From NCBI GenBank assembly GCA_963920705.1, contig OY987234.1, forward strand, positions 23,517,794 to 23,581,793: 64,000 bases of DNA. Reading direction: 5' to 3'. The notes under the pieces were generated by a model. That model ran no database searches. It was not told the origin of the DNA and saw only the letters and a list, made by a program, of their open reading frames with translations. A program made the position numbers and the translations under genes. This DNA comes from Odiellus spinosus. Taxonomy: Eukaryota > Arthropoda > Arachnida > Opiliones > Phalangiidae. Below are positions 1 through 64,000 of the stretch, piece after piece. Each line of letters begins with the position of its first letter. The first letter of the stretch is position 1.

Positions 1-227
1 TTTCGAACGAAGAAAGGAAGGGAATCGCGGGGCCGGGAAACGTTACATTATCTATTGTCTTTAGGTTTTCCCGGTTTCTATCGGGTCCGTCCATCATTCA
101 GTCAACCCGGGCGAATCGCGTCAATGGAGGAACCGCTTTGTATTAAAAGATAGTTTCGGGGATTGGACATCTTCCCCTTCTTTAACTAAATAGTGTTGCC
201 GACAAAGGGCGATAGGGTTATACTTAC
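1..227 (-). other. Partial intron 12
   Basis: This stretch follows the GTAAGT donor of exon 12. No cysteine-rich reading frame or further exon is visible, and the next laminin EGF exon must lie outside the window. Confidence 0.75.
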
Positions 228-275
228 GAGCGCAGCCGTTGTTGCCGTCCGCTATCTTGTGCAAACCCCAGTAAC
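228..275 (-). CDS. agrn: Agrin-like exon 12: end of laminin-type EGF domain (gene continues)
   Basis: A 48-bp micro-exon with an ATATTAG acceptor and a consensus GTAAGT donor, phase 1 at both ends. It encodes YWGLHKIADGNNGCA, which joins CEPG of exon 11 to give the typical laminin EGF ending CEPG-(Y/F)W-GL-x8-GC. It was found by searching for that ending. A smaller reading that starts at a closer AG (GATAG) is also in phase but would drop the conserved W-G-L. The donor leaves phase 1, so the next exon lies beyond position 1. Confidence 0.85.
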
Positions 276-406
276 CTAATATTGGCATCGTGTCGCGCCG
301 GATGAGATGGACAAACGGAGAGAGAGAGAAAGAGAGAGATAGCGATGAAAAATGGCTTTAAATTGTTTAATATTTAAATGGAATGAACGAATGAACGCGC
401 TTATAC

Positions 407-520
407 CCGGTTCGCAACGGTCGCATCTCGGACCCCCGACTCCCGTCCGGCAGTGGCATTGCTTGGAAACGGGGTCGCACGTCTCTCCGATTGAACCCAA
501 ACGATTGCAAAGACAGTCGC
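407..520 (-). CDS. agrn: Agrin-like exon 11: laminin-type EGF domain, main part
   Basis: This 114-bp exon (acceptor TTCGCAG, donor GTATAA, phase 1 at both ends) encodes [19 protein letters not shown], then [20 protein letters not shown]. This is the laminin-type EGF signature: C-x-C-N, GS-x-G-x2-C, Q-C-x-C and GV-x-G-x2-C-x2-C-x-PG. It contains eight cysteines minus those of the final loop, which lies in exon 12. Its position after the follistatin array is what identifies the gene as agrin rather than a follistatin or SPARC relative. Confidence 0.92.
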
Positions 521-1739
521 CTGCGAAGAACCGACAACGATCACGCCAGAGTAGAAACCAATAGGTTATTTTAATAATAACTCGCTCGGCCGAATCCCGA
601 AATTGATTTAATTAGGAGGATTGGTAGGCCTAGATCCGAAACAGTTTTAGCTCTAGCGTAATCCTCGAATGGCGAGGCTCGTTTTGAACATTGGCGTTAT
701 TCTTGAAATCGTCTTTTGTCTTTATTACTGAAACTATCTCTCTGTATATTTCAATATTCATTATTTTTCCCCGGGCTTTGATTTCGAGTGTTAAATCTCT
801 ATAAGGCTTTCCTCCTCCTCGCTTTTAGTCGCGCGCTGCCCAAGTACTTCTCGGTTTAGTCGTCTTTCTTAGCTCTAGCTCGGCGTTATTATTAATAATT
901 GTTTAAAAGTCGTCGACCCGCTGGCTTACTGGGGCATCCGGCGTTAGTCGTTCCTAAAGCCGCCGTGAATCCGTCCGGACAACATCCAAATTCGCTTTCC
1001 ACGCATTCCCGAGCTTCGGCTCCTTCCAGTTATAGATTAGCGGCGAAGGAGTTAAGACGGACCAAATACGTTAATATTAATTACCGGTAATCCCTTAAAG
1101 CGAGGCTAAACTGTGCTCTCCTCCTTCTAATACCACCGGGAGATTAACGTCGTACAACTGGAGAACGAGGGAGGATAGCGGGTATAATTCAGCCTCGCTT
1201 CGTCGATAAGCTATACGTATACGCTTCCGAATGTATAGTTAGGAATCGAGTGTTCGGAGTTTGTAAAAGTTTTACGAATATTATCCATTCGCTTAAAGAC
1301 CTAGGATTTCTTCCGCCCGTCACCTTCCTGTTTCACAGGAAGTGGGCTCGCCTTCCGAGCTTCCCCGTGGGTAGCGAGGCGAGAGAAAGCCTGGAGCGCG
1401 AGTTTGCTTCCAGGGTGACAGGCGCGAGTAATCCTAGGCCTTTATAACATCGACTAACAATCGTTAACTCCGTTTTAATCCCAAAATGGCGACTAATCCC
1501 GATTATACGCTACGATAACGATTTAAAAATAGATTTTCCTCAAAATTAGAAATAAAAATTTCAACCTAAAAGCTCGGGTTTATCTTTTTATTTTCATGGA
1601 ATTATTTTTTGTATATTCGAATTTTAAGTCGCGAACGATTAATCGGAAAATGAAATTGTATAAATAAATCGAAAAAAGCGCTAAACTATTTTCCGAAGAA
1701 GCCAGTAAGGAGGGTTATCTATGATACGCGCGGGCGTAC
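521..1739 (-). other. Intron 10 (1219 bp)
   Basis: This intron separates the lustrin-like exon from the laminin EGF exon. I see no further cysteine-rich coding piece on either strand, and no mobile element that I can name. Confidence 0.7.
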
Positions 1740-1904
1740 CTTTGCTTCCATCCTCTCGGCAACATTTGGCGAAAGACGAAGACTTGTGGCAATAACTGTC
1801 CGCCGGACAAGGCCGCGATTTCTCCCCTTCTCCGCAATAATATTCGATCCCCGTGTTGGGGTCTCTTAAAGGCCGGTCGCCGTCGCAAGGCGTCACTTTG
1901 GGCT
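1740..1904 (-). CDS. agrn: Agrin-like exon 10: lustrin-type six-cysteine module
   Basis: The 165-bp exon is phase 1 at both ends. Its acceptor is CTTTCCAAG after a strong pyrimidine tract, and its donor is GTACGC. It encodes KPKVTPCDGDRPLRDPNTG, then a Tyr-Tyr-Cys, CPADSYCHKSSS and AKCCRED. The pattern of a Cys, a conserved RPLRD, then CP-x4-C and a terminal Cys-Cys pair resembles the lustrin cysteine-rich repeat found in molluscan shell and nematode secreted proteins. This module is not part of vertebrate agrin. Phase and open frame support it as a real exon of this gene, but it might be alternatively spliced. The family assignment is by eye. Confidence 0.75.
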
Positions 1905-1942
1905 CTTGGAAAGGGGATGGCGACGGAAGGAAAGATCAGACG

Positions 1943-1995
<53 letters not shown>

Positions 1996-2538
1996 GATGG
2001 GGAGAGAAAGAAGAAAAAAGAAAAACAAAACTGCAATCGATAACGACTCGATACGGACCAAGAAAATATATATTGTCTCGTTGCTTCCCGCACGACGCCA
2101 ATTTCGGTTTCACCCTGGAAGTTTATTCCCAGGTTTTATACGATTAGAACGCGTAGTATACGGCGCTGGGATACCCCGCCTAAATCACGCCTGCTCAAAT
2201 TAATCTCAACAAGTTTTAGAATTTAATCGCGAGACATTGAAAACTTAAATCTTGCTCCGTCAATAACGCTCCAAATTGGAACGGAATTCCACCAAATAGA
2301 CGAAATGAAACAAGCGGAAGTTGACCTGTGACGCGGTTCGCTTCAATTCGGGTTCCTCGGGAACGAAGCTTGGAGCTTCGCTTAGAACTGGAGAAACCCG
2401 AAGAATCTAGCTCTCTCGCTCCATGGCGTTATTAAGGCCTTTCCAATCTCGTTTCCCCCCTCTATATATTTTGTGTCGGTGGTGGTGGGTTTTCGGTATA
2501 ATCATTATAAGAGAATTATGTTTGGGTGGTGGTCTTAC
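1905..2538 (-). other. Intron 9 (634 bp) with GA microsatellite
   Basis: The intron between follistatin domain 7 and the lustrin-like exon. On the gene's strand the microsatellite at 1947-1994 reads as a CT tract. It lies only about 45 bases upstream of the exon 10 acceptor and may add to its pyrimidine tract. Confidence 0.75.
1947..1994. repeat. (GA)n microsatellite, about 24 units
   Basis: An uninterrupted GA dinucleotide run of about 48 bases. Arg-Glu repeat reading frames crossing it are artefacts of the repeat. Confidence 0.95.
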
Positions 2539-2757
2539 TATCGCATCCGTCGATGTGGACGATTCGTATCATCTTCTGTTGCTGGCAAGACTCCTCTCTC
2601 AACTTGCACTCGTTGGAGTAGAGTTTCCCGTCGGAGCCGCACACCGGGTCCGTTAGTCGCTCGCACTGGAAATGGCAAACGCAGTGAGAAAGCCCTTCCG
2701 AATCCACGTCGCAAATTCCTCCGAAACGACAAATGGCGTCTTTGCAAGCTCGGCTAT
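2539..2757 (-). CDS. agrn: Agrin-like exon 9: follistatin domain 7
   Basis: This 219-bp exon, phase 1 at both ends, has a TCTACAG acceptor and GTAAGA donor. It encodes DSRACKDAICRFGGIC, the Kazal core DPVCGSDGKLYSNEC and the final Cys in HIDGCD. Ten cysteines make it the seventh and last follistatin module before the laminin-type region. Vertebrate agrins usually have eight before the laminin EGF pair, so the count is one lower here. Confidence 0.9.
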
Positions 2758-3124
2758 CTGTAGAAGCGCGCGTCAAAGACGACCGACAATTAAGAAAACC
2801 GGAACTCTAGATCGAAGCGTAAATGGGATTTATTTGGAAAAGTTTTTAAGCCTTTTAAAGTTTTTTTTTTATCCCGGCTCGGAAGAAACTTAAGCCTATT
2901 GATAGGATCAAAATGTCGGCTTTAAAGGACGTGTCTCCGGTATAAGTTGACGTTCGCTTTTAATAGCGACGAACTACGTCGAAATAGGCCTTCCAAAAAA
3001 TATTGAAGCGCCCGAAAGAATATAATTATTCCCGTTTTATATTACGAGGTCAAAATAGACGTTAACTCGTAACGAGTAGGTTTTGTAGGTTTTGTGTGGG
3101 AGGGATTATAGGCGTTTACGTTAC

Positions 3125-3251
3125 CAATATGAACTCCAGCCACGTCGGTGCATTCTCCGTAGAACAAAGCGCTGAATTCGTCGTTTTTGTAACAAGAGGC
3201 TTTTCTCATTTCGCATTCGTTGGCGTAGGTTGACCCGTCGCTCGCGCAAAC
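3125..3251 (-). CDS. agrn: Agrin-like exon 8: second half of follistatin domain 6
   Basis: The exon is 127 bp, phase 0 to phase 1, with a CGTAAG acceptor and GTAACG donor. It starts VCASDGSTYANEC and continues through MRKASCYKNDEFSALFYGEC, completing domain 6, followed by the linker TDVAGVHI. It carries no long reading frame of its own and was located from the missing Kazal core. The join with exon 7 gives TYEPVCASDG, which is canonical. Confidence 0.85.
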
Positions 3252-3607
3252 CTTACGATAAACAAAGACGTTACAATCATTCGTGTAGGCGTCTAGAAAA
3301 CGAAATTGCTCGGAGTCGGATCGCCCAACTCCTTCTTATCTTCCGCTATTTTACTATCATTTATTCGGATATTTTATTTTCCGATTAATCGTTCGCCATT
3401 CGTAAATTCGAATAATAGTTAAACGGATCCGTTACATTTCTCAAGCTTTAAAAGTAACTCGAATCCAAACGTTATAACGTATTGGATAAGAATTATTTCG
3501 TTATTTTATTTGCCGAATATAATTCGTTAGACGGCTATCCAATTAATAAAACTCGTACGAACTCCGAACACCGAAATTGGAAATAAAAAAGTGACGTCAT
3601 AGCGTAC

Positions 3608-3699
3608 CGGTTCGTATGTCTCTGGGCATTCTTTCGGGCAGACACACCGACCGTTTTCGCAGCGAGCTTTGTACTTGCAATGGACGTTTTGACACAGAT
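3608..3699 (-). CDS. agrn: Agrin-like exon 7: first half of follistatin domain 6
   Basis: This 92-bp exon begins in phase 1 after CCGTCAG and ends in phase 0 at a GTACGC donor. It encodes DLCQNVHCKYKARCENGRC, then VCPKECPETYEP. These are the six N-terminal cysteines of the sixth follistatin module. The loop between the third and fourth cysteines is very short (ENGR), unlike the long acidic loop in domain 5. Confidence 0.87.
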
Positions 3700-4005
3700 C
3701 TGACGGGCCACGTTGCGCCGCGATAATAAGAATCACCAAAAACAATTCGAAAAAATCGTCATTTTTAATATATATTATTTATTCCGACTTATTCCCGCGC
3801 TAAAATTTGAATGAAAACTATTCCGCTTAATTTTTTCCCGTTTTTTTCCCTGTCTCATCTCAAATTCCCCGATTCTCCAAGTTTTTATCGCGTTTTTTCG
3901 CTTATATTGACGGGCGAAATCGATTAATTATATTAAACCTTTTAAACTACAAATTGTACGTAATTTGGGGGAAAAAAGTCGTTGAAAAAAAGTTTAGTGG
4001 GTTAC

Positions 4006-4120
4006 CGCAAGGTCCTTGGGAAGCGACGATTATGTTGAGCTGTCGCTTGCAAGCGGCCACTTTGAGGGAACACTCGTTGGGGTAGGTGATGGCGTCGTTG
4101 CCACAAACTGGAGCTTCGTG
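4006..4120 (-). CDS. agrn: Agrin-like exon 6: second half of follistatin domain 5
   Basis: The exon is 115 bp, phase 0 at the start (GGCGAAG acceptor) and phase 1 at the end (GTAACC donor). It reads HEAPVCGNDAITYPNEC and continues to SQGPCG, giving the four C-terminal cysteines of the Kazal core of domain 5. The join with exon 5 yields SCDKHEAPVC, with normal cysteine spacing. The intron between the two halves is 1262 bp. Confidence 0.88.
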
Positions 4121-5382
4121 CTTCGCCCATCACCGAGAAACAATACGAAAAAAAAACAAAGAAACCCGCTCAATGATCATTGGCGATTGGGACGCGTTTA
4201 GTTCCCAAACGAGCCAATGGAAATCGATGCTCTATGGTCACGTGGCTATTGTACAGCCTCTCTATCTCTCTACCACCAGAGATAAGGGCGCTTTCGCGCG
4301 GGTTTTTCCCTAAAAGTACTTAATCTAAAAAGCGAATTACCTTTACTTAGAAAATGATCGTACTTTTTAAATGGAAATTTTTTAAGCCCAAATTTCATCC
4401 CCCTCTTTTGTTGTCTTTTCTTCTCCTTTCTAACTTGGTTCGCGATGTCCCTGGGAATAAAGCTATACAGGCTTTATAAATATCCCCGAATGCCGAAACA
4501 AAAGCGCCCTTTTCAATCCGTAAGATCTTTCAACCTATACTTGCACCATTGGCCGCGTCTCCTCGCCAATTATAATTATTTCCCCACGAATGAAAGGAAA
4601 AATTTCTATACTAAGATAAAGGGGCCGTTCATCTAAAATCCGTTACTTTTTCCAGCGCGAATAAGTTTCTTCCCGCCCACGTCTTTTCTTTCGGTTTCCG
4701 CGCGACCTTAATGACAGTCCGAGGCCCATTTTCGGTATTTCATCGCCACCCGAATACTCGGCAAACCTTTAAACTATAGACACGCGACTGCCACTCGATT
4801 CGGGCCACTTAGAAAATTGATTTCGCGTCAATTTAATTCGCCCGTGACGTCGGTTTTACTTAATTTCAAAGCGCTCCCTTAGAATAACCGAAGAAAAAAC
4901 GGCGCGCCCAAAGAGGGAAAAATCTTCTAATTTGGGCAAAAATTGCGACAGAATTTGACCGAAGGAAATAACTGTAATTCAATTCGAAGCGGTCGAAAAG
5001 CATTTTTAATTTTGGTCCGCTTCCGTTCAGTTTAATTCATTCGGTCTATTTCATCGTGAATTCTGTTCGCAATTTCTAAATACGGAACATTTTGAATGAA
5101 AAGGGTTTTCTCCTCGGGCGCCCATTTCTTCGTTTATTACGAGGGATCGCGTTCCTATAGAAAGTATATAAATCATTTTTCAATTTGTTTCGGTGATTGA
5201 TGGCGCGAGATGAATTGAAACGAGGACAGCCGGTTGGTGGCGGGTCAAAGGTCGAACGCGCGCCTTCCTTCTATGATTAGTTTAAACTCGAAATGATTTC
5301 ATTACTTCGTGAAGCGGTTTCCTTATAGGGGGAAGTACTATCTGTCTATATAGATAAAGGTGGTCGGGGTTGTACGCCATAC
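4121..5382 (-). other. Intron 5 (1262 bp, phase 0)
   Basis: This intron splits follistatin domain 5 just before its Kazal core. It holds one copy of a dispersed repeat around 4776-4804 (see that entry). No coding piece is visible. Confidence 0.75.
4776..4804 (+). repeat. Dispersed repeat containing CCACTCGATTCGGGCC, copy 1
   Basis: The sequence TATAGACACGCGACTGCCAC leads directly into CTCGATTCGGGCC. Closely related copies occur at 22803-22843, 52421-52436 and 57803-57818, with a diverged one near 32970-33001. Several share an upstream TATAGACACGCGACT-like lead. The family is unknown to me; a short SINE or MITE fragment is possible. Confidence 0.55.
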
Positions 5383-5489
5383 CTTATCGCAGGACGTCGG
5401 GCAAACGCATTTGGCTTTTTCCTCCTCTCGTGTTCCTTCGGCCGTTTCGCAAATGGCGTAGAAATCACATCGCTTACTGCCGCATCCAC
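5383..5489 (-). CDS. agrn: Agrin-like exon 5: first half of follistatin domain 5
   Basis: This 107-bp exon has an AATAG acceptor (phase 1) and a GTATGG donor (phase 0). It reads SGCGSKRCDFYAIC, then a charged loop rich in Glu, then KCVCPTSCDK. It supplies the six N-terminal cysteines of the fifth follistatin module and stops just before the Kazal core. It has no long reading frame of its own and was found by looking for the missing half-domain. Domain 5 is one of only two in the array that is split by an intron. Confidence 0.85.
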
Positions 5490-5634
5490 CTATTACGGAT
5501 GAAATAGAAATAAGAAGAGTATTATCCGTTAGCTTATAGTTCTAAGAGATATTCGATCGTTAAACGGCCGAGTTGGACGCCATTCCTCGTTAATTAGACT
5601 TTTAATACTAGGAAATAATTGGGTGGAGACTTAC

Positions 5635-5847
5635 TGCACAGCCCTTCGCTCTTGACGCTGATTTCTTTGGCCGTCAAACAAGATTCTCGTCTCAGTTTGC
5701 ATTCGTTGGTGTAAGAAACGGCGTCCGTGCCGCAAACGGGAAGGAATTCCTCCGAGCAACTCGGACATTCGCAAACGGCTTGACCGCGGCTCACGACGCA
5801 CACCGCTCCGAAGGTGCACTCTTTGCCCACGCACGGACCTTCTTCTC
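5635..5847 (-). CDS. agrn: Agrin-like exon 4: follistatin domain 4
   Basis: The exon is 213 bp, phase 1 at both ends, with an AAATAG acceptor and a consensus GTAAGT donor. It encodes a follistatin module starting GEEGPCVGKECTFGAVC, with Kazal core PVCGTDAVSYTNEC and final Cys in SEGLC. Ten cysteines. The usual GSDG of the core is GTDA here, so the second Gly is replaced, a tolerated change in Kazal folds. Confidence 0.9.
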
Positions 5848-6459
5848 CTATTTACGGAAACGCTTAAATTGAAAAATACCACCTCCCCGAAGGGTCTAAC
5901 CTAATAACCCAACCCGAAATATTGTTCAATAAGATATAAAGAGGTTCCCTTAAAACGAGGTTCTTCGTTGGAAGGAATGGGATTATAGATCGGGAGACGG
6001 AACTCGCGGGTGATTAATTCCCTTACGAGTTTGATTGATGGCGAAAAGTGGCCCGGGATAAAATTGAGCGCCAATACGAGCTAGCTAATGATACCAATCG
6101 AGTAAATATTTGACCTTATCTTTAAAAAAAAATCCAACAGAGGGAGAGGCAGAGACGAGATACCCCCCTAGACCGTATAAGCTTAACATTTTTCGGTCAT
6201 TTGAGCTTAAGAAGTATCTTTTTTGGTGGAACGAAGCGCGAACTGTAAATAATGTCTTTGCGGTTGTAGATGTTCTTTGGTTCCCTTATACCCAAGCTCG
6301 TGGTCTTAGGGTCTACGTACCTCTCATTTCTAGGTACGATTTAATTTATGGGGAGGGGGGGATAAATGTAATCTAGCCAAATTGCGCGGGTTTTGAATTG
6401 ACCCCGTGGGCTGGTCGCGTAAGGGAGAAATAAAGGGCGATAAAGAAGTTGTTATTTAC
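5848..6459 (-). other. Intron 3 (612 bp)
   Basis: The intron between follistatin domains 3 and 4. It has no recognised element. Intron 4 (5490-5634, 145 bp) and intron 2 (6697-6976, 280 bp) are likewise plain. Confidence 0.7.
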
Positions 6460-6696
6460 CGCAAGCTCCTCTAAAAGCGACGGTGATGGTTATTTTCTTG
6501 ACGCAAGAGTACCTTCTGAGTTCGCATTCGCTGTCGTAGGTTTTTCCGTCGGAAGCGCAAACTGGTCTCATGACGGGTTCGCAAGGGGGAGGGCACAAAC
6601 AGGTCGGCATGCCGTAACGGTCGATGTCGCAATCTTCTCCCGGACCGCAATGCAGATTTTCGCACGGATTCTCCCCTTTCGACAACAACCCGAACG
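6460..6696 (-). CDS. agrn: Agrin-like exon 3: follistatin domain 3
   Basis: This 237-bp exon, phase 1 at both ends, encodes a ten-cysteine follistatin module that includes PCENLHCGPGEDC and the Kazal core PVCASDGKTYDSEC, ending RGACG at a GTAAAT donor. The chosen acceptor is TTATTAG, with exon base 1 at 6696, giving a short linker AFGLLSKGEN. A second AG in the same phase lies 20-odd bases downstream (exon starting GGGAGAATCC) and would shorten the linker without changing the domain. The first site has the more T-rich upstream region. It lies 280 bp downstream of exon 2. Confidence 0.87.
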
Positions 6697-6976
6697 CTAA
6701 TAACGTTCAATTAATTATAGACTACGAATATAATATTTTATTAGATCGACTTAATGGGTGACCCCCATTCTTATTCCTTTAGTTTGACCGTCATCTCGGT
6801 AACGGAGCTGTAATAAGTTTAGCTCCCTACGCGAAGAGATAGCTCTCTTCAGCCTCAGTGTAAATTGAATCTCGTTTAATTTGGCTCGATCTTGGTCTTC
6901 CTAACCAAGTTTCCCCATTCTCTTTCGTTTCAGAACTGGCTTCTAATACAATAGGGATGTCTAACGGGTGACTCAC

Positions 6977-7192
6977 CCGTGGCGCAATCGCCGCTGTAAA
7001 TGATCCTGAGACTTCGTCTGGATTTGCAAGCTTCGACTCTCAAGGCGCATTCGTTGCTGTACGTTTTCCCGTCCGATCCGCAGACCGGTCTGACCTCGGA
7101 CGAGCAAATGGCGTTGCATCGACAGATTGGACTTCGATTATCGTCCATTTGACAGACCTGCGACGCCGGACATTGGATTCCGTCGCACGGAT
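6977..7192 (-). CDS. agrn: Agrin-like exon 2: follistatin domain 2
   Basis: The exon starts after a TCGCAG acceptor and ends at a GTGAGT donor, phase 1 on both sides, 216 bp. It begins DPCDGIQCP, so the codon for the first Asp spans the 45.6-kb intron. One complete follistatin module is encoded: five N-terminal cysteines, then the Kazal core with PVCGSDGKTYSNEC and a final Cys in YSGDC. Ten cysteines in total. The short tail CATG after the last Cys links to the next module. Modules of this type in agrin are non-inhibitory or weakly inhibitory Kazal folds that act mainly as spacers; that role is inferred from the family. Confidence 0.9.
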
Positions 7193-8237
7193 CTGCGATT
7201 ACGAAAGACCAAATGGGTGAGTGGCGAAAATAACCTTTTCTTACCACACTAGTTACCTATAACAATACGTGGGCCGAAATAAAGATAGGCTTATAGAGTT
7301 AATCCGAGTAATTAACGTAAGGATTAAGTGGGAAGAAAAAGAGGTTTTACGAAGCGTATCCTAAATATTTAAAAATATTCGCGAAACAAATAGAAAGCGA
7401 ATTTAGCAAGACCTATTAAATGTGAAATTGTAAAGTTTCCCTCAACCTTGGAAGCGACAAAAATTGGAGTTAAATAGAGCCACGCAGTTTCTGCGGGAAA
7501 TGTAACAGTTTTTCGAGGTTGGGACCGAATTATTGTCTATTATCAGATCGAGCGAATCAAAAATTGTCTCGCTTATATAAAATGCTATTCTCCGTTCTTT
7601 TTCCGGATTACCAGTATAACGGCGTAACCCCCCCCCCCTTTTTTTTTTGTAAACTAAATCCCAAGCTGTAATCCTATATTCATTTCCTGCCAGTTGTGAG
7701 GCTTATAGTTTTCGTATATGAAACTCCGAGTCTAAAAATTTCTCGATATCCATTTTTTTTTTACGTATTATACGGTATCTATTCTTCGGTAAACTGTATT
7801 CTTCTCGGGAGATATCCATCATCTCCCGATCAAGACTATATCTTTCTTCTTCTTCTTCTTGTCTTGATCGTAAAAACTTTGACGCTTCATATTTTATCGT
7901 CTCGTTGGCCCTAAATCGATTTTTGTCCCATAGTCTAGGCGAGACCCTTTTACCAAGTCCGTGTCATTTTGAGAGTTCATCGACTATACGAAGGGGGGGG
8001 GGTCCCCCCTTAATTCCGATCTCTGACGTCGAGGAAACGCGACCCCGGCTTATCTTTATAAACGCTGAAATATTTGACCGCGCCAGATTCTTATTTTCTT
8101 TCTTTCCCTTTATCGCGAATTGGGAGGATTTCAAGTGAGGGTGAAACCGGAAAATATCGTTTTTGTTTTTTGTTCCGCGGTGGGAAGGTCATTTCCTTAA
8201 AGGGAGGGTGTCACCGCTTTTTCACCATATTCCGAAT

Positions 8238-8292
8238 ATAGCCGCGTTCGTACTAGGCAGCTTGGAATCGATTTAAACCATTTCGGCTGCCT
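8238..8292 (+). repeat. Partial copy of dispersed repeat (GCCGCGTTCGTACTAGGCAG end)
   Basis: It begins GCCGCGTTCGTACTAGGCAG and continues CTTGGAATCGATTTAAACC. The same end occurs at 51273 (same strand) and, reversed, at 10576. Only the first 50-odd bases match, so the copy is truncated; it is followed by GGCTGCCT, which can fold back on AGGCAG. Confidence 0.6.
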
Positions 8293-10300
8293 CTAGTTCC
8301 CTTTTCTGTTTTTATGTTTTTTTTTTCGGTTTTAAATTTACGAAAAGCGAGTGGAAAAAGTGTATGGAAGGCATTTTTTCATAGTTGTTAATTTTTAATT
8401 TTCGCGAAACATCGGGGCGCTATAGATGAATTTGAGGCGAGATCCCCGATTCTACTTTAAGCGTGTCTCGTTTTATTTTGAAATTGGAGTAGGTACTCGC
8501 TTGTAGGGCGAGGGGAGCTAGGAAAGCGACGCGTCTCGTCGAAGGCCGGAATGGCAAAAAATTGTCGCTTCTACTAAAATTCTGATTAAATCGGTGTCAA
8601 GCGCGGGGTGATAGATGAGGCTATTATAATACGGCGGCCCGTTTTTATACCCCTGAACTCGTCGGCGTAGGGACCCGTGAAATGTACCAGCCCCGTCCAC
8701 TTATCCCCACTCTAACGCTGATTTATTTCTTTAAAAAAAGGGGGGGCGGGCGGTTGTAGGTTTAATAACCAAGCGAAAAGGCTTTTTTTTTCCGCCGATA
8801 TGATTTTTATTTTATCTATTTTTATTATAATTCTAAAAGTCAAAGATTTCATTTTTCCTCAAACGTGTCAAACTCGAATAGTTGGCGTAAATTTTAATTA
8901 AATTTTATTTAAGTTTTCGTCGGACTTTTGGTTTTCTCCACTTTTAGTTTTTGAGGAATATTTTCTATTCATTTTTCGAATTCGAAACTTTAATTTTAAA
9001 CTTTAAACGAAAAGGCGGCTTTTACTTTACCGTCGCGAAGAAATCGAAATAAATAAGAAGCCGTTCTCTCTAAAACTCGCTCTTCCTTCGTATTTCTTTC
9101 AAAGTTCAAAGATCTATAGGGAATAAAAATCCGAATTTTCCGAGAGGAAGCTCTAGATGAAACGAACGAGATATTTTTAGCTTTTCCTCCGCATTCGCGG
9201 TATACGCTCTTCTTGGTGTCCTTCTTTCGAGAGATTATAGCGCTCCTAAGGTCTAAACTTTGGGACAGCCACCAGTAAGAGGGGGGAGGGGGGCTAAATA
9301 TTATAATTTGGGTTTCCGTACCTTGGGGGGATCAGATAGGGTTGAATACGAGCTTTAGTAGCCGAGTTAAAAATCATAACGAACGAAGGTTCCTCGTCCT
9401 AATCTGATCCGTATATTCAAATTACTAAAATCTCTTCAGTTCGTTCTTCGTTAAACGTAACGAAAAAACCTTATAAGCTCTAATCTCTAAACCGTAGAAT
9501 AAAGCGTAGAATAATTAAATTAGGCGGTAGCTGCTGATTTTAGCAACAATTCAAAGCGATAGTGACCAAAAAGCGAGTTTTGACGTAAATAAAAACCCTC
9601 CTTTCTTATCAATTTTTAAAGTCCATCATTATTGACTCGCGGCTAATAGCTATCTAACGCGAGGATAATTTAGTCGATCCATCCGCTATTAATAGTTTAA
9701 GGTGTCACTCTCCTAGCACTCGCCATGGCGGACTTAACATTTTAGTTCCTCTTTAGTTTCGATAAAAAGCGAGACTGTTTTCGCCAAATATTCTATAGAA
9801 TATATTGAAACTACCCTTGTTTCTATAGTATTTTACCTCTCGAAGCATATTTTCCCTCCTGGAACTTGGCGAAGAGGTCGGAAGCTGAAGAGCGACTTAA
9901 AGGGGGAAAGGCTCGCTCGAGATGAAAGAGGCTAACGGAATAAAGCGAGTGTCCAGATCAGAGAGATAGATAAGACCAGAGAGAGAGAGGGAGAGGGGGG
10001 CGAGATGGAAAACGGAAATTTGCGTGTTGGCAGCGCCATTCCCGAACTCGGAGCCATCCTTTTAACCCTATAACAGCGTCTATTTCTACCAGCTGCGGGT
10101 CAACCTATAGCTACCTTCTCCTCATTTTTCATTATTTCTACCGAAATCGGTTAAAGTTTCGGTCTGAACCTCGAAAGCGCTTTTCAAACTGAACCTACGG
10201 CTTAAAGGGATTACGAAATAGCCCTCGCCCGATTTTATTAATTGGATAGATCTCCCGAAACCAATTCCCGTATTATCCTTTGGTCTAAAACTTAAGATAC

Positions 10301-10576
10301 TGTCACGCTAGCGTTTCTTAATCATCGATTTGAAACGGTCAAATCAAAGCGATCGATTCGTGATCGCCCGCCAGGAACCGTTTTAAGCGGCGCGCTTTAT
10401 ATTTCTAAATCGATTTATCGTAGCTTCGTCTATCGATAGATACGAAACCGCTGTCCGAAGCGATTTCGAGAAAGCGAATCAAATCGATTCGAGAATAGAC
10501 GTTGACCCGACTCCGGCGAGACGTTTCGAAAATGTTTAAGTCGATTCCGAGCTGCCTAGTACGAACGCGGCTTTAG
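10301..10576 (-). repeat. Dispersed MITE-like repeat, inverted copy (about 276 bp)
   Basis: Read on the minus strand it starts AAAGCCGCGTTCGTACTAGG and ends with CTAGCGTGACA. The copy at 51273-51433 has the same two ends (GCCGCGTTCGCACTAGGCAG and TTCTAGCGTGAC), with a shorter middle. The interior is rich in TCGATT and AATCGA words. No coding potential is visible. Confidence 0.6.
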
Positions 10577-13500
10577 AGATTGATTATCGATACGGTTAAC
10601 TTACGCGAAGATGAACTAACGAAATGATATACTCTTAGTTTTAGAATCGATTATTGATAAATTAATTTAAGAAATGGGGGAAAAAATGCGACTTAATTCT
10701 GCCTTTAATACTCGATGTTGAATCTCGTAGGAAACAAAAACTCCTATAGTTTCGCTCCTAAATCTACTTCTAGATTTCGGTTTGTAGGAACTCTTTTTCT
10801 TTTTTTTTTTGCGTTGTTTATAGGGAGTAGAGACTATATGTTGGATACGTATATAAACTTGCTGGGCGTGCACTATTCCGCCAACAACTTCTTAAAACTC
10901 TTAACTGTAGTTTGGCCGCGCCATACGCGCCTATTTTTTTTTTTTTTTTTTTTTTTTTCCTTTTCATTTTTGGTAAGAGTAAAGTATTCCCCGGGAGTCT
11001 AGAAGATTGCTCATTTTTTGGTGGGGGAGGGGGTTAACGGGCTATAGAGTGTACGTGGTATAGTTGGAATGGCCTCCGCGCCCCGAAAAACAAACATTAC
11101 CGAATAAATTGAGCGCGGGACTTTCGCTATTCGTCAGAAAAAAGAAAACTCCTTTTCAAATCCGTTTTCTTTCGAGGTTTTTACGCGGATTTTCGAGTTT
11201 TTCTCGAGTTTCTCCGCTCGATTTTGATCATTCGCTTTAAAGGGAAACTGAAAGAGCTTTCCAATTGATATTCGGAATTAGCGAACGTATTCGAGACGCG
11301 AGTTTTTGGCGTTTAAATTAAAATTGAATAAACCGCTTAAGTTGGAACGTCGTGGTAGGAGGATCAATTCTCGCGTTGATTCGCGAAGTATTTTTCAAAC
11401 GAGGATAACTAATATTAGTTTAGGCGTTTCGTTCTAGTTTTGGACATCTTCCCAATCTAATCGTAATCTAATCGTATTCTAGCGATTATTTAATTATCCC
11501 TTTTTTAATTTAATGGAAACCACTCGCTCACTTAATTAATTTAAAGAGTCGACATTCGCTTTTGAGAAAGACAGAAATTGTAAAGTTAAAGAATTTTACG
11601 ATTGGTTTATTTCTTCGGCGTAATTTAGTACGTCGTTAGTTTATTTCTTAAGTTTATGATAAAATTGGGCGAAAAATGCGTTTTTTGATTCGGCGTAAAC
11701 TATTTATCAGATCTTAAATTCAAAAGTCGCTCTACGTCGGTGGGGAGGTTTTTGGGCAGCGCCTATTGGCTATATAGCTTGGCCTCCGCTCGCCAGCTGG
11801 TTCCGCTTTTCTTCTTAAGCTCTCATTCGCTCCATTTTTCATTTTCCCGAAAACTGCCTCTTTTATCGTTTTCCGCTCGCTTTTTTCCCTTTTTTTTCTC
11901 CTTTTCTTATTAAATTAAAAAGCGGGTGAAATTCTTTTCTATATTTTTGCGATCAAAAACGCGCCACTCTCGGATCATTTTCCCAGGACGGAACGCTGTT
12001 TCTTCGCGTTTCGCCGTTCAAAGATTCGATAGCCTTTATAGAATTTACAATCTTACGCGTTATTAACCGGAAATATTTTATTTACGGCTCAACCTATACG
12101 TTATTTTTCCCCGCTTTTTAATTCAAGAGACGTTTCGAGTTCAGGCCAAACTTTGTTTTACCTCGAACGAATAATTCGTGTTTTAGTTAATGTTGTTTCG
12201 ATCGGGAAATGAAGCGATCTGATTGGTTTAAGCCGTTGTTTTTGGGAGGATAGGGATTGGAATGTCAATCAGCCCGTAACGTTACGTCTCTGACTCGTCT
12301 AGTGAAATTCCAAATATACTTTCTTTAAGTTCTTGGTCATCTTGCCTTTGAAAGTTTTAAAGGAGGGGTGTCTCGTTGTAAAAGGGGGTCTTAAGATTAA
12401 TGTCCGAGATCTTTCGGTCCGTTGGTCAGTCTTCTCGTTACGACGCCGACACTCGCTTATTATATCTTTATTCTTATTCTTTAACCTCGGGCGCCCGCCT
12501 TTAGAGCTGGAGATCTCGTTTCCCTTTCCTATAAAGTTCTCTCTTTTCTCTCGACGCTCGCCCACCCCCCCGGGGGGCATAGGGGGGTTGGGGGGTCCGA
12601 AGGAAAGGGTTCCGAAATGAGAGAGATTAGGCGTTTCTCACCCTATTAATCTCTTCCCGTAATTTAAGCCCCGCTTTTAAAACGCGCCGGTTTCAGGAAA
12701 ACTACGAACCTATACCTCCTTTCCCGCGACCCTTACCTATAACGTCTATGCTAAGTACTACGATTCCCTTTCTCTATACTCATTTTGGACAAAATGATTC
12801 CAGCCAGACGCGTACCTATAGCTTGTAAATACTAGCCCTAGTTCGCGAAACTATAGCTTCCAAAACGCGACCGAGTGTCGAATGTGATCGTCGCTTTTAT
12901 TCCCTCGCGATAGATAATCCTTAATCCTTTCGTCTTTATAATCAAGACGTAATCTCGTAATTAAGCATTTTCTCGTTCGTAACTTCCGCCTCGCGTATTC
13001 TAATTATTGATTCATTTATCTCGCGCGTAATTCAAACCGGATTTCGGCAGTTCCGAATAAATTAGGCTTAGCGAAAATGATTTAAAAATTGCTTTATAGC
13101 TTTATTTTCGTTTTAACCTTAATTAGAATGGGAAGAAGGTAAATTTAACGCTTCCTGGTCTAAAATTGGGAATGGCGTACGAGTAGCGAAATTGTTTAAA
13201 AATTGATTCGATTCGATCTTTAGTTAAGGTCAAAGGTCGCGCGAAGGAAAAATCCAAGGCCTATTTTCACTTCCCTTTCTTAGTCTATATTTCTAGATTT
13301 GATTTCTAACGAGACGAACGAAATTAGAATTCATTTGAAAACGGGTTTTTTTTTTGCTCCCTTTATATTAGGTTATTTTTGTAGCTTTAGCCATCCTAAA
13401 ATATCTTCTTATTGACAAACGGATGACTCAATTTCCTTATTGAAATTAAATTATTAAATTATTTAAATTCAATATTATCAACTTTATAAATATTCAAATT

Positions 13501-15705
13501 TCATATTGAGGTTCGTCTTTTCTCGACGGAATTCTGGGCTGGCAATGATATTTATTCCCAAATCTTGACATTATTTCAAAAAAAGAGGCGCGTGTCAATG
13601 GCGGAATTCATCGTCGCTTTGAACTATTTTAACGTAAATGAAGTTGAGCCGGAATTCGATAGAAATAGAATGGGCTCAATATTACGCTAGACGACGAGGT
13701 TTTATTTCTTGAAATATGATTTTATCTTTTAAGCCCGAAAGAAGTAAATACGCCGATTCAAACCCCCCCCCCTCCCCCTCCCCCCCCTCCCCGAGTCTTT
13801 TCGAGAAAAGAAAAAAAAGTGTCGGGAATTTAGTTTCTTTGTCGTAATATAATACTTTTATACTCCCTTAGAATATCTATATTTTTCTATCGGGCCAATA
13901 CGAAAATATTTTCTCCTTTGACCTTTTCGGAAAGATGACTCAATTTTATCATAAACTCTTAAACTCGTTTCATTGGATAAAAATATACTCGATAGACTCG
14001 AATCTTCGTCGTTATTCGATTAATACTGGGTTCGTATATATCTCAATGAATGCTCTAAATTGCTACTTAAATACCGAAATTCCGGACGAGAGGTTTCTCA
14101 TTTAAAATCTTATTTAAGGAAAATATAATTTTGAAGAAACACCCCCAGACCTCTTTTAGAATAGTTAATAAAAGTAATATTTGGTTGGGGGCCCCGGCGG
14201 GCCTCTTTTTCCGCCTAATTAGCGGCCGCGCGACGATGATCGAAGAAGCTTCTAACTTTTGAATTCCCCCCGGGGGCCGCGCGTCTAACAAATTAAGACT
14301 TCTTTTTTCTAAAGTTTTAAAGCGAGCCACTTTTCCAAACCCCAACTTTTTCTATCTTTGAATTTATTTTCGGAATCACCGAGGGCCGAAAAATGTATTT
14401 GGCCAATTTTGAAACGATTATAGTAGAGCGAGTTCTTGGTGTTCGTATTAATTTCTAATCTTTGGTTAAACGGTAAATGGTGCGGGTTTTTTTTTCTTTT
14501 TAATTTAATTGTAAAGGAATCCCTGTATAGGATCTGGAATCAAACGCCGTTGAAATATTATTAAAATTATTTTTCGTGGCCGAGTTTGAATAAAAATAGT
14601 GTCAGGGTCGCTTTAAGCGAAGGGAATTTTTTGAAAAAAAAAAAAAACCGGTCGCCTGTTAAGTCAGATAAAAATGATCTTTAGCGAAGCGAGTGCGTGG
14701 ACCGTGAATAATCATTTTTTTTATAAAATCCAAATTTGGCAAAGTTCCTTTTTCCATCAAGGGCCGCTCTTCTCCTTCAACCTAGGTTTTCATTTTGAAA
14801 TTAAGAAAGACGCTCCGCTTGTTCGCTTTTTAATAATTCAACGCCGAAGGAGAACTTTTCTAATTAACTCTAATCAACCCCGCCGCTGGACCCCCAAAAC
14901 TAAAGGGGAAAATTCATTTAGTTTAAGGATAGAATTTGTTTTGGTCTGATGGAAATTATTTTTCATTCGTTATAATTAATTTGCTTTCTTTTAATTGGTT
15001 AATTACTTTGATGGGAAATTTGTAATTGGTTAACCATTTCGATGGGCAATTTTCGATTTTTTTCAACTATAAACAAATCGATTTCCGAAGAACTTAAAAC
15101 GATGTCGATCGATTTAAATCGATCATTTTGTTTTTAATCGATTAAAATGGCCATCTCGATTCTCTAATAGGAACGCGTAGCTTTTTAAAATTCGACTCTT
15201 TACTCGCGAATTTTCTATTAATTTGGTTTTTCTCGGGAAATTTCGAACGAATCGAAGCGCGTATAATTTTCTAAAGTTCTCTTCGGGATTTAGCTTAACG
15301 AGATTATTCGGAATCTCTCCAAAAATTTGGGCTTCGAATCTAATATTTCTAAAGTTTTCCCGTCGTTAATAAAGCGGCTTAAGTTCGTTCGATTGGCGGA
15401 AAAAGTTTCGAAGGATTATAAATAATTTTCTCCGAAATGAATTATTCGGGTTTTCAACTTGTGTCAGCTTCGTTCCATTTTAAAACCATTTTAATCCCGA
15501 AAGCTCGGGGAAATAGAAACGTTTTATTTCGAATCGAAGCTTTCGGGTTCATTTTCAAATTGTTTTATATTATAACTTTGACGTTTTAATCGGAATGAAT
15601 AACTTTATTTTTAACTTACGTTAATAATAAAGCTATTTAAAATGGATTTGTTTTCCGTAGGTCGACTTAATGAAATGACTTAATGAATTACTCGAGTCGT
15701 AGGCC

Positions 15706-15726
15706 TACCCTACCCTACCCTACCCT
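15706..15726. repeat. (TACCC)n short tandem repeat, 4 units
   Basis: Four perfect TACCC units. It is too short, and of the wrong unit, to be called a telomeric repeat. Confidence 0.8.
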
Positions 15727-18019
15727 TTCGTACGAATATTCTCGTTACTTTTCCAGAAATAAGCCAAGTCGGATAAAAATTGAATCCGTATATAGATAAC
15801 GTTGACAGGCTCGCTTTAAAAAGAGATTAAGATTCGTAGCGTTTCGTAAATTAGCCGTTGAAGGAAGCGAACCCGAGGCTAGAAGTTGAAGGGGGAGGGG
15901 GTGTAGGATTTATTCGGTCTCGCGGTGAGTGTATAATGTAGCGCCGACGATGACGGATACAGTGACGTAGCTTCAAAGTCGCTTTCCTTATTTCCTCCTT
16001 CGCCCGAGCTATCTTCTAGTTTATAGCTTTTCGCGACGACTCGAAATTAATGGCGCCGTCCCTCCCTCCCTCCCCCATTCCCTCCCTTCTTGGTCTGTCC
16101 GATGTCTCGGCCAGGTGAAAGAGCGAATCGAGCGTATACGGAGACAATCACCCTCTTACGACTCGAACAGCCCGTCTTTATTTCTCCTCCAGCGCCTTTC
16201 TTCTCAAATACGTCTCGAAGAGAGTGAACGCGTCGCGCCCGTTCTTATGGAAATGGAACTCCGGAAGAGAAAGAGAGAAAAGCGAAGGACCAGGAGAAAT
16301 AAGACGGGCCATTTTTAAGGATAAGAAAAAAAAAAGATGAAAAAGTAGAATTTTTGGCGACGAACGCCTTGAGAGGGAGAGATAAAACGAGACTTAAAAT
16401 GAAAAGGGGAAAAAATGGACTTCCTCCGATGAACAACGAGCAGACCATTATTAAATTAAAAGGATAATTTGTCATCGCGGGGAAACCGGGCCCCCACCCT
16501 TCCAACCCACCAACACTCCCCCCCTTTTTTTTAAGGAATATACGTTACAAAGGTTGACCCTTTCCACGAGGATTTCGATCTCTACCTACACGCGTTTCAA
16601 CAGTTTATAACCATGAAAATATGAAATATAATTAAAATATGTTTGTGGTTTCTGACCTAAAAGCGGAGAGAATACAAAGTCACGTCCTAATTTAGTCGAG
16701 AAAATGACATCTTCCAAGAGTCTCTGGTCTCCTCAATAGTCAATTGATCGACTTTCGAATGATTGCGAATAAATGGGGATATCCTTAGCGTACTTTTAAG
16801 GCGGGATCCGTTGGGTTTGTCCGATTGGTTCAATTTTATACTTAGCTTCGTCCTTCAATCTTAATTTAAAGACCTTGAACATATTCGATAATTTAATTTA
16901 AAATGTCGAATACTTTGATTGACAGATCCGGTGATTCGGAAAATAAATTCCTAAAAAGCCATCTCGTCGTTTCCCTTTAAAATAAAAGAACCAGTTTGGT
17001 GTTTTTGAAGAAAACGCGTCATTCGAAATTAGGGCTCTTATTCTTTAAAAAGAACAACAGGGCGCCAAATATCGACTTCTCCGCGAAATATCATCAAACG
17101 TCAGAGTCACTTTTTTTTCTCCTAGAGCTTTTTATCCCCTTATATAATTATTTTCCATTCCGCGAATGGCGCTCGAAAACGCGTCGTTTTTCTCTGGTAC
17201 GGGCTTGCCGCGTTACGACCCACTTTCGTGACGTATTAAGGAGTTATGTTTGGGTTAGATCCCGCCCAATTAGAGATGATTTAGTATAGGAAGAGGGCTC
17301 GGATTGTCCAAAAGTTCTCCCCCATCCTTCGATTTATTTTGGCGATATTATTGGCGCCTTTATTAGCGAAAAAGCTTTTCTCCGTCGCCCCCCCTTCCAT
17401 CCGTACGCCGCCCCCGTACGAGAGACTGGGGGTGGGCGGCGGAGTGGGGCGGCCATTTGATTAATGAGCGACTAAACACTCGTTTATAAGGCAATCCTTA
17501 AAATTGAAAATATTCTCGAACGCTTATTAATTTGCCGAAGGGGAATTGTCCAAAGGGAAAAAACGCAAAAAATTGATTTCCAAGCGGATTTTGAATCATT
17601 TCTTCTAAGTTGTAATATTAATAATGATCGCATCCTCGTTGTTACATTTGATAGAGTGCTTTCGTAATCAACTTCTTTTTCGTATTTTTTTAACCAACCT
17701 TAAAAGCTAAGAAACGGTCCAATTTTAAGTAAAACTGATTGAAAATATATTATTTTTGTAATGGAATCTTTCTATTAGTACCGGCCCATAAAGGTTCATT
17801 CTCATTTATTTGGTTTAAGAGGAGGCCGGGCTAACCCCACTTCCTCCTCTTATTTACTTCCGCTCGCGCGTATTTTAATCTAATTCAATTTTAATTGTAA
17901 ATTCTATTACGAAGCCTGACTCCCCGTTTTATTTAATTTATTTTATTTAATATTTCAATTAATTTAAATAAGAAACTAGAGGTACTAAGCCTAAATGTCG
18001 GCTTCTCTCTCGACTCCGT

Positions 18020-18090
18020 CGCCCGGCGGGGAAAACATTTCTACAGGCGCCCGTTCGAAATACCCGGGAATATTTGCCCCTAAAAGAGAG
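18020..18090 (+). repeat. Dispersed repeat (ACAGGCGCC motif), copy 1
   Basis: The segment GGCGGGGAAAACATTTCTAC, then AGGCGCC, CGAAATACC and TTTGCCCCTA, matches 44868-44932 at similar spacing (GGCGGAAAAAACGCTTTTAC, AGGCGCC, CGAAATACC, TTGGCCCCTA). A partial relative is near 56245-56270. The family is unknown. Confidence 0.5.
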
Positions 18091-21000
18091 CTTCTCTAAA
18101 GTCGCTTTTTTAAAAATGAACCGAAAGTATTAGTCGGAAAATTCGGGTCCTTTCGCAAAAATGATTAAACGTCAAGGGATAATGAAGACGAAGAAAATGG
18201 CATTTAAAAAGATTCTTAAAATTGCCGAGGCTGTTTAATTGTTACGTTAAATTTTTGTATATTTAAAAATGAGCGAAAATTTCAAACTCGTTACTCTAAT
18301 CTAAATCTCTGAACTAATTAATAATAGGCTAATTATAGCCTCGTTCGACCGTTTATGGCGCGCGTTCCAACTGTAGTCAGGCTCCGTCTTTCTCGTATAT
18401 TTAATAAATCCGTTTCCGTTATTCTTCCACGAGCTAGTTGACTACGTCATCCATTGGCCGCGCGTGTCCAATCGAGTCGGGCTGCTCGTCTACTTTAATG
18501 TTTCGCTTTCTTTCATTCGGTCTAGCTTCGCGTTCAACCCCCCCCCCCTTTTTTTTTTTTTCCTTCTCGGCATCCGACGCTTTTTTTTTGCGTGTTTCGC
18601 TCTGGGCTCTATCTATTTCGTTTGGACAGCGAAACTATAAGATCTCCTCTACATTTTCTTATTATTTTCTTTGGCCTTCTTTTTATTTCAAAAGCCATTT
18701 TCCAGTTTTCCGAACTGATAACGCGTCAAAAAAGAACGTATTACGCTATAGTTATAACGACAATCTCGGAATACGCCTCGAAATTCGATAGAAAGTCGCG
18801 TTTTCCATGGAAATCTTGTTCCTTTTAAAGGATGTCATTTAGTCGGAGTCGGGTGATATTCTTTACGAGTTCTGGTCCCGATGATTTTAAATCGAATTTT
18901 GTCTCGAGTTGATTCGATTTAAAAAAAGGCCAAAACCGCCAAAAACTCGTCGCTTTTTAAGAAAAATATAATATTGATAATGAAATTGAAGGCGTCGGGA
19001 ATCGAAACCACGCGTGACGTTAGAATTTCGTTGGAAAGGAGGGAGCGGCTTTACTCGTTTCTCGTCAAAATCTATTTAAACGAACGTTCTTAACGCGCCT
19101 AGACCAAAATAATCGATCGTTTTCTCGGAAAGACGATTTGAAATTAGCGAGAGGGAGTGGACAATTTCTAGTTCCCACGCGCTTTCTGTCGAAAAAAGCG
19201 CGCCGATCTCGATTTCATTCGTTTTTAAGAATCTACGCGTATCGCTAAAAAGCGAAAGAGAACCCGAATGTTTTCCTTGGCCAATTCCAAACAGCTGAAA
19301 AACTCGTATTTCCTCGGAAATTATAATTTTCTTTCGAGACTCGTACTCGTAAATAAAAAAGTATTCCGATTTCGAAGGCAATTTCCTCGAAAACCACTCT
19401 CCATTTACGAAGAAAAGTCCAGAGATAAACTAGGAAATAGAAATTTGAATTTCTTAAACTCTAATTTTCTTATTATTTGACTCGGACCAGAAGAGATGGT
19501 TGCTTACGCCAAAAAAAGCGTAGATTAGGGACAATAAAGGGAGATCTAGACGCGAAATCATTGAGTAGAGATAATATTGGGGCGCAGCCCGACCATCTTC
19601 TTCAAATTCCCTTTACCTTTATATTTCCATTTTTCTATTTTATTTTATAAGGAAATGTTGAGAAAACATTTTAGGCGGGGCGTAATAATTTCATCGCGTC
19701 CCTTCCAACAAAATAGTCCGCGATGAAAGAAAGATCTAGTATTTCGGCGAGTTGAAACCTTCGACTGATTCGGAACTCGATATTTTTTCAACCTTTCGAC
19801 GAATGCCCCGCGGAAGCCGAAATAATATAAACCCTTTCCGCCTTAAACCCAATATTTGTTCGAGAAGTTCCTGTCAACGGAATATAAACGAGTATAAAAC
19901 AAATAGGCTTTTTTTCTAATCCGCGCGTATATCGGTAAAACCCGTAAAGAACGATTTTTGAATAAGAAATTCACTCTTCGGATTGTTATAGGATCGAAGA
20001 AGATGAGAAAGCGTCCGTATTAGATTATAACTTAAACGAAAATGCTTCAAATACGCTAAAAACCACTCCAGGGTGTCCCAATGCTATTACTCCATTTTAT
20101 CGGTAGATGCGGGTAGCTTGGGGAGCGGATCTTTTAAGTTTTATCTTAATATAAATCGGTGCTCTTGGAACTGGAATTTTTCAGGGAAATATTCGCGTAA
20201 AACCTGGCAATTTGTTCGAGTTCCCGTTATTATTATTATAATTATAATTATAATTTGGTTTATATTTTATTATTAAGTTTCCATTAGTTAGTCTCATTAT
20301 ATAAATACGTTATTTTAAATAACTCTCGAATAAGCCAAACTGAAAATCTAGCCCAAAATGAACGTATTGGGAGGGCAGGGCCCCGTCTTAGACCGCGTGT
20401 TATTTTTAAATGAGCTAGTTTTTTTTTTTTTTTGGTTCTTATCGGAATGTCCGTCAGGTTGATTTTAAAATGATCACGACGATCGATCTTCGTATTTGTT
20501 TTATCGATTGATCGATTTTGTAGATCCATCGAAGCGAGTGTATAAGAATGAGAAATAGAATAGGGCCTAAGTTGTTCGTTTTTAACTTTTTTTAAAGGAA
20601 AGAAGCGCTCGCTCGGGAGTGAAAATAAGAAAGAATTCCTCTCGTTTGTTTAGCATTAGTGGTTTTGCTATTTTTTCGGTTAGTTTTTTTCCAACCAGTT
20701 TTCGTCTCCGGGCACGTTTTTCAACTTGTCTTTTTTCTTTTTTCTCCGGGCCTAAAAACCTTGTCGCGTCTTCCAGTCTCTTTACCTCTTCTTTCGTTTC
20801 GTTTTTTTCCCTTTTTAGCCATTTTTTTTTCCGTTGGAAAATGTCCCGCAGGGAAGCCGCGAAAAACGACAAAGGCCTCTTTAAAAGAGACATCACGTCG
20901 AGAAAAGTTTGAATTATTTAGCGTTTCTTCGTTTTTATTTGGGGGCCTCGGCCACCCCTGTTACTTTCGCTATCCCTGGCCCCTGACGCGACCAAGAAGG

Positions 21001-22802
21001 AGACCCGTTTTCCGAGCGGAGTTCGCGCGAAATGATAGTGAGAAAAGCGCGGCTGCCACGAATAGAGATTTTAGAAAGTCCTTTTAGGTTTAATTGGACG
21101 AGATAATCCGCGATCATTCGCTTAATCAGTTAATTATTGTCGATTATACGTTGGATTTCTGGTCGACTTCCGTACGCGGATTATTTCGAGTTACGAATTA
21201 AGATCAAATAATTTGAAATATTTGGTTGAAAGCGGGCGTCAACATTTGGTGGAAACAGTTGCTAAAGAAACCTCTCGTACCAATTGTTTCCCCCGATCTC
21301 TAGCGGCGCTTCTAAAAACTAGTCTTTCTCTCTTAGCTTTCGTATTCCAGACACGCTTACTTGGAAAAAATATCTCGAATATAGTTTTAAACGTTACGAA
21401 AAATCCGAGTGATTTCCTTCTTTTTGTTATCCGGTAACTTTTATTTTGGCCAAAAAGTTGATTGCCGAAACGTGACGCGTTCCGTACGCTTTGCTTCTCA
21501 TTTTTTATTTAGTTCGGGCTTTTTTCTTCTAGCCTATATTGGATACGGCGTTCTGGCAAAAAGTGCGAGTTAGTCTGGGCGGGGGAGTAAAGCTCGGTGT
21601 TTTGGCCCAAAAATAAATATTGTAAGCCTTTGAAATTTATGGCGACCACTTTCATTTTTTACGCGTTTTTTTAAATACGGAAAAATACGGAGATTTTTGC
21701 GCCGGTTTTGCCGACTCTTATTCGCAAAAAAAAAAATTAAACCTTCAAAATTCAATAAATAGGTCATATCCGTTTTATGACGTATTTCCGACACGTAATT
21801 AAAGATAATTTCTACGTTTTTTCAACGATCTTTCCTCGAACGATACTCAATTTGTATTTGGACAGCCTCTTCATTCGTTTCGCGTATCTAAATGGAACAT
21901 TCTATAGTAAAATAGCCCTCACACTTAATCCCGTAACTGGATTATTTTTTGCTACGTTTCAGTTCATCATAAATAAAAAATGGAAATCTAACTTTTTTTT
22001 CTTAATTTTTCATTTTAGGCGAGTTTTTGTTTTTCTCCTCGGATACGAGTGTTACCGTCTTAGAACGTCTCCGAAGGGTGACGTTTGGCCACTGGAGCCG
22101 CCAGAGGCCATCAACGTCCGGATCAAGTTTAATTGGCGGTCCTGATAAGAGAGGGTCGCGGGATTAACCAATTTATATCTCGTTGGCCAAATGCCCAAAA
22201 ATTGGTTCCCGAACGCGCGAGTGTCTAAAAGCGGACCCAGTGTTTTTAGTCGCGAATGTCGAGTTTTTAAAGTTTAACGCGATAATGTGATCCGATCTAC
22301 GAGGATCGCCATCTTCGATAACTTCCAACGTAAGTAGAAAACATTCTTATTTGTTTTTTGTTACGAATTTTAGCGCTTAAAAACGAGAAACTTTGGGAAA
22401 TATCTATCAAATTTATCCGAATTGCGAAAAACAATCGCTAAAGATTCGCCGTTCGTGACGAACTTGGATTTTGTCAATGAAATGTAGTTAGGTTGCTATA
22501 AGAGACGATGACGTCAGTTATACGTCGCTCATTTTAGCCGGACGCCGCTTATTATTACGTATAGGTGTTCCGCCTAAAAACGGCTCGTCCTTTATGCGAA
22601 ACTCTTCGACCCAAAAAAAGTCTTTTACGTTTTTATTCATTTCGTCACGGTTTCGCGGAAGCACCCTTTCGAAAGAAAAAACATTTTTATTTATAATTTT
22701 TTCCCGCGTTTTTAGCGAACCTCCTTTCCTAACTATAGGTATACGCGCTACATTAGTTGATTCCATTTTTCGAGCTCGCCGCGTACGAAGATAGTAACTC
22801 CT

Positions 22803-22843
22803 TATATAGACACCGCGACTCCCCAGGCTGCCACTCGATTCGG
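22803..22843 (+). repeat. Dispersed repeat containing CCACTCGATTCGG, copy 2
   Basis: The lead TATATAGACACCGCGACTCC is followed, after a short insertion, by GCTGCCACTCGATTCGG. It matches the copy at 4776 over most of its length. Confidence 0.55.
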
Positions 22844-24561
22844 AACAATGTCTGTCAAATGGGGAAAAATAGATTATTTTAAATTCGGTCGAATGGCCGA
22901 ACGAGATTTCGCTCCAATTAGACTCGAATGCCTAAGATCGCTTCGGTACAAACGCTGATTTGGCGAATAGCGAAACGAACAGCTGGAAAATACGATTTTT
23001 TTTCCTCTCCCGCTGGACAATCTATTAATTCTTTATAAGCTATAAGAGTCTCGGGGAAAGTCAGCATCCTCTTTGTATTCCATTTCTTCTTCTAGGAAAT
23101 ATAATCCGATTTATTCGTATCGTATACGAGTTCCCCCTTAGCCGTCACTGTCACTCGACAGCGCTAAGATATCGTTAGAAACCCCGTTTATTTCCCTCCT
23201 CTCGTGGTCTCGGGATGGGGTATCGCTTTTACCCTATAGCGTATCGAGGGTCCGTCTTTTCGTTGGACTTCTACGCGGGCTAGACAACCTCGAATCGCCT
23301 AAAGAGTATTCTTAAGCCTTTCCTCGATAACTCTTGGTCGAGTTCAATCACTCGAATAAGTTTAGCGATGTGTATTCCGACAAACGTTTGCCAGCGCGGA
23401 GAAATGCTAATATTTTCTCTTAGCGCTGTGTAGCTCTGTTTTTCATCTCCGTACTCTTAGTTTAGTCCAGAGTTTTGTCGGTAGCGCTACTTTTAGTATA
23501 ATAGATATTGTATAAGTCCGCGCCTGAATTTTCGCCTTAAACGCGTTCGTAGTCCGAGTTGGCCGTTACGAGGGATAAAGGCGAAACGAAGCTCCGCGTG
23601 GATTTGCGATCCTTAAAGGGATAACGAAGACGACTTGGGAACGATTTCTTTTTAATCGATTTAAATCGTAATTGTAAATAGGGTTGGCTCGACTGGCGTG
23701 GAATGTTTTAAAACATTAGGGGACGTTCGCGCCCAATTCTCCCTTTAACGCCAGTCCAAGTTTTGTAGGCGTTGAATTTCGCGATTGGCCCGTTTTGTTC
23801 GAGCTCGACCGCCTTTCGCTTCTTTATTCCGTTTATAGTCGGATAGATCTTTGGGGTCCATGGACTAGAGAGACGGGCGGAGGGAATATTCGATTTTTGG
23901 AGGTGGCGGGGGTCCAGGGGATGCGGGGAGGGGGGCTTCTTTCGTTTACGTCAAGAAGGGGGGGGGGGTGCGCTAGGAATATTTATTTATTCCCGAGGTT
24001 AGCCGAAAGAATTAATAAGAGGAGCGAGTTTCAATATGTTTCGTAATATAAGTTGGCTGGATGCGATGAAATTCGCCAAATGAAATATATATATATATAT
24101 AATTTGTCGAACTAAAATATTTCGATATTTTCCAAGAATGTTTGATTAGTTGGAGGTCCGGAAATGGGTTTGGTACTTTAGCTGGGCGGGACATTGTTAC
24201 GCGGAGAACATTTTAGATTTCGCTTATTCGAAGAATCTTCTAGGATTTTGGAGATATTATTAAAATATCGTTATTGGTTGGTCGCCAACTCTAGGGACTC
24301 GTATTTCCGGCGAGATAATAAGATAGAGTCGTCCTTAGTTCGTATTATCGTCGAAGTTTCGCGACAAAGTTCTACATTTAACTCCGTAGCGGGGTTGACG
24401 CAAAATCCCTCAGCACCGCTTTCGTTTTTCGTTCGTAAGCTGAACTTTACATTTTCGCTTTAGAAATGATATTCCCTTCATTTGTCCTCGGGGAATACCG
24501 CGAAAGCTAGAGCCGCGAAAAGAGGGATTTTTATTCACTATAGTAATAAGCTTGTCTTATA

Positions 24562-24584
24562 TACACAGAAAAAACAACGTTTAG
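24562..24584 (+). repeat. Left terminal inverted repeat of the 3.8-kb element
   Basis: 23 bp that match the reverse complement of 28321-28343 at every position. The match stops immediately outside. Confidence 0.9.
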
Positions 24585-26144
24585 GTATTTGACGTTTCTA
24601 CCAAGGCTAAACACATTTTAAAGCTATACACTAAGGCTAAACACGTTTTTAATCTAAACACTCAAAGTTAAACAAGTTTTAAACCTAAACGGATGCCATC
24701 TAATTAAGTTTTAAAGCTAAACGGTTGCGAACTAAACACTTTTTAAGCCCACTAAATAACCTTAAACATATTTAAACCCTAAACGTCTTCAATAAAAAAA
24801 AATGGTCTAAACGAGTGCATTTGGTTCCTCATCACAGGTGTTTAGTTAAGCTATAGGCATTTTTGTAAAACTGGGGGAAGAAAAGAAGAAGGTTAAAAAA
24901 ATCAACTGATCTAAACGAAGGTGTTTAGCTTTCTCAATTTTAATGTTGTTTAAGTTGTTAATGATTGGTTTTAAGAAACATGTGCCATTAATTGTTGATT
25001 TAAAAAATATATATTTTAACACAGCAGCGGCGCACAGTTTTTTGGTCCAATATATCAATTAATCATTTAAAATTTGCCTAGGTGTTTAGCGTCCTATTAA
25101 TAGGGATTTTTAATTATCATTGTTATTATTTATTTTTCTCTTGTTAGATATTTGTTGGCCCCCATTAAGCGTAGCTTGATTTGCGTGAGTGGCTTTAGGA
25201 GAATAAGTTTCTCCTATGACGTCATGATCAGCTCAAACGCCGTGATATTTTTTCGACGGGCGTGTTTGGTTCTTCAACACAGGTGTTTAAACATAAAGAA
25301 AAAATATAAGCCTTACTATTTGCAAAAGGGGGGGGGGGGTTATGGGGGGTGTTAAAAAGAGAGCCCCAATTCGCAATCGACAAGAAAAGAAATTCAGTCA
25401 TCAGTGAATCCATTCCATGTAAACGGGAAACCGCGACCGCGTTGAATTTCAACTGCGGTTACTGCGCGTCCGCCATTGTCCCTCAAATATTTTTGAAGCA
25501 AGTGAATAATAATTTGGTAAGTTGATTAATATTTTTAAATATGCTTACATTTCGGATAGATATCTAAATATTTTTTCTATTATTAGCTGGAATCTCTGTA
25601 TTTGTGTGGAAGATTTTTTTCTCATTTTTTAGAAAACAGCTAAATAGTAAGTTGTATTTATATTTTAGAGTTTAAGCCTTCGTTAAACGTCGAACGAAAA
25701 CGTCTAGGTCGCGTTGGTTGATTGGTTTAATAGCATTTCAAACTGTTTTCTCACTATTGGTTTTGATGTATGGTTGTTACCAAATTTATTTTTATTACAA
25801 ATCAAATTAAATTTATTTCCGAAAATTAGTAATTCTAATTTATCGTATTATAAGCAATAAAGGTTTCAAACAAATTTTAAATTATTATATGGGCGGATCC
25901 TTAACCGTTTAAATCATGAATGTCAAGCCTCGACGTTTCGTTCGACAAAATTTTACAAATACATCCCCGCGTCCGACGTACAATTTTGGGGAATGGATGG
26001 AGTTTCGCCGTGGCTGAAACTCTTACTCTTTTTTTTTTTTTTTTTTTTTTTTTTCCTTCTAAAAAACTCGTGTTCAACAGACTACATTTTAAATACGAGG
26101 TTTATTATATTGTAGCAATCCGCCTCAGCCCAGGCCGAATTGCA

Positions 26145-26287
26145 AACTCCTTTTGAACTGAAGAATATACTTTAACTTTATTCTGTGCCAAAACCTGGGG
26201 TCACGTGGTACTACCCCCCCCCCCCCCAACCGGTTTTCCAAGCGTTTTGGCACAAAATAAAGAATAGGATTCAGTTCAAAAGGAGTT
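26145..26287. mobile_element. Small foldback (MITE-like) element nested in the TIR element
   Basis: The arm AACTCCTTTTGAACTGAAGA pairs with the reverse complement of CAGTTCAAAAGGAGTT at the other end. The match resumes as TTATTCTGTGCCAAAAC against GTTTTGGCACAAAATAA. The loop holds a long C run. Total length is 143 bp with no coding potential. It could be an insertion into the larger element, or part of it. Confidence 0.65.
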
Positions 26288-26364
26288 GACAATAGATGGT
26301 TCTATAAAGTAACATATACAATACTATAGAAACGGATAAAAGAGCAGTTAAAAAGCACCCGTTT

Positions 26365-26520
26365 GTATTGCTAGTGTTGCCTTTTTCCAAGGTTGGTTTA
26401 AAATATAGGATTATCTATACTTTTGCCAACCTCGAAACTAACAAAAAGAGTCGTTAAATAGAACCCGTTTCTACGGCAGATGTTGCCTTTTTTCGAGGGT
26501 GGGACGTATATAGAGTTTAT
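26365..26520 (+). repeat. Two diverged tandem copies of a roughly 100-bp unit
   Basis: One copy reads GCAGTTAAAAAGCACCCGTT, then TTGCCTTTTTCCAAGGTTGG; the next reads GTCGTTAAATAGAACCCGTT, then TTGCCTTTTTTCGAGGGTGG. A related stretch at 7470-7530 (GTTAAATAGAGCCACGCAGT, then TTTTTCGAGGTTGGGACC) lies in the intron outside the element, so this is a dispersed repeat. Confidence 0.5.
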
Positions 26521-26822
26521 AGATTCAACTATTCGGCCTGCGCTGAAGTGGACTGATACTGAATAATAAACTTACTATTTAAAAAGTAATTAATCACCGT
26601 CAACTCCTGTATAAGCATACATTTATTTGCTAGATCACTTTTCAAAGTGGTCAAATTTGAGACTGAGGAAAAACGTACTGCTTTTGAACATACATACAGA
26701 GTAATTATTGGTATTTTTCATTAAACTTTAAGTTCAATATGAACTATAGACTTAATTATTTCCAATTAAGTGATGTAGTGTCTCCTTGTGAAAATTAATA
26801 CGTATAATGAACTTTGCCTGCA

Positions 26823-27167
26823 TTAAATTATAATATCAATTTTAGTTAAATTATAATATCAATTTTAGTTAAATTATAATATCAATTTTAGTTAAATTAT
26901 AATATCAATTTTAGTTTAACTAAAATTGATATTATAATTTAATTATAATATCAATTTTAGTTAAATTATAATATCAATTTTAGTTTAACTAAAATTGATA
27001 TTATAATTTAATTATAATATCAATTTTAGTTAAATTATAATATCAATTTTAGTTTAACTAAAATTGATATTATAATTTAATTATAATATCAATTTTAGTT
27101 AAATTATAATATCAATTTTAGTTAAATTATAATATCAATTTTAGTTAAATTATAATATCAATTTTAG
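26823..27167. repeat. Array of fifteen 23-bp units in mixed orientation
   Basis: The unit TTAAATTATAATATCAATTT plus TAG is repeated exactly 15 times (345 bp) with almost no divergence. Reading along the plus strand the order is four direct, one inverted, two direct, one inverted, two direct, one inverted, four direct. Each inversion makes a perfect local palindrome (TAGTTTAACTA at the junction). It lies in the middle of the 3.8-kb element. Confidence 0.9.
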
Positions 27168-27180
27168 TGGTCCCACCTTT

Positions 27181-27417
27181 ATGGTTGTTATCAACTCTGT
27201 ATGCATTAACCTGAAAAGTTACGTCATTTGTTTGCAAGCTGACATAGAGTATTTTAATAATCATTTAAATCGTTATGTTTTCAAGAGACCTCTGACTGGG
27301 AGAAAGTTAATATTCGAAATTGAAGAACTTCCATTTAAATGGCCACAAATATCTCACATTACTATTGGAAAATTTCATGTTATGTTGTACAATACTCCAA
27401 ATGTAGAAGTGGTTTAA
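27181..27417 (+). CDS. Unrecognised 78-codon reading frame inside the TIR element, possibly a 3' exon
   Basis: It starts at an ATG and ends NTPNVEVV before TAA. The product contains LKSYVICLQADIEYFNNHLN and the stretch FEIEELPFKWPQISHITIG; its composition is ordinary protein-like, unlike the low-complexity frames elsewhere in the intron. The frame is open further upstream, and an AG at the end of the 23-bp array (TTTTAG) could be a splice acceptor. I cannot match it to any transposase. It could be the last exon of a gene mostly lost from this element, or chance. Confidence 0.3.
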   Translation: MVVINSVCINLKSYVICLQADIEYFNNHLNRYVFKRPLTGRKLIFEIEELPFKWPQISHITIGKFHVMLYNTPNVEVV

Positions 27418-27670
27418 ACATATTTTTAAAGTTTTGTGGTACCATACATAAATTATAATGTATACTTTTATATAATTTAATATTAAGTTTTGTCAATGTG
27501 ATTTTATATTGTTTAATTTAAGGCTCTGGCATTAAAAGTGTTGAATTTTAACCTTTGCGTAACACCCATTTCATTACTACACTCCCAAAATAATTTAGAA
27601 AATTAAGGTAATAGCTCGTAAACGTTTCGTACAACGAAAACTAATAAGTATACATACAGTGTCCTCTTGT

Positions 27671-28180
27671 GTTAAACAAGTCTACAACCTAAACACCTTA
27701 ACATTAAACGAGTCTAACACCTAAACACCCTACCGTTAAACGCGTCTACAACCTAAACATCCTAACGTTAAACGCGTCTACAACTTAAACACCCTAACGT
27801 TAAACGAGTCTACAACCTAAACACCCTACCGTTAAACGAGTCTACAACCTAAACACTCTAACGTTAAACGAGTCTACAACCTAAACACTCTAACGTTAAA
27901 CGAGTCTACAACCTAAACACTCTAACGTTAAACGAGTCTACAACCTAAACACTCTAACGTTAAACGAGTCTACAACCTAAACACTCTAACGTTAAACGAG
28001 TCTACAACCTAAACACTCTAACGTTAAACGAGTCTACAACCTAAACACTCTAACGTTAAACGAGTCTACAACCTAAACACTCTAACGTTAAACGAGTCTA
28101 CAACCTAAACATCCTAACGTTAAACGAGTCCACAACCTAAACATCCTAACGTTAAACGAGTCTACAACCTAAACACTCTA
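27671..28180 (+). repeat. 32-bp minisatellite, about 16 copies
   Basis: The unit contains CTAACGTTAAACGAGTCTAC followed by AACCTAAACACT and repeats every 32 bp. Central copies are identical; the first few and the last differ by small changes (ACCGTTAAACG, CATCCTAACG). Each unit holds two TAAAC words, the same word found through both subterminal regions of the surrounding element. Such repeats may be transposase-binding sites; that is inferred from other DNA transposons. Confidence 0.9.
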
Positions 28181-28320
28181 GATCACCAATATACCTAAAA
28201 CCTAAACGTTTCACTACTAAACGTATCTGCAACCTATACGTTTCAAATGTTAAACGTGTATAGGTAGAAAATATGTTTCAAAACGCGTTGCATTTTAGTG
28301 TATAGGAAAACGTTTAGATT

Positions 28321-28343
28321 CTAAACGTTGTTTTTTCTGTGTA
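28321..28343 (-). repeat. Right terminal inverted repeat of the 3.8-kb element
   Basis: The perfect partner of 24562-24584. Just inside it lies a second small palindrome, AACGTTTAGATTCTAAACGT, which repeats the CTAAAC word in both orientations. Confidence 0.9.
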
Positions 28344-29105
28344 GTATACAATTTCTGCCGATAAGCTTCGCCCAATTTTAATCGGCGCGTCTCCGTGGTT
28401 CCTTCCCCACTCTCGGTTACCGATAGATATGACGTCACGAGAACGAATCGAAAGGAGTCTACGTCATACAGCATCATCCACTCGTTTCGGTCGCTTATCG
28501 ATTTTTATGGCGAGTAAAATAACTTTAGTTGTCGACTTGATTCTCCCTTTAAAGCGAGCCTCGGTTGGCGGCGCCGAATCTTTCTAGCGACGAAATTAAA
28601 TCGAGAAGCGGTTCTATAAATCCATTCCTTGTACGAGTATAGATAGTTTCGAGTCCGAGTATTTAGGCTTAAAGAAGCGTTGTGGGAAAGGATCCATCTG
28701 CTTTTTATTTTCGTTTTATTTTTTGATGGAATCGAACCAATTACGTTGTAGAGCGTATAATAATAGCTTCTCTTTCTCCCGGTTCTTCACCCTTCCCGTC
28801 ATTTTTCTCCTTTCTATATATAATCTTTCAACGGCGAGCTGGATTGGCCGAACCCAAATGCCGCGGACGTTATATTTTTCTTATTTGTCCCTTTCCTTCT
28901 TCCGGGGCCGGGGCCGTTAATTATTTCCTCGTATATAGGAAGAATATTAATAAGGGCTTTTATCGCCTTTAATATCGGATGCTCGAAGACGTTGACGCTA
29001 GTCGAGGATCGCGATCGATTTTATACGATTAAATCGAACGGATATTTAAATGGCTCGGAATCGTTCGAATTATTTTTAAATGCGGAAAATTCTATTCGCT
29101 CTTCT

Positions 29106-29960
29106 AACTCTTTCTCAACCCGTCTCAACTCTTTCTCAACCCGTCTCAACTCTTTCTCAACCCGTCTCAACTCTTTCTCAACCCGTCTCAACTCTTTCTC
29201 AACCCGTCTCAACTCTTTCTCAACCCGTCTCAACTCTTTCTCAACCCGTCTCAACTCTTTCTCAACCCGTCTCAACTCTTTCTCAACCCGTCTCAACTCT
29301 TTCTCAACCCGTCTCAACTCTTTCTCAACCCGTCTCAACTCTTTCTCAACCCGTCTCAACTCTTTCTCAACCCGTCTCAACTCTTTCTCAACCCGTCTCA
29401 ACTCTTTCTCAACCCGTCTCAACTCTTTCTCAACCCGTCTCAACTCTTTCTCAACCCGTCTCAACTCTTTCTCAACCCGTCTCAACTCTTTCTCAACCCG
29501 TCTCAACTCTTTCTCAACCCGTCTCAACTCTTTCTCAACCCGTCTCAACTCTTTCTCAACCCGTCTCAACTCTTTCTCAACCCGTCTCAACTCTTTCTCA
29601 ACCCGTCTCAACTCTTTCTCAACCCGTCTCAACTCTTTCTCAACCCGTCTCAACTCTTTCTCAACCCGTCTCAACTCTTTCTCAACCCGTCTCAACTCTT
29701 TCTCAACCCGTCTCAACTCTTTCTCAACCCGTCTCAACTCTTTCTCAACCCGTCTCAACTCTTTCTCAACCCGTCTCAACTCTTTCTCAACCCGTCTCAA
29801 CTCTTTCTCAACCCGTCTCAACTCTTTCTCAACCCGTCTCAACTCTTTCTCAACCCGTCTCAACTCTTTCTCAACCCGTCTCAACTCTTTCTCAACCCGT
29901 CTCAACTCTTTCTCAACCCGTCTCAACTCTTTCTCAACCCGTCTCAACTCTTTCTCAACC
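29106..29960. repeat. 21-bp minisatellite, about 41 near-identical copies
   Basis: The unit CTCTTTCTCAACCCGTCTCA plus A repeats for 855 bp with no visible variation. As 21 is divisible by three and the unit lacks stops in several frames, it yields long frames: (NSFSTRL)n and (TLSQPVS)n on the plus strand and (ELRRVEK)n on the minus strand. The minus-strand frame starts at an ATG at 30229 and runs 402 codons. I regard all of these as by-products of the repeat, since the flanks look non-coding. Confidence 0.95.
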
Positions 29961-32900
29961 CTTTCTATTGGCTCTTCTAACGCCGAGGACTCTGGGTTTC
30001 TTTGTGTTAATCGAACGAGTCGACGAATTGTAAGAGTAATATAGATCGAAATGAATTTTGAATCGTATTTATTCGATCTTTCCGAAAATGCTGGCGACTC
30101 AATTTTCATTCGGGACTCTCTCGTAAAATGCGCGACATTTCCACCGAGTTGAAATTGTACTCGGAAAGAATCCGGCTTTTCCCTAAAAAGAAATCTCCTT
30201 TTTCCCCATTTTTCCAGCATTTTTTCCATTCTAACGCGTTCCCCCCCGAGAAAAGGGGGGGGGGGGCTTTTCTTTGTCTTTTCCTATTTTTTTCGTTCCG
30301 AATTTTTTTCGTAAGAAGGGAAAGTTTGAAATTAAGGTGAACTTGACAGTTATTTAAGTCCGTCGCGAAATAAAAATAAGCTAAATTTTTTCCCTAGCCG
30401 CTTGGAAGTCGGTAATAGGGAACCAAAAATAATTATATTTTTTATTTTATTTTTTTCATTATCCGGTTTTTTGGGTTAGAGGAAGAGGAAGGTCGGGGCG
30501 GTCGAGCTCGTTTTCTGTCACTTTTTCTCCATTTCTTGACATTTAATTAAGTCTGCTGGGATTATTTTAGTTTCGTCTTGATTTTTTTTCCCGAAATCTT
30601 TTCTTTTCTTCGGATTCCGTAATGAGCTTCCAAATATTAATGAGATCTTTTTTATTCCATCCCTCGCTATTTAAATTGGTTATTTTTTCCGGTAACGTAA
30701 TACATTTTAAATTTGGCGAACTCCGAGCGTAAACGATCTTCGAAATGATCGTATTCTTCGTATTTTAAACAAAGTTAAGTCGAATAATTAAATTTAAAAT
30801 TGAATTGGAAAATATTTATTCTTAAAGCCACGAATTATCCGGAGTTCCAAACGCGATTTCAGTGAACCTTTTCCCAGAGATGTTTCTCCCAATTTAAAGC
30901 CCCCTTTTTCAATTATCTTTTTTTCAAGCTTAGGCCTATAGGGGGGGGGTTATAGTCTTTATATAACATTCGTTTCAAACTCTGGCCTTGTCGCTTATTT
31001 AACGCGAACGCTGACTCTGTCTCTTACATTTTTATATACCGACCTAATTTGCATTTCCAATCCAATCCGTCCGTCTTCGGCGTAATAATATCGAAGACAA
31101 AATGTTCGGACATAAATTGGCAGCCCTTTCAAAATCCAATATATATTCAAATTAAAAAGGGGGAAAAAGAATTTAAAAATGAGTCTTAATTTTGACTGGT
31201 TTCGGGATTATAAACGCGAATTGAATAACGCGGAACTCTCGAGTCCTTTTGTGACTGGGATCAGGATGGCCGCGGGGTGTGTAATTCGGAAGTTGTAAAA
31301 GGGTAAGGAAGCTATAGTTGGTTGGGGAATTGAAGTCGGCGTCACGCGACCACAGCCCCCGACATTATGTCGTATTAGGTAAGCCGCCATCATTCGTATT
31401 ATTATCACGCGATATTCCGATTTTAGAAATCTTGGGGGAAAAAGATAGAAAGACGAGTTTGTCTCGAAAGCGAAGATCAAGAGGAAAATCGAACGATTTC
31501 AAATTTCGGTTCGTTCGTTCGTTCGGCTCAAATTGATCTCGCGTCAATTAACTATCCATTTTATTCCCGAGGCCCTACGTAATCTGTATACGCTGATTAG
31601 TTAATTTTTTAACTCTAGATGGCGCGATTTGTTTACCGTTGGGAGGGGGGGGGGGTCCTGTGGCCTAATATCCTAATTTGTTTACTCGATGACGTCATTT
31701 GTTTATTTTCCCCTCGAAGTGTAGGACTATTCTTCTCTCGGAACTTTTCACCAAGTTTCGTAATGTTTTTAAGATTATTTTTGTCTAGAGAAGGGAAATT
31801 GATCAAAAAACTCGACTCGAGTTTTTCTATTAAACGCTCGTAGTCAATTCCTACACGAAAATATTCCAATTTTTTCCGTCACGTCCGTCGCGTCCCTTCG
31901 TGACGCCAGGAAAAATTTGCTCCCATTTTTTCAGTTTTGTACGATAGATATTTCTATAGGTATTTATTTCATTCCAACGGGAATAAGCGACGCGCTCGAA
32001 GCTAGGTAGATAAGGTTTCCTTCCTATTCGAGGATACGAAGCAAATTGGTCGAATTTCTATAGATAAAGGGTCGTGGCGTCATTTGGGCCGCGGTGAGAA
32101 ACGAAGGTGAACTTCAGTCTCCCCGTTCCGTTCCCTTTCGCCACGGTTCGCGTGTTTCGGGGTTCCCGAATCGATCCGCCTTCCGCGTAAGGTTCCTTCC
32201 TACGCCTCTTTAACTCGTTAAAAAGAAAATATTACCATATGTCAAATTCTCGCCGTTTCTACGAAATAATAGTTAAGGAGAAACGATTTATTCGGCTCGA
32301 TATTTATCGATCGATATTCGACGATCGTTAAAAAACGATTAAAAATATTTACGCGCGTGACGTCGCGTTTGAAGAAATGACCGCGATCGTCAACCAATTA
32401 AAATACGCGACTCTGTCTGTCTGTTTGTCAGTCAGGCGAGAACGCCGAAGTTTTCCCGCGACGTTATCGAATTGAAACAATCGGAAGCCACGCGTTTAAT
32501 CTTAATAGTTGATATTATAAAACTTGCCTTAGTCCCAAATGGGTCTTTTCAAATCCTTTCCACGCTCCGTCCTCTAAGAATCCGACCAATTTGTCCTTTT
32601 TTCATTCTAATATCTTCGTACCTTTAAATTTAATTTTTTGCACGCTACACCCGCGCCTATCTACGCCGCGTCAAAGGCGTCCTTTTCCCTCCTTTTTTCC
32701 AAAGAGATCTCTTTACTATTTTATCTCCAGCATCCTTCGATTCGCTTCCCCTAGTTTTTTCAATTTGATCTTGTAGGCATTTTGTAGAAGAGTTCGATAA
32801 TACTCGAGCCCTTATCTCGATTCTTCGCGCGAAGAACACTCGTCTTAAGTGTTTCGCGTACGGTTCAAATTTCCGACTGCTTTTTCCAACTCTCCTCCTC

Positions 32901-32964
32901 CTCCTGCTCCTCCGTAAAATAGCTCGTCTTTGGCCTGGGGATGATTCTTACGCGTCAATCCATA

Positions 32965-33001
32965 AACATTAAAGTAGAGACGCGAGCGCCGCCACTCCAT
33001 T
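32965..33001 (+). repeat. Diverged copy of the CCACTCGATTCGG repeat
   Basis: AAAGTAGAGACGCGAGCGCC followed by GCCACTCCATTC resembles the copies at 4776 and 22803, with substitutions in the core. Confidence 0.4.
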
Positions 33002-33780
33002 CCCAAAAATATGCATTCAAAATATCTTCCATTTTTATCTAGTAGGATAGTTTCCCTTTAAAGCTATGAATATCCCCGCAGAGTCTCCGAAAATCTTTCG
33101 TCTTCTTTATCCTAACGCTAATTAGTTTAATTATTAAATATTAAATGTCATTAAACGTCTAGAGATTCCGTTTAATATTAAAATTCTAAATTTTCTAATT
33201 CGCGATTTTAATTCGTAATTAAAGTTGATTCTCGGCCCCGTTCGGGATCCGCTCGCAATTTCTCTCTTTCTCTCTCTGTCCGTAGTCTATCGTAATTATC
33301 GAAGGAAAAGCCACTAATTGATATTAAATAATTAAGGCTATCGTTAAATAAAAATCTTTAAAGGATTGGATGGAAAGAAGGCTTAGAAGTAAATGTGGGA
33401 GCTGCGGGCGAATTGGGGGGGGGGGGAGGGAAGCCAAAAACCGAAACTTTTAAAATTAAAAGCTTTTTGGGTCTCGTTCGCTATAAATTTTCATTTATTT
33501 TCAATTAACAGAGACCCCGGACGGAAGAAGGGAGAACTTTAGGCCCAATTAAAGGGACGAGGAAACTGCTTTTCCCAATATTTCGCTCTTCTTAATTTAG
33601 GTCTAGACTCGGATGGTCTTTTCGATCGAATCTCCAAATGTCAACGTTTCTCCCTTAAAATCAATCGAAAAATTCTTTAAATTTAAAACAATTCAATGCC
33701 CAATCGTGTTAGAACGGAGTTTGCGGGGCCAAAAATCGCGCGCCTCCAACGTTCTTTAATTTCAATCGGAATTAATCCCG

Positions 33781-33846
33781 AATTAGGCTTAGCGAAAATT
33801 AGGCTTAGCGAAAATTAGGCTTAGCGGAAAATTAGGATTAGCGGGA
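33781..33846 (+). repeat. 17-bp tandem repeat, four copies
   Basis: The unit AATTAGGCTTAGCGAAA is repeated four times, the last copy altered to ATTAGGATTAGCGGG. An isolated single copy lies at 13062-13077. Confidence 0.8.
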
Positions 33847-36800
33847 AATGATCCAGCAAGAGTTTTTTCTCAGTGCCAAAATAATCGCTAATTTTCGCTT
33901 CCCTAAGTAATTTCTTTTTTGCTATTGTTTGTTTATAATTCAAGTTCCGCGAATGAAATGTAAATTTGTGTCGGCCAAGTTTCTCGGTGTCCCTTTACGG
34001 GGGTTTGGGGGCGCGAGCTTATTTATTCTGGGAAGCGAGAAAGGAAAGGTCGTTCTTAATTAGATCGTACTTTGGTCCCTACTGTTCCTTCGAATTAACC
34101 TTTTTAATCACGGAGTCGTTTGTCTCTATTATACAAAATATAGGAACCTAGCTAGAAAGACACTATGAAGGAGGAAAAAAAAAAAAAAGTGGTTTTAACT
34201 AGGCCTTGGCTCCTGAAAATCAGCTCGAATTTTCAGTCCGCGTTCCTCGAATCTTATACGTTCTACATTTTAACTAATTGATTCTATTTCTTAGCGAGGG
34301 TGAGGGAATTGGCGGCTTTCTGGGCGCTGCAAACTCAAATTGAAGAGCGAAGTCAGCTAGGGTATCTTCTTCCGGCCGCTCTTGATTAAATTAGGACCGG
34401 AGCGAACGAGAAAAGTCAAAAATGTTTCCATGCACCACTTTCATTTCCTATACGAAATAGGGGCCGACGTTAACGGACCTAAATTTTGGGTCACGCGTTC
34501 GGAAATGACGTCATCGCGCGCCCTTAATATCGAGAGTATTCTTTCGTTATTTCTTTCTCGGATAATGGAGCTTGGATATTTAAGAACTAAGAATTTGGTG
34601 GTAGACGCGGCTTTTCCCGCTCGAATGAGAACTGAAATCGTGTCCGTTGGGTTGGATTGGATAGAGAGAAAGGCGCCTTACGGGGTTACGCCCGCTTTGA
34701 TCGAATCACCAAAAATTGTTTCGAAATACGGCCGTCATTAATTATGATAAGACGAAAGTTTCTTCCGTTAAATGGAAGTTGTAAGCGTTCGATAGAAGTC
34801 CGTGTAGAAACTCAGTCGTTGTCGCTGGCGTTCCGCGCCTCGTTAGTACGCCAAAGTTAACCCGATAATTCGGCCGACGGGGGGAAAACCCCGTAATTAT
34901 CTGATATTATTATTCGATATTAAACGGCGAAGCTTCCCCTCACTAACTAACCCTCGACGCTTATACGACGTTAATCGCGATCTCCGGTACAACGAGAACT
35001 AATTTATTAAATCCCGAAACGTATGGAAGAACCAACCTCGCTCGAAATAATGGCCTGATCTTAACCCGAACCGGAAAACTGAGCGTTTTTACCTACAATC
35101 TACGATAGTAAAATGACGCTCATTTTACAACTACTCTCTATGACTATTTTAACGAATTTCTATCGCTTCCATTTAATCGAAAAGCTCCATTTTAAGAACG
35201 AATTTTGTCCCAAAATATTTTGAAATATGTCGGTCGAATGGGAAAAGTCGAACTAATCGCGAATCGAATCAATGGCCCCTTCATTAAGGAGGGGGACTTC
35301 GAGATGGTTTTAGCTCGGTGTTTGATGGAAAAGTAATTGGTGGAAACATTCGCCGCTCTTCGTCCATTCTCCCTTTACTTAATTCGTTCTTTTCCGCGAC
35401 CCCGAGTTGCCAAACACGAACCCGCGGGCGTTTTGTTCGGGCGCACGAACTCCGTACGCCGCTCCTTTATCGTTTGGATCTGAATCACTCCCCCCTCCCC
35501 TGTACCCCCACCCGTATACGTGGAGGAATACTAAACTTCGTTATAAGGAAGGGTATATAGTGGGGTGGCGAAGGGGGCCCTGCAGGACCTGGAATAGCCC
35601 CCAACATCGAATACCGTACGCGATAAAGTTAAAGGCCTATAGTATAAATACAGACATTTCGGGTGAAAGACGGAGAATCGATACGCGGGCTCAACCCCCC
35701 CTCACCCCCATCACCCCCCTCACCCCCCTGTCGCGTCACTTTATTAAAGCGACGCTATCCTCGTTCAAACCAGTTGTAATTTCCCTATAGCATTTTACCA
35801 TTTCTTGTCTATACTTTAAAAAATTTAATATCTTGAGATTATTCTCTAAAGAGTTCGGTTTAACTCGGAGTCTCGGACATTTCTAAGGATCTAAGGTACA
35901 GGTTTATTTAGCGGAATGGGATCGGGGGGGGGGCTTGATTAGAAGGGGGATTTGACGTTTCAACGCGAAACGGGGCGAGTTTCGCTGGCGTGATCGTAGT
36001 AGGCAGTATGTTTACGCGTACGCGGAGGAGGGGGGGGGCTTCCTTAATTAATTCATAAATACTCGTATATAGTCTTAAGCGATTGATTAGTAGCCCAGTC
36101 CGCCGAGTCTCCTCGCGTTCAATGCGAGGTAAAGGGAGACTGGCACCGAGAGGCCGCGTGCGTGGCAATTAAGGAGCGTATATTATTTAGGGTTTCCCCG
36201 GGGCTGGCTGTATTCGGTGTACGCGCGGTTTGGCGACGTTATAAGATTGTAAAGTAATTAAGCGCGGAATTAATTGCTTTCCGTCTAATCAAAGAACCGT
36301 ATCAACTATTCAAAACGTGGATTACGAAATTTCGAGAGCCCGTAAACAATATTTCAAATAGTCATTTTGGAAAATATTCCCAACGCGAATTAGCGCGCGT
36401 CTCTCGTTTAACGGAAGGGAATCCGTTCCTTAGAAATGTCAATCCGGGCCAAATTTCGCGATATCTAAAACTGTTATTCCTATTTTATCCGATATTTTTA
36501 TTTTCCGATTAATTGTTTGCGCTGTTTCTAAATTGCCTTCGTTGATAATATTAAGCTATACGGGGCGTTCTTTACTTTTACCAAATAAAATGATGGACTT
36601 TCGCTTTAACCCAATCTATTATATTCTAGTTTCGAATGCTTTATTTTTAGAATGTTCCCAATTGTATTTTCAGGCGCCCGCCCTTTTTTCGGCTTTAATC
36701 TCGTAACGCGTTGCTATCAATTCATCTAAAATGGGAGGCTATCCAGTTTTTTTTTTTTTTTAATATCTAGGTTAGTTCTAAATTTTGCCGATTATATCTC

Positions 36801-38394
36801 CCCATTCTCCCGTCTCTCGTAATCCGCGCTTTACTTCGAAGATGAGATCGAAAATTCGGGTTTTGTTCGAACTTTTAAGCTTTATTTGGAGCGATGTTTT
36901 TTAATCGTTATCTTTCGTAATTAGCGCTCGGAATCGGATCTTCCCTTTTGTTCGTATTTAATTATTATACGATTTAGAGATAGATTATAAAGTCCATCGT
37001 TTTTAACTAGAGATTTTTTAAAAACTAGTCTCTTTAAAGGGAGATTTAAAAATTGGTTTTTAGGTTTAACGCGAACGCGACCCGAAGGCCGAGCTTTAGG
37101 TCTCTAGTTTTAATGAAGCGGCGCGTAATCTTTGACCTAGAATTTCGGATTTATTTTCCTCGTAAACTTCGTGTCCGTTTTCTCCGTTCCTCGATTTTGA
37201 TGGTCTCGGCCGTAGTTGGCCCTAAAACGAAGACGCGGCTCTTTCGCGGGCTTAATTACGAATTTAATAGATTCGGAAAACTTTAATTAAAACGAATTAA
37301 ATAATAAACGCCGCGGTGTTTCCCGCCCCGCTCGCTCCCGGAGAAAATGAGCGGTTTTCCGAATGGCGGAAGCCCTAGCGGATGGATACGTCGCGTTAAA
37401 CCTCTTAGATTTAAAGAACGCTCGGAAAACGTCTTAGGAACGCGAACTTTAACGACGTTTTCCCAAATATTTTCCAAATGTAATTTTCTCGAAAAGTTGC
37501 GCTCGAAATTAACTTCCCTAATCTAAAAATCCTTCTTAATCTAAATTCTCGCTTTTGTCTCCCATTTATTTTTAAATCTATATCTTAGTAACGTTTGAAA
37601 TAATCCAAATTCGTCGGATCAACCGGTTTAAAATCGAATGTAGCTTAAAGTAATCTTTTAATTTCGGCTTAGTCCACTTTCGTATTTTAATCTTTTATTT
37701 TGGACGATTGGAACGATTCTTCTCATTTTGGCTTAGAACCGCGATTGAAATAATTATTCAAAATCTAGGCTTAGCAATGTTTTAAACATTCCAATTTAGA
37801 CTTAACGATGATTAAAACATTCCGATTTAGGCTTAAGTTTAAATGAAAGGGTTTTTGTTTTTCTATTTGTTCTTTAAAAGAATTGTTTATTGAATGTTTT
37901 ATGCTTTTTCCCTTTTTTTTTTATTTTATTTGTAAAATGTAAAAGATGGAGAAATCCGACCGATAAGAGCTAGTATTATTTCTCCTTTTTTTAAGCGCGA
38001 TTCCGATCGTAAAGAAAATGTGTGGGGGAGTCGTAAGTGCGGGTCGTATCTGACCATCAATGATTATCCGGTATAGCCGGTGATCCTCGGGGGGACATTA
38101 TAATTCCAGATAAGGTTTGACCAGCGCCGTCCAAAACTAAGTGCCAGCCAAAATCGCGATTCCCTTTAGCGATTGCCGCCTTTAGCCAATAGAGTCGAAT
38201 CTTTTGTTTAAAAAAAAAAAAACTCTTCGTTTCCTCCAATCGTCGCTCGTGACTTCCCTGTCAAGTCAGCGTGAATTCCCCACTTTTTTTTTTTTTTTTT
38301 TTTCGATCGGTACTGGTTGGGTTTTTTTTCTTCTACTTTTTCTTTAGAATTCCTCTTTTCATCCCAGGATTCTATTCCTTCATTGAAAACGGGC

Positions 38395-39130
38395 TAAAAA
38401 TTCTCTCTCTCTCTCTTTTATTAAATCAAACGGAGTTTCCGAAGCTTCTCTCTCTCTTTCTCCTCCATCTTCTTCCTCCTCTTCCCCTCCCTCCTTCCTC
38501 CATCTTCTTCTTCCTCCTCATCGTCGCTTCCTTTTCCCGGTCTTTCGCTCCTCCGTAGAAAGAGAACGAAAAATACCAAAAAGGGGTTATAAAGGGAGAC
38601 TGGAAAAACTTTCCTACTAGTTTAGCTTTATTTAAAGGGATAACGAAGCGCTCTTCCTATCGATTAGACTGTTTAGTAATCCTTTTACCACCCAGAGGCG
38701 CGAATGCCAAAAAAAGGGGGAAGCCAACCTCGGTTAAGAAACTTATCCGCTCGTCTATTTATCACGGACCAATTTCGTGTCCGGCGACGTCTAGGTTTTC
38801 TTCACTTTCGAAGAGTCGGCGATAGACGTCCTAGATTTAATAGTTTATTTTAGCGTCCCTTTAAAATGGCTCGGACCGAGGGATGGAAGAAGGGATGGAA
38901 GAAGAGGAGGGGCGGGTGAAAATGGACTCTGGGTGGCCCGGGCTTTAAACTAGGAATATTGTGAAAAATCCTGGCCACTCGCCAATTTCTCTCTTTCTCT
39001 CTTCATCCCTTCATCCGCAGCCTCCATCTCCTCTTCCTCCTCCTCCTCCTCCTCCCAGCATCTCCGGATCTCTTCGATCGCCTTCTTTCCTCCCTCCTCC
39101 TCCTCCTCCTCGTCTTCTCTTCTTCTCTCG
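38395..39130 (+). repeat. Pyrimidine-rich low-complexity tracts
   Basis: Two CT-rich stretches (38395-38560 and 38985-39130) are built of CTC, CTT and TCC words. They generate proline- and serine-rich plus-strand frames that should not be taken as genes. Between them is ordinary intronic sequence. Confidence 0.7.
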
Positions 39131-42100
39131 TAGTCGGTTAGAACGAAGTCTTAGTGAGGAAAATGGAAGCTATAGCGTTCGACGCGATGACGTAGACCTT
39201 CCAGGACCGAGGCTGTATCTTGGCCGCTACGTCTTTGTAGGCGTTATCCCTTTCCCCAAAAACGTGTTTTATTTGTCGCGATAGTGGAGACGAAACTACG
39301 GCTTTTCGCTAAAATGAAATTTCGTTTCGAGCCACCCTTTTTTTAGCAAATTTAAGGCAATGTTTGGTGACCTATAAAGGGGCGAAAAAAGCGGGCGAAT
39401 GGAAGTTTTTACGGCTGACCCGAAAAATCTAATTTTCTTTTTCTTTTTAATCGAGGTCTTTCCCGTTTCTTCGTAATTTATCTTTTTTAATATTTGCGGC
39501 TAATAATTTATTCGCGGCCAATATACGCAGGCCGTATTTTCATCTTATTTCAATTACTTTTTTCGGTATATAGGGTATTGCCCTTCCAAATTCATTTTAA
39601 TAAGAATTATTTCCCAATTACGATTACGTAATAAGAATTAATAGAAGGAGTAATCGCAATTTATCGCGGTGCTTGAACCCCTAGCAGTCTTTGGTTCAAC
39701 TCCACCGAAACTCGGCTTCTTCCGAATAGCCCTTTGCGAGAGCGATCCCCCAGGACCGAGGCTATAGCTAGTTGTCTAGTTTGGCCAAACAAGCTATCTA
39801 AGCTTATTTTTGTTTTTTAATTACTGATCTATATAAACTGGAAATCCAAGCCGTCCATTAAGAGATCGCGTGATTAGATTCCTCTAAATGTCTTTGTATC
39901 TACGTTTACCCGCCGGAAACTTTCCAAACCCGGAATTTAAATTTTCATTAAACTTTTAGAATTTTGTTGGAAACAAAAATTGCTTTACCAAAATCCGAAA
40001 TTGTCACGCGATACGAGGGGTGCCTCTTTTTACGTATTTTAACTAAAGGGAAACTGAATAAATTAAATATAAAACGGCTTTTGGATATATTTTCAAAATC
40101 AGCGGCTAAATTTACGTAGGATTAACAAGTTTTTTTCCCCCAATTATCCCGAAGATGTCATTTTTGAGGCGAGGTGAGGAATACTTCTTCCAGCCTTTGC
40201 CAATGCTAAATACCTAATCAGTTACGAAACTACTTTAGTACGCTCAAAGGTACGCTTTCAAATTTTAGCAATTATTTTAAACAAAAATTGTGAAAACTCA
40301 GGAATTTCTTTTTAAATTGTAGCCGCGGACTCGTTTCCCTTTAATCAATAATACTAAACTCTTCGAAGGTAAATAATATTTTTGTCCGCTAATTTTCCCA
40401 GCCTCGTTTTTTTCCCCTTTCGACTCCTCCTCCTTCGTAGGATCAGAGTTTACGATAGTTTTGTATATATATAGCGTGTAGACGGAGCGCGGAGAAGGGT
40501 AGGAAAAAAATGTAATCTTTGGTTGGAGCCATTAGGCGAGTTTCCCAGCTAGAACTCTTTTCCATCTACAGACTGCTCGAGAGACGAAAGAGCTAGGCCA
40601 AACAAAAAAGGGAGAGCTTCGAACAAAGGGCGTCGCTCACCGGAACGTTTACTTCCGTTTCATTTTTTAAAATAAACCCATTGGCCTATTTTGTCTCCCC
40701 GCGTTTAGACTAAAATGAAATTGTATTTGCATTTCCTAAATTCCAATTGGTATACAGTTCCGGATGTCCAAGGGGGCTGGGAAATTAGTCGAGAAATAGG
40801 TTTAGTATAGCGGCTTATAAGCGAAGCTAAGGCAGCGAGCGACGTCCTTCGTAATAAGATAGTTAGAGAATGGAAAGCGGCCGAAAAATAAGTCATTTGA
40901 GAAAGGAAAGTTAGAAAATGAAAATAAACGTTCCGGGAAGGCGTTAGTCCGTTCGAGAGGAAAATGCCGACTCCAACGTTTCACTCTCTTCCTTCCTCTC
41001 GTTGCTTTATTTCTCCTAATCGCGAACTAGATCGCTCCCAATTCGCCCAATTTGTTCTACTAATCGTAATTCCCCGCACCCTCGAGTAAATTAGAATTAA
41101 ACCAAAGCAACAAAAAAGGGGGGGGGGATCGAGATGGGGGTTGAGCTCGTTTTATCCACCAATGATTGCGCACATTTTCTTACACCTTCTTTCGCTCCCG
41201 TATATTATTTTGGAGAAAAGGTCGATGGATCACGCCCATCCCCCCCCCCCGCCATTATGTATTTGTTCGCTTTTTGTCCTTAAAGTAGAAGACGCGTGAC
41301 TTGGATCTGGGATCTTTAATTCAAACGTCAATTAAGCCTAAAAAATGTATAATTTAATTACTATACGATTTGTAGATTCGCGATGTTTAACGAAGAAATA
41401 AATCGAAGAAAGTAAGAGAAATATTAGTAACTAATTTATATTAACAAAAAACCTGTTATTTTTCCCTGGTAATTACGTAAAAGCGTACAAGAAAATCTAA
41501 GACGGCCAAAATGCCTTACGTTTACGTAATCATTTTTATTCGATATCTATCCGGAAATATTAAGCGATGAAATCGTTTATCTAATGGCATCGGGGAATTT
41601 GTCCAGAAACGTACGTTTGGGGGGGAAAGCCCCCCTCATCCCCTCGCGAATCCGCTTAGCGGCCTAAATACCTATTTAACCATTAGTTCCGAGTTCCATT
41701 TATGACCCCCCCCCCACTCTATCATCTCCCGATCTAAAGGAAAAGAAGAAGAAAAAAAGCCAATTCTTACATCGTCTTAAGTTCTTGTTTAAATCTCCTC
41801 TAGCCTGCTGGGCCAATAGCTATTTTCGAAGTTTATGAGCCAACCATTAAACTATATATGATGGAAAATGTATAAATTCTAGCCATTATAAAAGACGTAT
41901 ACGCGAATATTTAAAAGACGCTTATCTACGGAAACTTGCTCTTAAAATTGCGTACGATGGATGGGGGGGGGGGGGTGGGGAAGGAGCCCGCGCTTATAAA
42001 ATGAAACTAGAGAGAAAGACACCCTTCCAACCCAACCCCGACAATTCTCTAGATGTAGCTAACCTTTTTACAAAAATATCGATTTTCAAGGGCGAGTCTT

Positions 42101-43979
42101 ACCACCGAAAAAAGCCAAATACGTCGAAAGATTTAGAAACGAGGTCATCGGCTATTAAAGCGGAGGCTGCGTGACACTCTGATCGAAATAGAGGGGGGGG
42201 GGGGAGAATTTAATTCTTTCGTAAGCGGACTCGATATCCGGTTCTTGTACGGGAGCGTCTTTAGTCCGTCTGTCAGACACTCTTAATCTTTAACAGCGAC
42301 GTTCGTCTCGAAACGAGCCGAAAGGAAAGTCTAGAAGAGCGATTAAGTTTTTATTTCGAAATTTATTTTTCTTGTCCCAGTAATTTATTCCTTGGCTCGT
42401 ATTTCGATACGGCCTTCTTTCCGAAAATGCCGTTACGCTTCTTCCGTTTCTAAAGGCGGGTTTTCAAAGACGAGCTCGAATTCGAGGCGAAATATCGAGC
42501 GTCGTGAAAAGAATTAGAGCGAGACTAAACAATCTGATCGAAGCTTTCGGCCTTTTTTTTTACCCTATAGAATTTTCTCTCTAAGCGAAATTTCCGCTTA
42601 AAGCCCCGTTTTCGATCGAAGTTTTTCGCGCTTCCGCTTTTCCGATAGACGCTTCGGTAAATCGAATTCATTTCGAATTCCGCTTTCCCGACGCGTACTC
42701 GTGGTAAAACTCTTTCGCAACGAAAATCTTTATCTTAACGCGTTGACTTTGAAAGCTCGACTTTAAGCGCGTCTTCCTCGGCCCTAAAGCGTAACTCGGC
42801 TTTTGTTTTCCCGTCCCGAATGTACCAAAGGACGCTGCGGAACGTTATTGCCTAAAATGGGCGAGCCAATACGCTTCGTCGCTTCTTTTTTTATTTTATG
42901 GCTATACGTTTACAAAATCTCTCATTTTTTATTTCCTTTTTACTTTTCTTCTCGCTCTCTCTCTCTTCGCAATTTTTTTATCGTTATATTATTCTGGATA
43001 AAATCCGTTCGTATTCTGGCGTAAAAGAATTGGCGTAAAGTAAAGAGGTAAAGTGACGAGGAGATTCTGATTGGCTCGCTATTATAATAATAAGAGTTCG
43101 TTTTACGTTTTCCTAAATGGATGATTTTCGACCCGCAGGACCGCCGTCGAAAATTCCATTTTTTATTCGAACGAATAGGGACGCGAGACGAATTTAGGAT
43201 ATAGAGTATAATATGGAAATGAGATTCTCGCTCGGAAACTACGCTATTATTTTTAAAGCGAGCGATTCGTTTTAGGGTTTAAAGAGATCCGAGCGAGGCG
43301 AACGACAAATTCGAGTTTCTAAAAATAAGAAAATAATTGTACGAAAAATGGGAAACCTCCGGGTTTTCGTAATTAAAATGATCGCGTTCATTCTCAGGGC
43401 CAGAATCGATTCCGAATTGAATCTGATATTGGATACGAATCTTTATAAGATTTATTCGGGATTGCATTTCTCGTTCTATCCTTTAATTCGTCTTCGTAAT
43501 TGGAACGCGCGATTATCGAATGTTTACGAGTATTAGGGAGCTGGGCTTTCAAATTGAACATCTCGCTAATTCCAGTCGCTATTATTCCTTCCTTATCCAT
43601 CCTGACTATTAAGTTATTATAGACGTTTCTCTGGAGGTTCTCCGTTTAGCGTCCTATAATATAAGGCGCCATTTTATAACGCAATACGTTTCGTTGGATT
43701 AGAAATTATAGATTCGAAGTTTAACGCGGGTTTTTCCAAATGAGAAATTAGGAGCCGACTCGCGATTTTAGACAACTGGCGGTACGAAATAAGAACCTAA
43801 GGTGGGTGGCGCGTCTAAAAACAGCCCCGGGAAGTTTTTAAATTTCTCGTTTTTAAATTCGCCGAGTCAATTGGCCAATTAGGTGGCCGAATTGAGTGTC
43901 GGCGATTGACGGAGGGGTTGACGTACCCATCGTCTGTTCTTTTCTAAAGTAGACGCGTTTGGGAAACTCTCTTTTAGCG

Positions 43980-44092
43980 AAGAATGCTCTACGGATACAA
44001 AGGAAATGTTTTTTTTTTTTCCTTTAAATACCACTGTGCCGCTGTATTTAAAGAAAAAATGCGTTTCCCTTATATATCCTTAGAGCATTCTT
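43980..44092. mobile_element. 113-bp hairpin (MITE-like) element
   Basis: The left arm AAGAATGCTCTACGGATACA and the reverse complement of the right arm (AAGAATGCTCTAAGGATATA) match at most positions; the pairing continues through AAAGGAAA and TTTAAATA toward the centre. It has no coding content and is not a terminator context, so a small foldback transposon is the likeliest reading. Confidence 0.6.
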
Positions 44093-44867
44093 ATACGTTT
44101 ATTAAAAAAAAAGAATTTTTACGCGCGCGAATTTTGCGTGAAAAGGTTAGACGATATCGTTAACGTCTTTGGTATAAAAACGTCGGCGTATGTATAGAGT
44201 AATATGTGAGCCTAAATATCTCGCGGTCTTTCTTTAGTATAGGCTCGCTAGTTCATTTTACGCTCGAAAAATGCCTTTTAGTGGAGGATAAGTGGCGGCG
44301 ATAAAGTGTAGACGAGCTATAAAAATATTTTCCCTTCCTTCCAGCCAGGAAATGAAGTTTCTTCTCGCGAGTACCGCGCGTTTAGAAGAAGATTCCAGTT
44401 TTTTCGCCAAACATTTACCTCGGCGCTACGAACTAACCTACAAAATCCGCTCCTTCTTATATATACGTACTCCATTTTATGGCGCTATTTCGCTTTAGGT
44501 ATAATTTACTCGACTCAAGATTCGTTTACGCCAGGTGCCAAAATACCACGAGCCACGATTCGACAAGAGTTTTTCCAAGTTTAGCGTCCCTTTCTTAAAT
44601 TACTCCGGATATTTTAGCTCAATGTCGTAATTTGATACGGATTTACCGCCAATGAAAGTTTTCTAGGGCCACGACTTAATTTTCCCATTAAATTTAATTT
44701 TTTTATAATTCCGACTACGCGAGTACGACCAATTATCTATTAGTTCTTCGTACTAGAGATTAACCTATGATAAGTAGCCGATAAAGTTCTATTTTCGATT
44801 ACTATCTCAAATAATATTTCTATAATTATTATTATTTTATATTAACGCTCCGAAGCTCGGCGGAAAA

Positions 44868-44932
44868 AACGCTTTTACAGGCGCCAATACGAAATACCTA
44901 GAAAACTTGGCCCCTAGTTGGTGGCTTCGCCG
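44868..44932 (+). repeat. Dispersed repeat (ACAGGCGCC motif), copy 2
   Basis: This pairs with the copy at 18020-18090. The shared words are GGCGG-AAAAC, TTTACAGGCGCC, TACGAAATACC and GGCCCCTA. The two copies differ at roughly one base in four, so this is an old repeat. Confidence 0.5.
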
Positions 44933-45841
44933 CGACCGACGTAGAATCAAAATAAATTGTCTCCTCGTGGGAAAATAATTATTAAAAAAATCTACGACAA
45001 TAAATAAAAATAATATACGTATATATGGGTAGGCCTTTGGAAAATAATCTTTAATCTCGCTGATTCCGTTTTTCTTCCGAGATTAAGAATTATTGGTATT
45101 AGTCAAATCAGAAGCGAGCGACGACAATCCCCCGATAAAAACGGATAACTCTAATAATTCGATATAGCGTACTCCTTTATAGCTCTTTCTTTATAGAATT
45201 TTGTCGCTTCTTGCCCTGACCAAATGGTGACACCCCCCACCCCCACCCCCCTTACCCCTTACCGCTTATAAAAGCTTATAAAAATCGCTCTCCCCATCGC
45301 CTTTCCTCTCTTCTCTTGAGCAGCACGCTGCCACGAATGGGCTTTCAAATGTGTCTTCTTTAGTTTCGCGTTTACGCCTCCCCCTCCCCGCGCGGCGACA
45401 CGCGCGTATAGATTAGAAGCCCCCCCCCCCTTTTATCGTGCAATTAAGCTGATCGCTTACCCCCGCTAAAACCCTACCTACCCTTAGTAGTTCCCCGAAC
45501 TCGTCGCCTCGATTTACCCGGGTTAAACTCGCGAATAGGTAACGCGCCGAATTAACATACGAGACCCTACTCGAATGCTAATAGGGTAATTCTCGCCCAG
45601 ATCAACCAAAAAAATGGAAATTTTGAACCCCACCCCTGTCGAAAACCATCATATTTTGTTTCTAGGGTTTTTTGGGCCGTAGAAGACGATTCCGAAAGTT
45701 TTATAGCGATCGGGCGAGCCATTTTTGAGATACAGCGTTGGTCATTTTAGAGAAAATGACCACCACCCCTAAAGCGCTTTTAAATTTATCTCAGCTACTA
45801 TTTGTAAACGATCGTGTAAGAGCTTATTTTAAAGACTTTTT

Positions 45842-46333
45842 AGAGCCAAAAAAGAATATTACGTCTAATTGCTCATCCGAATAATATTTAAAACATTATC
45901 AGTTTTCAAAATCTTTGACCTTTGATTTTGACCTTTCACTAAAATTAAAGTAAAAAATTTGGTCATTTTCCAAATCCTCCCCTCTAATGCGTACGAATCA
46001 CTTAAAATCCCAAAGCAGTATTTTTGGTTCCCGAGATATCAATTTTTGAAATTTAGCCCGCATTTTATAATTAGATTAGCTTAGCTTAGCTTAGGTTAGA
46101 TTAGCTTAGATTAGCTTAGATTAGCTTAGATTAGATTAGATTAGATTAGATTTTTTTTTTTTTTTTCCAAAAAAAAATCGATATCTCGGGAACAAAAAAT
46201 ACTGCATTAGAGGGCGAGGATTTCGAAAATGATTGACCTTTAATTTTAGTGAAAGGTCAAAGATTTTGAAAACTGATAATGTTTTAAATATTATCCGGAT
46301 GAATAATTAGACGTAATATTCTTCTTTGGCTCT
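45842..46333. mobile_element. 492-bp foldback element with pentamer-repeat spacer
   Basis: The left arm (45842 to about 46048) and right arm (about 46168 to 46333) are inverted copies. Both start AGAGCCAAA-AAGAATATTA from the outside and include AAAACATTATCAGTTTTCAA and TTCCCGAGATATC. The left arm has two extra segments of about 13 and 26 bp. Outside the ends the similarity stops at once. The spacer is (TTAGC/TTAGA)n at 46070-46150, followed by a T run. No reading frame of note. It is most like a foldback or MITE-type DNA transposon. Confidence 0.75.
46070..46150 (+). repeat. (TTAGC/TTAGA)n pentamer array
   Basis: About sixteen pentamers mixing TTAGC, TTAGA and one TTAGG form the loop of the foldback element. 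Despite the resemblance to TTAGG it is internal and mixed, so it is not a telomere. Confidence 0.85.
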
Positions 46334-47574
46334 CTCTCTGATTGGTCGAATGTTTTACGAATGAAAACTACGAAAAGAGAAGGGACTCCGTACGTGACGT
46401 CGCCGCGCGATATTTGGCCAAATATTTTCGGATAAAACTATACTTCACTATAGGAGCGTGAATCCCTTCATTTTAAGACATTAACCTATTATTGCTATAT
46501 TTTTTTCATTAGTGTTAGTGGATCGGGCTGTTATTTAAACTCGAAGGAATCGCTAAAAAAAGCGCTCGTTGTTGGCTGTCGCTTTCTCCCGAGTTGAAAT
46601 CGATTAAACTAAACCTTAAATTAGTTATTTTGGAAAAGCGCGTATAGCTCCGCGTGGAATCGCCGTTTTCCTGGCTTTTTGTAGTTTGCGGCCCCCGTAT
46701 ATCTTCTCCAGATTGAAATTTTATTGGATATTCATTAACGGTCCGCGTGGTCGTATCGACCAATCGAAAACGAGCGGCGACCTCGTGTTTAAAATATCCG
46801 GCGAGTACTCGTACCTTTTAGTTAACGTCGGTTCGCTTCGGTTAATCGCTTATTTGCCTTCGCTCTTCGCTCTTTAATGGGCCTTAATTACTTAAATAAC
46901 CTCCGGGCGCTACGGGAACTATACTTGTTTTACGGACGCCATTCTCTTCGAACAAAGGTCCTCTCTATCATAGTCTTTCTCTTTCTCTCTCTCGTAGCTT
47001 ACGTGGTCGCGTAATCGAGGTTAAAGTTTATTAAAGGTCAAATGTACCTTTGTTTAAAGGAAAAGCTTTCGCTTTAATTTAACCAAATTGTTTTTTCCCC
47101 CCTATTGCCTGGTGTTACCGATTTCTTCGGATATTCTTTCGGAACGCGTTGGCCGCGTTCGCTCTTGACTCTTTGAATCCGTTTTAAGCCGCTTTCAAAA
47201 GGTCAAATTGTAAAATCTCGGGGTCAACGGTATAGATTCTTTATCAAAAATGATATTACGAACTTGACAAGTTCGTTTGGTCGGCTTCGAAACGGTTTCA
47301 AAGTTGTTAACGCTTCTATTGAAATGAAAAATGAAGGAGATGGCGCGCTTTCTACGGGTTTTGCCTTTCTACGGATTTCCTTTAAATTGAGATATATTCT
47401 TAAGATTAGTTAATGGAGCAAAATTGTCCACGGGCACTTTTCCCTCGCTCCAACGGTTTGTCCAGCATCGATGCTTAAAGTTTGGACGCTCGGAGTTGGG
47501 TCTGGGATTTTTCGTACCATTTTTTTTGGTCATGAAACTAAAATAATAAATAAGCTCAATTACTCGATGAGAAA

Positions 47575-47890
47575 GTTGCCACGTTGGCAACGCGCTAGTC
47601 CCGCGATCGCGGAGGCCCGAGTTCGATTCCCCGAAGAAGCTGTTTTAATTGGGCGAGCTTATACCCATATTGGCTGTACACGCTTTTATAGTTAATACGA
47701 CTATTTGAATTATTATTTACGCGGCTATTATTTCAAATGTTTCAATATGACGCGAAAACAATTTAAAAATGATAATAAAAAAGTAGGCGTAAAATGCGGG
47801 TTAATTAATTATGAAAAAAGTTATTTAAAATTTTTAATTACATATATATATATAGGCGTTCTTCCATCACGAAAGAGAAGTGATTTTTAA
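47575..47890 (+). repeat. Candidate tRNA-derived SINE
   Basis: The stretch GTTGGCAACGCGCTAGTCCC, then GATCGCGGAGGCCCGAG and the B-box-like GTTCGATTCC, resembles the A-box-to-T-arm part of a tRNA. The D arm is shortened, and the anticodon and T stems do not pair properly, so it is not a functional tRNA gene. The following 250 bp are AT-rich and end near an (AT)n run at 47841-47853, as SINE tails often do. Confidence 0.35.
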
Positions 47891-50800
47891 GTCTCGATAT
47901 ATTAGCGTGACATTTACGCGAGTAGCGTGACCCCGGCGACCAATCTCCCTACCTCCCTCTTCCATCCCTCACTTCTTATTGGTTTATAATCAAAGGCGTT
48001 GTTTTCCGGAAAAGCCGAATATTCCCGACGGATTTTCTCCTCCTTTCTTTCGGACTTTCACTCCTCGCTTTTTGAAAAACAAAAAAAAGTGATTGTCCGC
48101 CTTTTCGGAGACAATAGACCTTTCGCCGTCTTTCCTCGCCGTTCGGAAAACGAGGTCGAATGAAGATAGGCTAGAATCTGGGCGAGAGAAACCTAATATA
48201 TATTGCCTTAGATATTCGCCCAAACATTTTCACTACGAATCGGTCCGAGTTTTCAACGAGCTCTAAGCTAAGTTCCTTTCTTTGTAGGGAAGGAAAAACG
48301 TCGTAGCGGAAATTTTCCGACAATTTACGGAAAGTTCGATATTTTGGCTTTTAAATTCGATACGGATAGCGAAGGGGAGAAATGAATCTTGATCAAAGAT
48401 CCGCGCGGATGACCCCCGAAATTTTTCCAATTTGACCTTTCTAAAGCGGGGTCCCTATAGTAGGAACGCGCGGATCCTATAGATCCTCGATTTGTAGCCG
48501 GGGAAAGTAGACGGTTATTTAGGGAGACGTCTTCGTTCCTTCTCGGAGTCTTCTTCGAGACTAAAAGCGTTTTGGTGTGCCAATGTAAATCGCGAAGAGA
48601 CGTTGGTACGGGCCCTTTAATGGCGGAGCGAATTGAGATTGGTGTTAAAGAGACGCTCGCGACTCCCTATGTGATTTTTCGTTCGGCCATCTACGTATAT
48701 TAGAAGAATTCCCTTTGCCTATAAACTTAACTATACTCTCCGTCTTAAGCTACCCGACCCCTTACCCCCAGCCCCAGCGCCCCCCCCCCCCCCCAGCGAA
48801 ACGGGAAGGTCCCGCGGCTCCCTTTTGTCTAATTTGGCTTCGGCCAACGGAAAATAGAGACTCGAGCTCTCTCTTCTTTCGCGAACCGACACTTTTCTAT
48901 TTATATTGTAAATCGGCGTATCGTTTCGCCTAAGGCCCATCTCCAATAAACAGTCACAGACTGAACGAGCGATAGCGCGGTCAAAAGCTCCGTTCCAGTT
49001 GAATGAGAAGGCTGAAAAGCGCGACTCCCTTAGCGCGTCTAAAAATAAATTATAAATAAATTCTTAGAGAATTCTGGTTTGGTTCTAAAGTTGGAAATAC
49101 GATTACGAGCCAATTAATAAGCCGTCCAAATTTTGTCTCGAAGCGCTCGCCTTCCTCGATCCGAAACACCCTTTCGATCCAACATCGAGATTTTGAATAA
49201 CTTAACAAGAGGTATTCAGACAGTCTGGATAAACGTGGAGTGATGGTCAATCGAGTATTCGGTGACCGCGTAAAAAATGTAAATGATTCTTACCCGCGAA
49301 AAAGAATAAATCAAACAATAAATAAATGGAGAAAGGAGTCTTCGCGCCAGATGGCGCCAGGGACTCCAGCCAGAGAGAGAGAGAGAAAACTCTCGAGCAT
49401 GGATTAATTATAGGTCACGTATAATTAATCCGTGTCTCAACTGTCGACGAAAACCATGGGTGTAACGCGAAAAATTTGCCCTTTTTTAGGAGGAGCACGA
49501 GGGGTAGTAAAGGCGCTCAAAGCTACGTTCCTTCCCCCAACTGTATCCGTATTTCGAGCTATCTTTCTATAATGACGTCATCACTCCGCGTAAAAACTCG
49601 AAAATTCATTTGAACGAGTTTATTCCACGTTATTCGTACGAAACCCAGACTGTCTGTAGGAATTCTTTCCGAGATAATTAACTATTTTTGTCCCCTAGGC
49701 CGTCAAATAAATTTGCGGGAATCGTTATAATGAAAAGTACGAAATAATATTTTTCTTGTTAGCTAGCTCCGTATGTGGGCGGACAAGATGTCCCTTTGGC
49801 GCTCAGCTCTCCTTCGTATTCAAAATTGAATTATTTCCTATTTTATTTCATAGCCCGAAACCTTCTCTTAAAGATTTTAAATTTTGTCGACGGCCCGCTA
49901 ATTCAATTCCTTCATTTTTGAATCGCGTATCAATTCGCTTCGGCTTTTCTCATTTGGTTGAGGTCCGTTATTTTAGCGTTCTCGTCCGACAGACAAACGG
50001 GCGGACGTACTTAGATGACGTAGATTACTTCGATTTTTCATTTTCGTATTTTTTATTTAGTTTCTGCCATATTTTTATTTCTTCCAATTCCATTTCTTTT
50101 AAAATACGGAATAAAAAATTCCAATTTTTGTTCTCCTTTTTCGTGAAAAATTTGTCGTAAGATAAATAGAGTCGCTTCGTAAAATGCAGTTACTCGTTTT
50201 CTTTTTTCCACCAACGATAAATAATTTTTGTAAAAGGAGCGTAAGATAAATAGGCGGCTCCGCGGGCTAATTTGAATAAAGACCTTCGCTCTAAGACCCC
50301 CCTTCCCCCCAACCACCCGAGCACCCAAAGGGGGGGATAATTCGACACGCTAAAAACTTCCGGGAGAAAAATTCAAGCTTAAAAGTATCTAAAATACTAG
50401 CGATTAAATCCGTTTTCGAATGAAAATGTGATTCGTTTTAAAATTGAAAACACTCGAATATTCCTCTCATCTTCGCTTTGAAATCCTTAAGTACGAGTGT
50501 TACTTAAATTCGAGTTTTCGCTCGACAGATTTTGGCGCCATAAACCCCAACCTATATACTGTTTTATATTAAAATAAACTGGGTTCCAAAATGAATCCGC
50601 GTTTTCCCGCGGATTTATTTTTATCTTGACATTTTTTCAATAAAATCTTTAAGATAGGGACACTCGATATCTTTTGTCAATTTTAAAGTTCTTCTCTAGA
50701 GTCACGTGGGTATTCGTTAATTAGAATCAATCGCGAATGATCCGATTAATTCCCACGACGTCGTCAAAGAACATTTATCAGCCGCTTATTATTTCATCCG

Positions 50801-51272
50801 GGAGATTTCTCCTTTATTACGCAACTGAACTGAACGCTAGTCCGGGGGGGGGGGGGTTTAAAGCCGAGCGCCGCCGCGATTTGACGGGATTATTAGAATC
50901 TTCCGAGCTTTATATCTGGGACGCGTGGGATGCTGGGAAGGGAAATCCGCCGCGCGTCGGAATATTTAAGTTTGGTCGTTGGGGTCTTTCCTCTCCTTAG
51001 CTCCTTCGTTCGTCTCGACGTCATCCGTGACCTTTCCTCGAAGCCCGATTCCCTCGTTCCACGCTCCACTCGCTCGCGTATAACTGTAAAGTTTCCCCCG
51101 TGACCGACTCACTCACTCTAGCTCTAACCTCTCTTTCTTCTTCCCTCTTTCCGCTCGGCGCGAATTACACTTTTCCGTTTTATCGCGAAAACAAGAGGAC
51201 GGAAATACGAAAAAAGATTTTCTTTGGATAATGATACCCGTAAAGATTTTGTTGGCTCGACGGTAATTCCAA

Positions 51273-51433
51273 TTAGCCGCGTTCGCACTAGGCAGTTTGG
51301 ATTCGATTTAAACGGTTTCGCTACGAGTCGCGTCAACGGAAAACCGTCTTTTCTCGAATCGATTCCTGGCGATTCGAATCGCGATCGGTTTCATTTCAAT
51401 GTTTCAAATCGATTAAGAAATTCTAGCGTGACA
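51273..51433 (+). repeat. Dispersed MITE-like repeat, short copy (about 161 bp)
   Basis: It starts TTAGCCGCGTTCGCACTAGG and ends GATTAAGAAATTCTAGCGTG. Both ends match the inverted copy at 10301-10576, so the pair defines the element's boundaries. The length difference implies internal deletion in one copy or expansion in the other. Confidence 0.6.
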
Positions 51434-52420
51434 ACGTCGCTTTTTTAACCCCGTTATAACGCTAAATAGTCGATAAAAAACATTTTCTCGTTGTTTTATT
51501 ATATATGGTATATTCTTGGCGCGGATTAATTCGAGTTAAAAAACTAATTTCAAAGTTATTCTACCGTTTGAAACGGGGGAAAAAGTTCCCTTCGTTGTTA
51601 AATTTCGGATAGAAGAACGTGGCTCCGCGCCAATTCCCCTCGAAAGTGATCGCGATTCTATAGGATCGTAGCTATAGAACCGCGAAGAGCGTATTATATT
51701 CGCCTATATAGGGAGGGGATCGGTATTACTATATGGCAGCTTCGCCCTTTTACCGTCAAACTATAACGAGGTTCGAGGAAGATCTATAAAGGGAATTGGA
51801 GGGAAAACGTCGTTCCAAAAGCAAAGATCGCTTTAACGAGTACCGAAGTCAATTTCATTTTAACTTATCTACGAAAAGCTCGAAAAACATTCTTTCGAAA
51901 CGGGACTCGCCTATCGAATTTTTTCCCGAGACGCTGAGCTGGGCTATCTTTCCCTCGATAAATCTTCCTGGCCAGGATGGCTCCCCTTCCTCGCTATAAT
52001 ATATGCCTTATAAAATGTATACGTATACGTAGAACTCGGTGAAGATAATTTACTCGCGTATATATCGGCCCAAAGTTTCGGAACTTTCTCTCCGCGCGTC
52101 GCTCTAGCTAGCTCTCGGGCTTCGGGGTCCCCGCTTCCTTATATATTATAGATCTCGTTGAATTAGCGGAGGCGGCGAACGATGGCGCGGCCTTAAAAAG
52201 AGAGAATAGAAGGGTAGTCCCTTCCGTCTTTCGAAGCGCGACTAATTGGCGCGTACTGATCGATTCTCGAGGCATTTCTCTCTAGCGAACCAATCCCTAT
52301 ATATTGTATCTCTCGTAGGTATACGAGGACGAGCGAGATCTCTATCGAAGATCCGGAAGAAATCCCTATATTCCCTACATTAATAAAGAACGGAGATGGA
52401 AATTTTCTCTTTAAAGTAGC

Positions 52421-52436
52421 CCACTCGATTCGGACC
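52421..52436 (+). repeat. Copy of the CCACTCGATTCGG repeat
   Basis: CCACTCGATTCGGACC matches the core of the dispersed family (4791, 22831, 57803). Here it is preceded by TTTAAAGTAGC. Confidence 0.5.
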
Positions 52437-52784
52437 TTTCTCTCAAATTCATCTCCAGAAAATTCTCGAGGATGTTTGTTAAAATCGCGCTTGACGTCGC
52501 TTTCGCTTTTCATTTCAATACGCTCCCATTTAATAACCGAAGATATCGGCGCACCCCAATGACGCGGAAAAATCGACTCATTTTGGTCAAAATTCGACCA
52601 AATACGCCGAATAAAATAACCCGATAAGCGTTAAACTTTCGAAAATGAATCCCGCTTTTAATCCGGCCCTGGCCGCGGTCTTCTATCATTTTGCAACGGT
52701 AATATACAAATATGTCGTAACTATAGGCGAGGCGATTACGCGGTTTTAAGTTGTAGTACATTGATAGTAGTTTTGTAAACTCAC

Positions 52785-53157
52785 CGCATCTGCCCTCGAA
52801 CTTGACCCTTACGTCCTTCATTTGTTTGCAAGCGCCGCGTCTGAGTTCGCATTTGTTGGGATAATCCTGTCCGTCCGAGCCGCACACCGGTCGCGATCCT
52901 TTGCTGTCGCCGTAAGTGGCGCATCTCTCCGGGCAAACGCAATCGGCCAATCGTCCTTCTTTCGACGGTCGACATTCCGCCCCGAAATGACACGCTTTGT
53001 CCCGACACGGGTTCGAATGACCGGGAGGAAACGCGTAACAAGCCTCGACGCTCAAAGTCTTCGCCAAGTAACTCGTCAAACTCATCACCGAAATCGCCAA
53101 TATTCGCGACCGATAGTTCGTCGCCGAGACGACTTTTCTTTTTCCCGCCAATCTCAT
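52785..53157 (-). CDS. agrn: Agrin-like exon 1: N-terminal signal/anchor and follistatin domain 1
   Basis: This exon encodes residues 1-124 and ends in phase 1 at a GTGAGT donor. The ATG at 53157 is the first Met after an in-frame TAA at 53208-53206 and sits in a favourable context (GCCATGA). Residues 1-18 are basic (R2, K6, R7, K8, R16, R18). Residues 19-37 are hydrophobic, then comes the small-residue stretch EACYA (38-42), a plausible signal-peptidase site before F43. The segment could instead stay as a type II anchor, as in the short N-terminal form of vertebrate agrin; a Lys at 33 makes either reading imperfect. Residues 51-124 form a complete follistatin/Kazal domain with ten cysteines and the core PVCGSDGQDYPNKC. 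A 5' non-coding exon further upstream is possible, and Met25 is an alternative start. Confidence 0.85.
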
Positions 53158-53767
53158 GGCGTTTCCGCTTTTTACGCTAATCCCTTCACGATACAATTGT
53201 TTTTCTTATTATCTTTACGAGCACTCTACGAGGAATTAACTTTACGGTTCGCTTCGGCATATTCTCTTCGTTTTCTTATTTCCGCTTCCGTAATACCATC
53301 CGGAAAAAAAGCCCGTTATCGGATACTGTTATTATTTCTTTTTTTTTTTTTCCCCGCTCTCGGACTGACTGGAGCGCGCCTATAAAAACTCCTAATTCCT
53401 CCGGATGTTGGTTAGTTCTTTCTCGATTTACGCCAGCTCATCGCCGAAAATAAAAATCGCGCGTTGGAGCGATGATGAGCTCTTCGTTCGTAGTTTCCTT
53501 TCCCTTCCCACGCCCCCCACCCGATACTCGCCCTACCTACTCTATAGTCTAGAAAACTGAGGCTTCTTTATCCGAAAGAGAACGTTATTTATCGTAGCGC
53601 GGACCGAGGCTCGGATCGCTTCCTTAATACGTATTCCAACAGCGAGGATCTCTCTATTTCTCCTCTTCCAACTCTTCCCCTTTCTCTCTCTCTCCGGTCC
53701 CTAGTTTTTCCTTATTCGCGCGGGGTGTATATTTAGGGTAGGGAGGCGCGGGGTGCGGGGGCTCAGT

Positions 53768-53812
53768 CCCTTCTCCACCTAGCCATCGATCGCGCTCGCT
53801 GCTGGAGAAGGG
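53768..53812. repeat. Short perfect inverted repeat upstream of the gene
   Basis: CCCTTCTCCA at 53768-53777 pairs with TGGAGAAGGG at 53803-53812 around a 25-base loop. It lies about 610 bp upstream of the start codon. A role in regulation cannot be inferred from this alone. Confidence 0.5.
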
Positions 53813-56800
53813 CAAATTTTCCTCCGCCAATGTAGCGTCCGTTACGAACGAATCGCTCCGCGGTGGACGGCTCGACCGCTTCTATAAGAACATCGGGCAT
53901 CGCCGGATAGCCTCGGCATCCGAGTGCCAAAAACATCCAATCGCCTCCTTTTTTTAATATTATAGCGATTTGGTTTCGTTATTTTCGTCGAGTCTCCGCG
54001 TTAAGCGTTCTTTACATCCCTCCTCGCCCGAGTACAATCCCAAGTTGTACGCTCCTCTTAGGTGTCCAGAAATAGAGGCTAGTTCCGCGGTGGCGGCGGG
54101 AGTTCGACCATCTTCTTCTTCTCCTTTTCTCAATGTTCCTCTCTCTCTTTTTCTTCTTTTTATCCCACCATCTTATCTTCTCGCGGACTGTTTATATTAG
54201 GTAACCGCGCCGCGTTTATCTTACTTCGTCGATTAATAATAACGAATATGATAGTTTGCTTTTTCTTCTTACCCGAGTTTAAATATCCTCGTAATCTTTA
54301 GTTGACGTTCAAGGCCGTTCGATTTGAAACGGTGGATTCTAGGGACACGCGCGTGATAGCCCAACTATAACCGTTTGAATTCTAAAAACACCAATCCGTC
54401 ACTCGGGTCGTCTCGAGTTTTCGTTGGTGTCGCTAATCTCTCCTCTTCAGTCTCGGTCTCTCTCTCTCTCTTTTCCGTCTCTTACTAGCGGTTAAGGACT
54501 CGGTTGTTCCGTCTTAGTTCCGGATTGTAAGCGCGCGACTCCCGTCAAGAAGATGTAGATAATCTCTAGGTAGAAGGCGCGGATGAACTAGAAGGAATAT
54601 CCGTTTTATAAGCGGGGTTCGTTGGCGAGTATTCGCGGGCGCGGTTTTCGCGTCGCGACTTGGCGGAGATCGCGCTCGCGTTGGAAGTTTCCTGGCGCCG
54701 TATTCGATACCGAGAATGAAACTAGCCGGAAAATGCCCTCTACGTTTCGTCCACGCGTGGGAAGGGAAGCTGACGTACGTCGAAGGAAAGGGGCTAAGGA
54801 AAGGGGGATGCGGAGAAAAAGTCGACGCCTGCGCCGTTCTCCGTCGACTCGGGCGTTCAGTTCGGTTCTCTTTCGGCCCCATTTTCTCTAGCTCGGAGAG
54901 GAGAAAAGAGGAGAGAGAGAGAGCCTTCTCCTTTTATCTCTCTCCGTCTCCTGGACGCGATTCGGGGCCCCGCCATGACATCTGTGGGGAAACGGGCGCC
55001 CATCTAAAGGGAGGGCGACGAAGATTTCGAGTTTTAGTTCAATGCCAAAATGACAATTCATTTCATCTTCTCGTACGCTTTAAAGATGCTTCTCGAATGT
55101 TAATTTACAGTCTCGGGTCAAGAACGGAAGCTAACGAAGGGAAAAACAAAAAATCCCAAAAATTGAAATGTATAATTCTCTAGGTACGTCTGTCTGTCCG
55201 TGGGGAACGCTAAATAGTACGCGCGAAGTTACGTAAACTTCGGTTCAGTTCCGGTTGAGTTTTTATTTGAAAACGCGCGCGTCGAGTTTGAGACTAGAAT
55301 GTACAACAATATTTTCTACTCTTTCGCTTTTAATTTTGAATGGAGAGTTCAAAAGACCTTTTACTCTCTCGAGTTCCGCGTCTATTTATAAACCGTCTGT
55401 TCCGGGGTTTCGTAAATTAGTCCTTGCTTATCATTTTCCAATTGTATCCTAGATGGATTTCCCTTCGGTTTCGCAGCGCGCTCTATACGTTTACGCTTGA
55501 AAATATAGGAAGATTAGCTTCGTTCACGCTGTCAAGTCCTAGTAGCTTCGTTAGCGCGGGTACGCGTATATTTCTAGGCAATTCCTCTTCCCAAACTTTT
55601 CAGCGAGCGGGATACTATAGCTATCTCTATTATTTGTCCGAGTTGATATATAAAAGAAGAATGGAAATTATTCTACTCCTCTCGGAACCGCCTATTTTGA
55701 AGTATAATAGACCCACCCCCGCCTCCCTATAACCCATTTCGCGGTACTTTCTTAACTATGAAAAACGCGTATCTTTGCTTGAAAAATGTATCGAAGATCC
55801 GATGTTTTGGAACGGAGTTGATTTGGTTGGCACCGCTGTCCTTTCCCTCCGACAGCGACACCCGCGTCACGTCCTTGTCTCGATTCGAATATATATTCCA
55901 CTTCTCCTATTCTTTCCCCATTCTTTCGCGGTAAAGCGAGTGTCTGTAAGGGAGGCGGAAGCGGAATCACCTCGGGAATTATGCTGCCAGAATAAATTTG
56001 GGCCTACGATGTCTGATCTATTGGTCGGTGGGGGAAGTTCGTAAAAAGGGGCTGAAAATCACTCGCAGTTTGCGCCGTTAAGCTCCTATATGAGCGCGGT
56101 TCCGTGCTAAGCCAAGGGCGAGTCTCGTATCGAAAGGAAACGCGAAATGGAAGAGCTTTTCATTTTATTTCATTTAATACGCGCGATATTTTCAGCCTGG
56201 ATGCCGGCTTTTCCTCGAAAGACGAAGCGCGCCAGCTGAAACGCTTTTACAGGGGCAAATATTACGCGCTGATAACGCGTTTGCAATGTTTTACCATTTT
56301 CCCTAGGTTTTCTTATAATTTCCTACGTTTTCCTTTATTTTTTCGAGATTTAATATCTACTCGCGTTTGAATATAGCGCTGATATTGCGAAATTTCTCGT
56401 CTAATCAGGAGGCATTAATTTACCGGGAAGATAGTTCGTTAAAATTCCGGCAAGGGTTTTAGTTCGGGGTCGCGTTCGAAGGGAGTTGAGCTCTCATTTT
56501 ATTCTAGGGACATCCTTGAAGGGCAATGGATGGGGTCTGTGGGGGTGGGTAAAGTAGGGCAGTCGATCCGGTTTTCCTTTCCTGATATTTTATTCAAGGC
56601 GCGGTGTCGTTACGGAAGCCAGGCGTTCGAGATAGATAGTTTTCTTCGCTCGACTTCACTCGCGCGGATGGAGCCGGTCAGTGGCGGTCAGTGGGCGTAG
56701 GGATGGGGGTTGGGGCGATAGACCCGAATGAAGTCGTTTATTCTCCGGACAGACGGACATTCGTTCGAAACGGCTTTTTGTATCGGTAATTCGCCTCGGA

Positions 56801-57322
56801 AATTCCTTAATGGAAGAATCTGTTTCGTTTATAATCTCTATTTTAACCATCCTTCAATCCGAACTAACCGAATCTCCAACGACCATAAACCCCCCGCGGG
56901 TTAAGACCGTAGATCGCGTAATAGAGGCATTCCTTCACCCGAGATCCTATAGTTCCTGTAAAATCCTATATATTAAATGTCCGTCTGTTGAAGGCAACGT
57001 AAACATTTTTTTCAAACCACGAAGGTAATCGTTAAAGAAATCTTCTAGTACTTTTTCCCGATGGAGTTTAACTCCGCGTATCCATTCGCTTTAGTACTAG
57101 CGTTTAAAGTTTAGCGTTAGTGTCCGACAGACAGACGGACGGACGGAGAGACGTTGTTACGTCGAGATTTCTATATTTTGATGATTTTAAATCGGAAATG
57201 AATCTCGCTTCTCTAGCAAAGCATTCCAAGTATACGCGCCGCGTACATTGATTTAAGTCAATTTTAATTCCTAAGCGGGCTCGAAAATTCTCGTCCAACC
57301 TCGAAATGAACTACAAATTATT

Positions 57323-57328
<6 letters not shown>

Positions 57329-57374
<46 letters not shown>
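57329..57374. repeat. (CT)n microsatellite, about 23 units
   Basis: An uninterrupted CT run of 46 bases after a short C run. Confidence 0.95.
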
Positions 57375-57379
<5 letters not shown>

Positions 57380-57802
57380 ACCCGCGAATAGCGTCATCAT
57401 CCGCGTTTATCAAACTGGGTTGAGGAGTCGTTCGCGGCGCCACAACTTCAAGGCGTACTTTATTAGTTCTAGCTTCGTATCGGCGGGCGTCAAACGGATG
57501 AATTGAAACGCGTCGGGGAAAATCCCCTCTAGGTGTTCCGCTACTCTTAACTACTAGCTAGTTATCCCCTTTCACTATCGCCTACCTATATATTCTCGGG
57601 AAAACTACCCTCTACACGTACAGCCGTAAATAGATCGAAACGTCCAAAGAGCTACCCGAAACTAAAGGGAGAATCAAGTTGCGCCGCGCGCGGGGAACCC
57701 GTTTCGTAACTGCGCTGATAATATAATGGCTCAAAATGGGAAACACGCATTTTGCCCGCGGTGTTACGCTTAATCCAAAAAGATATTATAAAGTAATTCC
57801 CG

Positions 57803-57818
57803 CCACTCGATTCGGGCC
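57803..57818 (+). repeat. Copy of the CCACTCGATTCGG repeat
   Basis: CCACTCGATTCGGGCC is identical to the core of the copy at 4791. It is followed by AACTCTCCAAGCTCGTCAAT and then an (AT)n run. Confidence 0.5.
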
Positions 57819-60595
57819 TAACTCTCCAAGCTCGTCAATTTAAAATATATATATATATATTTCAGGGAAAATGATTGTACACTGAGCGACACTAAAAGCG
57901 AATAGCGACTCTAGTAAAATTGCTTAAGAATAGCGCTCAATCCTAAGCTTTTTTTAAACCCTAGAATTATGTATCGAGAATCGAAGTAAAACGTCTCGTC
58001 GCTCTTCATTCGCTCTTTGAATCGCGTAACTAGCGCGGAATCCGAGTTGCCCTCGGACAATCGCGAGGCTCTTTAGTTTCGAAGCGTTGGATAAATTCGA
58101 GGGATATTCGCTTTTCTATACGGAGTTGGAGTCGCGGTCGTTGCCGTAAATTCCGTTATGAAGCGCGCGTTCGTTCGCGAGATTAACGACGAAATTGTCG
58201 AGAGTGTGGTTTGGCCGCCGGGTTTATCCGCGGGCCGAGCGACGCTGACAACTTTAAAGGGACACCGAAACACGCTTTTTAATAATTCTACTTTATTTAA
58301 ATATATAGGGTTCTTGCGAATACAAAAACGGACCGGCGGAGGTCGCGGCCGGTGACCCCATTTCCGAATAAAATCCAAACTCTGGCGTCACGAAAAATTT
58401 TAGGAGATCACGCCTACTACTTGGATAAATGAATTACTCGGTGTTTTAATTGTATTTTCTTCGAAATCCATCGAAGGCGCGTTTCGTTGTCCCTTTAGAG
58501 ATGGGCTCGAAAATCTCGTTATTAATTTAAGGAATCGATTGGCGCGAATCCTTTTAGTTTTAGGAGTCGTAAAATTGGTTTAAATCTTATTACACCCGGA
58601 GGAGTTCGCTCGTGGTTTCCCTAAAAGGGCTCAACCATATTATTGAACGCGAATTGTATAACAGGCACTATGGGGGGGAATGGAGCTCATTTTACTCGAA
58701 ATAGACGCGCTATGACGAGATTGATTGTTAATAACCCGCCCGATTTAATAATAACTCTTCCTGTACCTCCGCATCACACTCGGGAAAGAAAGAAAGAGAC
58801 TTTGATTTCGCTTTTACTTCCGTTTCATCCCCCTATCCCGTAGAATAACCAATGACAATCGCCTCTCTTATCGAGAAAAAATCAAATTTGGTTCAAATGG
58901 TTTCGAAATTGGAGAATTATAACAGAATTAGTAGAGCTTATTGAAATAATCCCAATTCAGCCTTTACCTTTCGCTTTTCACGAACTTTTCATTCGGTCAG
59001 TTTTGGTCCAATTCTTCCGGAATTTGTTTAATTTCGACACCATTTTTGAGCAAATAGATTCTATAATGAGATATTTTTATCATTGAATTAAGCCGATTTC
59101 TTTGGGAACTCGCGATAGTTATTGAAACGAATATAAAAACAGGCGTTTTCTTACGTTAAAATTCAAGAATAATTGACGTAATAGTATCCCTTTAATGGCG
59201 TTTTAAGTAAAGCGTAATGGTAGTTTTGCTAATTTGGCTTTCGTCGTCCCAGTTTCATTAGGAGATCAGGGGGAGAGGGGGTATTTATAGGGCGGGAAAC
59301 GACGCGTGGCGACTGCGGTGTCAACGAGTAACTACACGACCCGTAACGACTCCTTTTAAACGTCGTTCTAGCCCCCCCCCCTTCCCCCAACCCCTGAACC
59401 CCCGCTTGATATTCAGGCTCTCTCCTCTTCAATCCCTCGGCGTTTAATCAACCCCCTTCTCGCCCTCATATAAAGTTACAAACGGGAAAACTCGAGCGAA
59501 TCCCCCCCCCCCCCCCGCCTTTCGCAACCGATCATTTCTTGGAACCCTGTAGGGCTTTTCGAAACGCTAAGAATGATCGGCGAACGCGAAACGCGCAAAT
59601 TAGTCGCGCTTCAATCGCTTCCGTATAACGTAGGCCCTTAATATCAATCGTAACACGGGGTTAAAGGGTGATTTTTTTTTTCTCCTCGATTCGAAAACAA
59701 ACCGCGAAACCTTTCTAAACATTCTATTAGAAAAGATTTTTAGATCCTATATAAACGCGAGTTTTAAATTTTTAATTTCGTTACAGTGACTCGCGGGCCA
59801 ATCATCTTCCCCGATATAGGAGGCGATCGATCTCGATTGGCTCGGAGGTCCTTTTGCTAAAATTGAAATTTGTCGCTAAGCCTAACGAAGTTTTACGAAA
59901 TTAGTTCTTTCAATATGAAGAAATTATTTTTATTTAATTATTAATAATCAAAGGGAAAAAAATGAATTGGGTTGAAAATGCCCCGAATTAATTTAGCTCT
60001 TTTACTGGAAATAGTTGTTGGCCACTCTGAGCTTATCGTTCGTTGATGACGTGACTAGTTTTCCATTGAAATTGCAGTTTGAAGAAGAATTGTTATTCAT
60101 CGAAGATTGAGTTTAGCTCCTATTTAAAGTATCGAGCTTTATTTGATCGAATTGAAAGACGTAAAAACGGAATTGGCCGAAAGTATTTAAAGTATTTAAA
60201 AAAAAGGCCGGCTTATGCTTTTTCGAACGGATCTCGGATCCAAATCACTTTTTAGGGTCGCGGATAAAAAAGCAAAGAAGCCTTTATTGACGTCATCGAG
60301 TTAATCCTCGCGGGTTGGAATGGGCACCGCGCTTATCGGAACAATTTGGGAGCGATCGCCAAGAGATTTAAAATCTTTCCCATCGACCTACTATTATTTA
60401 ATACTCGTCTCTTAACCCAGCTTCGGTTGAGAATACGTTTAGCCTTCCGTTTCGGTGTCAAGTTAGGCGGTACTTTCCGTACCATTAGCTTAAAGGGACC
60501 CCGATCAAATGGAAATTCATTTTATCGCATTTTTAGAGTCGGATCGTCTACGGAATTTAAGCGGGAAATCGCGCTGTTTTGGCCAACTTACTTTA

Positions 60596-60690
60596 AAGCA
60601 ATTTTAATTAATTTAATTTTAATTAATATTCATTAACATTAATTAATATTAATTTTTATTCAGTAATATTCATTAATATTAATTAATACG
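60596..60690. repeat. AT-rich tract of ATTAAT/TTAATATTAA words
   Basis: It is built from repeated AATTAATATTCATTAACATT-like words and is partly palindromic. No function is inferred. Confidence 0.7.
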
Positions 60691-61180
60691 AGCAACATTA
60701 ATATCTTTTAAATGAATAAATTTCGTTACAAACGAGACCTTCCCTTTAAGAGACTCTTTTCTCAAGTTTCCTAAGGCTAATTTTTTATTTCGTTCGCTTT
60801 CAAAGGCTGTATGTCCATTTTTTTTTTTTTTTTTTTTTTTGAATCGGGCCGGTATAAAGGTGCGCGCGCCCATCTCCCGAATATTTATATAAAATGACGC
60901 TGAAAAGGAAAAATGTCAATTTGAAAGATTGCCACAAAGGGATTGGATGTCTCGTTTCTACACGCGGGCGCCCGTACCTTAAAAAGAAGCCAAAAAGTCT
61001 AGATAAAGAGTATTTTTTTGCGCTTTTACGTTTACTTAACATCCGTATCTACGTACGTATTTGATTTGAAATGTAAAATATGCCGTGACTTCTTAAAGGG
61101 AGTGTGAAGTGGAAAATCGAGAAAGTTTTTTTGTATTAACTTGGCTTCCTGAAATCAGATTGTGATCGTCAAATTTCTTC

Positions 61181-61224
61181 CCTTTCTATAGTCTATTATC
61201 GTAAATAGACGTAATATAGAAAGG
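61181..61224. repeat. Imperfect hairpin
   Basis: CCTTTCTATAGTCTATT pairs with AATAGACGTAATATAGAAAGG around a short loop, with a few bulged bases. It may be a remnant of a foldback element. Confidence 0.45.
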
Positions 61225-64000
61225 ACAAAGGCCAGTTTAAGCTTTTAGGGTGAGATAAGCATTTGGAGAGAAAAAGTGAATTTCTTTTCTCTCGGCCCCT
61301 TCTCAGAAATTTGCATAATGAAAAGCGAGATCATTCTATATCTCTGTTTTTCGGTTAAAAAGCCGGCGGCTAACTCTTAGGTTTTTGGGAAAATGAGGGA
61401 GGCCGGGGCTTAGAACCGGACACGGATTTTCCACGGAGTTTCCATTAAAGATTTTTCTTTTTAAGGGATTTTTTTTGGGCAAATTCTAGTTTTGTAATGA
61501 GATTTCTTTTCTTTTTTTCTTAGAGCTCGATGTTATCCGTCCTAATTTCATCTCGGGTTTCGCGGAAACTGCGGAAGGAACGTCGTTCTATTTATACGGA
61601 ATGACGGGTATGTACCATTTCATTAAGTTTTTTATATTTAATTTGAAAGGCTTCTTTAAACGGTAATTTCAATTTCGCCTCGTCTTCCAAATATTTCGCG
61701 TTTAAAGTAATAATAATAATTTTACCGCGCGAGTGACATTTTGAGCTAAAGGTTTATTACAAAAAAAGGCGACTTTTTCGGCTATCAGTGGTTGAATATT
61801 TCGGAGCTCGGAAGCCGAACTTTGAACGAAGCTCGATAATTCGGGCTAATTATAATTAGATCGCGTAAGATCCGTATCTTGCCAGGTGGGTAAAATAAAT
61901 CTTCGCCAGTCTTTCGCTCGAACTGGCAAATCCCTTATTGGCTGAAAACCATTTCCGCGCTCGTCACTCGCGATGAGAACTCTTCTTTGATAAGGAATTT
62001 GAATTAAAGAAAAGTTCTAATCTGTTTGTGATCAGAGAGCCCCCGGGGAATTAGCGTTTAATAGAGGAGATCGTTACGTTAAACCTCTAGACGATCCTAA
62101 ACTTTGAGGGAGCTTTTCGTTGACTCGTGATAAAATCGAAGCCATTTATCAAACGAAAGCGATAAGTTTAAAATGAAAGCCTCGAAATGTACCTCAATTA
62201 TGTAAATTTGAAGGTTAACGCTTTCTCGGATAAGCCTTCCGTTGATTTATTAACCTTCCAGCTATATATATAGCTACATCGAGCGACGGCGGCTGAGAAT
62301 TAAACTCGCGATAAGAATGTAAAAGAATCCCGTATTTGTGGACTATACGACATTCCAATAGATAACTACGGGAATAGAAATACATATTTTTCTTTCCTCC
62401 ATATTTAGTCCCCTTTCGAAGTCTCGTCTCGCCCATCCCCTTTTCGCCTAACTTCCGTTTAAGCGTCGCGCGATCGGCTTCTAAAAGGGATTTTCTACGC
62501 GTCACGCTAGTCCCCCCAAAGTTGCTGATACCTTTTTGTAAAAAAAGGCAACTTCACGATGATTGGGGAAGGTACCCCAATATACCCCCTTTGATACTTT
62601 GACCCTCGTATTTGTAATCGGGTTTAAAAGGAGGGTGACAGAATACGTTAGGTTATAACGGGGAGGTCAAACTAACAACCTTCGAATTATTTTTATTTTT
62701 ATTTTTTTTTACGTAATGATTAGTGAAATTCTAATTTTTCCGTGATATTTTAAATGGTCCTGATAATCGTAAATGTCCGAGAAAGTTAATTATAAATTAA
62801 AAGCGTGGTCAAGAATAAGTTTAAATTTTGGTTTTCACCCTCCCTTTATAACATTAACGTCCATTGAAATTTTCGCGCGTATTTCGCCGTTATCCACTTG
62901 AAGAAAGCGAACTTTATAAAGTTTCCCCGTTTGCCCTCGTTCGGACGCTGAATCTCTTTAAACGCGCTTAGTCCATCTTTCACGGCGAACAAACTCTAAT
63001 ATAACTCGAACCATCTTTTCGCGGGGAAACGCTAGCGTGACGATGCTATGGGGCTTTCGCCCCCCCCCCCCTTCTCTGCCCCCGCATGTAGATTTTTTTA
63101 TTTTATTTCCCCGAGCTTTCATCCCTTATACTTTCTATTTTCGTCGTAAGCCTCGGACTCTCGCTTTCTTCAAATCTTGGAGGAACTATAGAGGGGGGCC
63201 CCAGCCGAGGACACTTTATTAACATTAATGAGATATTAGGTACGTGGTATAATCATATACCGCAATTTCTTTAATTTATTCCAGTTTTTTTACGCGAAAC
63301 GTTGCGAAAAACGCGTTATTCTTTCCAAATAGCGTATGGTAATTAAATTAAGCCTCGCGTTAGGCTTAACAGACGTTTGAAATGTGGCGCGTGACTCGCG
63401 ATAATGCGCGCGAAAAAGAATCGAAAACGGCGCGTGTTTCGAAATAAAAACTCAAATTGAACCGGAGTTTGCGACGCGGTTTATCTTCGCGCGCGCGAAT
63501 CGTCATGTCCAAATTGTAACGGCGAGTTCCCACGAACCGCTAACCCCGAGCGCGCTCTATATTGGCGTCTCTATTGGACGAGTACTCCCTCTACGTTTCC
63601 TCCTGGTTGAAAAAAAGGGGGGGGGGGGTGGGTCGTAAAAATTTCCTTAAAGTTTTCTTCTTCAGCACCGCTTTCGCGTCCTTCTTTTCCTCTTAGCGCG
63701 ACTCCGCAGCGAGCGAGACTAGAATGGATGGCTTAAGCACTTTTTTTTCTTCTCTTCACTCTAAGAACGTTCTCTCTATCGGTCGGGCTAAGGAAAAGGA
63801 GAGGTAGGGAAAGAAGGGGGGGGGAGGGGGGTCGTATAGAAAATATTCTTCTCACAATGAGACTCGATGCTGCGTGGGAAGAAGGGAAAGATATATTAAA
63901 AGGCCCGACGACGGAAGAAAGGAAAAAAAAAAATTCGGAAGGTTGAACCGAAAAACTCGCTGAAAGATAGGAAGAAAGAATGGCGCGTCGCGTATAGATA

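Follow-up and report, generated by a model that had tools for sequence, protein, structure and literature searches.

The window, by which we mean the whole analysed stretch of 64,000 nucleotides, codes on its minus strand for the larger part of an agrin's N-terminal half. The first coding exon and the remaining follistatin exons are separated by a 45-kb intron. Read along the gene, the features and the evidence for each are as follows.

52785..53157, minus strand: first coding exon, with a signal-like hydrophobic start (by eye) and the first follistatin domain; Kazal stretch in the joined protein
6977..7192, minus strand: second follistatin domain; Kazal_2, 51.1 bits
6460..6696, minus strand: third follistatin domain; reading frame and borders, Kazal stretch in the joined protein
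5635..5847, minus strand: fourth follistatin domain; Kazal_2, 47.5 bits
5383..5489, minus strand: fifth follistatin domain, first exon; frame and borders, no real Pfam match alone
4006..4120, minus strand: fifth follistatin domain, second exon; Kazal_2, 47 bits
3608..3699, minus strand: sixth follistatin domain, first exon; frame and borders, no Pfam match alone
3125..3251, minus strand: sixth follistatin domain, second exon; Kazal_2, 38.2 bits, and border
2539..2757, minus strand: seventh follistatin domain; Kazal_2, 41 bits, aligns with PDB agrin residues 682-763
1947..1994, minus strand: intronic (TC)24 tract, 42 bases upstream of the module exon
1740..1904, minus strand: exon of the lustrin-like six-cysteine module; AG/GT borders, frame, phase 1-1
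930..1022, minus strand: GCC linker exon (ESEFGCCPDG), 93 bases; aligns with PDB agrin from residue 765 onward; its acceptor was chosen as the better of two phase-compatible AGs
407..520, minus strand: laminin-EGF 1, first exon; EGF_laminin, 41.5 bits, and borders
228..275, minus strand: laminin-EGF 1, second exon; by eye, completes EGF_laminin positions 1-49 of 49 in the joined query

The joined protein model shows seven Kazal_2 stretches, every one of them ahead of the six-cysteine module, and the joined query contains the laminin-EGF pair as two EGF_laminin stretches. Below the window start come laminin-EGF 2 and another follistatin domain of the agrin, followed by pieces of EGF and laminin G. 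One C-terminal piece outside the window was modelled; it matched Laminin_G_1 at 52.8 bits and EGF at 31 bits, and its best PDB match was agrin (E 1.9e-27), with neurexin next (E 1.4e-23). The initial annotation had called the gene an agrin, and the row of Kazal domains, the laminin-EGF pair and the best PDB match of the C-terminal piece all agree on this. Judged by its sequence, the host gene is agrin. An NtA domain was not found in the agrin of the window, and a genome-wide profile search placed NtA at two sites, neither of them here. We consider that the missing NtA domain is not decisive for agrin membership, because C. elegans agrin was reported by its describers without NtA (PMC1939731, in the portion used here), though an NtA domain is listed for the same protein in the portion of PMC2874008 used here.

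The first intron also holds a 21-base tandem repeat at window positions 29106-29961, with 40.8 copies at 100% match and open in several frames. Near it lie a 32-base array (27671-28180) and a 23-base array (26823-27168). About 24.4-26.7 kb below the window start, on the agrin strand, there is an open reading frame of 780 residues whose translation, judged by eye, resembles a TBC-domain Rab GAP.

The module exon, read on the minus strand from 1904 to 1740, has 165 bases with AG in front and GT behind. Two leading bases and one trailing base place it in phase 1-1, and its frame contains no stop and encodes six cysteines, the last two of which are adjacent. These features bear out the initial description of a symmetric phase-1 exon with six cysteines and a terminal Cys-Cys. 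The numbering given there for the protein (residues 567-621) also agrees with our joined model, in which the module exon starts at residue 567. As for the flanks, the seventh follistatin domain lies on the 5' side as claimed, but the 3' neighbour is the GCC linker exon (1022-930) and not the laminin EGF domain, so that the module stands 3' of the seventh follistatin domain and 5' of the GCC linker exon and the laminin-EGF pair.

A genome search with joined agrin pieces revealed a second agrin gene, which lies about 1.7 Mb away on the opposite strand of the same chromosome. Its order is a follistatin domain, a six-cysteine exon, a GCC linker, laminin-EGF 1 and 2, and a follistatin domain. The counterpart exon is located as follows.

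C12:21839745-21839897, strand opposite to the window agrin: six-cysteine exon of the second agrin gene; AG/GT borders, same phase

The two modules share 67% identity over 45 aligned residues and have all six cysteines in common. In the nine exon pairs compared, the identities were 79, 76, 74, 67 (module), 64, 61, 55, 52 and 44%, the module being fourth; this set leaves out the first exon, the seventh follistatin domain, the GCC linker and the sixth follistatin domain, and it takes laminin-EGF 1 by its first part only. By tblastn, the seventh follistatin domain and the GCC linker were each 56% identical between the two genes. For the module exon pair, pS was 0.87, which is saturated, and pN was 0.24. 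The flanking introns do not align: when stretches of 1607 and 1037 bases that take in both of them were compared, a single match fell below E 1e-3, namely 141 bases inside the exon (E 8.9e-6), and the next best match had E 0.005.

The conservation of the protein where the introns do not align argues that the module exon is under coding constraint, as its neighbours are. Considering that the second agrin gene has a matching exon in the same position, we regard the module exon as genuine and as more than a product of chance. Its presence in both genes at the same place and in the same phase argues, in turn, that the module is older than the duplication that split the two agrin genes. One of the other frames of the 165-base exon is open too, as would be expected if the exon were a pseudo-exon left open by chance; that explanation is set against the protein conserved in the second gene and introns that are no longer alignable, and we consider it extremely improbable. 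A pseudo-exon or an insertion private to the gene in the window was ruled out, as exon, phase and protein sequence are all preserved in the second agrin, between introns that show no alignment.

The second agrin gene region extends overall over C12:21468762-21841824. In strand order it begins with an NtA domain (C12:21468762), followed by a follistatin domain (21664327) and a follistatin exon (21741627-21742064) with a signal-like start of its own. Accordingly, this gene may have two alternative N-termini, as in vertebrate agrin. On another chromosome, at C6:24680318-24681267, an NtA domain is followed about 0.4 kb on by one follistatin-like reading frame, and this locus is perhaps a short agrin-like gene. 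Elsewhere in the genome, 9 of 13 cox1 matches fell on C17, several of them with TAG codons, and they look like nuclear copies of mitochondrial DNA. At least 89 matches to cuticle proteins mark the genome as that of an arthropod; the insect odorant-binding family gave no hit, a weak negative because the controls gave none either.

Whether the exon is used in every transcript is a separate matter. It could be a cassette exon that only some transcripts use: its phase 1-1 would keep the frame on skipping, its acceptor score of 0.3 was the third lowest among 21 agrin acceptors scored, and the (TC)24 tract lies just upstream of it. The scores, however, come from a small home-made matrix, on which the acceptor of the counterpart exon in the second agrin gene is ordinary (5.7). 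We consider partial use of the exon rather unlikely, and a role of the (TC)24 tract in splicing is speculation.

The initial annotation had described the module as lustrin-type. The family is named after lustrin A from abalone, a mollusc shell protein. In the comparison with domain models, Lustrin_cystein (PF14625) was the best Pfam family for both exons, at 26.0 and 25.3 bits (E 1.2e-5 and 1.9e-5), with the module covering model positions 1-45 of 46. Both modules narrowly missed the curated Pfam cut-off of 27 bits, and the longer reading frame with the module gave 24.4 bits. When the sequence was shuffled with the cysteines kept fixed, 0 of 10 shuffles matched Lustrin_cystein. By hhalign, a profile of the module matched the four lustrin domains of the same genome with a probability of 89.5% (E 2e-6). 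Six sequences, namely the two modules and the four above-threshold lustrin domains, share invariant columns in the pattern C, P-L, C, CP-x4-C and CC. The lustrin-type claim thus stands for the pattern, the best family and the profile comparison, but not for the formal score; the module is probably a divergent lustrin relative that falls below formal family membership.

An HMM built from only the four lustrin domains separated less sharply. It gave the first module 14.6 bits against 14.2 bits for the best of 1000 cysteine-fixed shuffles, and it gave the second module 12.1 bits, which 5 of 1000 shuffles exceeded. Over the 2394 reading frames of the region, the frame with the module exon was the only one of them among the best 12 rows. 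These values leave room for convergence, in which a cysteine-rich module from a different family would have arrived at the lustrin spacing, considering that the Pfam scores are below threshold and that the signal of the small HMM is mostly cysteine spacing. Convergence nevertheless agrees poorly with the failure of all ten shuffles, with the hhalign result and with the P-L and C-P residues held in common, and we consider it improbable.

Other searches with the module gave little. The single-sequence structure model (pLDDT 75.9) shows one hairpin, and no PDB fold match under E 0.001 was found for it, the best having E 1.9. A PDB sequence search returned one match, a Sel1-repeat protein with an unconvincing E of 0.1, and there was no NCBIfam match. 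Pattern matches on prokaryote genome contigs (56) and on viral contigs (17) were in no case confirmed, and animal genes would not be expected in either collection.

The module is easily overlooked when the whole protein is scanned. Pfam did not list Lustrin_cystein in the joined 690-residue protein (E up to 0.01), nor in joined proteins of 256 and 128 residues (E up to 10), and a partial laminin-EGF domain was likewise unlisted in the 690-residue protein. We infer that composition correction hides small modules inside cysteine-rich proteins. A genome-wide search for the Lustrin_cystein family returned four places, all on C14, and the module exon was absent from the result. The gene at C14:8276896-8283044 carries four lustrin domains above the Pfam cut-off, and its further domains, judged by eye, are presumably of the thyroglobulin type 1, antistasin, WAP and Kunitz types.

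Agrin is a classic example of a matrix protein turned synapse organiser, and the question of how the module came into it has two main answers. The initial annotation stated that vertebrate agrins have no such module, and this agrees with the full-length agrin of PDB 8s9p (2068 residues), one sequence rather than a vertebrate survey, which we take to be human. Our query matches its residues 682-763, which are the seventh follistatin domain, and 765-891, which are the GCC linker and both laminin-EGF domains (query 130-255), with nothing in between: residues 82-129 of the query are without a counterpart, and its residues 70-81 align to a proline-rich linker.

On the one hand, the arachnid or harvestman lineage may have acquired the module by exon shuffling at a time before its agrin gene was duplicated. 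The symmetric phase 1-1 exon and the absence of the module from 8s9p are consistent with such a gain, and one lustrin domain of the multi-domain gene on C14 is readable as a phase 1-1 exon. Phase 1 does not single out this exon, however, as all the neighbouring agrin exon borders that were modelled have it as well, and no close donor appeared: when the genome was searched with the second module at E values up to 10, nothing came up besides the two agrin copies. We regard a gain in this lineage as a serious candidate that stays somewhat below even odds.

On the other hand, the module may be ancestral, already present in early arthropod, ecdysozoan or bilaterian agrins and lost on the vertebrate line, with no gain here. 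It is found in two old agrin genes of one genome. In addition, domain scans of joined cysteine-rich proteins miss it, so it could also have escaped those who described invertebrate agrins earlier; PMC2874008, in the portion used here, applied Pfam 23.0 and looked into unmatched regions only where they exceeded 100 residues. Against an ancestral module, the description of C. elegans agrin names no such module in the portion of PMC1939731 used here. We hold this history, too, to be possible to a degree a little short of an even chance. The initial reading of a lineage-specific gain by exon shuffling is thus not supported as it was put, since the module also occurs in the old second agrin gene and predates the duplication, and, on the agrins compared, namely 8s9p and the two of this genome, loss in vertebrates is as probable as gain in this lineage.

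In the literature searched, leaving aside figures and supplements, no paper contained both agrin and lustrin as whole words; no title about agrin stood among the matches listed for lustrin; nothing was found on agrin in Opiliones; and for agrin with chelicerates and arthropods there was one paper, with a single mention of agrin. We tentatively raise the idea, which we hold to be more doubtful than probable, that the module is a standard, unannotated domain of arthropod and perhaps ecdysozoan agrins, overlooked in cysteine-rich scans and lost toward vertebrates. If so, the accepted domain map of agrin would be incomplete. An extra module conserved in two old arachnid agrin copies shows that the N-terminal rod is not fixed outside vertebrates, and the module provides a marker by which gains and losses of domains in agrin can be put in order. 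It also illustrates how a scan of a long cysteine-rich protein in one piece can pass over a small module.

As the best explanation, to which we give a probability of roughly three in four, the exon would encode a genuine extracellular six-cysteine unit of lustrin type in the N-terminal half of an arachnid agrin, already present before the two agrin genes separated. Such a module would fold independently with three disulfides. With about 45 residues, it may act in the follistatin-rich rod, at a distance from the laminin G end, as a compact spacer or as an additional surface for contacts.

Compared with known systems, the module resembles PF14625 in its six cysteines, with P-L after the first, CP-x4-C and a final CC, but it stands single in agrin instead of being repeated and scores below the curated cut-off. 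The agrin of 8s9p has the same follistatin repeats, GCC linker, laminin-EGF pair and following follistatin domain, and laminin G and EGF domains too, but it is without the lustrin-like module between the seventh follistatin domain and the GCC linker. C. elegans AGR-1 is described with seven follistatin domains, two laminin-EGF domains, one follistatin domain, an EGF-like domain and two laminin G domains (PMC1939731, portion used here), and it shares with the window agrin the seven follistatin domains ahead of the laminin-EGF pair. It is set apart by description only: the lustrin module is unnamed in the portions of PMC1939731 and PMC2874008 used here, which relied on Pfam 23.0 and SMART. C. 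elegans MLT-11 is likewise an extracellular matrix protein carrying lustrin domains, but it is a cuticle protein with ten Kunitz domains and a thyroglobulin domain (PMC13181417, portion used here). Deletion of all three of its lustrin domains gave viable animals with no overt phenotype, according to the same portion of that source. Because the lustrin domains of MLT-11 are dispensable, a modest structural role is, by analogy, the safest guess for the module in agrin.
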